64,000 nucleotides of DNA from Heliocidaris erythrogramma (lineage: Eukaryota > Echinodermata > Echinoidea > Camarodonta > Echinometridae): NCBI GenBank assembly GCA_025617745.1, contig CM046869.1, positions 8,606,668-8,670,667 of the forward strand, read 5' to 3'. Both the position numbers and the translations under genes were made by a program. Under the pieces are notes generated by a model, which was given only the letters and a program-made list of their open reading frames with translations, was not told the DNA's origin and searched no databases. Positions within the stretch are counted from its first letter, which is position 1. Every line of letters starts with the position of its first letter. Shown in pieces: positions 1 through 64,000 of this stretch.

Positions 1-994
1 TCTTTTTCTTTCTTTCTTTTCACCTACTCTGGGATATAGTGCCTATTGTCTATTGTCATAACTCTTAAAAATCTATCATCTATTATTACAAAAGACGAAT
101 TTCTATACTGCTATTATCCGAACTTGGTAAAAAAAAAAGGGAATTAAGAAGGAGAACGTTTAAAAGACGAGGAGATCAGGATGTTTAGTGTTTGTAATTA
201 AATTCGTATAGTTTTGAAAATGATTTTATTCCCCCAAGAAGAAAAGAAAGAACGATTTTTCCATTTGCCTTACCTTGTTTTCAACTCCACCCATCAATAT
301 TATGAATACGTCTTCCCATATCGTGGAGGAAAACTAATATATTTCATTCCCCAATGGTATCCGAGAGTTGTTTTTCTCGCAGTGCCCCCGAGGGAAACGG
401 CAGGAATTGAATGTACCGTACCTCCCCGCTTTCTTCATTCATGCCATCCATTGATTCACGATTGTGTTGCCTTCCGCGGTAATAGATTTCTTTAACATCC
501 CTCCTTTGTGTTTCAGTGTCTAAAATATTGAGGAAAACAGTTCAAGAGTGATAAAAGGAGGGGAAAAAATCATGCGGGGGATGGACAGAAATCCAGGAGG
601 GCTATGCTTCTGATACCCAAAAGCTTGACTGTGCCATTGAAGAAATTACTTTCTTACATTTGCTAATTTCACAAATACGCTCTTGATCTCAATTGGGGTA
701 TATTGTTTAACTCATTCATTGCCGATGTCATGTATATGTGACAGATAGACTTGTTCTAAAAGAGTGTGGTATCCATGAAATAGTTTATGGTCATGTTTCA
801 TATGTATAGGGATGGGATTTTTATATGGGTTTGCCTCTGTACCCTATATAGTCGAAATTAAAAAAAAAATCTAAAATGAGGATAACAATAATGAAAAACC
901 TATCCCTAAAATAATGATTTTTTTCCTATTTACTAATAGGAAAAGATAAGAAATGATATGTTAAGTAGTTTTCCGCCCTCCTTGTACTATTTCA
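1..994. other. AT-rich non-coding stretch
   Basis: No gene is supported. The stretch is AT-rich, with scattered A and T runs. The only open frame of note (214-495, 93 codons) has no splice or start context and resembles no family I know. Confidence 0.6.
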
Positions 995-996
995 GG

Positions 997-1172
997 GGGC
1001 GATTAAAATAGGAAGAAAATAAAACAAAGATATTTTAGAAAATAGTGCGAAACTTTGTAAATAGGAAGAAAATGGGTATTAAAAAAAATATTTCTCCTAT
1101 CTTTTTCCTATTAAAAAAAAAATTCTCCCATTTTGCATTGAAAAACTAGGAAAACCTAGAAAAAAATCGCCC
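997..1172. repeat. Possible small foldback with GGGCGATT ends
   Basis: GGGCGATT at 997-1004 is matched by AATCGCCC at 1165-1172. Between them are A/T-rich segments with repeated AATAGGAAGAAAAT. It could be a degenerate MITE or chance pairing in low-complexity sequence. Confidence 0.3.
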
Positions 1173-3580
1173 ACAAACACACATTTTTAAACTATATTTC
1201 CTTATTCGGTAATTCAAAAAACTACTAGGGTATAACTATGTTTTGAATAAAATGGTTTCCGCAAATATCTGTGGGGATGGATGTGCGTTGACTCTTGCGT
1301 TTAATGCAAAGACAGGGTTAAATGCGAGTTGCATTAATTTGCATAACCCATATCAAAGTTTATATTACGACGATGTGCGATTGTGTGTGCGGGTGTGTGT
1401 GTGTGAGGGTGCGTGTCAGTGTGTGTATTTAAGTGATTATGCGTGCGAGTGAAACTGTTATGACACCTTTCAAGCAATGGATGTCTGCTGTGATCATATT
1501 TCTTGTGATCTGCGTTCCTTTAATTCATTTCTTCGACTGTTTATTAATACGTTGCTTGTATTATTTTTAAAATATGATATGCAGCGTCATGATGTATTAC
1601 GTTCTGTTAAGTACCAGTTTGTTTGTGTTTTATTTTTCCTTCCAGCTTGCATTAAACAAAATATTATCTGCGTCATCTTAATAAAGGGCAGAAAACGGGC
1701 ATATATCATGTTGAAAATTTTGATCAAAATGATGTTACGCTTATATTACAAATCTGTTTTCAATTTTTATTCATCCATTTCTCGATTGTATTAGAAATGT
1801 ACTTGATATCGGTTTATTCTTTTGAACAAAGGATAATGTGGCTATATTTGGGTGTACACCTGAAACTATAAGGGCATACAGCACGCTTTTCATAGTGTAG
1901 GTTGTGCGTGCAAAGATGCATGCGTGTAATTATCTATATGCAAGATAGTGTTTTTGAGAGGGATTCCCCGTGGACTCTAAGCGATGGAGTACCGTGTCTA
2001 GAGGGGCCAGCACTCACCGCCAACTTTATCGACCGACAGGCTGGTAAAGTGGTGAAATTCGGCTCCTTCCAAGCTTCAAAGAATAATGCCTGCGTGTTAC
2101 GAGCTGTTGTTGATGCACTCCTGAATTGTTGTCGAAAAGGTTGGGTCAGAGCTAAGGCTCTCGATGTCAGACTGACAGGTTGTTATAGGTTTCCATCATA
2201 CTCTCCACAGCGGTTGTGATTCTTCTTCTAATAATAATTAGTCATATTACCTGAGGCCGATTGCTATTTTGTCTATAAAAATATTTACCATTCGTCTTTC
2301 AAAATATCACTGTTTTAATTAATAATACCCCATTGCCATACTGAATCATCAATGGTGGTCTGTCAAGTAACAGATTTAGTGACCCAATTAACTTCTAGAG
2401 CAAAAGTCTTTCCAACTGCTACGATTTTGAGCCATCTGTTTCACATATCTGTACCCTACTACTCCAGAATCTGCAATGATATCATCAATATTAGGCCATC
2501 ATGTCGTATTATGTCCTATACATCTTACTGAATAAATAACTTATTTGATATATTTATATAGAGAAAGCAGTTTGTACCGATTTATCAAGTACCGAAACCA
2601 ACTTTAATGATTCCACATGCATGGGCGGCGAAATTTTGAATATTGTACAGCAACTAATGATAAATGCTAGTCGCCAGAACTCAACATAAACTTGTAGGCG
2701 CATCCACTATAAAGTCCATATGCGATATAAATAACCAGAGAACTGTATTATCATAACCATTCACTATCCATAATCGAAGATAATTGACAGATGTATTACG
2801 GTTAACAACGGGAGCAGGTGCAAACCAAATATTGACCATCTGACACGTAACCTCTGCGTTACGCACGCTTCATGGAATACGAGTATGGTTAGATAGTAAC
2901 TCTGACGCGCACGGAAGGCTAACATACATCAAATATCGATTGGAAGTGTTTGTGAATGATTCCTTTCGTGGAGGAAATTCTTATATTACTCTAAATATAA
3001 TTCGTGAAGCTCGGCAAGAATAAAGAGGATCTGTGTTTCGTAAAAGAGAATGACTTACTTTTCCTATATCGGAGATGCATTTTCTAAGCATTGATTTGAT
3101 TCTTCCGTATGAGTTGAGCTGCTTCGAGATCCGATGACGGAAATGATCGAATGTGCTAAAAAAGGGATAAAATTGTTTTATAAACTTTGTGCCGCTTTGC
3201 CTTTTTGGGGGAAAGATAACCAGTTTGTTGGAAAAAAACCGCAGGAACTCAGGAAAGCACAGAACGGAATGAAGAAGTAGAGAAGGCTTTAATCTAGTTT
3301 GTTGAATATCATTTGCGTAGTCCAGGCCTTAGCGTTGCCATTTTACAGTTTTATATAAAGAAAACAGAAAGAATGAAAATTAAAACAATGGAACCAGCCT
3401 CAAAACCACAAAGCTCCTGCATATAAATCCCATAATCCCGATGGGTAATCTATGTGTATTTCTTGTTACTTTATGAGACCTTTATGCTGGTATACACATC
3501 ATACAATCACAGAGCTTTCCACGTGAAATTATGACATTATAATAAATCTTATAAATAGAGCCTCAGCTCTCCGGTTACAT
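1173..3580. other. Non-coding stretch, no gene supported
   Basis: I see no supported gene. It holds a GT-rich patch at about 1381-1430 and a locally GC-richer segment at 1960-2220. The latter contains small palindromes (TGTCAGACTGACA and AGAGC-taag-GCTCT) and an unremarkable 105-codon frame with no known similarity. Confidence 0.55.
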
Positions 3581-3589
3581 GTTCATAAT

Positions 3590-3935
3590 TCCGAAGATTC
3601 GTTTTTTCCGAAAGTTCGCATTTCTGAAGGTTCATTACTCCGACGGTCCGTAACTCCGAAAAAGAAAAACTTTTCATATTTCCGAAGGTTCGTTATTCCA
3701 AAAAGTTATTTTGGGCTCTATTGAATTACAACCTTTGGAATTATGAACCCCATTTTTTTTCAATTATGAACCCATTTTCATAAACGAAATTACGAACTTC
3801 GGAGTAATGCATCAAATGTTCGGAATTTTGAAACCTACTTCATTTCGGGAATTATGAACCCCCTGCTATTTTAAATTTGTATTTCGGAATCATGAACCTT
3901 CGGAAAAACGAACCTTCGGAAATAACAAGGAAACC
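3590..3935. repeat. Head-to-head inverted array of a ~16-bp unit (TTCCGAAGGTTCRTAA)
   Basis: About six degenerate copies of TTCCGAAGGTTCGTAA run forward at 3590-3725. Reverse-oriented copies (for example GGAATTATGAACC and CATGAACCTTCGG) follow from about 3731 to 3915. The block could fold into a long imperfect hairpin centred near 3735. Units differ by point changes and spacing. No coding potential is seen. Confidence 0.75.
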
Positions 3936-4292
3936 CCAGCTATCCAACATTTCCAACATTCCGTATTAAAAACATTCAGCAGATAACTTCTTTTGTTTTC
4001 TTCTTGCTTTTTTGGGGGGCGTTAAAAAAAAAGATTCTTGATGAGAATGTAATTCCCTTGATTGCACACTTTATTAGGAATACAGCAGGCGTAATCTCCC
4101 TTCCTCTTAAGATTGGACAAGTAGTCTTCTTTTTTATTGTGATAAAAACGAAAATACTAGACGCTAGTATCAATCTTTACTGGGGGCTAACAAGGGTCGT
4201 ATCGTATGGTATTTCTTATTCATGCATTGCAGTAACATGTCCACTTCTTCGTAAGATGCCTGTCCATGGCGTCAGCTCCAGGGGAACTAAAT
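3936..4292. other. Non-coding stretch
   Basis: No gene is supported. An open frame from 4004 runs on into the adjacent MITE, so it is not a plausible protein. Confidence 0.6.
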
Positions 4293-4702
4293 TTAAAGGG
4301 AAGGTTGTGTTGCGGAAGGGCGAAAACTACTTTGTAAGCTCTCTCGTCCTCGATATTCCTATATGGAAGTATATATCGTAGGAATAATATCTTTAAAAGT
4401 ATTGCTCTTGATATCCTTTATACAATTACATACGAAATATATGACAGGAATTGGTATGTTGACTCGTTTGGACTGAATTTTGATGCCACATGTGTTTGTG
4501 ATTTCCTCGACTCAATTTTGTGTCCATTGTTTTTTATTGTATGTGTTTTTCAGGAAAATTAAATCAATTTGTCATCATATTGATTCCAAAACATCACAAA
4601 ACACACGAATTAATCTTATTTCTTTCATAACATTTCTGAATTACTTCTAGGAAGTTTCTTTCATGAAGGCAATCGCTTGACGACTATTCAATGTGATCTT
4701 TA
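4293..4702 (+). mobile_element. TTAA-flanked MITE, family T1, copy 1
   Basis: The left end TTAAAGGGAAGGTTGTGTT matches the left terminus of the better-preserved copy at 59595. The interior keeps family landmarks, such as TTTGGACTGAATTTTGATGCC and a late GTTTCTTTCATGAAGGCAATC. It closes at a TTTAA near 4698-4702. The TTAA boundary is typical of piggyBac-type target duplications (established knowledge). Assignment to that superfamily is inference. Confidence 0.6.
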
Positions 4703-5879
4703 AACGAAATAAATACATTTGTTTCACCCAACCTATGACAGCCAGCGCCATATGGGGTGATGTTTTCATTGCCAAGGCAACAGATGAGATGGGGAGAGAA
4801 GGGAACATCTAAGAATCAACAAGGGGTAAAACAATAGCCTTTCGTATAGGAACTGAAAAGGAAGAGTTGAAATGGTGGCGGATTTCAATTTGAAGAAATT
4901 GGATTCGGGTCGTTCAACTGATAGTTTGCCAAAGTTTGGGCTAAAATGTCTGCTGTTGTTTGGCTGGAATAACAATTATTCTAATCACTTCTTGACATAA
5001 TACTGGATATTCCGAAGAGAAATATGTTTACAGATTATTTTAGCTCCGTAATATTACGTACTTTTGGATATTCATCTTACTTTGCGAGGGATGAACACAC
5101 TGAACGCAAAAGCAAAAATTGTTAGACAGCTCTGTAAATGTTATTCTGCCAATACTGACATCACGAATCCTCTATCTTCTCTCAATCATTTTGACCATTG
5201 AGTGAATCTGACGGAGAGTGAATTGTGTTACACATATTTCAAGGACCTTCATATGATTCTAATTTGATGCCTCAGAATCCACGATTCTTCACGTAGCCTT
5301 CCTATAATTATGGTTACCTGATATCATACTTCACCTATCCAACCTCCTTTCTACCTTTAGTATATAGACAGGTGGTGTGTTAATATCATTAGGCTACCAT
5401 CGTAGCCACTTTCCGTAGCCCGACACTATATACATGTTAGTAGTGAATTTAATATGCATACCACGTATAATAAACATGGATAAAAGGTGGTATTCATCCC
5501 CAGCTCGCTGTCATGGCGTGGTTGTCATTTTGCTCTCGAAGCTAGGCTTAATATGGATTAGCTGTGTGACTCTATATGACCTTGTCACACTCCTAATATA
5601 AATGCAGCCTAACCGAGCAATGCTCTCGCTCTAATTTTGAAGATGGCATGAATTTGGACGATTAGTCACGTGCAAATGCATAAATATGTCACCGTGGCGG
5701 GAACTGTTCAAGTGATTTGTTCCATTTTATGATTTTCACTGCTCTCCTCGCCCAAATGCTTATATAGGTTTGATTAATACTTGCCAGCCTTCGTTTGCAG
5801 ATGTTCAACTAAGTCACGTGACCTTCCCTTCTGCATACCATAATCGCATACATGTCTGACTTTTTTCAGTCTTATACCG

Positions 5880-5880
<1 letters not shown>
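4703..5880. other. Non-coding stretch
   Basis: No gene, RNA or repeat could be supported here beyond short A/T runs. Confidence 0.55.
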
Positions 5881-5940
<60 letters not shown>

Positions 5941-5960
5941 AATATACATATATTTATATT
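5881..5960. repeat. Compound (CA)n/(TA)n microsatellite
   Basis: About 15 CA units pass into about 20 TA units with a few interruptions. Minus-strand open frames here are artefacts of the dinucleotide repeat. Confidence 0.95.
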
Positions 5961-5968
5961 TATTTATC

Positions 5969-6038
5969 TGTGTGTATGCGTGTATGTGCGTGTGTGTGGG
6001 TGCGCGCGCGCGTGTGGGGGTGTGTGAGTGTGGGCGTG
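5969..6038. repeat. GT-rich low-complexity tract with a CG-alternating core
   Basis: Runs of TGTG and GTGTGTGGG surround an alternating GCGCGCGCGCG core. Alternating purine-pyrimidine sequence of this kind can adopt Z-DNA in principle. Confidence 0.85.
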
Positions 6039-6040
6039 TT

Positions 6041-6541
6041 AAGCCGTATTTCCGAGGACATTTTCGGACAGAGAACCAAAAAAAAATCATGAGAACAATG
6101 GTCCTCGGAAGCCGGACAATAGTCCTCGAACGTCGAACAATGAATTTGTGCCTTATGCCGTCGACTGTCCGAGGACGGAGGAACAATAGTATACCTATGT
6201 ATACCGACAGAGGTATACTTGTGTGACTAATTGGACAGTCAAACACAATAGATGCCTTTATTCCGTCAGGCTTGTGTGGCTTTTTTTGCTGCTTGTGTGG
6301 CTATTTGAACAATAGAGAGAACAAAGGGAAAGACACACAAGTATACCTGTGTGCGTTTGTTTAGCATTATGTCCGAGGACATTTTCGGACAGAGAACAAA
6401 AAAAAAATCATGACAACAATGGTCCTCGGAAGCCGGACAATAGTCCTCGAACGTCGAACAATGAATTTATGCCTTATTCCGTCGACTGTCCGAGGACGAG
6501 TAACAATAGAGGAACAATAGGTGTCCTCGGAAGTAAAGCCA
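6041..6541. mobile_element. Foldback element with internal 145-bp direct duplication
   Basis: The outer ends are inverted copies of each other: a left TTCCGAGGACA near 6050 and a right TGTCCTCGGAA near 6523. Inside, a near-identical unit of about 140-150 bp occurs twice (6050-6189 and 6371-6520). Each unit holds several GTCCTCGG/CCGAGGAC inverted pairs, so it can fold on itself. A spacer with inverted GTATACCT/AGGTATAC separates the units. No transposase is seen. Confidence 0.7.
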
Positions 6542-6548
6542 TGTAAAC

Positions 6549-6571
6549 GTGTGTGTGTGTGTGTGTGTGTG
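6549..6571. repeat. (GT)11 microsatellite
   Basis: A pure GT dinucleotide run lies directly outside the foldback element at 6041-6541. Confidence 0.95.
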
Positions 6572-7188
6572 GAGATGCGGATAATTAACAGCGATGAGCC
6601 AGTGGAAAGCCTAAGCTGCTCTTAGTATTTGTAGGTACGCCTCCATAATTTTTTTTAATTTCTTGTAATGGTATTAAATGTAATCGGGACATTCATGTGA
6701 GTTTCAGCATCTTTGTGACATCTGTTCCTTATTTCCCAGTTGAATTTTGCAATGGTACTTGTTGAGGTTTCATTGTTTTACCAAAACATACAACCCATGA
6801 ATATCATGAGATTAAACATTTCAATGTACTTGTTAGCAATTTTATCTCTGTTCAGTAATATTTTCATAGGGTATTCCGTATGAGAAAAAGTGGTCATTTT
6901 AACACATGTTTCCAGCCTGCTAATCATATATACGAATAATTAGTGAAGATAATTGGGGCGATAATGAAGTCAAGGTGCTAGGTATTCACCAGAGAGCGAT
7001 TCATCCTTCTGGATGAAATGTGTAAGAAAATGAGCACATGTCTAACAGGTCAAATTTTTGCATGTGCATATTTTACACCTATCTCATACAAAAAAAAATC
7101 CCAAAACACACACAAAGGAATGACCACTAAATTATTTGAAAGCCATTATTTGTACAGTCAAAAGGCTAGAAATATATCAATGTGTGGA
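6572..7188. other. Non-coding stretch
   Basis: AT-rich sequence. No feature is supported. Confidence 0.55.
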
Positions 7189-7446
7189 AAACCGCTCCCT
7201 ATTCATAAGGACCGCTATTCATAGAAAACCGCTATTCATTTAACACACGTTATGAATAGTTATGAAATAGTGGTCCTTATGAATGGAGGTCCTTATGAAT
7301 AGCGAGGTAATTTGTCTATGGTTTGTTCGCTATTTAGAAAGACCGCTATTCATACAAAACCGCTATTCATTTAGTCACGCGTTATGGATAACGGTCCTTA
7401 TGAATAAGTGGTCCTTATGAATAGCGGTCCTTATGACTAGCGAGGT
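7189..7446. repeat. Two tandem hairpin units built from GACCGCTATTCATA
   Basis: Unit 1 is 7189-7306 and unit 2 is about 7330-7445. In each, two or three forward copies of ACCGCTATTCATA are followed by an ACACGTTATG-type loop. Two or three reverse copies (TATGAATAGCGGTCC) then follow. Each unit ends in GCGAGGT. The result is two adjacent imperfect hairpins in direct tandem. Confidence 0.75.
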
Positions 7447-7775
7447 TAACCCAAAATATCATTAAATAAAAGCCAGTCATCTGTAATAAATTTAACTCCA
7501 AGTTAAATTGGCGTTTATACACTTTGACTATAAAAAATTCTTTCATTAATTACATTACGTCGTTTCAAAATACAAATTAAAAGTGTCAGATGAATTTGAA
7601 CTTCTTCGAATTCTTTTGAAGTAATGTTTGTAATATTTTTGTAATTTCAACAAGAAGAATTATGTTTTTTTCGTTTTGTTCAATTCAACAGATGACAAAA
7701 GCGCAGATGTCCAATAGCTTTTGTCCTTCTTATGTCCTATTGCATGCGAGGACAAGTGTGGGCTTTGTGATATAT

Positions 7776-7807
7776 ATTTATTATTGTTATCATTATTGTT
7801 ATTATTA

Positions 7808-7871
<64 letters not shown>

Positions 7872-7888
7872 CAACATCATCATCATCA
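7776..7888. repeat. (TTA)n microsatellite with (CAT)n end
   Basis: An imperfect trinucleotide run of about 110 bp has TTG and TCA interruptions and ends in ATCATCATCATC. Leu- or Tyr-rich frames across it are artefacts. Confidence 0.95.
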
Positions 7889-8341
7889 AAAAATCTAAAT
7901 GGGTCAAGATTTTCTATTCAAATATCGTTATTGTCAGAAAACGTTGTCGCAGTACTTTTATTACATTAAAAAATAATAATTTTACGATTTTCAGCATGTT
8001 TCTTAATTAGAAACATTGACCGAAAAAGTACTTTGTGTCATTAGAATGACATTCATCAACACGTCGACAGACATTCGTCAACTGAGACAGCCAGAAGGAC
8101 ATTACTCTAATTGAGCGTATACGATATAACGCCCTTCTGACTCTCGGCCGAAGATTATGCCTCAGGGATGATGATGATGAAATTTCCATCGGTTTGCAAC
8201 CATGGAAAGCAAATTACATAACTCTCCGAAAACATCTTGCTGTGTATACTTTCTTCATTTGGCAGTGTGAGTTGCTGTAATGCGATTGTCTTGTCACCTG
8301 TCAATCTTTAGGTAATATCCCAGGTGTAAATTTCATTGAAA

Positions 8342-8588
8342 TTAAAGGGATACTCAACCGCAGATTGTGGACGTTTTTGTTATGCCGCGAGAGGGCACCG
8401 TGATCGTTACCTGATCAGGCCGTCGCCTGAGCTCAAGCTCTCGTGCGAGATTCGGTCGGCTTCGTGCAGTCCGAAATGTAATCCCAGCAGTCCGACGGAC
8501 GCGTTCGACACACAAACTTTGTGTACGAGTGAATAGGACTTACGCAATCCCGACTTTCCCAAGGCCGCCTGGTGGCGTATCCCTTTAA
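8342..8588. mobile_element. TTAA-flanked MITE, family T2, copy 1 (247 bp)
   Basis: TTAA-AGGGATA at the left is mirrored by TATCCCT-TTAA at the right. The GC-richer interior is collinear with 58819-59122, sharing CCGCAGATTGTGGACGT, GAGAGGGCACCGTGATCG and GAGATTCGGTCGGCTTCGTG. It lacks about 57 bp present in the other copy. Both strands stay open in places, so the minus-strand peptide shared by the two copies is a repeat artefact. Confidence 0.85.
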
Positions 8589-9090
8589 AGTCTGTATTCA
8601 GAAGGCACTCAACGGTAGAAAATGTTGCCCACATGCGTTATTCTGAAAAGAAAATGTCATCTCTGACATTTGTGGCGTGGATTTCAGTTGGAATTTCAGT
8701 TGGAAGAAAGAGAAAGTGACTTACTTGTAAAGAGCTGGATGAGAATTGAAGTGAAAAGTTAATTATGCATATTTTCCCTTGTTTTGTACTGAACTAAGAG
8801 TAAAAGAATGCAAAATAAGGATAACTTTAATATTTGATTTCGGGACTTGTACAACAGAAAAGAAAGGTATATTGAAAACAAGTGTTGTTTTTGTGTTTTT
8901 ATTTTGTATCAGTTTCTATTTCTTTTTCGGGTTTTGTATAAATACGTGTTACATAATCTTCTGACTTAAAACCAGACACATGGTTAAAATTTTCCAGAAT
9001 AAAATGTTACTAACTTCGTGTATATGCTCAGATATTTTTCATTATCTGTATACCTTTATCTGGCATTTTACTGTAGGTGTAGCAGTGTTA
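8589..9090. other. Non-coding stretch
   Basis: AT-rich. It contains a short direct repeat of TTTCAGTTGGAA near 8684-8706. No gene is supported. Confidence 0.5.
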
Positions 9091-9360
9091 TATGAAAGGG
9101 ATTGCTCTTGAAATTCCATCACAGTCTTAATATGATGCAAATAAATTTAGTTTAAAACTTTGGACTAAATCTTCATGCCACGTGTATGTATAGTCCCATA
9201 TACCCATGTCTGTGTGATGTGCATTTTATTTTTGTGATTGTAAGTAAATTCGTTATCATTTTGATGATTTCAGGACCCCACAATTATTCTTGTTTGATAA
9301 AATGATCACAATCATCAGTAACTTCTCGACCGTTTCTTTCACAACGCAACCGCATGGCAC
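9091..9360 (+). mobile_element. MITE family T1 fragment
   Basis: Collinear with the T1 copies at 4293 and 59595. Landmarks in order are GATTGCTCTTG, GGACTAAATCTTCATGCCACG, GTAGTCCCATATACCCATGTC, ATCATTTTGATGATTTCAGG and CCGTTTCTTTCACAACGCAA. I could not find either TTAA terminus, so the copy is decayed or truncated. Confidence 0.5.
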
Positions 9361-9989
9361 TGATGACAGTATCCGTCCGACGTAAAAGATAGTGAGACTG
9401 CACTGAACAACATAAGCAAAGTCACAAATCATCTTGTGCGCATTTGACATACAAACATCCCAAGACATCTCAAACGCAAAAAAAAAAAAAATCTGCCTCG
9501 CCGATATCGACTAATCCTATTTTAAAAAAACAGTAAATGCTACCCTTTCCAAATTATATCTTCGATATTATGAAAGAGCAGGTTTGCCTCAAGGCTTTGG
9601 TAATCATCATGATCGCACTATTGCTTTGATCGTAGCTAATTATACGAACTGATGGAGAAAGATACATTAATAGCTTAATGCACATCCGGAGGGGGAAACC
9701 CCTTCCATCTTCATTTCTTAATGTTTTTTTTTAAATATTAAAGTATTGAATAGAAAACATCGATAATGATGATGTGGTTGTTATGAAATATTGAAAATGC
9801 AGAAACCCCGAGAAATAAGACATGTTGTGTAATATTAAAGAAAAAAAAGTCTTCCCACAGTGCAGTTACCACTTGAGCCCCTTCAGTTATTTATTCCTTT
9901 TAGACAGACATCTATCTGTCTTAATGCTCTTGTCATTTTAGAAAGTTGGCATCCTTCCAAATAGAAAATAAGGACGATATCCCTGGAAC

Positions 9990-10045
9990 TGGCTCAGTGG
10001 TAAAGGAAAGGTCTTGTAACCGAGAGGTTCCAGGTTTCTTAACAT
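9990..10045 (+). mobile_element. Decayed tRNA-derived SINE head
   Basis: TGGCTCAGTGG at 9990-10000 is a polymerase III A-box. It is followed by GGTCTTGTAACCGAGAGG and a damaged B-box (CCAGGTTTC). The order and wording match the SINE head at 49747, so this is probably a truncated member of that family. Confidence 0.45.
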
Positions 10046-12595
10046 TTAAGTAAAATAAAAGTATCATCAATCACTTTGTTACTAGACACAGTTTTTAGAA
10101 AAGTAACCAACTGAAAGGAAAATAAATCAATACAAAAGTAAGTAGAAGATCAAAATTATAGAATAGATAAATGAAGGTCCGATTATTAAACCTAGTGATT
10201 TATTAAACCTACAAAACCAAGCATCGTCTAACCAGCAATTCTCCATGAGCGGCAAAAAAGGTATTAAAATATACGAACAGTTTTTCTTGGTGTTGAAATA
10301 TAAAGGCAAAGAAAATAAATTTCGACTTTTGTTTTTTTTTCTGAAAAGTAAAATGTTAACGTCAAAATTTATGTTCTTTTTTGAACAAATTAAAACATTT
10401 TTCATTTATTATGTTTCCAAAATGTCTCACATTGGCCGCTTACAGTAAACTGAGGGGTTAAACCATGGTTTAAGTGTGGTTTGAATGTGGTTTGAATGTG
10501 GGCAAAAGTGACAGAGAGCATGACAATTTGACCTTATCAGGAAGTAAAATGAGAAGGAGACCTTCACTTTAGCACATCCATCTAAACTGCTGGCTCCCGA
10601 GCTTTCAAATACTGCAACCATGCAGAGTTGGGAGTTCTGAGAATCCTTAAAGGACAGGAATTATTTGAGAGCTAAATTGATCACATTTTATTCTTCAAAT
10701 TGGCAACAAAATTTTTTTTTTATTTTCTTGCTACATGATTCTAATAAGATGTAATGTCTTTGAAGACGATATACATTGTTTGATGTGTTTTTTGAAAATT
10801 TGAAAAATTGCCAATTTTGTTTAAAAAACAATGATTTTGAACCTCTCAATATTTTGCCAATTAAAAAAATTAAAGCTCATTCCCGTTTATAAAGTTCCTG
10901 GCATCAAACACAAGCAACAAAATGGACATAGTGTGTGCAGATATATTTGCTCTTTCTACTTGCGCATCTGGTATATTTTTTAAAGCTATGAATCAAAAGT
11001 TATTGAGCCAAACCATAAAAATGTGGTCAATTGTCTGAAAGGGTTAATAAAAGTAGATTGTTAGGAATAAGATCAGGTCATTCTCATGGAAATGTGAAGT
11101 GCATGCTCGCCAGTTATTCGACTCGCCCTCGACAGGATGTAACATGAGGAAAAAAGTCACCTCTTCTAATTTTCCATCCTTTATGCGCTGTTCATACTCA
11201 AATTTCAAAAGGATTTCACCGTTATCTTTAGACAGCCAATCGGAGCTCGTTATATTTTGTGCCTTCTCTTTGTTTTGTTTCCTTTTATATTGTTCGATTT
11301 CGGCTTTCTGTTCATTTTTGCGGTTACTCTGATGAGTGTAAGACGAAAAGCTTCAGACTGCCTCTGTTTAACGCTATTCTCCAACTTTGTAGTACCCAAC
11401 ACCTTTTAAAAGGAATTTTAATACCACTCTCTGATGTTTATCTTCCTAATTATTGGAACTCAGCCAGGTTTTTTACATACCTGCCGTTGAATCAAGTGAG
11501 GAACAAGAAGATATGAAAATATTTATGTTAAAGCATCATTAATCATTACATTTTTCTAATGGTAGAATATGTATCAATGTAAATTGCATGATTTATTTCA
11601 TAGATCTGATTGAATTAACTGAGCGAATGGACGCGTCTTTGCTAAATATCATTAAGAAATATTTCAGAATGGAACTGAGGTTAGATAGTACAGAGAATCT
11701 GTCTAAACGGAAAGTGGAAATTTCTAAACTGATCATTTTCTATTTAAACATGCTTCAAGCGTTCACTGAAAAATTATAAAAGTTAATGAATATCTAGAAA
11801 ACAAAATTATTTGCTTACAAGGAATATTCGGATGGATTGTATTCAAAAGATTCGTTCAAGAGATTGTATGCAAATACATGTATGTAATTGTATTCAAATT
11901 GATTGCATTCCAATGTTTAAGTGTGAAAGTTTACATAAGGACTGGTGAAATGATATTTCCATTAGTTGAACCGACAAATACATTTTCTTTATCCTTTCTT
12001 GAGCATAATGAAAGTATTTTAACCTCGCCAAAACAACAAAACGCAGTGCCGCACGTTGTTTCACTACATACACGTTAGAGATGGGCTGAAACACAGCCAT
12101 GGTGTCAACATTGTGTACACACTGTTGGGACACTGGCATCTCAGATAGAATAACGGTTTGATTTCAATGTGAATACATTACAATCAGATCCGCACAGTAG
12201 ATGCACCGCGTTCACACTGGTTTCACACCGTGGTACCAAGTGTGTTCTTTCCGGTGCGGAAGCGCGCTCCGTCAAGTTTCCGATACGTCGGCGACGCGTT
12301 CCAGTGGGCATAGCATATGATTTTCATGGAATCAATACTACTTCTGGAGGGATTATATTCTCGGTGGAAACGGGGTTCTCGAGTTGAGAGGGTCACAATG
12401 GTAAAGTAGGCCACATCTTGAGTAGAGCCATTGCTGAGGGTAAGTGACTGGGACAATCGATAACAGTTTGGACTGTAGTCAACACGCCTCAGGCTAAGGA
12501 ACGGTCAAGAGTTTGACAATTTAACGCACAGCTGTACCACATGACTCGATACTGTCCCCTCTTTCTGTCGTTTTGTTGGTCTTCATTTGTATATG
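10046..12595. other. Non-coding stretch, no gene supported
   Basis: It holds a palindrome AACCATGGTT followed by 12-bp direct repeats of GTGGTTTGAATG (10461-10500). A 63-codon frame at 11588-11779 has amphipathic, Lys/Glu-rich composition and a weak TAG acceptor just before it, but it matches nothing I know. A locally GC-rich patch lies at 12180-12320. None of these is enough to call a gene. Confidence 0.45.
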
Positions 12596-12600
12596 TTGCT

Positions 12601-12632
12601 CTCTTTCTCCCTCTCTCTCTCTCTCTCTCTCA
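12601..12632. repeat. (CT)n microsatellite
   Basis: A CT dinucleotide run with one interruption. Confidence 0.9.
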
Positions 12633-12868
12633 ATATGTTTATGGGTGTTATACAATGTATACGGCGCGTCTATTATTATCTCAAACCTCCCCCTCTAACT
12701 AGCTATCTGTCTATCTTTGACTATTTCTTTCTCTCCTTCTCTCTCTGCCCCTCAAGCAATGGCTACACGCAAGGGGAAATAAAAATACTAGAAATGAATG
12801 ATTAAAAAATTGTGTTCAAGAAGTGTATTTTCTGATTATTGTGTCTTTATATTCCAGTACAGTTTTCC

Positions 12869-12921
12869 GCACTCTCTCTCTCTCTATCCCTCTCTCTCTC
12901 ACAAACACACACACCCACACA
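12869..12921. repeat. (CT)n/(CA)n compound microsatellite
   Basis: A CT run with a CCCT interruption is followed by ACACACACACCCACAC. Confidence 0.9.
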
Positions 12922-14270
12922 ATGTATATCTTTATGTTTATATGCTTTTTCTGTAATTGCTATTTCGATATTTGTTATAATTCTTTATAGCAACGTAAAA
13001 AAAAGCCGAACACATTATATAGTACCCCAATATTTAACCTAGATCCAATTTTGTCAAAACAAAGAATACCGTCAAATGTTGTGCCGTTCCATAAATAATT
13101 GATTCCCTTTCATGTTGAGAACTGACACGTTTTCTTTCTCGACACGTATCCAACTATAATTTTAGCGGTCTCGTGAAAAAAGATATTAATCAGTACAGGT
13201 TATATTGGAGCAGGCATTTGTATTTGTAAATAACAATACCCATTGTGTTTCAAGAGTAAATTTGAGCGTTCTGGTGGACTCGTGTGGTTGTATCGCCATC
13301 TACAAAAGGATGAGAATTAGGATGATAATTGTTTCATCTTGTATTGCATAGACTGGGAATGTGTACAGAGAGCCCCAATTAAGCATTGATAATTATTATT
13401 ATCAAAAGATAGTCATCAGAAATCGTCATCGTTGCAGATGGCATACCTGTTGGTACGGATTCACGGTGTTGCGGTTTTCATAGAAACCACTCTCAGCGTC
13501 ATTAATTTATTGCGTTCTAGAACTAGGTTGAAATGCGCGCCATGACATCCGATCGTCTGCCGGAATCCCACCGTGCTTTTTCCGTGTATAAAAAAGGTCT
13601 TTCTGGAACCCTACAGGCGACATGCTTATCGCTGTTAATATGATGACAAGAAGACTGATATCTAATTGGACATTTTCCTTCCTTGGTTGTTGTTGTTGAC
13701 GTGCTTGCATAATGACGAGGGACCATCTTCCAAGAAATAAACCTCTTTGAAGGTTAATTCAATAATCATGGGGGATAAGTTCATATGATTTCTGTTAAAT
13801 TAACAACAAACAAAACATTTTACTCATTCTTGTGTGCAAAGGCTTGAAGAGGTGCGAACCATGCACGTCATACAAATTCAGCAAAATTATTGATTTCCTT
13901 TCCAAACTGTAGGCCTGACCTGAATTGAAGTTTGCAAAAATCACTGCCTGCCAAATTATTATTTTTTTTTTCTAATCGTGATTCTTTATTAAAACTGTAA
14001 TAGCAGTATGCTATGTAAAGCTCTGTTTCTGAAGTGTGATGAAATTGATACGCCAGTATTTTGTAGCTGTATTCTTTTTTTCCTGCTCAAAGAATTTTTT
14101 GTTTATCTATCCTTTGTTTCTTATTCCTTTCAATACTAAGTGCTTACTCGTTTAAACCGATATTTCCAAACTGACTGTACAAAATGGGGGGAAATTATGT
14201 ATTCTCAATGAATATTGAGCAAATTTAGTAATTTATCACCAGCATATTATTTTTATTCTAATTAATGTTA
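12922..14270. other. Non-coding stretch
   Basis: No feature is supported. Two overlapping minus-strand frames at 13507-13726 are open but resemble nothing known and lie in different frames over the same DNA. Confidence 0.5.
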
Positions 14271-14274
14271 TCAA

Positions 14275-14396
14275 TTGTGTTAATAATGTATACCAGTTTT
14301 TCCCATTTAATTGTAAAATGAATGCACTTAAGCCCACGGGCTGGTATGATCAGGATGTAATAAATAAACCATTCATTCACTCATTCATTCTGTATT
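14275..14396 (+). mobile_element. Possible LINE/SINE 3' tail ending in AATAAACC(ATTC)n
   Basis: CACGGGCTGG, then GTAATAAATAAACCATTC, then ATTC-type repeats. The same order recurs at 51590-51650 and 51910-51990. A conserved short 3' end with a microsatellite tail is usual for CR1/L2-like non-LTR elements. The family is inferred. Confidence 0.4.
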
Positions 14397-16024
14397 GATT
14401 TTGTTCAGAAAACCATGCACACAATGTCACAATTTTAAAATAAAAATTAATCATAATAAATTTACTTCAGGCGACTTGTTTCATTGTGGATGGAGATAGG
14501 TATGGATATTTCCACGATACTGCCCATGATTGTAGATCATACAAGCCTATGTTGACTGAACAAGAAAAAAGACCATTATTCTTTTATATATTCACTCTTT
14601 ATAAAGTAAAAAGGGTCATTTTTAAACGATTAACGCTCCATGAGACCTACTCCCTTACATAGGATTGACTAATGCGTCAATAAATCGTTGTTTATTCTTT
14701 GCAATATTTCAGTTGGTAAGATCAAGTTGTTCAGATATCACCTGCTCTCCTCATACACGTTTGGTCAAAGTACGCTAGAGGGTGAGCTTAGTTTTCAGAT
14801 GTTTTACGCGACAAGAATAGCACATGGGAAAATTCACAGTGAATCGAATACTCGGAAAGTCATTTATCTTCATAAACTGTCCCCTGCAAACTCATTAATA
14901 ATCACCCATTGAAAGTTCCCATATTCCCTGTGTGACAGTGCTCCGAAACACCCACCCTATTGCAAGCAGACGTGTTATCAATTTATGATCCACTTTTCTG
15001 GGCTGTTGAGCTGTTGGTCGAAACAAAAGCACCGAGCGATCTAAGGACGAAGAAAAATATGTAGGAACCACTTTACGATTGACATCTTGTTGACGTCATA
15101 ATTATCTTATCTCTCTCTCTCTCGATCTGTCCTTCCCTTTTCATGTACTTACTATTAGTATTTTCTTTGTTGAAAAACATTGTTTATATCAGTATTTGAA
15201 GTTATTTGGATTTGTTCAAATATATTCCTATTGACAAACATATTAATATGCTAATAAACGTTTGTTTTTCGGGGGGAGGGGGAGATAGCCTATAGCGTGA
15301 CTGTAATTCATGCTGTAGTTTTGATACCAGTGGGCTTAGCTAAATGTAAAATTAAAGTATGTCTTGAATTCCAATTCACATTGCTTATGAAATAAATGTT
15401 CATCTAAATTTGGCATGCTTGAAAGATGGTGAATGAAATATCCACACCATACATAATTATATCCGGATGGTCAATTTCGTGCTGTGTAGATATCGGCCTG
15501 TGATGGCGCTGTAACCCTTTCAGAGTTTTGTCGATTCGGTTTCTGTTCGAAGCAATAGCCTGGTAGCGCATGTTGTTGCTTTGTCAGCCAAGCATGCAAT
15601 ATACTAGTAGTGTTATTCTAATGTATAGGTGGCTATAGATATCAAAGTTTACATTTCATTTTTGAGGGAAACACAGAAAACTTTAATCATAATCAAGTAC
15701 TACACATTCCCTCAATCCATGCTTTCTTAGTTTATTCTCATTCGTTTCTAATCTAGGAAAACAAATTTCAAAATGTACCAAAGAAATTTCTTATTCAACG
15801 AATACATTATAAATTTCAATTAAGATTATGTTGTTACAGTTATGTGTTGTATGTATGAGTATTTTGTAAGAAATGTATGTTGACCTTTCATTGCTGTTTT
15901 CTACCAAAAGTTTGCTGCAAATATGAAAATCACTATAATTCGATTGAATTCAATGCATTATATAAAAAAAGAAAATTACAAAATGCATAATTCATCATCA
16001 TGACTGACGTCAAGATATCGTACA
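14397..16024. other. Non-coding stretch with two CRE palindromes
   Basis: No gene is supported. Perfect TGACGTCA octamers occur at 15091-15098 and 16005-16012, and a short CT run at about 15110-15124. Otherwise the sequence is AT-rich and featureless. Confidence 0.5.
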
Positions 16025-16504
16025 TTTTGTCAGTTATTTTTACCGACAACTGTTATTACACTATTAATACATTTTTATAAAACATGTCGGCAATATGATT
16101 ATGAAGTCTATAAAAAATGGTTACGAACCCCATAGAAACGCCAAGAGTCGCACAGACATGGAGGCTGCCATTTGCTTTCCTGGATGACATCACATAAGCG
16201 CAACCAACAAAAGTCATGCGCGTTTCAGTGCGCGCATGTAAATCCCTGCGCTAAAATGACAATTAAACTACGCAATTTCATTGCGTTTTAGGTTTGCACG
16301 CACCAGAGGTATGCGTACGCGCAGCCCAGTCGTGCTTTAGTACCTTTTTGCCGTGCGTTAGTGCTTTTTCTTGCACGGTCACGTGGTGTTATTTGTCCAA
16401 TCAGGATGGCTACATTCCTGAACCCGTTTTATAAAAGCTACTGAAATTCTTGTATCTGATTGGCGGAGAGCAAATTATTTTGTCGGTAAAAATCACTGAC
16501 AAAA
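16025..16504. mobile_element. 480-bp MITE with TTTTGTCAGT terminal inverted repeats
   Basis: The left end TTTTGTCAGTTATTTTTACC and the reverse complement of the right end (TTTTGTCAGTGATTTTTACC) differ by one base over 20. The pairing continues through CGACAA. The interior is GC-richer than its surroundings, contains CCAAT and CACGTG-like words, and encodes no protein. Confidence 0.8.
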
Positions 16505-17178
16505 CACTTGATGAAACGCTCCCCAGGGGATTCTCCGGAAATGCTATAATCTCTCAATATATATATGTATATAATAAATTATAAAACGAGAACATTCCCA
16601 GGGAAAGGTACTTAAACACAATATCAAAGTATCCTTTCATTTTCTTTATATTCGAATATGATGTATTTAAGGCAGAGAAATGGATCAATATCATGCTTTT
16701 TTCATACAGAGTGGATTATCGTGAACAAATTATACGATCCGGATTTGACTGACTCCCGCTGTTTTTTCTGGGTATATTGAACACAAACTTAAAGCTTGCA
16801 TGATTACACGGAAGGCGTATCATATCTTATAAAACCTAATATCTAGGTCATGCAGATATAAGATTTCAAGGAAGTAATAAGGGCACATCTGTCTACATTT
16901 TTTCTTGTTTTTTTTTCCCAGGTTGAATTTATATTGCATAGAGCTGATTCATACAGATAAATTCATACTAGATAACGTTGAATGTAATGTAGGGTTGTCG
17001 GACTAAATCTCCCGACAAATTATCAAAAAGATTTCGAACAAGTAAAATTAAAAATCATGAAATTTTTGCGATTTTGCGTTTAAAATGAAAAAAATTATCA
17101 AATTTTCAGGGGGATTTGCTATCAAGACGAAAAAAGTAATCAGATCTTTTCAACAGAAAATGTTGAATGAGGTGTCAT
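16505..17178. other. Non-coding stretch
   Basis: AT-rich. A small TA-rich run lies at 16555-16580. No gene is supported. Confidence 0.5.
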
Positions 17179-17199
17179 CCCCGCCCCCCCCCCCCCCCT
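17179..17199. repeat. Poly-C tract
   Basis: A C run of about 20 with a single G interruption. It is one of about two dozen such tracts in the window. Confidence 0.9.
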
Positions 17200-17649
17200 C
17201 TCAAAAAAAGCCCTCTACACACTGTAGTCAGGAGGAGGACATCACCCACACAGATGATAATGGTCTCTGACTTTAAAAAAAAACTTATCTGATATTTCCC
17301 TTGAATGCCCCTCATTAAAACGCCCCAATGACAAAACTGCATGTTATGGTTCATGCACACAGGTATCACTCAAGCGCGTTATGCCATCCTAGGTTGGCGC
17401 GATAAACCATTATGATGGATCATCATCAGGATGATAATTGCATGATACATCACTCTTGGCCGGCGTATCCGGGAGAGGATTTGGGAAGGGGTTGGGGGCA
17501 GTGTACTTTCAGTATGATCGGGACGATGAAATTGAAGCAATGAAGCGTAACAATGGTAACAGAAAAGGAGGGGATCTGAGGAATGGGAGGAAACGTTGAG
17601 CACACAAAGTTGCACAGTTGCAAATTAGAATTATCTGCTGTCATTTATG

Positions 17650-18640
17650 TGGCGTTGATGATGGTTGATTGATAAGGTGGTGGTGATGGTTGTAATAGTG
17701 GTAGAAGTGTGTAAATTTGCCCATCCCTCCCCCTTCATCCCTATGTCCCTATATGTATCCTTATAGTTTTCCCTGGTACCTGGGATGTCTATGAATCGGG
17801 CCAATAAGTGATGTATAAAGTGGTGATGGTGGTGGCATAGAGGGGGTAATCTCTCCCCCTTCAGCTCAATTCCTGTACTTTCATTCATGATTGACCTCTG
17901 CATTTATACATTTTCGCCGATAACACGTATGACGTCTCCAAACGTTTGGACCGGGTCAGTAACTGATGCAGACGGTGGTGGTAGTGGTGTTGCCTTTTTA
18001 AAAAGTTCCTGCTGATGACACCTTTGACGTCTCAAACGTATAGACTAGGTAAATAAGTGATGAAGCTGGTGGTGTTTGTGATGGTGGTAGAAGGGTGTAG
18101 ATATGCCCCCTCCCTTCGTCCCCATCTCTATGTACCTATATTCATTATGCCTTTTATCTTCCTATTGTGCCTATGACGGGTATAAACGTATGGACATAGT
18201 CAATACGTGATATAATACAGGCGGTAGTTATGTGGTATAGTGGTAGAGGGGTGTTATCCCCCCATCCCAATCCCTGGTTCTCGGTGTCCTTATAGTTTTC
18301 ACTGAAAGCACCCATGACGCCGAACACGGATAGACTTGGTAGTGGTAGAGGGGTGTAATTTGTCCCCTTCTCCCTTCACCCCAGTCGATGCCCTTATAGT
18401 TTTCTCTAATGACATCTAACATGTCTAGGAGCTTATAGACTGTGTCAATTACAAGTTAAGGTGGTGATGGTGGTGGTGGTGGTCATAATTGTGGCTGTGA
18501 TGTATTAAAAGGGGTGTATTTATAAATACCCCCTCTTTTCACCCCAATCCATGTACCTATATTCTTTATGCCCTTATAGTTTTCCCTGAAAAACACCTAT
18601 GACGTCTATAAACGTACGGAGTGGGTCAATTACCGATTTG
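17650..18640. repeat. Degenerate satellite, ~130-170 bp unit, 6-7 copies
   Basis: Successive units share, in order, a GGTGGTGGTAG patch, GGGTGTAA, a CCCCCTCCCTTC patch, CCTATATTC, CCTTATAGTTTTCCCTGA, ACACCTATGACGTCTATAAACG and GGGTCAATAAGTGATG. Units differ in length through loss of internal blocks. Each keeps a TGACG core, giving repeated half-CRE sites. No coding capacity is seen. Confidence 0.7.
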
Positions 18641-19050
18641 AGGTGTGAGAAACACGACCCAGGGAGATTATCATCGGCGGAGAAGCGAGAAGTCTGACCG
18701 TCATCGCACTAAAGATTAAAATGCAATCCAATTTCCCAAATTATAGAAAGACCCGATAGATAAATCGCGTGGCCGCGTGGATTGCTGTCTCTGGGTTTTG
18801 TGTGTTATAGAAATACATATGATATTACCAATGTCTGATATCAGCGTTTGTGTCTCTAATTTGTGTATATTGCTTGCGTATCATATGCGTTTATTCAACA
18901 ACAATATTTGTACGTGATAATCATATACATTTAATACCAAGAAGAGTTTTCCAGAGAATTTTTCAACAAACAAGGTATCCATATGACATTGTATCTTGCA
19001 TAAGCCTAATAATAACAAATTTCTGCATTCATTTGGGTTTTAGCTGTTAA
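18641..19050. other. Non-coding stretch
   Basis: No feature is clear. Its right part may belong to the decayed T1 MITE that follows. Confidence 0.4.
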
Positions 19051-19440
19051 GTGTTTTGGCCCGAACCCTCATGCCATATGTATGTGCAGTACCATAATTA
19101 TACACATTCCTGTCTGGAACAAAAATAGGTCAATATTTTATTATTCTGATAATTCCACAACCTCATGTATATACAATAAAGCTTAAAATGTATTACACAA
19201 TCAATTACCTTTCATAATATTGGTCAGTTGCTTTCAGACAGTTTCTTTCACCACGTGATCCCATGGCCTGGGCCCCGTTTCATAAAACTTGTTATCAATA
19301 ACAACTGCTTCATATCTATGACAAATTTGCTCTCAGCCAATCAGATGCAAGTATTTCAGTAGCTTATAACTGTTATTGTAACTTATCATAGAAATCAAGT
19401 TTTATGAAACGGGGCCCAGAGTTCAACTTTATGAAATGGA
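19051..19440 (+). mobile_element. MITE family T1 fragment, split by a nested foldback
   Basis: Landmarks GCCCGAACCCTCATGCCATA, GTATGTGCAGTACCATAATT and CAGTTTCTTTCACCACG match other T1 copies. The right end (GAGTTCAACTTTATG, after 19418) is separated from CCATGGCC (before 19269) by a 150-bp inserted element. The copy at 59595 has the same junction uninterrupted (CATGACC followed by AGAACACAACTTT). Confidence 0.6.
19269..19418. mobile_element. Nested 150-bp foldback with perfect 23-bp TIRs (TGGGCCCCGTTTC...)
   Basis: The left arm starts TGGGCCCCGTTTCATAAAAC. The right arm is its exact reverse complement over 23 bp. The interior also pairs loosely. The perfect arms suggest a young copy. It sits inside the T1 element, so it arrived later. 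Confidence 0.85.
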
Positions 19441-19747
19441 ACGTGTTACATTTAGTTTTAGTAATGATTAAAGTTCACTATTACTGAGTGATGGAAATAT
19501 GAATCTGAAATAATCTGTGTTGCCTGAATCTCTTCGAGTTGGAACGGTTTTCTTCAATAGCTGGCGCTATACTTCTTCTCCCGTTTGCCCTCAACTGTAC
19601 AATTTTCTTGTCTGAATATCTGAGTAAAGGCAAAAAAGCATTTAAAAAAAACACCTCAATAATTTAACGGCGTTATTGGGACCCTACATAGAATAACTCT
19701 CGTTCTTTTTTTAGTACGGTCTTGTCCATCATTTAATAGCTAAGTTC
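19441..19747. other. Non-coding stretch
   Basis: No feature is supported. Confidence 0.5.
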
Positions 19748-19900
19748 TTTTCAGTTCAATTCAATTCAATTTCGGTTTATCAATATCAATTATACAATGC
19801 ACTAGTCCAAGGACTAATAGTGCAATGTTTACATAAAATCAGAAACTGGTATAAATAATAATATTATATACAAGTAAAATTATATACAAGTAAAATTATT
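19748..19900 (-). mobile_element. LINE-like 3' tail on the minus strand
   Basis: Read on the minus strand it ends GATAAACC followed by GAAATTGAATTGAATTG, the same TAAACC plus short-repeat design as 14275 and 51590. Upstream on that strand are GTCCTTGGACTAGTGC (a short palindrome) and a tandem ATATACAAGTAAAATT doublet. Confidence 0.4.
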
Positions 19901-20585
19901 AAAGAATTAAAATTATTATTTGTAGTACATAAATCAAACTATATTCATATTGTATTAAAAAAGATTAGCGTCAGGCCGCAAAAGGGGTGATTTTTGTAAT
20001 CCACTTTCAAAACAAAATATCTAAATAAAATCTTACCTGGGACATTACGTGGTAAAATTGCTTGATATGCCGTATAATGTAAAATGTCAAGTTGAGTTGA
20101 TTGAATTTTTTAAGAAGTTTGATAATCCAAATGCTGTTATCTTCATTTAATCTTTAATCGGGTTCTTGTACAATAAAATTATGTCGTAAATTATGTGTTT
20201 TTACAAAAAAATAAAAATTCATGTTGTGTTTTTAAAATTCATTGCTATATAACAATTTCTTTTCCCGATTTTGTCAAGTTGCCTCCCCTTCCCATGTCAT
20301 TATTGGAAATATAATTTACATTTTTTTTTTCGTTTTCCTAATATTCTCCCGCCATTCATTTACCGATCCTGGATGTGTGATACTTCATCAAATCACAGGC
20401 AAGTTTATTTCATGTCTAGCTTGTATTTGCATGCAAATATCCCTATTTTTAGCAAACGTTGTTTTGTAGAAAATGTTTCCGAAAATACGCTGTTAATTCT
20501 TTTTTTTAAATTCTGTTTGACATACTTTAGACATGTTAGAGTGCATTTCTTAATCGCTTCTTGGTATGATATCCTGGTGTTATCT
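19901..20585. other. Non-coding stretch
   Basis: AT-rich. The longest frame (20271-20699) runs through a GTA repeat and is not credible as a protein. Confidence 0.5.
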
Positions 20586-20640
20586 ACAGCTGTAGAAGTA
20601 GTAAAAGTAATATTAATAGTAGTAGTAGTAGTAGTAATAG
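20586..20640. repeat. (GTA)n microsatellite
   Basis: AGTAGTAGTAGTAGTAGTAA with flanking degenerate units. Confidence 0.9.
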
Positions 20641-20789
20641 AAAGTTCATGTATTTATAAGCAAAGTGCATGTCACAATTATAGTTATTTATTTTTCTGAC
20701 TGCCTAAGTTTTGTTCTCACCAAAGTTTTTGATATTGCTGAAACTGCAATCACCTTACTTTAAAGCACAGATCACCTCTAACAATCGAA

Positions 20790-20827
20790 GAAGAGGATGA
20801 AGAAGAAGAAGAAGAAGAAGAAGGAAA

Positions 20828-20858
<31 letters not shown>
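20790..20858. repeat. (GAA)n followed by (GAAA)n microsatellite
   Basis: A GAA run passes into six or more GAAA units. It is a purine-only strand of about 70 bases. Confidence 0.95.
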
Positions 20859-21918
20859 CAACCGAGATTAGTCTCCTCAACTTGAGCAAAAGTCAAAGTT
20901 GCATAGCGCCATCTACGTGTAAGATCTCCAATGTTAAATTATGTACACTGCGTTCCTTCTGCACATGGCTGGTTGATCACCTCACTTCACTGAGTGTCTG
21001 CTGTGATGCAAACCGAAATTTGTTTGCTCGATATTTAAATACACTGCATAGAAAGACCACTTATATATAAAAACCTGTGCTTCCGTTTTGTGTTTCTTAT
21101 TGAAACCTGCACTAAAACAAATAACATGCACGTAACCCCCACCTGCTTGAAAAGACCGCATTTCGTGTCTCTCTTATGCAGTTTCTATTTACATGTAGGT
21201 TAAACTGTATTATTCAAATATTAGAAATGCTAGAGACATGATCTAGATTGGCAAAAGGTTATGAATGCCAAATGTATACAGATTTGATTATGTGATTAAA
21301 GCCTCATACATTTCTTTTTACTCTATTACATATACTATAATAATTTTTTTTTAAATTGACCTACCTACACCCCCAAAATAACCATGAAAGACCTGCCCGA
21401 AATGACCCTCCATGCCCATGTCTCAAGAAATCACAAAAAGGGCCTATTGAACAAAATGTGACGTCGGTTCTGTTACTTTTTCCCTCTAAAAAGTAGACCA
21501 CTGTTTTTGCGAACTGATTTTGTTTTCTCTTATACCCAATATAGAGCCCCGACACAGGAATTCAAATGAGCGGCATCTTCTTCTATTTCTAATACCACTG
21601 GCCTTAGATGGTATTAGATGCAGAATTACTTAGATTCCTCTCTCTAATAAGGTTGTCTCTTTTGATAATTCAGAAAAGCACGGCCGTAGCCTAGAAAGGC
21701 TGCAAAACATCCATCCTAGCCCCGTACTAGTTTCATAAGATGTAGATTTTATCTGGTAATAGAATAAGGAGCATGGGCCGTGCACTGGACATGCTGGAAA
21801 AGGAAAAATTGGTACTGAGGGAATTTTGAGTAATTAGATCAGAAAGGTTATGGAAACTGTGATGTTTATGTTTGGGAATGTGAACTACATTCTTGTGTTT
21901 GCGAAGATTCATTGCACG
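20859..21918. other. Non-coding stretch
   Basis: No feature is supported. Confidence 0.5.
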
Positions 21919-21942
21919 CGCTCTCTCTCTCTCTCTCTCTCT
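21919..21942. repeat. (CT)12 microsatellite
   Basis: A pure CT run. Confidence 0.95.
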
Positions 21943-22928
21943 TTCAACATTTAAGATAAGTCTGATAGATTGTACGGCCTGACCAAATGTTTGTAATAAG
22001 GGTTACAGTTAAAGCTATTACTTGAATCATTATCAAACAGGACCGGTGTCGAATTAGCCGAAGTTTGGAGGACAAAAAAATACAACGAAATTTTAACTAA
22101 AGTGTCAAAGACTATGAATAAATCTCTTCGGTTAATCGCATTTCGCAGAAAATACATATAGCCTAGTAGTAAGCATATATATAATGCTGAAGAAATCGGG
22201 TCAAGTAGAGTCACCACTAGAATTCTGTAGTCCCGTATATTCGTATCTGTGTTGGTGTTTTTCACCTTATGCGATTTTAGCAATTATTTTTTTAGTTTAA
22301 TTTTGTTTGGATTTCACTGGTCAGGCAAAAAATTTATTGCAAGATTAACAATGCAGTACGATTAAGATATTTTCTTTTTCTTGAAATGCAGCAGCTCTCT
22401 ATCCGAACTCAAAATAACCTCACCTTTAAATGTGAAAATTCATAACATGGTTGCCTCGGTCTCTGATCTTACTAAAGTGAAGATCAGTTTCGCGTGCTGC
22501 AAACCAATAAAGCACCATTAGCTCTGGAATGAAAGCGAAACCGTGAGATTCCGATGGGGTGAGCTCCAGGGATGAAGGGATTGCCATTAGATGCCACTAA
22601 GGTCTCTGATCTACAAGTGATCCGTGGATGCTTTCCGTGATGTACTTTTGCCCGCCATGATTATTATCCCATAGGTTCTGTTAAATCTTACTTCGAGGAA
22701 ATTAATTTTCCATGTGTCAGCATGCATTTGATTTGACTGTCTTGGACATAGGTTATAGTAACATCATTACCAGTATTAAACTATTGTACTCTGAAGTTTT
22801 AACGATATTTATATAACAATATTTTAATTTCTCACCGTATACGTTGCGCTTACGAATTGACGCTTTTAAGAAATTACGACCCTTGACCGTTTTTATTGTG
22901 TCGATCAAATTTGCTTTACCATGTTTAC
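21943..22928. other. Non-coding stretch
   Basis: A GGTCTCTGAT word is repeated at about 22457 and 22601 around a GC-richer patch. Otherwise no feature is supported. Confidence 0.45.
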
Positions 22929-23360
22929 TGTAAAGGATTTAACGTGGAGAAGGTTTACGGTTCACCATGTGTGTTGGTAGGAGGAAAGGGAAAAGGAAAT
23001 TAGAGATGGATAGACGAGAAAGGATGACAAGAGAGAAAAGAAGAAATGATCTTTCGTGACAATGGGTGAAGTCCTGAAAAGGACTGTAGACCAGATGAGA
23101 TGAGATGAGAAGACTTGGTTGATGATCGATGGATGAGCAGCGATGGATTGAGTAGCGAAGGTTTGAGTAGATGAGGCTTGAGTAGGAGGTTACTCGACGT
23201 TTCGGACAGGTTGACTGTCCGTCATCAGGAGTGCTGTCTCGTCTATCCATCTCTAATTTCCTTTTCCCTTTCCTCCTACCAACACACATGGTGAACCGTA
23301 AACCTTCTCCACGTTATAAGCTCCACCATGCAAACCTTCAAAGATCATGTAAAGGATTTA
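22929..23360 (-). mobile_element. Palindromic retro-inserted element with 13-bp TSD and hammerhead motif
   Basis: A perfect 13-bp direct repeat, TGTAAAGGATTTA, flanks the element at 22929-22941 and 23348-23360. Inside, arms 22941-23019 and 23237-23315 are exact reverse complements over 79 bp, starting AACGTGGAGAAGGTTTACGG. A tail beyond the right arm (23316-23347) is absent on the left but present on the left of the sister copy at 61782. Copies are therefore truncated on opposite sides. The spacer holds AGTCCTGAAAAGGACT (23070-23085) and a hammerhead-like fold on the minus strand (23192-23232). The long target duplication fits retrotransposition better than cut-and-paste. A Penelope-like or retrozyme-like origin is inferred. 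Confidence 0.75.
23192..23232 (-). ncRNA. Hammerhead ribozyme-like motif (type I, minimal stem III)
   Basis: On the minus strand, read 5' to 3': stem I strand ACUC; the conserved box CUGAUGA; one extra C; stem II GGACAG/CUGUCC (6 bp) closed by loop UCAAC; the box GAAA; CGUC; then stem I strand GAGU, which pairs exactly with ACUC. A self-complementary ACGU overlaps GAAA and GUC, so stem III could form only between two copies. The predicted cleavage site follows GUC, between + positions 23196 and 23195. Minimal hammerheads with this dimeric stem III are known from Penelope-like elements and animal retrozymes (established knowledge). The unpaired C before stem II departs from the textbook core. 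Activity is untested. Confidence 0.6.
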
Positions 23361-23460
23361 TTAAGAACTTTTTGTAAGCACTGATCGTGACTCATCGAAT
23401 CAATATCAGATTTTTTTCCGATCAGATGCCTGAATAATAATGCATAATATATACATGTTT

Positions 23461-24325
23461 TGAATATCTCCCTCATTTAACGTTTTTCATCTTCTGCTTC
23501 TGCTTTACGCGCCATTCCGCCGCTATCTACCGTCAAGCCCTAAGAGACTGATGCAGTGTGAACTAAAGTGAAGAACATGCAAAACAAGTAGATTTTTTTT
23601 TTTTTAATATCTCCCTTAATCTATTTTTCCCACTAGCGTTTGTGCAACGACCACACCGTTGTAGAGTGCTGAAGTTTTGAGCTAAAGTGAAGACATGCAA
23701 ACAAAGATTTATCTATTTTTGATAATCTCCCGTAACGCATTTTATTGTCTTTTCCTACTATCGTTTAGGCTACACTGAAACCCTAAACAAGTGAAGATTC
23801 GACCTAGAGTGAAGACACGAAAAAAATTGGACTTACTTTTTTGTTATCACTCTCATCGTGTTTTTCTCGTATTTCCAATTATCTCCTGTGTTACGATTGT
23901 AGAGTACTGACGTTTTAAGCTAAAAAGAAGACATGAAAAAAAAAAATGATTTCTTTCAACGTAAATTTCTCGTCTTTATAACTATCTTCTGAGCTACCAT
24001 CAAACCCTAACAGAGTGCTGAAGTTTTGAGGTAAAGTGAAGACACGCAAAAAAAAAGAAAGAAAAGAGGTCGATTTATTCTTTGATATCTCCCTTAACAC
24101 GTTTTTCTCGTCTTTCGATCCCTCACTCTCTTCTGCGCTACCAAAGGCCCTTAAAAGAGTCTTGAAGTTTCAAGCTAAAGTGGGAACACGCTAAAGTAGA
24201 ATTTCCTTCAATCTTGATATCTCTCTCAACCGTGTTTTCTCGTCTTTCCCACTACCTCCTTCGCAACCAAAAAGCCCTTAAAATGTGATGGAATTTTAGA
24301 ATAAAAAGTGGCGACACGCTCTCTG
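23461..24325. repeat. Degenerate satellite, ~120-bp unit, about seven copies
   Basis: Units share GATATCTCCCTTAA, a CGTTTTTCTCGTCTTTCC block, CTACCATCAAACCCTAA and GAGTGCTGAAGTTTTGAG, then CTAAAGTGAAGACACGC with an A-run. ATCTCCC-type landmarks fall near 23467, 23608, 23724, 23844, 23960, 24086 and 24218. No coding capacity is seen. Confidence 0.75.
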
Positions 24326-24368
24326 TACCAGGAGTCATCCGGCCTGGAATGTGATATTGGACATATCG

Positions 24369-24393
24369 GTATACCTCTCAGCCAGAGGTATAC
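24369..24393. repeat. Perfect 10-bp hairpin GTATACCTCT/AGAGGTATAC
   Basis: Arms 24369-24378 and 24384-24393 flank a 5-nt loop. A similar GTATACC/AGGTATAC pair lies in the foldback at 6041-6541. Confidence 0.7.
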
Positions 24394-24940
24394 ACTGTCT
24401 CTCACGCTCCTCCCCTTGCCCACTCAGACAAATTGCGCTCTGTCTGCCAAACTGTCGTCAGGAAAATAGTCCTCGGGAGGGCCCCGTCCGCGAATTATTA
24501 ACCTCCTCTATCCCTCCAAATTAATTTGTTATATATTTCCAAAGACTTTGGTCGCATTCTGACGGTTTTCGTCTTTGCCTTTGATTTTTGTCTTGTTGCC
24601 AGTCCTGTGTTATTCTGTCGTCGTGTTCTGTTATCTTTGTATTTCTTCTTCTCTTGTATCTTAGTTCCATTACTTAGTGAGACTCTCTCTCCTCTGCCGC
24701 CGTCTAACCACGTTCCCTGTGTTAAATTTGTCTTAGGTTCGGAAAACTTTTGGTACGCGTACTATTACTTTTGCCATTGATTTATAAGTAAAAAACAAAT
24801 TGCCACAAGAGTGTTGGCTTTTATCCCGCTTGTATTTTGATCTTTAATAATTTCCATTTTTTTTTTTTTGGTTGTTGTTGCAGATATTCAAAGTCCCTGT
24901 TATTTAAATTTCGCAATTTCGCTTTTCAACAAACAATATA
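24394..24940. other. Non-coding stretch
   Basis: It holds a T-rich run near 24850-24870. The 84-codon frame at 24526-24780 is hydrophobic by composition only and is not recognised. Confidence 0.45.
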
Positions 24941-25021
24941 TTAACCCTTTGCCTACTGAAACGGAGTGGTCCCTTTATTTAAGCTTATGGGAATGAGCGA
25001 AATCAGCGGTCGAAGGGTTAA
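24941..25021. mobile_element. 81-bp TTAA-flanked mini-element (TTAACCCTTTG...CGAAGGGTTAA)
   Basis: TTAACCCTTTG at the left pairs with CGAAGGGTTAA at the right, TTAA included. Termini of the TTAACCCTTT type with a TTAA target are a piggyBac hallmark (established knowledge). Membership is inferred. Confidence 0.65.
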
Positions 25022-25268
25022 TCCAATCAAATTTCAATAAATTATTTTTTAAAAACGTGTCAATGCGTACGCAATATATCACGTTTCACGAATTCCATCA
25101 GTGTCATTGTTATCATTTAAGCGGACAGGCATTTTTTTCGAGTAATGGGGCAAACTTTACATGGACCCCATGTATGCCGATGACTGGCTGATCAAATATA
25201 TCGATCCCGTCTATGATTTCAACGATGGCTACTGCAGTAACTAAACCATAGAGGGCTTATTATATTGG

Positions 25269-25286
25269 CGGGGGGGGGGGGGGGGT
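25269..25286. repeat. Poly-G tract
   Basis: An uninterrupted run of about 16-17 G. Confidence 0.9.
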
Positions 25287-25574
25287 GCACACACCCCTCC
25301 TTTATGTTATTTTTTAAATCCAAAATGATGCACGTCGTTGCAGCCAAACCCGTCACACAGGCCGCCTGTATAATAAAGACCAGCTGTATATAGTGATTGT
25401 GTCACTTGTGTAAGACACATGCGTTTTAGAACCTGCCTTGAAAGGCCACTTGTCTACAGCGGCCACTATGTCTGTCTCCCTCTGGTGGCTTTCATAGAAA
25501 GGTTTGACTACATGGTTTTTCTCGTATTCCCCTCTCTAACCAAATTCCGTAGAGTATACGAGAAAAGTTTGGCG

Positions 25575-25645
25575 CTACGGAGGCATGCCACCCCCCCCCC
25601 CCAACCATGCACCCCTGTCTACATCGAATTCGTAGGTACGCCTCT
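25575..25645 (-). mobile_element. GGCGTA-poly(G) short repeat, minus strand
   Basis: On the minus strand AGAGGCGTACCTACG is followed by a GGGGTGCATGG block and a 13-G run ending in TGGCATGCC. This matches the layout of the copies at 35267, 36613, 40010 and 61554. Confidence 0.45.
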
Positions 25646-26029
25646 GATATTAGTTGTTGTCTGCTGAACGAAACATCTTTATTATCCATCCTAGTTTGAC
25701 TCAGACAAAAGTCAGTAGAAACCTTGGATATTGTCTTCTCATTTAACACCGTTTTTTTAAGAAAACAGACCAATACAATTCGATTTTGAACTGTGACGAA
25801 TATTTTATGTCAAATATGATCACTTCATGTTCCAATCTCTTCAGATAGTGATCATTATTAAGAAGACAGTCATGCAATTCCATGAAGACAATGATAATAC
25901 TCATTGTTTTCAAATAATATACTTGCAATTCATATTTGCTGTATCTCACTATTTCTGCCATTTCATTATGTAAAGTCACCTGGATTGGAAAAGAAGACCT
26001 TCGGGTTATAGATATTTATTCAGTTAATC

Positions 26030-26043
26030 CCCCCCCCCCCCCC
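26030..26043. repeat. Poly-C tract
   Basis: An uninterrupted C run of 14. Confidence 0.9.
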
Positions 26044-26117
26044 GGTCATCGATATGAATCTCTTCAAATTAACTCTACTATTGTTTTGTACAATTTGCTT
26101 GGTTTTGTCTTTGCCAA

Positions 26118-26359
26118 ATAAACTAATAATAACAATATAAATGATAATGATGATAATAATGCGCCGTATAGCTCACAGTGCATTTCAAGGAATAAATCCT
26201 GCCAGGTACCCATTTAACACCTGGGTGGAGAGTGGCAAGTGTGGATTAATGTCTTGCCAAAATACGCTAGTACCGGACTGAGATTCGAACCCTCAACCCT
26301 TGAAATGAGAGTCAAGTGAATGAACCACTATCACTATGAACCACTATACCACGGCACCT

Positions 26360-26361
<2 letters not shown>
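26118..26361 (-). mobile_element. tRNA-derived SINE
   Basis: On the minus strand a tRNA-like head has the A-box region GCCGTGGTATAGTGG (26338-26352) and the B-box GGTTCGAATC (26282-26291). A body with CCAGGTGTTAAATGGGTACC follows, then an ATT/ATC-rich tail at 26118-26160. The body resembles the SINE at 56818. An (AT)n run abuts its 5' end. Confidence 0.8.

Positions 26362-26411
<50 letters not shown>
26362..26411. repeat. (AT)n microsatellite
   Basis: About 24 uninterrupted AT units. Confidence 0.95.
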
Positions 26412-26413
<2 letters not shown>

Positions 26414-27926
26414 GCTCTTTATTCTTTTCAAAGCTTGGCGGTCATTTTGCTGGAATTACATGTCTTCTTTACGATTAGACTTTAAAAAAATAAATAAATA
26501 TAATCCTTGATTAACCATCAAAAAAGACCTGATAACCTGAAACGATACTTTGCTGTTAGCGGCATGCGACAACACCCAAATGTAGGCCAATCATATATTG
26601 ATTTCAAAGTATTTTTAAACGATTTTTTAAAATATAAAATGAACAGCATATATCGGAACCATGTGAACTAGTTCATATATTTTATAGAGTTAATTTTTCA
26701 TAAATAGAAAAACAAACTTAGTAGCCTCGGGATAGTTGATCTTTTGTCGGTGATATCCCAAGTTTGTTTTAATCGTAACTTCCATTTCCGTGCTCCACTA
26801 ACTTGAATAATGGATGCTCCATTGCTATATACAGTAGCAACGCGATGCTGTGGTGTTAAAACGCCGCAAGGAACTTTTCTCAGATATGGAAAACAAACAG
26901 AATCTATACCACGTTATTAGTGTAGACGGTAAAAATGTCCATATTTTAAGATTTGATTAGATATTCTTTCTGTGGAACAGCCACAGGTAAAATGTGAGCT
27001 CCGTGAATAAGTTAAAATGAAATAAATGAAATTAAATCTAATAAACGGCGGTTTTATTTTTAACATTATGAGAGCGGAAGCTCATCGTCTCTATACTAGT
27101 GTAGACGTTACCCTATTTACTCTCATGCATAGGCCTACATTGTAGAAAATAATTTGTATTTAGATGTCAGTGAATGCATTGTATAATCGTAAATATATTC
27201 GAATGAAATGAATAATTGTCAATGTTTAATACAATAGTTTGTTTAACTTACATTGTATAATAGTCTGTTTTGCCATTTTTCTGCCAGAATCATGAGAATT
27301 GTCCACTCCGACATTGGCAGTTTCTAACAAATATTTAGTCAAAAGTGCATTTTGCTAAGATTTGAAAAGTAAAGGCTGCGTGAATGATAATCTTTATGAA
27401 ATTTGTCTTTACGACACCTTTCTGCAAAACCTCTAAAAGACAGAGATAAAGATTAAAACTTATCAAACAAATCCTGTTTTTCTTTTCTTTTATAACTGCT
27501 AAATCAGATATCTGTTATGCGATTTCATATCTCTTTACATCCCCAAATGCTATGAATACAAATCATGTGATATGTTTCGAAAACTTCACATTGCCCTTAT
27601 ATAAACGCATACTAACAACCCATTTTGACATTTTGAACAGCAAATCTTCGTGATCAAAGCACGTCTTCAATTTAGGACGAATTTGTATCCGTGCATGACG
27701 CCATTTTATGCGGAACCTTTATAAACGAGCCTTGAACGCGCAACTAATCAATGAATAAATTCATTAAAACACTTCAACCGGGAAATTACCCGTAAAGGCC
27801 TATGTTTCACTTTTAGGGAGAATACAACCTAAAATAGCTAACTTAATATCTGTGGGTATACCCATTACGATCCCAAGTTTCCAACAAAACCGTTGCTTCG
27901 AGATTTCGGCTAACAAGCTGTACGTG
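26412..27926. other. Non-coding stretch
   Basis: 1.5 kb of AT-rich DNA in which I see no gene, RNA or repeat. Confidence 0.55.
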
Positions 27927-28328
27927 TTAAAGGTATTTCATCAATTTTACAGCCCTAAATTTTGAAGTTGTGTGAGTATGTGATAAATTACGAAATAATT
28001 TTTATTGGAAAATTTTGCAGATGTGAAAGGGATTATAATTAGCTTTTGATTAAGTAATAACAACAATTTGCTAACACATATTTTTTGCGACTCGAAAAAA
28101 ATCGCGTATTTTTTAAAATGATTTTTGGACCGTTACTATTAGATCTACTTTTGTTGTTTTCTGAATAGCTCTCTCTGCGACTACACCAAGATTTTCATTT
28201 CTTACAAAGGAGTTATAGAACTTGTGATCTTGAAGTTGCATAGGCAGTATCTACAGGATGTCTACTAGACATGTGCAAAATTTCGAGGAATTTTGTGCAA
28301 GTCTGCAAAAGGAATAAAGCACCTTTAA
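27927..28328. mobile_element. TTAA-flanked MITE, family T3 (402 bp)
   Basis: The left end is TTAAAGGTATTTCATCAATT. The reverse complement of the right end is TTAAAGGTGCTTTATTCC. Both TTAAs are present. The interior is AT-rich and non-coding. Confidence 0.65.
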
Positions 28329-28801
28329 GTTTGTAATAATATAGATAAAGAGTGCGTTTTACCATACTAGCAGTTCCACCTGAGTGAGAAAGCCACTCTC
28401 TATTATTGTGTTATTTACGGGAAGTCGATCCTCGCGTCAAATTGGACTTAATAAAAACAGAACAATGAGAGGAACAAATAAGTAAAAGTTTGATGAAATT
28501 CCAATTAAAAAAAATTAAGAAAGTTTTCAAGTAGTAATCGATAAAACACAAATTTGCATAATAAATCTCAGAATACCGCCCCTGATCGTAAGAAAATCCT
28601 ATCGCCAGTTTGTATTGTATCGATAAAAAAACACTTTACTTTACCTTTATCATTTTTCCTTGATCTACTTCCTCCATTTGGCTCTTGATGTGTTTTTCCA
28701 AAACTCCCTTTTTGTTTTGTTTTTTTCCTCTTAAGGTATGAGTCCCAGGTCTTTGCAATAGACTGAATCATGTGACCCTATGTTTTCTTTTTTTTTCAAA
28801 G

Positions 28802-28874
28802 CATGGCGTCGGGAAGCGAGGCCGCGAGGGGACGGAAAAGGTGTTCTTATATTGCATCCCGGAGACGTAAACAG
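28802..28874 (+). CDS. Candidate small coding exon (first coding exon of an unknown gene)
   Basis: A strong polypyrimidine tract (TTTTCTTTTTTTTTCAAAG) ends at an AG at 28800-28801. An ATG follows at once (28803) in an excellent initiation context (A at -3, G at +4). The frame starts MASGSEAARGRKR and is rich in Arg, Ala and Ser. It is clearly GC-richer than its flanks and stays open for 27 codons. Possible donors are CAG|GTTGAT (exon end 28874) or GAC|GTAAAC (28866). Both are mediocre. A longer frame in another phase (28780-28989) also crosses here. I recognise no family. It may be a real 5' coding exon or chance. Confidence 0.25.
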
Positions 28875-29106
28875 GTTGATACATAGCCTCAATGGCCTGC
28901 GTCTATTTGATAAAAATCTTCTCGAGTTGGGGATGGACAGTAGCTTTGGTTTAGCCGATGAGGGAGCATGCATGTGTACTGCTTTGTAAATATAACATTA
29001 CGTTTGGGGGTTCTTAAAACAAAGTTCGATGTACTAGCCCCATGTACTTGTCTTTGATATACCCACGTTCTCTCTTTTGATCTGTGTATCTGGTTTCCTC
29101 CTCCTC

Positions 29107-29330
29107 CTCGAATCTTTCTCTCTCTCTCTCTCTCTCTCCAGAAAGCCTTTCACATTAGATTCGCCTTTTCATTTTCCTCTTCTCATCCTCTTGCACTTCT
29201 CTTTCTCTCTCTTTTTTTTTTGTCTATCTATATCTCTCTCTCCCTCTCTCTTTCTCTCTCTCTGTATATTTTCTGCCCTCTCTTTACCAACATCAATCTT
29301 ACGTCTTCATCGCCTCTCTCTTGTGGCTGT
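29107..29330. repeat. CT-rich low-complexity tract
   Basis: CT runs are mixed with CTTTT and CTAT words. Ser/Leu-rich frames over it are artefacts. Confidence 0.9.
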
Positions 29331-29529
29331 CTAGGAAATAGCAAACACTTAGAGATTAAACATTAAGTATTCTGGGGGTATCGATCACAGTATCGAACAG
29401 AATGTTCTCAATTTATCATGCTCTTAGTTTTATATAAATGTTTCTCAATAAAATGTATCCGAAGCAAACAAAATATGTCTCTCAATCTGTGAGACTCTAC
29501 CTTTCTTTTGATATCTCTGTCGACCTATA

Positions 29530-29594
29530 TAGTATATCTATCTATCTAGCTCTCTCTTGCTCTCTCCCTTTCTCCCTCGTGCTGTGTCACCCTC

Positions 29595-29627
<33 letters not shown>

Positions 29628-29691
29628 ACTCTTTTTCACTCCGTCTGTCTGTCTCTCCGTCTACATGTTAAAGTATGACACCTGTCTGTCA

Positions 29692-29722
<31 letters not shown>

Positions 29723-29760
29723 TCCCCTATGTCCATCTCCCTATCTGTTTGTTTGTTTCT
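29530..29760. repeat. CT-rich tract with poly-C core
   Basis: It contains a C run of about 11 (29591-29603), followed by pure (CT)n blocks at about 29604-29625 and 29692-29719. Confidence 0.9.
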
Positions 29761-29846
29761 TTATATTATGTCCCTCCATCTCAACCACCTTCTCTCTCAA
29801 TTCAAGAGTTTTTATCAATGTTACCGTGGCCCGTGCATCCCATTGT

Positions 29847-29864
29847 TGACGTCACATGACGTAA
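29847..29864. promoter_or_regulatory. Paired CRE-like sites
   Basis: A perfect TGACGTCA is followed two bases later by TGACGTAA. Adjacent CREB/ATF-type sites could act as an enhancer element. There is no gene next to them in the window. Confidence 0.35.
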
Positions 29865-30334
29865 TATCCCTGATGAACGTTGATCAATGTCTGTGGATAA
29901 CACTCACTGGCGCGCATGATGGATGGCAGTAGTCCCAGGTTCAATTTCATGCCCTTCCAAAACTTTCATGAATTACTCTACTCCATGCAATTTGTCACCT
30001 TTAAATGTATTATTCTCCATTCAGATGAACATGATGAAAAATGAGACTGAATTGATATGGTAAATTTTACAGTAACAAAGAAAATCAACCATCAAATGAA
30101 TCAATTTTACAAATAAAACATTTTGGAACGATAGCGCTGCGGTGATGCGTGCACTCGGTGCCGAGCGGACGCAAAAGTCGATAACATAAGGAGGAGAATT
30201 TGACGGTGCGCCCAGTGCAGAATAATGAGAACAGCTTGAAACTTTTCGTTATGATAGGTCAATTCTATTTTTACACACTAGCTTAATATGACTCAAGATA
30301 TTCCGATTGTGTTTTTATTTGTGCTTCTTATTCT

Positions 30335-30362
30335 CCCCCCTCTCTCTCAGTCTCGTTCCATT

Positions 30363-30393
<31 letters not shown>

Positions 30394-30500
30394 GTCTCTT
30401 CTTCTTTGTTTTCTTCTCCCGCCGCTGACTGTCTCTCCCTGTTTCTCTCTTTCTTACTGTTCCATCCATCTCTCTGTCTCTCCCTCCATCTCTATGGATG
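30335..30500. repeat. CT-rich low-complexity tract
   Basis: TCTCTC runs with interspersed TTCTTC and CCATC words. Confidence 0.9.
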
Positions 30501-32139
30501 CTTCTCTTATCCTTACGTGTCACTGTGACAGTGTAGTGCAAACTTCAATTGACTTCCAATTTCCAAGCGCAAAGAGTTGCAGGGTATAGATTAGCCTTTA
30601 AAATCAAATATTGATTCGTGTCTATCTATACCCTATCGGTTATAATGACAAAGTCTGCTTGATTTTCAAGCCTAAATATATTGCAACTCTTTAGTTATTA
30701 TTTAGTTTTCAAGAATGTATACGTTCACCATTAAACTATTCACGATGAATCATTACCTTTTGTTGTGTGTTCGTCAAAGTACTTTTGGTTTCAACCGTTG
30801 GTGAACTACAGCTTTTGATTGACAGGTATACAATAATTATGTGGCCGTAATTGTAAACGGGGTAACGCCGTTGTTAAGTGAGTGTTATAATCGGCGAGTC
30901 AAGAACCAGTTTTGTGTTGATTTGCAATTAAGTCCAGACCTTTTCCCTGGTTACAGATGGAATTTTCTATCCTGACATTATCCAGACATGTTAATGGAGA
31001 GGATGTTCGGAAGGCTTTTTTTATTTTCAATGATTGACTTTTTCACAAATTATTTGCGAGATGTGTTTCGTACATTCCAAAAACTAACTGGTCATGCACA
31101 AAAATTAATTGAATAATATTTGATGGAATCGTTGGGTAAAAGGAAAAGCAAACCTACAGCTGTGATGAATACCAAATCAACTTCCTAAAAGAAACTCAAT
31201 GCCATATTGAGGAAATGGTACTCTACGCATCATGCCATGCATGTTACGATCAAAATGTTCACAAAGTCATCATGAAAATCAAAATCAGTTTTTTTTTGTA
31301 ATTGTAACTAAACTTTTTTCTTGCACAGAACTTAAAAGAATAAAAGTTAGTGATTTTGATGAATAAGTATTTAGTACTTGTAAAGTTAAGTCTATTATTC
31401 GTCGTCAGAGCATGACTTTTAAGTCAAACATGATTTCAAGCTCCTGCGACTTATTCGTCAGTGGCATATGTATACCTGGAAGAGAAAATTACCCAGATAG
31501 ATGTAAAAAGAGGGATTTCTTGCTTTTGCTTGATTTAAAAACGTTAGGGCAGCCAGTATAATCATGTAAAGCTAATGTTGAACGATTTGAAAGGTATATA
31601 TGAACTGAAATTAACGAGGCCATCTAATTCTCCAAAAAGTCAAACGTCATAGTACGTGTATTATCATGCGTAGAAAAAATATTAATTGTCATGTGAAAAA
31701 TGGGCTACTGCTTAATGGGTTAGGCTCCAGTGCGTTCCTACGTAAGGCGTTACGCTCGGGCAAATATGCAAACAGTTGTCATAAAAAGGACTGTTTTCAA
31801 TTGTGGAAATTACACACTGGTGGTTTCATATTGATGCTATCTAGGCACCAGCGCGCTGCAGCGTCACAACTTTGACCCTGTATTGTGTGTTTAAATATCG
31901 AAGTGTTTAATTTTTAGCTAGAAAACAATCAATAAGCATCTGAATGTAAGTATCTTCCGTATTACTTTCATTATCATCATAAATAACGTTTGTTTGTTTT
32001 TGTTCTGTTTTTGTTGAGGAATTATACGATAAATATTTAAACAATAATGCAATTTGCGTTTGTGTTGATATTGCCGCGTTGATGTCAATCAGTAATTTCA
32101 CTAATCAAGCATGAAGGTTGCTTTCTTTTTCATTCAACC
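30501..32139. other. Non-coding stretch with one PBX/MEIS-type decamer
   Basis: No gene is supported. TGATTGACAG, the composite PBX-MEIS motif, lies at 30816-30825 beside an AATAATTAT homeodomain-like word. The remainder is AT-rich. Confidence 0.45.
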
Positions 32140-32660
32140 TTGACGATGTATGACGTCACAAAGCTGTTCGACTACCGAGTGGCTCAAAGTGAAATGCCGC
32201 CTCCTACGGTATACAATCAGTCTCCTCACTGTTGTTTTCTCCTTTCGGATTTGACATTGCGTGTAGAATGATAATTCATACATGAACGCGCCGCGCTGGA
32301 AGGTTCAGCTTCTGGAATCCGGAGTTAGATCTGTGACAGCTTTTCTTTGTAATGCTCAGGAAAGCTGGCGTGATCATCAGTCCTTGCTGGCATCAGGGCG
32401 AGCGGGCGTGCCGAAAACGAGCCATCCACACGCAGACTATGCATCCATGCCAGCTTAACACCAATAGTACAACTACGCGGGAAATACATCACGGATTGCA
32501 TTGTCATTGGTGCTCCTCGTTTCGCTACTTTTAGATGCATTTATGAGCACCGCCGAGACTCCGGGAACTCTTTTATTCTTCTCGAGGGCGGGAAATCTGT
32601 AATGAGCCCGCTGAGGTAACCTCATTCACCCGCTGTGAGGGCAGGTTATCTGCCGCTCCC
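32140..32660 (+). promoter_or_regulatory. GC-rich candidate promoter/regulatory block upstream of the 33554 exon
   Basis: This is the GC-richest non-repeat block near the main exon. It contains a CRE (TGACGTCA, 32151-32158), two E2F-like words (CGCGGGAAAT near 32475 and GGGCGGGAAA near 32586), an inverted half-site TGAGGTAACCTCA (32612-32624) and an AGATAA GATA site on the minus strand near 32647. No clear TATA box is seen. Position about 0.9-1.4 kb 5' of the coding start fits a promoter or 5' UTR, but that is inference. Confidence 0.35.
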
Positions 32661-33553
32661 TGAACTTTACTTTTCTTTCTGGTTTTTTTTTTAAAGTCGG
32701 GCTGCTCACAAAACAAGAATGATGCGCTAGGAATAGACAAGACGGGGAATTTTAATAACCGATGCGGTTTTGGATTTATACATCTCTCTTCCTAACTTTC
32801 ACTGGAACCCTACTGGATTTATCAGCGTGGGCCTATCAATTTGGTTCGTTTTCTCGATTTCGACAGTTCTTCAACCTCGCTTCTTTCTTTCCTGACGCCG
32901 TGCAGGGAGTTGGGTCATGCAAATGAATTTGATTATACCTACATCCATTCATCAACTGTCTCCTTCTCGATCACAGTTGTCGTATTCGTTTCGTTCATAA
33001 AAACAGGAAATCCTGACTTGGTTTTAAGTGCATTCATCACGTGACCCACTTGCTCTGGAAATGGTATGCATCGATCTCATTTCACATTAAGCTATTAGAT
33101 TTAAGGAAATACCAAACTGGATATTACCTTTCTACGATATTTTTTCCCAGGTATAGGTGTGTTCTCATTAGCCTTTCTCGTTTTCTTGTTGTTCGTCAGA
33201 ATCAATTAACCGTATATACGCAGCAATGTCTGGACTTTTAATCTAACTAATTGGGAATAATACCGATATATATATCGATGTGGAATTGTTGCCGTTTTAG
33301 ATAGCATGGATGCACTACATAATCGATAGTGATGATAATTATAAAAAATGATGCCAACTTCTGCTGATATGGTTGCCTACATCTGTAACGTTACCTGCAG
33401 ATAAATATGTAAATTGTTCATCATACCGCAGCTTATAGACTATGACAACGAGCATAACGGTTTGACAGGGCAATTAGCGAATGACTGATTATTTGATCCC
33501 GGTGACAAAATTTGGAAAATTATTTTTGATTCGCTCTGGATATAATCACCATC

Positions 33554-33840
33554 ATGAATTACTTTCTGCATAAACGCAGGGAATGTGTAGTAAGCCCGCT
33601 AGCCCGGCCACTTTCGTCCTTGGCCAGCGACTCGGGCAACCGCATGGAGATGACTAGCCCCTTGTACGGTGGTGCAAGTGGCGGTGGCATCCGTTTCGAC
33701 AAGAATATCCATAAGCAGCTCCGAGAAAGCGAAGACATTGACATGATGAAGCTGTCGGCGGAGTCGCTACCGGAAAATCGGTTGTCGAGTTTTCGCGACG
33801 TCAGCGATCTCAGTCCGCAGGTTCGACGTCGAGCTCAGAG
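33554..33840 (+). CDS. First/early coding exon of an unrecognised gene (96 codons to the donor)
   Basis: This is the best-supported coding region. ATG at 33554 has A at -3. The frame runs 95 codons plus two bases to a strong donor, CAGAG|GTAGGT, at 33840/33841, so the intron is phase 2. Reading on gives an immediate TAG, as expected in an intron. The exon is much GC-richer than its flanks and uses CpG-rich codons. The predicted N-terminus has a basic start (KRR, residues 7-9), a Gly-rich patch (39-45), an acidic ESEDID stretch (58-63) and an RRRAQ end (91-95). There is no signal peptide, membrane segment or known motif. It looks like a disordered cytosolic N-terminal region. A second start is at codon 31 (33644). 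An internal AG near 33589 could instead be an acceptor, making residues 1-9 non-coding. The next exon is not in the window or was not found. Confidence 0.6.
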
Positions 33841-35262
33841 GTAGGTGCAACCGTGATCATAGATCTCAGATAATATACAAGAGCACACATACACTACACA
33901 TCCTAATTCAAGCAGGCATATAAACTATGCTCGATGATTATGTACGTCATGTACGTAAGCTCATTTAATCGCACATACAGAGCGGTATAGTCTTGTTCTC
34001 AATTATTGTAGTCATATTGTCTAATTAATGGCGGAAAATACCATATAATTTTATTGACATGTTTGAGTTTTGAAAAGAAAACTGTATGAAAGGCTACATT
34101 AGGAGATTGAAAGTCATATTAAAAAAAAGGTAGTTTTTTTTTTCAATTTACATTTTTGAGGGGGGGGGTCTAAAAATGGCACATTTGCCGTCAGAGAATT
34201 TTGGACGGTGTTCATTCCCCCACCCCCCCCCCCCCCCCACGCGTAACGAGGCCCCTGCATTTACGACACATGGACATGGAATTAATTACCTGGGGGAGGG
34301 GTAGATAGCAAGGGTGAAAAATTAACCTTGATAGACGTGTACTTTGTTAATGATAATTAAGGATACGCTCCATGTTTCCAAGTGAAATCGTCACATTGCG
34401 ATATCACATGTAGACAATTCAGCAGTGAATGCATTAAAGCAAATCTACGCTACATACAGTGAAGTACGTAACTGCAATTACATTTAGAACAAATTGTCCA
34501 CGAAGTACATGCCGCTATTCAGATATGTAAGTGCTTCTGAAGGCCAAATCGAAAGCGCCCGTACATGAATATATATATACAAAGTACAGAGCGACTTCTA
34601 CTCTCAATAAAATTGAGCATGCAAGGTAATTTGTCAGTGACATCAAATAAAAACTACTGGTATTGTGTAACTGAATGACGGCTGTGAGCTGTGCAAGCAA
34701 TGTGAGAAAGGACATCGACCAATTATTTACTTTGACATTCTATAGTATGCCTGTTGCCGGACTATTCGGTGACTATTCGAAAAGAACACATCTTCAACTG
34801 CAATTTCCGTCACCTATATTTGCCGAGGACATTAACAACAAAACTTGACGCCGCTAATGGTTCAACAGTATTCCTGACTGATATATCATATTCATTATTT
34901 TATTTCTCACGTTTTCCAGTTTTGCAAGTTGAGAAAGAGCGAAACTTACCCTTAATAGTAGTATGCAGAAGTATAGGTTCATGCTTCGAGAGAATTCCCA
35001 GCAGAGAGCAATTTTCACAAACTGAAAAATATTTGCAATTCGTGAGTGATTCGTCATTCATTTATTTAATAGTTTTATTCACTTATTGTGTAATCAAATA
35101 TCGTTTTTTTCTAGGTTAATGTACATGCAAGTGTTTAAACTGTATAGGCGAGATTTGGAGTACAAACTCGTAATTTATTTATATTCATGCATGTAAGCGA
35201 ATAAGGGTTCGACTACTCCTCAGGTTTTTTTTTAATACTCTTCCTCATTAGTCACTAGTCAC
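33841..35262. other. Probable intron or downstream non-coding DNA
   Basis: It starts with the GTAGGT donor. It contains poly-G and poly-C runs near 34163-34171 and 34207-34238 and is otherwise AT-rich. A 121-codon frame at 34754-35119 has an acceptor-like TTTTCCAG and a GTGAGT inside it. Its phase does not join to the exon at 33554. Confidence 0.45.
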
Positions 35263-35266
35263 AATC

Positions 35267-35305
35267 CCAGTGGCGTATCCAACCCTTAGCTTCGGGGGGG
35301 GGGGA
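35267..35305 (+). mobile_element. CAGTGGCGTA-poly(G) short repeat
   Basis: CAGTGGCGTATCCAACCC is followed by an 11-G tract. It has the same layout as the elements at 25575, 36613, 40010 and 61554. Confidence 0.5.
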
Positions 35306-35455
35306 TCTAAAGCGTAAGTCGATATATGTAATTCCAGAAGAAAACCATATTCTAATATTTAAAAAAATTCATAATTTTGGTAAGGCCGCGGGGAGACAGG
35401 GGCGGGGAAAGGCAGTGACAAGGGCATTTTTTTTCAAATTGAGAAATAGGAGGTT

Positions 35456-35456
<1 letters not shown>

Positions 35457-35492
<36 letters not shown>

Positions 35493-35895
35493 GAGATAGA
35501 GAGATGAGAGATAGAGAGATTAGAGATAGAGCGAAAAAATGAAGAGGGGAAGAGAAAGGGAGAAAGATACAGATACATGAAATGGGAAATGGAGAAGAGA
35601 GAGAGAGAGAGAGAGGGGGGGGGCAAGAGAGTGGGAGAGAGAAAGAGAGAGAGAGAGATAGAAGGGAAGAGGAGGCAGACATAGATTTAGAGAGATAGAG
35701 AGATGAGAGATGAGAGATAGAGAGAAAAAAATAAACAGAGGGAAAGAGAAAAGAATAAATATACAGAGATATGATGTGGCAAGAGAAAAGAAAGATAGAG
35801 AGAGAGGGGGGGGACAAGAGAGAGGGAGAAAGAGAGAGAGAGAGGGGGAGAGAGGACGAGAGAGAGACGGAGGAGAAAAGGGTGAGAGAGCATAG
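35457..35895. repeat. GA-rich tract with two ~190-bp higher-order units
   Basis: A purine tract over 400 bp long. The word GAGAGGGGGGG, then CAAGAGAG, then GGGAGA-AAGAGAGAGAGAG recurs about 191 bp apart (35624 and 35815). ATGAGAGATAGAGAGA recurs likewise. Minus-strand Ser/Leu-rich frames over 150 codons are artefacts of this repeat. Confidence 0.9.
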
Positions 35896-36463
35896 AAGTG
35901 GAAAAGGTGGTATCAAAAGCAGATATAAGGTTTGTTTTCATAGATGATATTAAACAAGGAAAGTGTGTGATATTCGGAGAAGAATTTATTCATAAATAAT
36001 AGGATAGGGGCCTGTAAACTGGGAAAGAGGTGACAAACAATCTAATCAATCCGCCACTGCACAAACTTCATTCATATACACTTCCATCAAAGTAAATAAA
36101 CCATTAAAGCTCAGACTGGGAAATCAAATCAATTATTAAATGGAAACTACTCACACAATTCCTAAATTTGGCATCGATTTAGTAAGTTCTTGTCAACTTA
36201 AGTGAAAAAAGGTTCAGACTCTCACATCCCTTATTCCACGTTATACTCTAGCCCCAGGGCTTGATTGATAGCAATCGTAACACCGTCCTGTCAATTCACA
36301 ATTTCCAATCGACCAGGATACGTCTAATTCGGCTCCCTAATGATAGAAACCTCTAAACAGATTGATTGATTGACTTCCATCAAGAAATACTCCACATTTT
36401 CGGGGTCGTAAACACCCGAAACACCCCTCATCCGAAGCCATCCGTTGTTTGGTCCAGCCAGTC
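35896..36463. other. Non-coding stretch
   Basis: No feature is supported. Confidence 0.5.
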
Positions 36464-36486
36464 GGGGGGGGGGGGGGGGGGGGGGG
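36464..36486. repeat. Poly-G tract (23 G)
   Basis: Uninterrupted. It is the longest G run on the + strand in the window. Confidence 0.95.
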
Positions 36487-36612
36487 TCATAGTAGTTGAG
36501 TAGCGCGAAGGGGTACAAACATTTCTTTAGTTGCGTCATCTCCTCCTTTTCTTTTTCTATCCCCTCTCCCCCTATTTTCTCTTTTCTCCGTCATTCGATA
36601 GAGAGAGGGGGG

Positions 36613-36646
36613 AGGGGGGGGGGGGGATCCGTTGCTACGTCACTGA
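36613..36646 (-). mobile_element. CAGTGACGTAGC-poly(C) short repeat, minus strand
   Basis: On the minus strand CAGTGACGTAGCAACGG is followed by a C run of about 13. It is probably the same short repeat family as 35267, but with the opposite tract base. Confidence 0.4.
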
Positions 36647-37610
36647 TCCTCCAAGACAGCACCGCATGCGAATCTTCAAGTGCAGTTAATCACCTTAATG
36701 TTTTAGAGTGGCGTTTCTTGCGCGCTATGATCACGTGATTCTCATTTGAAGAGCGGGAAAGGACCATTGTCTACAGTTTATGGCGACTTTTTTATCGTCC
36801 GGTGATGGAACGGAGGATGATTCGACTGGAAGGTGTTTTTTGATTGGATGACCTTAATATGGAGCACGCCAAACAGAGTGTTTACGCGCCCGATGAAAGG
36901 AGACATAGGGAAGACGAATGGGAAGAGATGCGATAAGAACGACCCTTTTTGAAAAATCTTTACCAAAAACGAATCAGTTTGAGAGACGTTTTCAGTGAAA
37001 TGATGCAAATACGTGTCATGAAGTTAGCATAATAATTGCAGGTCTACTTTTATTTCTTTTTATCATTCAAATCGAGCAATGCCAGTTTCATAAAGTGTTC
37101 CAAAGCTGTACCTAACAGCACTCTGTTATTATGCTCTGGCGACAATTATTGTTCCTGCCTTTATTTCGTCAGAGATATAGGTTTAGGGTTAGGATTAGGC
37201 ATAGCGTATGGTCTATTCAGGGTCAGTTTAGAATTCGGTTCGTGTACAAAAATGACGCGAAGCAAACAGTGAGCATGAGTCGAACATCGATTTTAACCAA
37301 ACCTGGACTAGACTACCCTAACATACTTTTAGAAGGCTAATACACACAATATCATAATGCAATTAAACGAAAGGGTTTGTTTGAATTATGTATCGGCTCC
37401 CTAACGTAAGGAACGTAAATGGAATGACTGATTGATCTCCACGTTGTTTGATACCGGTTATAACCACACCGACGCGTCCTCTACACGGCATACGCAGATG
37501 TTTGTTTGACCATCCCCGTCGCAACAACAGGTGACAGCCCCTCATTTGTCATCAAACTGGAACATCAGATCGTTGCAGTATTGACTTACATGACATGGCT
37601 ACGTCATCAC
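36647..37610. other. Non-coding stretch
   Basis: It includes a short interstitial telomere-like word GTTTAGGGTTAGGATTAGGC at 37181-37200. No gene is supported. Confidence 0.5.
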
Positions 37611-38155
37611 TTAAAGAGAAAGTGGTAAAGGTGAAACTCAATTTGTGAGCTTCGTCATTATTTATTCCCTTGCGAACAGAAAAGTATTGGTCTAGGAGAT
37701 TGGTCCTATAATATTCGGATGCCACTCGGCTGTTTAGTCCCAGGTACCCATATCTGTGTCCTATTCGTGGTGTGTGATTTTTCAGCAACATGTGTTTGCT
37801 TTGTTGAAGTTCTGTGATATCCGAACCTCATGATACACATTTATTCCTATTTCTTACACAATCAACCATTCGCATTTACTTCTCGACAACTATTCTTTCA
37901 CACTGCTATTGCATATGGCCTGGGGGTGTTTCCCAAAGACTTAAGTTTGACTTAAAGTCATGCGTAAGTGCCAATGCGCATACGGTATTAAACGCATAAT
38001 CTCATTGGTAGATTACCCAATAGCGCGCGTCCCTTGAGCATGATCTGACCAATGCGGTGACGTGTCATATACCGCACGCAACTAGGAACTTAAGTGTGAC
38101 TTTAAGTCAAATTTAACTCTTTGTGAAAGACCCCTGTACCCAACGTCGTCATTAA
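37611..38155 (+). mobile_element. MITE family T1 copy, split by a nested foldback
   Basis: The left end TTAAAGAGAAAGTGGTAAAG and the following TGTGAGC match the T1 left end. AGTCCCAGGTACCCATATCT and TTCTCGACAACTATTCTTTC are family landmarks. After ATATGGC the element is interrupted. The tail resumes at TACCCAACGTCGTC and ends at TTAA (38152-38155). Confidence 0.6.
37920..38136. mobile_element. Nested ~215-bp foldback (GGGGTGTTTCCCAAAGA TIRs)
   Basis: The left end GGGGGTGTTTCCCAAAGAC pairs imperfectly with the right end (reverse complement GGGGTCTTTCACAAAGAG). Pairing continues through TTTGACTTAAAGTCA. CCTG flanks both sides and may be the target duplication. It is unrelated to the foldback at 19269, but it lies at the homologous place in T1. 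Confidence 0.7.
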
Positions 38156-39734
38156 AAGGTGTGGTGGTTTGGCATGTCACAACGCTTATACTAACCGACG
38201 TACTTAAATCGTTTCATAATATGTTTAAAACGACATAATCAGGTAATTGCAAATGTTATCCCAATAGTAATCATTCAGGACTTAATCATTCTCATAAGTA
38301 ACCATGGCAACAAAGCAAGAAAACAAGGTAGGAAACTTTTAGGACACACCTGATGAATTCCCAAAGGACGCCTCTGCAAATAAGCTCAGATATAAGAACT
38401 TCATCCATTGATCCTAATATATTCTATATCCTATATTGATGCTGCAGGTGCAAGAGGTAGAATATGTCTGTGTTATCAAAAGAGGTATATCATTATCCTT
38501 CATTAACAGATTCAATGACATTAATTTTCTCCGTAAAGCGCTACATATCACTCTTGGTGTTCATTTACACACCGAAACCTTACTGATATCCACACACCGA
38601 AATCTTACTGATATTCAAAGCCATAAGCTTATTACTTACAGGTTTATTTATTTATTTATTTGATTCCTGCATGTTTCACAATAATCAGTTTCATACATAC
38701 AAACTTTGAAAATAGAAACACACAGAGGTCTGGCAATATAAGCTGCACGCTTGAAGTTTTGCCATACCTAACATCTTACATATTTCATACATTCTTAAAA
38801 GTAAACATAGATTAATAGATTAAATACAACAACAAAAAAAGTGCAAATATAATACACTATATACAGATACAAATACAGATAAAGAATAAGATTGAAATCT
38901 CTACAGGTGGCGGAATGCATGTAATTTTTCCTTCCCGAAATATACCTAATGAACCATTAAAATCATTCATCATTTTCAAAATAATTTAATTTTCCATTAG
39001 GCCTCTGAAATCTTCTTTGTCATCCCTGGGCAATTATGTCTTTCTCAGCTTATACGTATTATATGTTCCAATTATTTGTGGGTTTAGCCTACTTTCTTCC
39101 GATCCTAACGGCATACATGACACAGAAACAGCTGCGATAATTATTGCTCAAAGACAGCATGGTATCAGAATGACAATGTGTGCATCTTTAATAAAAAATC
39201 TAGATCTCGTAATGGGTTAGAATAAAAAATGTAATTGAACACAATGAAATATTGATTTCACTAATTACATGTATGAATATATAAAGTAGGGTTAGTATGC
39301 ATGGTATGCCAGTCAAATAGTTTGGTAGACATTAGGAAATTAGTGGATAATTACCAAAATACTTTTGACAAATTGGTACTTAACAACAGGTCACCTTTCA
39401 ACCCCGTTGCCTATGACTGTGTTTATTTGTGGAATTATATTTAGAAGCCGTAAAATGAAGGTTTTCACCAAATTTGCGTAACTTTCTTCATATTTATTCT
39501 GGTCCGTGATCAACAATTATGTGATACTCAGAAGTCAGAAGTTTATGGCATTGGGTGGTGCTCCTAGACATAAATCTGATTGATACACAAAAACCGAACA
39601 GGACAGCACGTGGACAAGAAGTAAAAGAAAATTGTTCACTCTTGTTCTGATTTAGAAGTTGGTAATTACGATAATTCATTTTGTTTGCCCGTGTGGCCTG
39701 TAAGAGAAACACGCAAGCACAGCCTAAATTGGAC
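38156..39734. other. Non-coding stretch
   Basis: It includes a TTTATTTATTTATTTATTTG run at about 38641-38660 that may be the tail of a minus-strand LINE. No gene is supported. Confidence 0.45.
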
Positions 39735-40009
39735 ACCACTTAAACGTTGTTTGCGTAAATTGCCCATCAGGTGGAAATAACCATTCTGTGACACATTGGC
39801 GGAGCATGGGACCAGTCATTGAGGGGGTACGCATTTCATAAGGGGAGCAACGAACGGTCTTTACTGGGTGGATGGAATGGGAGAAAAACAAGGACAGCGA
39901 GTGGAGGATTCGAAATGGGCACATCATCTTCTTTTCATCTACAATGGTCGCCCTCCTCTTTCTACTTTTCTCTCCCTCCTTTCTATAAGTTTTATATCAT
40001 TGTGGAGTG

Positions 40010-40062
40010 GTGGAGGGGGGGGGCACATGCCCAACGCCTCCTTCTTTGTTACGTCACTTCTG
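40010..40062 (-). mobile_element. AGTGACGTAAC-poly(C) short repeat, minus strand
   Basis: On the minus strand AAGTGACGTAACAAAG is followed by GGCGTTGGGCATGTG and a C run of about 9. The same family as 25575 and 61554 is likely. Confidence 0.4.
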
Positions 40063-40956
40063 TGACATAAGATAAGTTCAGAACGTAAATTAGCGATAGA
40101 GCCTAGATAGCGGGATTGTATTTTTGGACATCCATTAAAATAATGTTTTACGATCTACCGAAGACATGCAATGCTTAAGGTACAATGGTATTTATAGCCT
40201 ACCTGAGGCAAGCATTATAGAGAACAAATGAAGGGTTAGGTAAGGGCTTTTTTTTTGGGGGGGGGGGACTTGAATATGCGTCGTATATGTCCAGAAAAGC
40301 TGAATATCCGCGGACATGGTGGTTATCCGAACAGATCGTTTCAAAACATTAACCCGAATAATTTAACTGCTTGCAAGTTTGCATGAATCTTTTTTTAAAA
40401 GTGTGTATTGATAAATGTATCAATATTAAACATTCGCAGTATGTAATGCTATAACTGATGCATAACATTACGTGTAAAATCAAAGGGCAAGCGCGACGGC
40501 TTAAATTTTGGTACATAACCGGTCACACAACTTACAATTCTACAGTTTTGAGCAAACCGTTTTTCCATGAATGTCATGGTTTTGCAGCCCCCCCCCCCCC
40601 CCTATTTAAAATCCTGAAAACACCACTGCGTAGGCAGTTAGAAGGGTAGAGCAGTACCAAGGTATATATGCATCTCTCTCGCTCTCTCTCTCTCTCTCTC
40701 TAAAAGACTGTGATTGAGCTAAAACCTTTCTTCGCTGTTTGTTTGATGTAGGTGGGTAAAATCTCGTTCGCCTGGCCTCCTGCATGCGACCTCTGACAAT
40801 TAAAAGTAGATCGTACTCAGAGCCTACTTAAGACACTACTGCCATGCGTTCACGCTGTTTGCGCAAATTGGCAAGTGGGCGGAAATAGGCGTTCGTCGTG
40901 ACATAAGCATTATTCACAGAGAATGCGAACGAAAAGCATACAGTCATATTTGATGC

Positions 40957-41078
40957 CAGTCACACCCACGAGATCGACATCACACCGATAGGAGACCGAA
41001 CACGAATTTACATCATCCCGAATGGCCAAGCGTCGATCAGTCTGGAGTCGGTGTTGTTTCAGTTAGGCGGTGTGACTG
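40957..41078. mobile_element. 122-bp foldback with CAGTCACACC ends, copy 1
   Basis: CAGTCACACC (40957-40966) and GGTGTGACTG (41069-41078) are exact inverted termini. The inner sequence continues to pair loosely. Collinear with 54069-54195. Confidence 0.65.
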
Positions 41079-41160
41079 AGGTATAAAAAGGGGTCGTACT
41101 TTCGGACGTCCATTAAAATAATGGTTTCCGATCTACCTAAGATGACATAGATGCAATAGG

Positions 41161-41908
41161 TAATTTGTTTTATCATTTGAGACAAGTTGGGAAGACAGAC
41201 GGTGAGATAGAGATGAGATGGTATAACTGAATATTATTCGTGGCGTAAGTTGTGGTCATAACTTATAGTCTTCATAACATGACATCCCTTGAGTTAAGAA
41301 TGGAGGCCTATGCCCTCAAAATGTGTATCATGGTCTTACAATGTCTTAGGAAGCATTTTCATAGAGGAGGGGTGGCGAAATTACTCTGAAATTTAAAAAA
41401 CATATCAACGCGGGATAGACTTGAAATTAATTAGACTTTATTTTCCTTGGACAAGAGAGTCGCTTTTCCCTCGCATCAGACTAATTTAATATCAAGAATT
41501 GATATCTACTGTCTTGGGCACTTTCTTTTCCGAAAAAAGGGTTATTGTATTAATGAGCAAGGTTATTTTCATCAAAATATGCAAAGGGAATGAGATCCCC
41601 GAACGCTAGCAATTGCAAATGCGACTACCCATATAGAAAACTTTCAGGTATGATAATGTTTCGGCTCGTCCCCTCCCTGCAGAAAGGCCATTACTGCCAT
41701 CGGCAACAACCACCTTATTGCAGGCAGCCGGCTTTTGTTTGTTAGGTCAATGTTGTGAGAAAATGGAGAGGTTTTATGGCCACGAATAGTCGCCTCATCA
41801 TGGATGCGTGGCGTTACTCGACGTGAAGTTTGGAAGTGCTTGACATCAGGGGTCTGTCAGTCCACCCCTCACATTAAATCCTTCTTCCGGCTTTCCTTCC
41901 CCTCGGAG
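41161..41908. other. Non-coding stretch
   Basis: It ends in a pyrimidine-rich run (41879-41903) that could be the polypyrimidine tract of the exon candidate at 41909. Nothing else is supported. Confidence 0.45.
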
Positions 41909-42106
41909 ACACTGTCTCCACCTCGTCTAAAGATTCAAACCCGGTATTTATTAATGACAATCAATCTACTCCTACGGTGTATCTGGGTAATATGTCAGTG
42001 TACATGGTGTATGGTGCACTTTCTTCAGTTCCTGAAGCGTCGGTTCTTTCACCTCATGCAGCTCCACCTCGCACCCCCCTTTCGCCTATAGTCGACACGA
42101 CGGAAC
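41909..42106 (+). CDS. Candidate internal coding exon (198 bp, symmetric phase 1)
   Basis: A 24-base pyrimidine-rich run precedes an AG at 41907-41908. A perfect GTGAGT donor starts at 42107. The exon is exactly 66 codons long, begins at codon position 2 and ends at position 1, so it is phase-symmetric. Its only open phase with protein-like composition reads TVSTSSKDSNPVFINDNQST early and AAPPRTPLSPIVDTTE at the end, rich in Ser, Pro and Thr like a disordered linker. Weak points are the G before the acceptor AG and the C before the donor. Another frame (41804-42091) is also open across it. The phase does not fit directly onto the exon at 33554. No family is recognised. Confidence 0.25.
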
Positions 42107-42565
42107 GTGAGTCAATTCCCCATGTTTATGTTCTCAACCAGAAAATGTGCTAATAAGACGGAAGGCTGTCAGCTCTCGTTGCTTGTTAGCTCGCTATTTG
42201 ATAAACCAGAGGGCGAGAAAAAGCATGACTGTCACAGTGCTATTCCCAAGGCGGTATAATACAAGACAAGGGTAACATTGAATAAGCACGAAAGGTTTGT
42301 CACCGTGAACATGCGGGGACCGACCTTTCCATCTTTATGTCACCCATTTCGAGAGAGAAAAAAATGGTAATCCTGAAAGACAAACTTCTGGCCAAACATC
42401 TACTATCGTAAATGGTTTCGTTTAAGTATAAAGGTATATTTGAATGTGGATACATTTTCCTGGACAGGATCTCTTGATAGATTTCATCTTCTGTGCATGA
42501 TAAGTTCATATGCCAAAGGTCTACACGACAAAAGGTTATGAATTTGTCAGAAAGGCTTAAAAATA
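42107..42565. other. Non-coding stretch
   Basis: No feature is supported. Confidence 0.45.
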
Positions 42566-42835
42566 CAATCGTTAGCCGACTGATAAAAAATTGACTCAAT
42601 CCTGCTGAGAGTCACATGCACTGCACACAGAAACATGTACATAGGACTACACACAAATGTTTGGTCCGAACATTTCAGCTGTTTGTCGTCATATTTTGAA
42701 CGTGAGGGCATTTGAAGAGCAATCCTTTTCGGGGGATTTTCTACTATAATAATCTTCCAAACTAACATAAAAAGAATGAAAAAGCTCACAAATTATTTTT
42801 TGTTTACCTTTTCCCAGAACTCAACCTTCCCTTTA
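42566..42835 (-). mobile_element. MITE family T1 copy, minus strand, 3'-truncated
   Basis: The minus strand starts TTAAAGGGAAGGTTGAGTTC at 42835. It is closely collinear with 59595 through ATGTTAGTTTGGAAGATTAT, GAAAAGGATTGC, CATTTGTGTGTAGTCC and GTGACTCTCAGCAGGATT. Similarity fades near 42566, so the right end is lost or replaced. Confidence 0.75.
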
Positions 42836-44630
42836 AAGCAGTTAACCCGAACAAAATATGAGCAACTTCAACCGTTCTTAATGTAGTTAATGAGAAAGAC
42901 ATTTCGATTTGGAAGAGTGAATCAAATTTTCTTTGTAATACTTTTGGCACTTTCAACATTTCATCAAAATACAAGGTAACAACATGTTATTCCAGAAGCA
43001 AAGGTATAAACAAAACCATCTTATAGATATTCCAACAGATATTGTTTTGCTTAAGTGAATATTTAGTTCTGTGAAGCAAATACGTAACCTGTTTCTATCA
43101 TGTTTTTTTCCACAAAAGGATCTTGTAGCCATGGCATAGATATTTAAAAACAACGAATTTCTTAATATTCTTATCTTTCCAATCAACTCGTAGATCTACT
43201 TCAGGAAGAAAAAAATTCACAGCAATGCCATTAGTGGTTACAGTATCAGATACGACGCGGTGGGGAAATACACAAACGGAATAGAAATGCTAGCATCAGC
43301 TGTACGCAGGTGCACTGGATCTTTCGAATCACGTCGGCAAAAAGTTAAAAGAGTTAGATGAATTCAATATCAATCTTACTCTGATGTTTATCTATTCCTA
43401 AAGTGCTTCCAATAATCCAGTACTCCTCTTTACTGCCTACCTTTTAATTTTAAAAGGTATTTTATCGTTTTCTCTTTGTTATTTGACGGAGTCACTTTCT
43501 AAAAGTGGAATATGGACCAGGCGAACAAGAAATAGGTTTCTGTTTATAAACAATTGTTACGCAACTCTGAATTGTTGCAGAGTTTTATCCACGGTAAAAC
43601 TAAGCATTTGTCTTACGTCAGACCTACGACTAAAACATAACGCATGCGTTGGTTTGTCAATAATTTGGCGTAACTATGCAACATCGCCCCGCGTACATCC
43701 TACTAGGTCACTATAAATGGTATACCCACGCGGATAGGAGTAAGTAGAGAAAAAAAAATCCCAAATGGGAATATACTAATAATTGGATCATTAAATAAAC
43801 CGAGGCTTCTTGAATTGGCAAAACACCAGATGAGGCGCATCTTCCACCAAGGATTCGCTAATGACCTGAAATACGGAGAATATGAAGATAAACGTATACA
43901 AATCACGTCAAGAGCGGCGTCATCTGTAAGACTGTAACGATACATTTATGGTTACAGTTGATAAAAGTTTCACTGTTATCAGCCTTAAGTGAATTTGATT
44001 CAGTGTAGAATAAATATTTAAAACCAATATTTTAAAACCCTGGACATTAACACTTTCCTACGACAGGCGAAATGATGGAATATCCTGCATGAATACTGAG
44101 ATCCAATACAGAGTATTATTATCATTTCATGCAACATTAATCCTTGTGGCCAATATTGCTCCATCGAAAATATGCAAGAAAATGACTGGATGATTAAAAG
44201 CAGCAAGTGCTAAAGGTGCATATACTGTCGGGTTGACTCTTGCAGCGTAAAGGTGTTACAATAGGGACCAATATGAACTTATGGTCCTCTCGTTTTGTTG
44301 TGTGAACGGGGGTTATGGATTTGGTTGCGAAGCAAAAACAAAAGGAAAAAAGAAAGAATAAATGAATATTATCAGGAAAGTATAATACTGTAGACATGGA
44401 AATCATATACAGCATTCAAAGCATACTGTCTCATTTTTATGGACTGGCTTTCATTTCACCAAGTTTTTCTTCAGCATATCACAAAATTGTGATTTTAAAC
44501 TGAAACGACAGATGCAACCTTGAAGTCGCATGGATATTACTTTTTAATAAAGGGTCAATATTCGTACCAGAATGCTTGATTAAAGTCATACTTGATTCAT
44601 ATCCGTACATATATATTACAGATGAGTGCT
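42836..44630. other. Non-coding stretch
   Basis: 1.8 kb in which I see no gene, RNA or clear repeat. Confidence 0.5.
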
Positions 44631-44665
44631 GTGTGTGTGTGTTTTCTCTTCTCCGATGTCATTCT

Positions 44666-44668
44666 TCA

Positions 44669-44699
<31 letters not shown>

Positions 44700-45095
44700 A
44701 TCTCTCTCTATCCTCTCTCTTCACTTTTTTGTCTCTATCTTGTTTTCTTTACCTCTCTTTTCTGCCTCTTCACACATCTCTCTGTTCTCTCATTTCTTTC
44801 CTTCTCTCTCTCTCTCTATCTATGTCTATCTTTCTCTCTCCTGTCTCTTCAATGTTCTCTGTCTCTATTCTCTTTTCTCTTCTACTCCCTCTTTATACCT
44901 CTCCCTGATCTCTCTGTTCTCTCATTTCTCTCTCCCTCTCTCTCTCTATCCATGTCTATCTCTCTCTCTCTCCTGTCTCTTCAATTATCTCTGTCTCTAT
45001 TCTCTTTTCTCTTCTACTCCCTTAATATACCTCTCTCTGATATCTCTGTTCTCCCACTTCTCTCCCTTTCTCTTTCATTCTTTCTGCTCTTCCCC
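44666..45095. repeat. CT-rich minisatellite, 132-bp period
   Basis: CTCTGTTCTCTCATTTCT recurs near 44777 and 44909, with a degenerate third copy near 45041. TCTGTCTCTATTCTCTTTTC and TCTTCTACTCCCT recur in step. The period is a multiple of three, so open frames survive across units. This accounts for the 170-codon Ser/Leu-rich frames here. Confidence 0.9.
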
Positions 45096-45268
45096 TTTCT
45101 CTAAATCCCCAAATTTACTAAAACAGATGTATATACTGTGAAGTGTAAAGGTATATGCTAATATGATTTTGACAAACGTAACTGTGCTGTTAACTGTGGG
45201 TTAAAATTTACACATTAAGCCCAAACAAACAAGACACCACTATTTGGCTAATACTAGGAAGTGGACCT
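45096..45268. other. Non-coding stretch
   Basis: No feature is supported. Confidence 0.5.
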
Positions 45269-45545
45269 ATATACATATCATGCCTTAAAGTTTATGGAAT
45301 ACATTATACATCAACGAGGGTGTTAAAATAAGCACCACACGCATTTAATGTATAGCTGCCATCACAAAGGTGTAATCAATATACACATCATACCTATGCA
45401 GAATACATTAGGCACCAACTAAGGTGTTAAAATAAGCACCACACGGAATCAATTTTATCACCAGCTTGATATCAGTACGCGCTGAGTCAGGTGTTGAACC
45501 GTACACCTCCTTATTATGGTTCATAACCACTATCGACATCTAAAG
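45269..45545 (-). repeat. Tandem ~110-bp duplication next to a possible SINE head
   Basis: ATACATATCAT...GGTGTTAAAATAAGCACCAC is repeated 110 bp later as ATACACATCAT...GGTGTTAAAATAAGCACCAC. On the minus strand at 45485-45540, GATAGTGGTTATGAACC and a B-box-like GGTTCAACACC resemble the SINE heads at 26118 and 56818. The duplication may therefore be in a decayed SINE body. Confidence 0.45.
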
Positions 45546-45884
45546 TGATTATAATGTCACAGTCATCGATCAAAATAAAATGGTATCCGTTAGTCTCTTA
45601 CAATAGATAGGATCTGGTGATATATTCGCCGTTAAATGCCAAACGGATAAATGAATATAACTTTAAAGGTCAGTCACGCATAACTCTATAAACGCATGTA
45701 TGAAATAATAGTAAGAAACAAATACATTGCATTATAAACATGCCATTCTCCTATTCACAGAGAAAGATAGAGAGAGAGAGAGAGATGAGAAAGAAAAGTA
45801 CAATTTTTTAAAGGTATTTTGCTTCATGAGCTAAATTGCAATAATTTACTACATTATTTTCCTAGTTATCTATTCATTTATTTA

Positions 45885-46030
45885 TTAGTTTTATTTCAAC
45901 ATGGTGGCCTCATTTTCGAGTCCATTTCTGGACATGCTCTGCGACAAAGCCCTGCATTCACATAAAAAGTACAGAACATAAATTTACGTGATAACCCCCC
46001 CCCCCCTCCCCCCGGAACATACATACAAAT
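45885..46030 (-). mobile_element. Possible minus-strand LINE 3' end followed by poly-C
   Basis: ATTCATTTATTTATTAG adjoins a higher-complexity block. A C-rich run of about 20 with one T lies at 45997-46015. The retroelement call is a guess from the tail-like tetranucleotide run. Confidence 0.25.
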
Positions 46031-46841
46031 AGTAAAACAAAAATAAATATACATGTAAATCAACTCAAAATCCACCCTTAAAACAATCTACTGTATTTTC
46101 TGAAAAAGAAATATAGCTGTCAAACTGATCAAGATATTCCATGGAGCTAAATTGCAATTATCCATTGACAATAACCGATTTGCTATTTATTTGCATCCCG
46201 TAATTGGAGATTAGGGGCAATCAATATAGAATAACTTTTTTATAATAAGGGGTTGTATAAAGATTGCCAGATTAATCTTAATATGCATCGCTATTCAATG
46301 CATCTTGATTGCATTGAAGCTTCATCAGCATTTGAATTTGGAATTGTAATTGGAACTGTATTCATAGTATTGTAAATAGGAATGCATTGAAGATCTATAT
46401 TGATCTTTTTTTGAAAGTGCAATTTTTTTTTAATTTTTTTTTCGGGGGGGGGGGTGGGGTACAGTTCCTTGCAGCCTCTGCAGGAAAGGGAGGGGGGCTC
46501 TGACAGTATAAAGGCATTAAAATTTGGGTGTCGTAACATACAATTATTCAGTGTCTTGGATGTCCATAAGACTTCACCGCAGAGATTTCAAAGGGAAATA
46601 GGATCCGGGCGATACTTTAATTGGAATCACAAGAATGTGGTTTCCTGATCGGGGGTGTCGCTATGTTTGGCCAAGATTGCTGACAAGTTATTCTCAGGTT
46701 TTCCAACAAGCAAATCAAACAAACAAACCAACAAAAAAACATCAAAAGGCCTTTGGAGTTTCAAATTCAAGAATGCCATATGCCGATGGGGCTTCAAACA
46801 TTTGAAATTTGTCAATAAACTATAGGGGTGGAGGTGTGACA
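46031..46841. other. Non-coding stretch
   Basis: It has a T-rich run and a G run of 10 near 46443-46453. No gene is supported. Confidence 0.5.
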
Positions 46842-46863
46842 CCCCCCCCCCCCCCCCCCCCCC
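46842..46863. repeat. Poly-C tract (22 C)
   Basis: Uninterrupted C run. Confidence 0.95.
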
Positions 46864-48002
46864 TCCTTCGTAGCTGCACCCTTTTCATGACAACGGTCCA
46901 TAATGAAAGCTGGCGTTTTATTATGAATGCAATTCCTCGTGGAGATCAATACCGACCTGCCCGACTGATCGGGCCGACATAAATTATGATAATCCCATGC
47001 ACCGATTGATTAAAAACCTGCGCGTCTGTGTATCCATTATTCCAAGGTGATGATAATGGGTACCCTCGGTAAGTGAATCATTGCATGCATTTTAAGGGGA
47101 TGGATTAGACCGAGACTCATACAACAACAAAAAATTAATCACTGAACATGTAGGATTTTATCGAGAATACAAAAGATACGCAAAACTGATTTTATATTGC
47201 AAAAGATTTTTTTTTTAATACATGTTCCGCACGAAATCAAAATGTCTGTTTTGGGAGATCGAGATGATTTCAAAAGATTTATACTATCGTTTACATAGGG
47301 CATGGCATCCTTTTCAAACAAAGGGAGCTTTAGTAGTTGAGGTGATATTTACAAACATAAAAAGATTTACACGAGATGACATTCTCAAAAAAAAAAATAA
47401 ACAGCGAGGGGTTATAAATTTACAAATGACAGATTTTACAGACGTAGTGATCTTATGCATTTAGAGTATACATCGTTCTTTTTCATTATGTGCACTTCAG
47501 TACAAAATTTAATCGGAGGATATTCCCATCCCCAGATATTCAGACTAAGAGCATATTAAAGTTTTATTTCATAATACAAAAATAACAACAAAGATATACA
47601 GTATTATCGAAATGTCTCAGCAGCAGACTATTATATGATAGTGCAAAACTACGGATTAAAAAACAATTAGGAATGGCAAATATGATATTTCATTTTTCCT
47701 TTAATCATCGTAAAATCAGTATTTGAAAGTGAAAACGAAGGTAATAAAGGTTGTTTTTGCTTTTTCCAGGAAATGCGGAAATTCAGTTTTACTTTAGTTC
47801 TGTAATATTGAAGACAAGAAGAAGGAAACTCATAAAAATATGATTTTCCCAAGGATCCCGATGCGTGTTGTACGCTATTATTATTGGAAACAAAAAAATT
47901 ATCTCCGTCTCTCTGTGTGTTTGCTGAGCAGTAGACTCGAATAATCTTGCATGAGGCGCAATAATGTTCAATATTAAAATAATGATTAATAATGATAATA
48001 AT
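46864..48002. other. Non-coding stretch
   Basis: The first 200 bp are GC-richer, with GACCTGCCCGACTGATCGGG and an ATAAATTATGATAATCC word. They might be regulatory. No gene is supported. Confidence 0.4.
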
Positions 48003-48006
48003 GATT

Positions 48007-48037
<31 letters not shown>
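48003..48037. repeat. (ATG)n microsatellite
   Basis: About 10 ATG/GAT units directly before the satellite at 48059. Confidence 0.95.
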
Positions 48038-48058
48038 GCGATTCGAAGGAGGGACAAA

Positions 48059-48861
48059 GAGTATAATGCATCTCTATAGAACATTTGAAAGACAACTGTC
48101 AAGAAATGTGACCAGCGCACACAAGATATCCACTAAAATATGACCTTTGACCCTATAAAAGACGGAACACTGGGGGCAGCATCACCACAAAATTGTAGAG
48201 GTCTAGAGTAATCTACGATGGGCCTTCATACAAAATATGAAAGAAATCAGTCGACAAATGTGTCCTTCAGAGTGCATGCAAGACAGCAACCAAAATATGA
48301 CATATTTTGACCCTATAAAAAGCGGAATACTGGGGCAGCATGAGCAAACACTAGTTTATAGAGGTGTAGATTTCACTCAGACATATAAAATTTGAAAGAA
48401 ATCCGTCAAGAAATGTGGCAGTTAGAGCGCACAAAATACATATGACCTTTGACCCTATAAAGGACGGAACAATGAGGGCAGCATTATCAAAAAGTATAAA
48501 TTTGTAGATTGTACCAAGATACATCTCCATACAATATTTGAAAGAAATCCATAGCGAAATGTGGCCTGCAGAGTGCACTCACGCCATCCTCTAAAGTTTG
48601 ACCTTTGACCCTATAAATGACGGGACACTGGTGGCAGCATCACCAAACGAAATCCGTTGAGAAATGTGACCGCCAGAGCGCACAAGAGTGCACACAAGAC
48701 ATCTATCAAAATATGACCTTTGACCCTATAAAAGACGGAACACTGGAGGCAGCATCACCAAAATCTATAAGGTTCTAGATTATACCAAGATACACCTCCA
48801 TACACAATTTGAAAGAAATCCGTCAAGGAATGTGGCAGTTAGAGCGCACACAAACGTGACG
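48059..48861. repeat. Satellite array, ~155-bp unit, five copies with a DR1 motif
   Basis: Units share CATTTGAAAGAAATCCGTC, AAGAAATGTG, AGAGCGCACAC, then TGACCTTTGACCCTATAAA, GACGGAACACTGG and GGCAGCATCACC. TGACCTTTGACCC lies at 48141, 48443, 48599 and 48714. In the copy near 48298 it is interrupted by an insertion. Spacings of about 155, 147, 156 and 115 show one internal deletion. TGACCT-T-TGACCC is a DR1 arrangement on the minus strand (RXR/HNF4-type binding, established knowledge). Confidence 0.85.
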
Positions 48862-49538
48862 CGGCACACAAACTATTACAATGATACAACTTTCATGTTA
48901 ATTTCATGAAAATTTAGTCACAACCAAGAAATTTTAAACATCAATTTTTGATGGATAAAGACTAATGCTTCATGTAAATAAAGCTGTATAAATGCAATAA
49001 ATTTCCAATCATGGGAACAGTAAATAGGACCCCATTCCAAAGAATTATTTCAGCTTCGGATATATTTTTTTTACAGGTTTTATTTCCCATGCATGCAAAT
49101 AACGTATATGTATTTGGACACAGAAAAGGTCACGGTAAACTCAGCGCACTGACACAAAGATGCAATGAGACGGAACAAACCTAGACTGAAAGGTGATGTG
49201 AGAACAGGGCATACAAATGAAGCATGTTGTTCTTATCCTTTCACCATCATAGAAAAATAAAAATATAATGTCTCAAGCCAGGCGTCAGTAAGGTGTTTTT
49301 GTAAACGTAGGCTGTTTGATAGTTTTTGATAGCCATTGCCGATTTACATATTATACTAATCAATTTAGCAATGGATTCAGGGAATGGTAATGGATTCGTT
49401 TTCAAGCGAGGTTATCATGGCTTCGTTGTATCAAACACTTATTTGCCTTCAAGTTATGGCTAAATTTGTCTCCCATTACGCCAACATGGATTGATTTGTC
49501 TGCGATAACATACTGAGATGTTTAAAAGGTGGGTCCCG
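48862..49538. other. Non-coding stretch
   Basis: No feature is supported. Confidence 0.5.
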
Positions 49539-49672
49539 ATTGGCTAATTTAGACCCCTTCCAGTAACGTTCAATCAATACGCCTGTCTTATTATCCAATC
49601 AGGATCGAGGTTTCTGCGAGTCTTGAACAAACATTTCAAAGATGGATTGTGATTGGTCAAACAAGGCCCAAT
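49539..49672. promoter_or_regulatory. Cluster of four CCAAT boxes
   Basis: ATTGG at 49539 and 49652, and CCAAT at 49595 and 49668, fall within 134 bp. CCAATCAGG and TGATTGGTC match the extended NF-Y context. No TATA box or gene is evident beside it, so promoter function is speculative. Confidence 0.3.
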
Positions 49673-49746
49673 CTGCAATAATAATTTTATCCTTCATGGT
49701 ATTAGCTAATCAGGGTCAAAGCTTAAATGGAGTCAATTTAAAACAT

Positions 49747-49950
49747 GGCGGCGCGATGGCTCAGTGGTAGAGCAGTGGTCTCGTAACTGGGACTCTGGAA
49801 GGACCCGGGTTCGAAACGCTAGTGCCTGTGGTATTAAAAGGCACTCCTCATTACCAAGTCTCTTCGGAGAGAACCCTGGTTGCTTATACTTACAACAGAT
49901 AATGACAATTTTGTATCTGTACAACCGAGATAAAAATTTACTAATTTATC
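49747..49950 (+). mobile_element. tRNA-derived SINE
   Basis: The A-box TGGCTCAGTGG (49757-49767) and B-box GGTTCGAAAC (49808-49817) have the usual spacing. The tRNA-like part is followed by a body with TTAAAAGGCACTCCTCATTA and CTTCGGAGAGAACCC, then an AT-rich end. It is not a functional tRNA, because the acceptor and anticodon stems do not pair well. Confidence 0.75.
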
Positions 49951-50886
49951 TCTTGTGAAAAATGTTTGTCAACGCAGCTGCATGTTATCAAAATGACAAA
50001 TGAAATGTCAATACATAGATAAAACCCAGCCACACAGCTTCCAAAGTCAACGCACTAATCAATCCTAAATTGCGCGGATGCATGCACGAGACCTTCGTGA
50101 TAAGTTCAGCAGACAGGCCGTGTATTAATGAATACGGATATCATGCCACGCTTCCAGCTCTATCGTAACATGTTGGGCTTTGAAGATTCATGAAGATATA
50201 AATTTATTTTGTATAATATAATTGTGTTCTGTGTATTAGTGTACATGATTAATAATATTCCTCGATTTTTTGTTGTGCCTTAGTGTGCAATAAATACATC
50301 GAATCAAGTGCGGCCCCCGGGACTATAGGTCAACATTATTCAACTGAAACGTAATGAAGCCGAATAAAATAAACTACAAGTCATTATCTTACTATTGTGA
50401 CGTCATGCTGACATCATCATTATAAGTATGATTTTGAGTGGCCTGGATGATTCCCTATAACCCCGTAGGTTGGGTTAAACTCACTTTAGAGTAATTTCTC
50501 TGACACGTGACTCTATAGGGCATTCGCAATGACGAAAGTCACTGAGTAAACCCACACGAGGCCGCGCATAGTACCCAAAACAGAAGAAATCCCTGGTATA
50601 CAACCATGATGGAAGTTAAAATTGTCTAGTTTTAATGTTGGAAGTTGCGAAAGAAAGAGTTTTCACAATCGATTCGGATAAATCGCAATTCCTTGATAGT
50701 GTTTTTCTATTAAAAATAGAACACTTGAACTATTTGTGAACAGTTCCCCGCCCTTTTCCATGACTACTGTCTGCGGCTTATACAATGAATAAAACAAGTT
50801 CATGAACTATACATACACTTTAGTTTCTAATTTTGTCAGACTTATAGTTTTTGTATTATAAGAGATATAAGATGCCATACCTTTAG
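49951..50886. other. Non-coding stretch
   Basis: A perfect CRE octamer TGACGTCA is at 50398-50405. No gene is supported. Confidence 0.45.
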
Positions 50887-52110
50887 GCTTTAACTTTCAG
50901 AATTTAGCAGTATACTGTAACGATTTGTCTTTAAATTGCTTCGTTAAATTGCCTTAAAGGGGTACTCCGGCCTGAAATTAATATGAATTGAATAAATAGA
51001 GTAAAATTAAACAAACAAATCACTGAAAATTTCATCGAAATCGGATGAAAAATAATGAACCTATGGAATTTTAAGTTTTGCATTATTTTGGTAGAACAGT
51101 TATGTGCACGTCATCATGAATATGCAGTGAGTGAGCTGATGATGTCATATCCCCACTTTTTCTTTTGTATTTTATTATATGAAATTGCAATTATTCAAAT
51201 TTTCTGCTCCAAGCCTATAACTAAAAGGACTGACTCCTTATTTAATGTGTAAGTTCATCATTGCTGTAAATTATTTTGTTACAAGGGAGATATTTTTTAT
51301 AGACATGTATGAAAAAATGAAATAATGAAGATTTCATATAATATAGTTAAAAAAGGAAAGTGGGGACGTGACATCATCAGCTCACTCATTACATATTCAT
51401 GATGACATGCATAGAACTGTTTCCCAAAATAATGCAAAACTTAAAAATTCAATAACTTCGTTATTTTTTATCGGATTTCGATGAAATTTTCAGTGTTTTG
51501 CTTGTTTAATTTTAGTCTATTCATTTGATTAATATTATTTTCAGGCCGGAGTACTCCTTTAACATTGTTACACTTTTTGTTGTCTATTGAATGTAATCCA
51601 GCCTTCAGGCTGCCACGTTGGCTGTTTTTTAATAAACCATTCATTTCAATTTCAGTTCAACTTATAAAAGTCCCATTTACAATACAGTCATTATATAGGT
51701 TTGAACCGTAGTGTAAATGAGCCTTGAGAGCGAAATAGTGCGAAATAGAGCACCCAAAGAAACACCCTCCTATATCATTAGGATGCCACTGTTTTATGCT
51801 TTAACTTTCAGAATTCAATTCAACACTCTGTAAAGTTTTGGCTTTGTTCGTATTCTCGTTAAATTGCTTCAACATTGTTATATGTTTCAACTACACTCTT
51901 TGTTGTCTATTGAACGTAATCCAGCCGTCGGGGCTGCCATTATGTTTTAATAAACCATTCAATTCAATTTAATTCAATCCAGTTCAATTCAACTCATAAA
52001 AAGCCCCATTTACACTACAGTCATTATATCTCGACGTTTGAACCCTTGTGTAAATGGGCCTTGTGAGGCAAATAGTGCGAAATAGAGCACCCAAAGAAAC
52101 ACCTCCTATA
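50887..52110. repeat. Tandem duplication of a ~306-bp unit; first copy split by a MITE
   Basis: GCTTTAACTTTCAGAATT, CGTTAAATTGC, TTTGTTGTCTATTGAA, TAATAAACCATTCA, CCCATTTACA, ACAGTCATTATAT and GAAATAGTGCGAAATAGAGC occur in order in both units (from 50887 and from 51798). Without the inserted MITE the period is about 306 bp. Each unit includes a LINE-like 3' tail, so the repeated DNA is probably derived from a retroelement. Confidence 0.8.
50954..51562. mobile_element. TTAA-flanked long-TIR MITE, family T4 (609 bp)
   Basis: Ends are TTAAAGGGGTACTCCGGCCT and, on the other strand, TTAAAGGAGTACTCCGGCCT. The inverted arms extend about 230 bp each with roughly 85 percent match by eye, leaving a spacer of about 130 bp. 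The sister unit of the host duplication has the uninterrupted site (TCAA at 51869-51872 where this copy has TTAA). Confidence 0.9.
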
Positions 52111-53048
52111 TCATTAACGTAAAGCATTATTGCGTGTCCGCGCAATTCATTTAAAAACCGATGCCTTGATACAATATGACTTAATTGGTCTATGCATGAT
52201 ACGAGATTGGGAGATCAAATATGTTAGAAATGCGCTCATACTAATTGCTATCGGCCCCCAACCGTGTCTCAATCAAATGAAAATCGGTATTCATCAAGCC
52301 CGACTTGTTATCGATCCACTTTTTTTTTTCATAGGGAGCTGGATTATTGTACTCGCCCCGTCGCCACCCCCTTTATCGATTTGGAATGCCTGCTTAACCC
52401 CTGCATCTCCGAGCTGGCGTAAAATTCGCTGTGACCGATATTGAATAAGCTTATAACGATTTCACGCGCGAAAGAAATGCTTATGAGATGATAATGCAAT
52501 AATGTCGGGAAGTATCTCGACTAATTAGCGACAAACAACAACCCTATCGTTCCGTGGATAACTGAATTACCTGATCAATCCATAACAAAGTGTTATTACA
52601 CCGGAGATAATTTAATTTGTATATGGGTATCACATTATTTTGTTATTCTCATAAATAGTGAGAAGCTCTAGCTTCATTGATTATTGCAAACAAATTAGTT
52701 TGATCATAAACATGATTCAGTAATTATTTAATTACCGTAATATTCTGCGGGAGAAGGGGCAGGAGAGGTCTCTCGCATTTTCACGTTTGGGTTCTTAAAA
52801 AGAAATTTTATTCGTTCTATGCATGGGTGTACATTTGTATCTTCAATTACTGATTCTATTTCACATTTTGCTGCCTGACCGCTTCGTTTTTCTTTATCTA
52901 CCATTTCTCGTCTCACCCATGTTGCTAATTTAGGATACCTGAAATATAATCATCATCTCATAAATTACACTAGATATATAATGTAAAGGAAGGGATCTAT
53001 TAATGGCATACCAAACCAAAGTCATCTATCTACCCACCACTGGGATAC
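52111..53048. other. Non-coding stretch with regulatory-looking words
   Basis: 52140-52560 is of higher complexity, with GATGATAATGCAATAATG, CTAATTAGC and TTGATTATTG-like homeodomain/POU words. The 104-codon frame at 52130-52444 has no known similarity. No gene is supported. Confidence 0.4.
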
Positions 53049-53071
53049 TTTTTTTTTTTTTTTTTTTTTTT
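53049..53071. repeat. Poly-T tract (23 T)
   Basis: It could be the A-tail of a minus-strand retroposon. No body was recognised. Confidence 0.9.
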
Positions 53072-54068
53072 GAGTACCTATGAAAATGGGAAATGTATCT
53101 CCACTGGTGGATGAAGGGGGCGGGGGGGGGGAGCACAAATGTTTCGTGCCCCTTTTAAACATAATAAACATACCCCAAGTACACAACCCCAAATGTGCCC
53201 TCTTTTCAATCATGTGATTAAAAATAAACATTTGATAACCTTTTTGATTTCTATTACTGCTTTTCAGAGTTTTCTTGAATAAATTTGCAAAACGTGACAA
53301 ATATTTTGGTTTGTCGGAACTTTTTCCCGGATTTGTGCCTCCTATTTCTCTGATTAACCCTAGGACATCATGCATGCAGACTTGAAGAACAAAATGACTT
53401 TTTTAAAAATCACTGTTACCACGGTTACCTTTTCATCGATGCTGTGTGCCAATCATCTTAATTTGTGCATATTCATAATTCAGAAGCGTGAGCCTAATTT
53501 CTAAGTCGTCATGAATAATTGGAATTATGAGGTCGAAATAATGGATTTGCAAACTAGCAACATGGGTAAACGTTGAAGTGGTGTATGCATTAATGATAAA
53601 TGGGGGCGGGGGGGGGGGTGGATAGGGAATACAATATACGGGATGTAAATGCGATGATGACGCAATTGTGGGGGGAATCTCCCTGAAATTTTGAATATAT
53701 CTGAGGCACCTATACTATTTTTTCTTACAACCCTTTTCTAGGTCTACAAACAAAAGGGGCGCACACCGGATCCGCCCTTTCCTGGAAAGGCTAGTGGGTT
53801 TTATAGATTTGATGGATGCAGTAAAGCTGTGTCGTGAGAGTATGATATTACCCTCAACTGCTACAAAATCCTATTTCATAAAAGCTATCGATTTCTTTTT
53901 CCTGCTATTGTTTTAAATCCCGGCCATGCCTGCCTAGGGACAAAAAAGAAAAGACGATTAATTGATGTATTCCTAAACGAGGCAAGTGGCAAAAACAACC
54001 CGATCGAGCTTTGCTCCGATTCTGTGGATTGCCTTGTGGAATGCGCGATCAAAACGAAGATAATAACT
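53072..54068. other. Non-coding stretch
   Basis: G-rich tracts near 53115-53131 and 53608-53621. No gene is supported. Confidence 0.5.
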
Positions 54069-54195
54069 CAGTCACACCAGCGAGAGAACGACACCAGACC
54101 AACAGCAAACCGTACCAAAAAGTACATTACTCTGAACGGAAAAAGAATCGATCCGTTTGGAATATCGGTGTGGAGTTGGTTTAGCGGTGTGACCG
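54069..54195. mobile_element. 127-bp foldback with CAGTCACACC ends, copy 2
   Basis: CAGTCACACC (54069-54078) and GGTGTGACCG (54186-54195). The interior (CGATCCGTTTGGAATATCGG and TGGAGTTGGTTTAGCGGTG) is collinear with the copy at 40957. A 61-codon frame across it is a repeat artefact. Confidence 0.65.
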
Positions 54196-54850
54196 CGCAA
54201 GGCATATAAGAAAGATTGAGCTTTTTTTATACGGTCTTCGAAAAGAGCTCATCCGTGCGAGGTGCATGATTGATATGATGAGGGTGCCTTGGGAATACTT
54301 CTTTTAATGATAAACACCAAAAACCTCTTCGATATTTTTAATGATTCACGCTTGGTCTCCCCTCAGACACATCCAGGAGGGGGCTAGATGTATATCAAGA
54401 AAAGTGGGCCATTTTGAAAGGTTAGGTCGAGTACCTGGCCTAGAAAACTGTCCAGAAGTTCAGGGTTATTGATGGGCGGTGGGGAGTGGGGGGAGGGGGG
54501 CAGTGAGGTGTGATCCCCCACCCATATAAAATTCTGTCGGCAAATCTGGAATTCTTCAAGCTTTGTCGGTAAAGCAAAAAGTATTGGTGACCTTTTCATT
54601 TGTCCTCCTTCAAATTTTATATTGGCTCTCTAGTCGGCAAATTGTTTCAGACACGACCCCCCCCCCCCCCCCTTAAAAAAAAACGCTTGTGATATTGTAT
54701 GACTGATTGAGTACGAGGTAGATGGGAATAATGAGCCCGGAAAATGTACCAATAACATTTTTCTAAAAGTTACAAAATCGAATACTCTGCACTAATATGT
54801 GCCTTTGCGACTATGCAAACATGCGGCAGAAATAAACCTTTCCATGGCTA
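54196..54850. other. Non-coding stretch
   Basis: It holds a C run of 15 at 54658-54672 and G-rich sequence at 54478-54500. No gene is supported. Confidence 0.5.
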
Positions 54851-56034
54851 TACGGGCTGTGTCAAAAATATGTAACGAGATTTTGATTTGCAATATCTTA
54901 AAGAGTACTTAACCATACTCAATGATATTTTGTGCGTAATTTTGTAGTAAGATCAGTTCAATTCCTGGTGAATTCTACAAGGATTTGAGTTCACACAACA
55001 AAGTTATGATCATATTTTGTAAAATGTAGCATTTTCCAAATACCTGAACATTTTGTGGCAAGCTGTCAAATTAATGTCATTTCTTGTTTTAAAAATAGGG
55101 TGTTAAAAAGAATTAGGATTAATTTCATTTACACAAACATTAAGATATTTTAGAGTCTTTACCATCTCTTTTATGGAGGCATAGTGACCATATCAAATGA
55201 AATCAAACTATAAGGGAAAAATCTAATGAACATGTTAACCGGGCATGTTGGCTCAGTTGATTAGAGCACCCGCCTCATGAACGGGAGGTCGTGGGTTCAA
55301 ACCCCGGCCGAGTCATACCAAAGACTTCAAAAATGGGACCTTCTGCTTTCTAGCCAGGCACTCGGCATATTCGAATGGAGAAGGGTAATAATAACATATT
55401 ATGTTATGCAGGGCCCGCTGGAAGAGCAGTTTGATAATTGAAGTGGCTACCCTGGGTAAATAAAACGTTATTATTATCATTATTATTATTAAGGAATAGA
55501 TAGATAGATCTTCTGAGAAATGTTTAGTGTTTGTTGCTTAACTTGAAAAAAAAAATTAAAACAAAGATGGGTCTTTTCCTACAGTACATTGCTCACGCCA
55601 TTATGATTGAAATATAAATAAGTTGAAGACGTACATAAATTACCAGTTGAATAAAAAACTTCGTGGCATACTTTCTTGTGATTCTGGTACTTCAACGATA
55701 TTTTGAATGCATATTCAGAAGAATTTACACATGAAATACCACTCTGAAATGTGTCAGTGATGATTTTACCGCGAAGATATGAGTTAGAATGACTTCAATG
55801 GAAAGTTTGTAGGGAAATCAGAAAAGACAGGTCAACGCTTATTGTGCACTGATGCTATTCAAAGCGCACTCCTTGAAACATTTGAAAAATGCTACGTTGT
55901 AGTTTTAGCTTAGATCTCTGTGAAATTCATAGTAATTTAGGTAATGCCAATACCACAATACTTAGGAAATGTCAACGAGGATTTTTAAGTACTTTTTAAG
56001 ATTTTGCCAATCAAAATCTTTTAAACACCCCGTA
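54851..56034. mobile_element. Mariner-like TA-flanked non-autonomous element with a nested SINE
   Basis: Left: TA-CGGGCTGTGTC. Right, other strand: TA-CGGGGTGTTT. Pairing continues through AGATTTTGATT, GCAAAATCTTAAA and AGTACTTAA for about 60 bp. TA on both sides fits the Tc1/mariner target rule (established knowledge). Without the SINE at 55239-55491 it is about 930 bp. No transposase frame is seen, so it is a deletion derivative or MITE. Confidence 0.7.
55239..55491 (+). mobile_element. tRNA-derived SINE nested in the mariner-like element
   Basis: A-box TGGCTCAGTTG (55249-55259) and B-box GGTTCAAACC (55294-55303). The anticodon loop position reads CTCATGA. A body (CTAGCCAGGCACTCGGCAT, TGGCTACCCTGGGTAAATAA) and a TTA/TTATCA tail follow. 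The tail and body mark it as a SINE rather than a tRNA gene. Confidence 0.85.
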
Positions 56035-56817
56035 ATTGGACTACAGTATAAGAGAATTATTTAAAAAAAACTTTCATGATAGCTCGCTACTATGTATGTT
56101 TTCCGCTTGGGAATATAAAGAAATGAGATAACCTATACATTATTCTTCATCTTTACCAATACTCAATAATGATTTTGAATGACCTACACCTTTTCAAGGA
56201 GATACCAAATACATGAGATTGAGAAAGGTCAACCCACATTACGTACATGTATGTATGGCATCCTATTTTACTTTGTACACAGAAACGGCATTGCTTTATG
56301 AAACCACTCAATAGCAGGTATGCACTATGAAGCATATCGGCCTGTATATGAAAAACACATACGAGAGAGCTATAATTAACATTAATCTATATTCTTGGTT
56401 AAGACCATAATGAGGAAATAAGTGGGATCTGATTACCTGTGAGCTACGTGGAATATCATCCCAAAACCCGTGTTTATAATATTTTCAACTGTATTGGTAT
56501 AATATATTGGTATAATATCACAAAATGTGTTGGACCGTATCATATTTACTTTGATTGATGTATTACCGCTAGCTCACCTCAATAACAACACGCGAGTTCA
56601 ACATTTAAAGTTCCGGATATATATGTATATCTATTACCTACTTTGGTTTCAACTCGAATGTGATTGGTGACTTTTTGTATTTAATTTTACTTGCAATATA
56701 TACACAAGACGGTTTGCAAATTTCCTGTCAATTGCAGAACAATTATAATACACCCCTTATGTAGGAGAATAATGACACCATAGACATGGTAGTGCCTTCT
56801 TGGGTATTGATGGTCAA
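56035..56817. other. Non-coding stretch
   Basis: No feature is supported. Confidence 0.5.
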
Positions 56818-57006
56818 TCAAAGGGCTCACATCCGTCGAGGAAGTAGTTTTTCCAGGCACCCATTTACCCTTACTGGGTGGAAAGAGGCAACAGTAGAAA
56901 AAAAAGCCTTTTCTATGACGACATACAAGCTGGGTAGGGATTCGAACCCCGAACCTGTTGGCTGAAGTAAAGTAATATTATTGAACCACTACCACTACGG
57001 CAACCC
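56818..57006 (-). mobile_element. tRNA-derived SINE
   Basis: On the minus strand the head GGTTGCCGTAGTGGTAGTGG is followed by the B-box GGTTCGAATC (56939-56948) and a body with CACCCAGTAAGGGTAAATGG. This matches the layout of the SINE at 26118. Confidence 0.8.
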
Positions 57007-57190
57007 CAGATACGACGTATGTTGTAAAACATCCATTTGCACCTTAAAAAATAGAGAAAGAAGAAAATGAATATTCGGAACCGTCTCTCCCTTTTTAGTG
57101 ATCCCCTCAAGATTCTGAATAATAAACTTAAAAACCCTCACTCCTTATAATCAACCAGGGAAGTGTTGTCTGGGGAGTTTGGTCAATATT
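57007..57190. other. Non-coding stretch
   Basis: No feature is supported. Confidence 0.5.
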
Positions 57191-57232
57191 GAAGAGAGAG
57201 AGAGAGAGAGAGAGATGGGGGGGGGGGGGGGT
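57191..57232. repeat. (GA)n followed by poly-G
   Basis: About 12 GA units, then a G run of about 14. Confidence 0.95.
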
Positions 57233-57511
57233 TGTAGCAGATAGACAGGCAGACAAGCACAGATAGTGCTTGCAGGGAGAATGAGATAGACTAATATTTA
57301 CCTATCAACGACCAGTCCTGCGTACTTTACGGGTGAGAGAATCAACGATATTTGACGGCGGTTTTTCCGCCACATTATTTTGTGGCCTGGAATAATGTTT
57401 ATAGAAAAATGTCAACGGTGTTTCCGCCTGTACAATTTTGGAATGATCTGCATGTTCTGAGACAATATTATAATAAGGGGGAAGGAGGGGATTCCCGTGT
57501 ATCACAGTGCA

Positions 57512-57525
57512 ACCCCCCCCCCCCC
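57512..57525. repeat. Poly-C tract
   Basis: C run of about 14. Confidence 0.85.
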
Positions 57526-57755
57526 TCTTATTATCAGTGATCGATAATACCATGATAAGTTCTTGGGATAGTCTTGCTATATTATGACTATTCTAAACAC
57601 CATATGTCATTGCATACTGTAGGCTTAAACGTGCAGGGTTTTTAAACAAAAGACTATCACTAGCAGAGTTCCGCGGATGATGAGTTGGCATAGTTTGTGT
57701 TGAAACTTGCAAAATATCTTCTTTTTTATTTATACATTTCATGCTATACAGTTAC

Positions 57756-57775
57756 GGGGGAGGGGGGGGGGGGGG
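57756..57775. repeat. Poly-G tract with one A
   Basis: GGGGGAGG followed by an uninterrupted G run. Confidence 0.9.
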
Positions 57776-58141
57776 CTCTGCTCTTTGTAATTGTTTTCCC
57801 CAAAATTGAGATTAATAAAGATGATTTTATTGACAATTAAGGAAAACGTAGAAATTGCCTTGTTGTTGCATGAACAATCCCCCCGTAACTTCCTGATAGC
57901 TATTTATCTTTTTATTCGACTTGGCATGGACTACAGGTGAACATTAAACTGCCATGGAAAACGAGATGTCGTGAAATTTTATGCTCGCTCACATTATTCA
58001 TAACACTTCTAGGAATGAAACAATTATTATTGATGACCAACATTGTTTGATATGTCATAAATTAAGCAGTGACAGGTCAGTGACACATGTATGTATCTGA
58101 TGGATCTTTATACGCGTTCAGCTCATCCATATCGGCATTAT

Positions 58142-58260
58142 CCCTCTCTCTCTCTCTCTCTCTCCCCTCTCTCCCCTCTCCCTCTCTCTCTCTCTCTCTG
58201 TCTATCTACCTCCCTGCCTCTCTTTCCCTTTCTTCCTCCTCTCTCTGTCTCCATCTTCCA
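58142..58260. repeat. CT-rich tract
   Basis: CT runs interrupted by CCCCT and CTGTCTATC words. Confidence 0.9.
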
Positions 58261-58818
58261 TATAAATCCAATTAATCAAGGTGGGTCAGTAGCTCAAACA
58301 ATTCAATATCCTCTCCACAAACGATCATTTTTCATCATTTTCTTGACTCCCCAATTAGAGGTTGGAAACTAGGTTATGTGAAGGAAGCCAGAATAACTAT
58401 TCATCTAGTGCCCTTATCACACGAGCGTGCAAGGTTTATCCATATGAATTTTTTTTTGTTTATCTGAATGACAGTAATGAGAAGGGAAAAAAACATTTGA
58501 TACTAGAGTTTTTCGAGTACATACACGTAGGCCTATATGTATCATCTTTATTCAAAGTAATAATCATAAAGATTCATGAACAAAATATGACTCATGTCCA
58601 TAGCGCAGTGAATGTTAAAATATAATAAACTTTAAAGAAGTAAATGGAGAAGACAAGAAGCGAGGAGAAAGCATAAATTATGATAAATAAGACGAAAACA
58701 AAAGGAGGATTAAATGGGAAACAAATGGAGAAAACACAAAAGAAATTTAAACGAGAAGAAATAGTCACTTCATTATCTGACCAGAAAATTGTGTACATAG
58801 AAGATGAATAAAAGTATA
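58261..58818. other. Non-coding stretch
   Basis: No feature is supported. Confidence 0.5.
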
Positions 58819-59122
58819 TTAAAGGGATAATCGACCGCAGATTGTGGACGTGTTTATGTCGCGAGAGGGCACCGTGATCGTTACCTGATCATGCCGTTGC
58901 CCCGCGGGGCGCAAACTTCAGACTGACTGGTCGCCGCGCAACATGCACGCTCCGCCTGAGCTCGAGCTCTCGATCGTGCGAGATTCGGTCGGCTTCGTGA
59001 TGTCCGAAATGTAATCGCAGTAGTCCAACGGAGGCGTTCGACTCACAAACTTTGTGTACGAGTGCATGGGGCCTACGCAATCCTGACTTTCTCCATGGTC
59101 GCCCGGTGGCGTATCCCTTTAA
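58819..59122. mobile_element. TTAA-flanked MITE, family T2, copy 2 (304 bp)
   Basis: TTAA-AGGGATAATCGACCGC at the left, GTGGCGTATCCCT-TTAA at the right. It contains about 57 bp absent from the copy at 8342 (around CCCCGCGGGGCGCAAACTTC). It is strikingly GC-rich against its flanks. Confidence 0.85.
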
Positions 59123-59594
59123 CGAAGGGAAAGAGGAGAAATACAGAGAGAAGGATTAAGAAAAAGAGAAACTAAGAAAAGTGATAAAAAAAATTAAAGA
59201 AAAGAAAAAAAGAACAAACATCTACAAACCTCAATCATGAAGTTATTGACTGACATGAAATTGTAAATATAGCTTAGTCTCGCATAGCTTGGCGCAGATT
59301 GAGAATTTGGTTTATTCATGAGAAAATGAATTTTCTCGTATTAAATAAAGAGGCACCTGAGATTTAAGGATATCCAAACTCAATCTCTCATGGTTATCTG
59401 CCCTTATTTATAAGAATATTGAGTTGTGTATTTTGAAGCTTTGTTTCCGCTTTATTCTTCGTATTTCCATATTTGAAAGGTTGTTTGTCTTGGCAGAAGA
59501 AATTGGAAGTCTAATATATTTCCTTTCTTTAACAAAAACAAGTTTGAAGTGCATTAGTGGATTTGAAAAAAATCTGAATAAATGCCAACTAATA
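59123..59594. other. Non-coding stretch
   Basis: A-rich. No feature is supported. Confidence 0.5.
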
Positions 59595-59961
59595 TTAAAG
59601 GGAAGGTTGAGTTCTGGGAAAAGTAAAAAAAAAAATCTGTGAGTTTTCTCATTCCGTTTATGTTAGTTTGGAAGATTATCATAGAAAAATTAATGTCCCC
59701 TGAAAAGGATTGCCCTCACATTCAAAATATGGCAAAAAGCTGAAATATTCGGACCGAACATTTGTGTGTAGTCCCATATACACATATCTGTGTGCAGTGC
59801 ATGTGACTCTCAGCAGGATTTAGTAAATTTCTTATCATTTGGGCGATTCCAAGACCTTACAGCATATACCAGTACTTTATGTGCTATATCCTTTCCCAAT
59901 TGCTTTGAGACGGTTCCTTTCACAGAGCAATCTCATGACCAGAACACAACTTTCTCTTTAA
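59595..59961 (+). mobile_element. TTAA-flanked MITE, family T1, best-preserved copy (367 bp)
   Basis: The left end TTAAAGGGAAGGTTGAGTTC and the reverse complement of the right end (TTAAAGAGAAAGTTGTGTTC) pair over about 23 bp, TTAA included. The interior gives the landmarks used to find copies at 4293, 9091, 19051, 37611 and 42566. It is non-coding. Confidence 0.85.
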
Positions 59962-60182
59962 GTCAGAGAAGTGATTTAAAGAAGGGAAATTGACAGATCC
60001 TAAGACAATCATTATAAAAGTCGAGGAAAAATTATCCGTGACAACCTAAATCCTAAAAAAAGGAAAGAACTATCTCAAATAAGTATTTCTGATCACCCAG
60101 GATTTTCGTCAAGAAAAAAATCTCTTAATCACATGGGTATTAATCCATATACAGTATTGTAAAGTTACGAAGCCTAATCAGA

Positions 60183-60203
60183 TCTCTCTCTCTCTCTCTC
60201 TCT
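60183..60203. repeat. (CT)n microsatellite
   Basis: A pure run of about 10 CT units. Confidence 0.95.
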
Positions 60204-60555
60204 CATGCATATGTTTTGCATTAAACTTTTGTGCACCCACATGTCCTCTTTTCCCGAAATCTTCTGCCTATCATTTGAACGACAAATTTGACAAATCTGA
60301 CGACAGAAAAGTATAAGTAGGAGTGTCACTAGAGTCCTGATATATGTGAGGCGCCGTACGATAAAATCATGATTCAAACGCCATTGTGTTCCATTTATGT
60401 TACGTAACATTTCTGTTCAAATGAGTTGAGCCACCCGTATGTTGCAAATAGAAAAAAATGTGAGCGCAATTTTGTTTCCAAAGAATGGAAAAGCTATGTC
60501 GTAACTGTTCCTATAAAGGGGCTGTAATGTCGGTTGCAAATGAGATGTCATTTAT
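60204..60555. other. Non-coding stretch
   Basis: No feature is supported. Confidence 0.5.
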
Positions 60556-60575
60556 CTGACGCAACACTGCGTCAG
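60556..60575. repeat. Perfect 8-bp hairpin CTGACGCA-ACAC-TGCGTCAG
   Basis: Arms 60556-60563 and 60568-60575. It sits in a CpG-containing, higher-complexity block (60520-60720). Confidence 0.6.
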
Positions 60576-60930
60576 AGACTGGCGCACCATGTGAGAGCGA
60601 CTGTACAATGAAGTGAGTCCAAAATGAAAAGGGCAAAATAATTTTGGCGCAAGCCATAACGCAGTCGAAATGACGCCTCGCGTGTAACGGGCGTTTGTAT
60701 CACGCCCACACTTCCTCTCTATAGCCTGTCACCAAGGGCAGATAATTATATGCATTTCTTACCGCTGTATACCAAGCAGTTTCCAGAACCTTATGTATAC
60801 CAACCTCCTAATGCTGTCTTCCTCAAGGAAAAAGAGAGGATCCTGCACTTATTTCTTCTGGCGTCACCTGCGTTAATGTTTAGTATAAGACCGCCTGACC
60901 CATTTCCTGATGTCACGTTCCCACCCGACG
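60576..60930. other. Non-coding stretch
   Basis: Moderately GC-rich at its start. No gene is supported. Confidence 0.45.
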
Positions 60931-60956
60931 CCCCCCCCCCCCCCCCCCCCCCCCCC
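60931..60956. repeat. Poly-C tract (26 C)
   Basis: The longest homopolymer in the window. Confidence 0.95.
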
Positions 60957-61553
60957 AACCAACAAGAACAAAAAAAATGAAGATGCATCAATCTGTCTTC
61001 TCCGATGATGCGTTGTAATTGGCCAGCGTGAAATAACGACTACCTAGTCATTTCTCCGATTTCCTCCTCCAAAGTGCAAGGAGACAGTCATTGCTGCGGG
61101 GCAAATCGATGGATAATTTCTGATCTTAAATTTTCAGAGTCGTGCTCTCGTGTGCATTTGATGCTTAAAAGACGAGTTTCACACGAAGCAAACACACACG
61201 CGTCCTGATTTTTTCGGGATGTTCTTCTTCTTTTCTTATTTTAAGTTTATGGAATCATAATGTTAGCATGAAGTAGATCATGTAGATAGGACTTCGCTGA
61301 TGTCTTTGAATTTGTTTAAAGAATGTTTGTTAAAGGGAAAGCCATACAGCTACGGCATTGATTGGCTATTTTAAGAAAATGCAGGAAAATGAGAGAAAAG
61401 GATGAATTAAATTTGAGCGAAATCTGCTCATGGGTAAGAAAGTTGTGAAGGTTTCGATTGATTTGTGATCGCGCAAACACTAATGGTCAACTCTGTGATT
61501 TTTCCCTTGCGAGTGCCTCTCCCACTTTGTTTGTTGCTGTTCACACCTCTGTG
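60957..61553. other. Non-coding stretch
   Basis: TTAAAGGGAAAGCC near 61331 resembles a left end of the TTAA-AGG MITEs, but no right end was found. Confidence 0.4.
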
Positions 61554-61650
61554 CAGTGGCATATCCAAGTGGGGCACATCGGAGACCCCCCCCCCCCCAA
61601 TCGAATTACAAAAACATAGAGAGGGAGAGAGAGAGAAAGAGAGAGAGTAT
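61554..61650 (+). mobile_element. CAGTGGCATA-poly(C) short repeat with GA tract
   Basis: CAGTGGCATATCCAAGTGGG is followed by a 13-C run (61586-61598) and then a GA-rich run. It has the same layout as 35267, but the tract is C rather than G. Confidence 0.45.
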
Positions 61651-61781
61651 AGGAGAAGGGAGGGGTATATGAACCGAAATCGTACCAAAAATGCTATAAC
61701 CTCCTTCCACAACCAAACTGGAATACTTCCGTGAAATCAGGAATTCCCCGATATTGCCCCCTCCCAAAATAAAGAAATGAA

Positions 61782-62168
61782 TACATGAATAATGATCTTT
61801 GAAGGTTTAGGTTTGCATGGTGGTACTGATAACGTGGAGAAGGCTAACGGTTCACCATGTGGTTAGTCCTGAAAAGGACTATGGAGTAAGAAGAAGAAAG
61901 TGGAGAAAAGTTGAGAGGTGAAGAAAAGGAAAGGCGAGATAGAAATTCAGAGAGTGTAGAAGTAATCTTTCTTGAAAGTGTGAAGTCCTGAAAAGGACTG
62001 TAAGCCAGATGACATGGACGAGAAGGCTGAGAGTGCAGTGGAGAAGACTCGACGTTTCGGACAGGTTGACTGTCCGTCATTATCCACTTTCTTCTTCTTA
62101 CTCCGTATTCCTTTTCAGGACTAACCACATGGTGAACCCTAAGCCTACTCCACGTTACATGAATAATG
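61782..62168 (-). mobile_element. Palindromic retro-inserted element, second copy, dead hammerhead
   Basis: A perfect 13-bp direct repeat, TACATGAATAATG, flanks it (61782-61794 and 62156-62168). Arms of about 75 bp from 61831 and ending at 62155 pair with about seven mismatches. They begin AACGTGGAGAAGGCTAACGG, as in the first copy. The left end carries the tail (ATCTTTGAAGGTTT...) that the first copy has on its right. AGTCCTGAAAAGGACT occurs twice (61865-61880 and 61984-61999). The hairpin GACGTTTCGGACAGG...CTGTCCGTCAT is kept at 62051-62080, but the minus-strand CUGAUGA box reads AUAAUGA and stem I is lost. Confidence 0.75.
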
Positions 62169-62654
62169 TTATACATCTTGGTATTATTCAGAGCATTTAG
62201 TTCTAATGTGCTCATGTGAACCTAGCTTACAAGAAGGAGACAAAGGAAATCTAGATCAATTTGCTTAATAACTTTCTTCCTAAAGCTGAAGTAAGCATTT
62301 TCTGGAGCTTGGGTCCCGGGGGCATAGAAATTACTCTTCTCAGTTTCCTTCCTCAGATAAATTGATTATGATATTCAATCTTCTCAGGTTTTGAATATGG
62401 TATTTCATTCCCTGATTTTTTTTCTTCTTTCCATGCAGTTTTCTAACGATACCCTTTGTTACAATTTTATAATCTCAGCTATTTTTCAGGGTGAATAATC
62501 TTCTCTCGCTGTATCTTATATCTGATTTCTATGCTATTGTACTTCGTATTAGATCTGTATTCAATGTATTTTAACTAAACGAGAAGATGTCTTTAAATGT
62601 CCCCAAATGACCACAGTGGGTCCTTTCACTTGAACGGTCAAAGTAACATCGCGA
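62169..62654. other. Non-coding stretch
   Basis: No feature is supported. Confidence 0.5.
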
Positions 62655-62759
62655 TTTTACTAACATCGTGATGTTACGATGGCAGTTGCTTAGCAGCTAT
62701 ACGCATTGTTACTAAGTAACTTCCAGCGAACTTGCCGAAACGTCACGATGTTAGTAAAA
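62655..62759. repeat. 105-bp foldback with perfect 17-bp arms
   Basis: TTTTACTAACATCGTGA (62655-62671) is exactly mirrored by TCACGATGTTAGTAAAA (62743-62759). The spacer has its own palindrome GTTACTAAGTAAC. It is a tiny MITE or a stand-alone hairpin. Confidence 0.7.
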
Positions 62760-63237
62760 TTTCGAAGTTTAGAGCATAGCTTAAATGGTCCCACTGAATT
62801 TTATACACGACTTCTTAGTAATAAAACAAATTTAAGAGATGGAGAGAGAGAGAGAACAGAAAATAGAGTAAGCAGCAGCGCTTCCAATCAAACATTGATC
62901 AATATTGATTCAAGAAATGTGTCAGGTGTCTTGGAATCCAGGGAAACCTATGCTAAGCCCTACCAGACAAACAAAGCCTGACTGGGCGTGCCGTCTGAGA
63001 TTTAAGGTTTAAAAGATAATTTTTCAGTCATTTATCTTCATATTGTAGTATCGTTTCAATGAACGAAGTCCATTATCAGAATATAATAAAAACATAAACC
63101 ATGATATCTCATTGGCTGTGGTATTTAAGTTTAGCGCGGAGGCAGATTGCCTATTCCTCTTTTTGTAATGAAGTATGATTTCAAGTTAGTTGGTTTGTTT
63201 AATCATATTATGTTCATTAAAGGAGATGAATTGGAGG
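62760..63237. other. Non-coding stretch
   Basis: No feature is supported. Confidence 0.5.
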
Positions 63238-63246
63238 GAGAATAAG

Positions 63247-63325
63247 ACAAAGAAAAAGGGAGAGAGAGAAAGAGGGAGAGACAGAGAGAGGGAGAGAGAG
63301 AGAGGGGGAGAGAGAGAGAGGGGGC
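63247..63325. repeat. GA-rich tract
   Basis: GAGAGA runs with GGGAG interruptions over about 80 bp. Confidence 0.95.
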
Positions 63326-64000
63326 GGGGAGATAACGAGAACGAGACTGGAAAACACACTTCCCATCCTCTACCACTTGAGTTTTCGATTATAAAAACAG
63401 TTATCTATTATGAAGTCGCGTTTCGTTGCCCTGTTGCGAAGTTACATGCTGCTAAAAACTTGATCACATAATCATGACAATGATCGTGATTTGGGAGTGC
63501 TGACATTATGAAATAATGATGAAAAAAAAAATATTCTGAGTATAAATTAAGTTGACGCAAGTTCCACAAAGCAAAAGTTCGTCCTCGTGACTTTCTCTTA
63601 TAATGCAAACATCACGTCTTCATCTTTTGTCTAATTTGCCATTTAATTTCTTCCAAAATGCAAACATCATTTCATCTTTTATATAATTTGCCTTTTAATT
63701 TCTTCCAAATTACATACAATAATCTTAAATCGAATTCATTCTCTTCCTAGCTGTAAATTCCGATTTTCACAATTTGAAAGAAAAAAGCTGCAGTATCTAG
63801 ATAAACGGAAGTCTGCTCATTGACACGAATGCTCTCGAGTTTATCTACGAAGAGAGCTGTAAATTGTAGTAGTAAAACGTTTAGGTATACGGTCCACAAG
63901 GCGGCTACATGTACCAGAACTGCTTACTTATTTCCGCTGGAATTACAGTTCCAGTATATTACCTGATTTCAGGCTATACTACCTCTTTGTTTCAGACTTT
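63326..64000. other. Non-coding stretch
   Basis: A direct repeat of GCAAACATCAYGTCTTCATC with TTTGCCATTTAATTTCTTCC lies at about 63605-63710, two copies about 60 bp apart. No gene is supported. Confidence 0.45.

Follow-up and report, generated by a model that had tools for sequence, protein, structure and literature searches.

A head-to-head Penelope-like insertion carrying a variant hammerhead motif in Heliocidaris erythrogramma

The window analysed here is a 64,000-nt stretch of the Heliocidaris erythrogramma genome (assembly GCA_025617745.1, contig CM046869.1, positions 8,606,668 to 8,670,667 of the forward strand), and it holds two related insertions. Positions within the element are given in the reference coordinates of the pLTR at locus L029, in which 0 is the C of CUGAUGA. 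The first insertion, copy 1, is a 406-bp head-to-head fragment of a Penelope-like element (PLE) on the minus strand (22942..23347), defined by its arms, target duplication and mapping. It lies between exact 13-bp direct repeats of TGTAAAGGATTTA at 22929..22941 and 23348..23360. A direct pLTR piece, 97% identical to the L029 pLTR and 94–98% identical to the pLTRs of full copies, covers 22942..23233 on the minus strand (reference -5 to about +290) and contains three 15-bp tandem units of the pLTR, found by repeat analysis (23127..23170, minus strand). The inverted piece (23234..23347, minus strand; reference 321 to 206 by mapping) includes a 33-bp tail, 23315..23347 on the same strand, which sequence and locus comparison place at one end only. 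The inverted arms, 22940-23022 and 23234-23316, are about 81 bp long and 99% complementary. Together with the 13-bp direct repeat on both sides they bear out the initial annotation, which had described a palindromic mobile element.

Copy 2 (61795..62155, minus strand) is a diverged relative of copy 1. Its arms lie at 61830-61907 and 62080-62157 (92%), its tail is at the opposite end, and it is flanked by exact 13-bp direct repeats of TACATGAATAATG at 61782..61794 and 62156..62168. Both copies keep a histone-type stem-loop, AGUCCUUUUCAGGACU, which reads AGTCCTGAAAAGGACT on the plus strand. In copy 1 it occupies 23063..23085 on the minus strand, is followed by UCACCCA and matches Rfam Histone3 with 16.3 bits, below the cut-off of 34; in copy 2 it lies at 61984-61999, and the arms of copy 2 repeat it near 61865 and 62109. 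A 30-nt pattern over the stem-loop had 1312 genome matches at up to three mismatches and 0 in the control, and our literature search on histone stem-loops in retroelements returned nothing on point, judged by title. The open frames over the two copies, of 124 and 125 aa, had no Pfam match and are taken as pyrimidine-rich open frames. Elsewhere in the window, 50954-51562 is another large inverted repeat, with arms of 250 nt that are 80% complementary and 109 nt apart. An Rfam tRNA match of 36.2 bits at 55242-55315 is perhaps a tRNA-derived repeat; ARAGORN found no tRNA there or elsewhere in the window.

The hammerhead-like motif, located by string match and descriptor search, comprises 41 nt of the direct piece of copy 1 (23192..23232, minus strand) and reads ACUC-CUGAUGA-C-GGACAG-UCAAC-CUGUCC-GAAA-CGUC-GAGU. 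ACUC and GAGU form a 4-bp stem I, both the CUGAUGA and the GAAA box are present, and GGACAG and CUGUCC form a 6-bp stem II with the loop UCAAC. GUC stands directly before the predicted cut, between 23196 and 23195; cleavage there would leave an RNA 5' end at GAGUAACC (+33). The motif also contains the self-complementary ACGU, which makes a dimeric stem III possible. All letters and pairings listed in the initial annotation proved exact to the base, and the unpaired C that it had entered as a caveat is real. This extra C lies at 23221 (minus strand), between CUGAUGA and stem II, as seen in sequence, fold and sampled copies. Thus the motif has the CUGANGA and GAAA boxes, the NUH site and stem I of a minimal type I hammerhead, but its stem II does not abut A9 and G12. 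In the sampled copies the extra nucleotide is C in 54 of 54 letters, one further copy having a deletion at that place, and a genome search for the motif without it, allowing up to one mismatch, found 0 copies (control 0).

Folding predictions for the motif favour another structure. In the single-molecule fold of lowest energy, which is not a hammerhead, G12 of GAAA is paired to the extra C (P 0.99), stem I forms with P of about 0.08, and an alternative stable hairpin closes at +32 (GAUG/CGUC). A double-hammerhead dimer, for which ACGU is present, was computed at -22.3 versus -16.1 for each of two monomers, and so comes out less stable than the two taken together. Rfam listed no hammerhead at gathering scores in the whole window and none in 22900-23340 up to E=10; a missing covariance match is one of the results that the initial annotation had named as speaking against its reading. 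We infer that the lack of a stem III, together with the additional C, accounts for part of this.

The absence of an Rfam match is what would be expected if the motif resembled a hammerhead by chance. Loose patterns of the layout also had 19 matches in viral and bacterial records (2 in viral contigs and 17 in genome contigs), at least three of them with arms, and the bare layout can therefore arise by chance in huge collections. These three bacterial or archaeal matches (L004:7244-7275, L008:45-74 and L010:864-895) have complementary arms from CTGATGA to GAAA by eye and are probably coding sequence. By eye, in the motif context of all 19 and the flanks of the first 2, the matches do not share the flanks of the family, and two other hammerhead patterns had 0 matches in the viral and bacterial collections. 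On the other side, a hammerhead descriptor (CUGANGA, 0–1 extra nucleotides, a stem II no shorter than 4 bp, GAAA, a U-H site and a 4-bp stem I) had one match in the 64 kb, namely this motif, and 0 in 300 shuffled windows, both strands being searched. The motif has hundreds of copies in the genome, and such motifs have been reported in PLEs, according to excerpts of PMC7761336 and PMC6155905. We rejected pure chance on the shuffled windows and the genomic copy number, and regard it as very improbable. Because stem II does not abut the core and Rfam gives no match, we call the motif a hammerhead-like variant rather than a confirmed ribozyme. Curators have rejected hammerhead matches with mispairs adjoining the core, as an excerpt of PMC3088659 states. 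The site itself is a Penelope insertion carrying a variant hammerhead.

The 38-mer CTGATGA...GAGTA occurs in 847 copies (427+420) at up to three mismatches in the 1.06-Gb genome, with 0 in the control; the 100 places listed for it are exact matches on the first contigs only. The initial annotation had looked to other genomic copies for conservation of the first box and stem I, and both are conserved: the 38-mer is kept in hundreds of copies, and the 176 letters read for the 5' strand of stem I in the sampled copies include no substitution. At L028 and L029 two direct motifs lie 3.13-3.14 kb apart with an open frame between them, and the frames at L028, L029 and L041 match RVT_1 (E 5.8e-11, 7.1e-12 and 6e-12, respectively). 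The parent unit of about 3.1 kb thus consists of motif, pLTR, tail with ATG, and RT ORF, followed by a further motif and pLTR. The L029 ORF begins with MQTFKDH at an ATG within the 33-bp tail, the tail of full copies holding the ORF start, and its stop, TGA TGA, lies inside the CTGATGA of the next repeat. No GIY-YIG domain was matched by Pfam or by PDB sequence search, and a GIY-YIG motif (VYKIPCDCGKVYIGETG...LKEH) was recognised by eye only.

Three features of PLEs are found in this family. An RT ORF lies between pLTRs (between the direct motifs of L028 and L029), a 30-40-bp tail is present at one end in 26 of 30 two-ended inserts, and target-site duplications are variable, with an exact 13 bp in both window copies and candidates of 11-14 bp at 21 of 60 loci, including three duplicates. 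Judged from its sequence, the parent layout is that of endonuclease-bearing PLEs (PMC11167929 and the available text of PMC3846280), and the motif in the window appears to be inherited from the 3.1-kb parent. The initial annotation had pointed to a Penelope-like element or a retrozyme. The RT-coding parents uphold the former; we rejected a metazoan retrozyme, as the window element is a head-to-head fragment of a coding element with a single minimal motif. Several locus pairs have the same segment maps, namely L044/L048, L050/L051, L052/L053 and L057/L058, each 16 to 168 kb apart on one contig, and L100/L104, 16.8 Mb apart on one contig, pointing to segmental or assembly duplication. At L146 (G000:C3:24521290-24521529) three stem-loop matches 105 nt apart on one strand form a tandem array from part of the pLTR, and the flank of this array is common to L111 and L140.

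Mapping on L029 shows that each fetched inverted pair consists of two 3' pieces in head-to-head orientation; the inner joins vary, and the outer ends lie at either about +290 or about +321. The ends were read in loci L028-L107 and window copy 1; the duplicates L048, L051, L053, L058 and L104 were dropped, L020-L027 were not used, and L047 and L049, which are the same site, are not among the 30 two-ended inserts. In 26 of the 30, one end lies at +285..298 and the other at +313 or beyond, which places the tail at exactly one end. The two orientations are equally frequent, with 13 inserts in the order pLTR-end/tail and 13 in the order tail/pLTR-end; three are unclear (L033, L057 and L107) and one, L106, is rearranged and tailless. 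If ends were chosen independently and evenly, 26 mixed inserts out of 26 clear ones would have a probability of 1.5e-8, a figure that leaves out L106. Nine more two-ended inserts are all mixed by eye (L110, L111, L113, L116, L118, L120, L123, L127 and L128).

Long inverted arms and a target duplication would also fit a DNA transposon (or MITE) bounded by terminal inverted repeats. However, the arm length differs between copies, the junctions vary, one end carries an extra 31-33 bp, and the parents of the family carry an RT, which contradicts this reading. We rejected it on the one-sided tail and the copy-specific arm lengths, and give it next to no credence. Under the mechanism that we favour, the protein of the element would cut both target strands and reverse transcription would start on each. 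Two internal sites, +290 and +321 in the reference and about 31 nt from each other, would serve as starting points, one for each strand. Both cDNAs would run toward the RNA 5' end, stopping there or earlier; once joined head to head, they would form a single-tailed palindrome flanked by a target duplication of about 12-13 bp. The palindrome, the tail and the duplication would be explained together because reverse transcription would start once per strand. In a lizard PLE, likewise, both strands are cut and extended by the protein, which initiates at two neighbouring internal sites (PMC11167929).

The position at which such cDNAs end was studied in copies sampled by the stem-loop, which lies 136 nt downstream of the C of CUGAUGA, so that they were not chosen by the motif. 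Of the 1312 stem-loop matches 100 were listed, and 99 of these were read; they gave 58 distinct junctions at or downstream of -72, to which the statistics are confined. Where repeats had a flank in common they were merged manually, which removed L051, L134, L140 and L146; as some loci have two arms (e.g. L042, L045, L110, L116, L120, L127, L130 and L142), the junction events are not fully independent. The 5' junctions concentrate at -7..+6, with 18 of 58 against 2.75 expected, and three are exactly at -4, two at L042 and one at L075. At L042 both arms end at -4 and the first ~14 nt are copied several times in between: several partial copies of ACTCCTGATGACGG (L042:540-680) separate the head-to-head arms, as if the template 5' end had been re-copied and the enzyme had stuttered there. 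ATAAAA, which is TATA-like, lies 31 nt upstream of the A at -4, and this A stands in the context TCACTC.

From these features we infer that the RNA 5' end is probably the A at -4 (ACUCCUGAUGA), the first base of hammerhead stem I. The RNA would start four bases before CUGAUGA, so that its first 41 nt would be the hammerhead motif, and in tandem copies the promoter would lie within the 3' end of the upstream ORF. Against an RNA start, the pile-up at -4 could be a strong stop instead, and a second small group of junctions at -12..-17 comes partly from a SINE inserted there. This SINE has a 7SL-like head and an (AC)n end and sits at about -14/-10, upstream of the hammerhead. In L087 (838-1020) it has AGCAC on both sides and matches Rfam Metazoa_SRP with 34.3 bits (E 1.3e-7), below the family cut-off of 70. 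The SINE or its end is also present in L059, L061, L062, L084, L086, L089 and L093, and the L086 insert seems to begin at its first bases.

Overall, an RNA start at the motif, two-site priming and head-to-head joining of pieces from a PLE parent of about 3.1 kb are the best explanation of these inserts, and we consider this mechanism probable. Further points weigh against it: duplication candidates of 11-14 bp were seen at only 21 of the 60 loci, the GIY-YIG motif was recognised by eye alone, and the one-tail rule is unlike the lizard PLE, which in vitro showed no strand difference in start site (PMC11167929). The one-tail rule here therefore calls for some additional cause. In the texts that were searchable, which did not include the key papers, we found no earlier mention that RNA starts at the hammerhead of a PLE or that a one-tail rule holds strictly, and we make no claim of absence. 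For a plant retrozyme, a transcription start is reported to have been mapped (PMC12029980).

The initial annotation had further proposed that the element processes its own RNA, and the evidence on this point is divided. Both boxes, stem I and the GUC are there, a dimeric stem III is conceivable, and the motif may be a working self-cleaving hammerhead, either alone, as an ACGU dimer or with the help of the element's protein, whose cut RNAs starting with GAGU would serve as templates; we give this reading somewhat less than an even chance. Among 35 read-through copies, 32 are identical over the 41 nt and the other three have one substitution each. Substitutions in the motif amount to 0.44% versus 0.64-4.1% in the next pLTR stretches, which makes it the least variable of those compared (93 sites). 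Only one observation hints directly at cleavage, namely that insertion 5' ends are modestly over-represented at the predicted cut: nine junctions fall at +30..+40 against 2.16 expected (P 0.0004), although a scan over any place gives only P 0.06, and the arms of L142 end at +33 and +34. Against cleavage, exact 30-mer counts fall from 497 to 456 across +27..33 and from 456 to 431 across +20..26, steps of 41 versus 25 and a modest difference. From the +26 list, 12 of the 100 sites of the +33 list are missing; three of these have junctions at +30..33 (L123, L125 and L142), two are mutated (L135 and L147), two lie in the rearranged L139 and five were not fetched. Over the same range, the +19 list lacks 8 of the 89 sites that the +26 list contains.

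Other observations also argue against cleavage. Deletions number 42 in the motif, 43 in -40..-5 and 47 in +37..60, and are no less common inside the motif than beside it. The extra C is fixed and its predicted pairing with G12, like the computed dimer value, does not favour the hammerhead; a C inserted at this place was strongly harmful in a viroid hammerhead, according to the available part of PMC3705267. The hammerhead of the lizard PLE cuts only with protein present, which would suit a protein-helped motif, but no reads of that element began or ended at the cut and insertion proceeded without need of cutting (PMC11167929). The remnant of the motif in copy 2 (62047..62080, minus strand) lost the first three letters of the first box and the 5' strand of stem I at the junction, so that C3 and G5 are gone, and is identical from +3 to +36 (34/34). 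This last observation is in line with a motif that no longer cleaves, in which the hairpin would be retained for a promoter-proximal role or for binding protein, while the excess at +33 would reflect reverse transcriptase stopping at the hairpin base. To this reading we assign slightly less than an even chance. The alternative hairpin closing at +32 is stable, and divergence is low beyond the motif too (0.70% in -40..-5 and 0.64% in +37..60). However, no comparable excess of ends is seen just 3' of the other stem-loop in a small sample of two-ended-insert junctions judged by eye, and without inheritance the exact hammerhead layout would have to be coincidental.

We place cleavage in vivo, as read from these sequences, at a little under one half. 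The motif may remove the first 37 nt from some RNAs, probably slowly or with the help of a protein. The insertion ends at -4 point to frequent use of uncut RNA as template. One could also combine the two pile-ups, with a capped RNA starting at -4 and a cleaved, uncapped RNA starting at +33 both used as templates, the one-tail rule meaning that each of the two reverse-transcription start sites is tied to one target strand, and the extra-C hammerhead acting as a natural protein-dependent ribozyme. The cap would then sit on the first base of stem I, cleavage would remove a capped 37-nt leader, and both pile-ups would be recorded in the inserts; we consider this combination unlikely.

Hundreds of copies make the insertion ends of this family a kind of fossil record, both of RNA 5' ends and of where reverse transcription began. 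By this record the RNA probably starts at the motif, and cut RNA may at times have been the template; the record also turns an optional tail into a near-strict rule of one per insert, in need of explanation. Minimal type I hammerheads have reportedly been described in Penelope/Poseidon-type PLEs, by Cervera & de la Pena in 2014 and Lunse et al. in 2017. As far as the available texts on these elements go, the sea urchin family is like them in its pLTR-ORF-pLTR order, RT, one-sided 30-40-bp tail, target duplications, inverted pLTR copies and stem III-less hammerhead with a dimer route, and unlike them in the fixed extra C after CUGAUGA and in a motif that would form the RNA 5' end. The role of the hammerhead in PLEs was called a mystery in a 2020 review (PMC7761336, in excerpt). 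In the lizard PLE the ORF begins at stem II (PMC11167929), whereas here the motif opens the pLTR and holds the stop of the previous ORF. According to the available text of PMC3846280, Penelope Pen2a of Adineta vaga has a 9-bp target-site duplication and a 31-bp tail on one inverted pLTR; as here, inverted pLTRs bound the insert and one has the tail, and very short versions of 361-406 bp are found here in addition. The word hammerhead has 0 occurrences in the main text of that paper. The CChMVd (+) hammerhead of a plant viroid likewise has one extra nucleotide between A9 and stem II, which is A there and C here (PMC3705267, in part). Finally, the window insertions share with metazoan retrozymes, as portrayed in excerpts of PMC7229834, the form of a small hammerhead-bearing element, but retrozymes are non-autonomous small repeats with canonical hammerheads, whereas the element described here is a piece of a coding PLE and its hammerhead is minimal.
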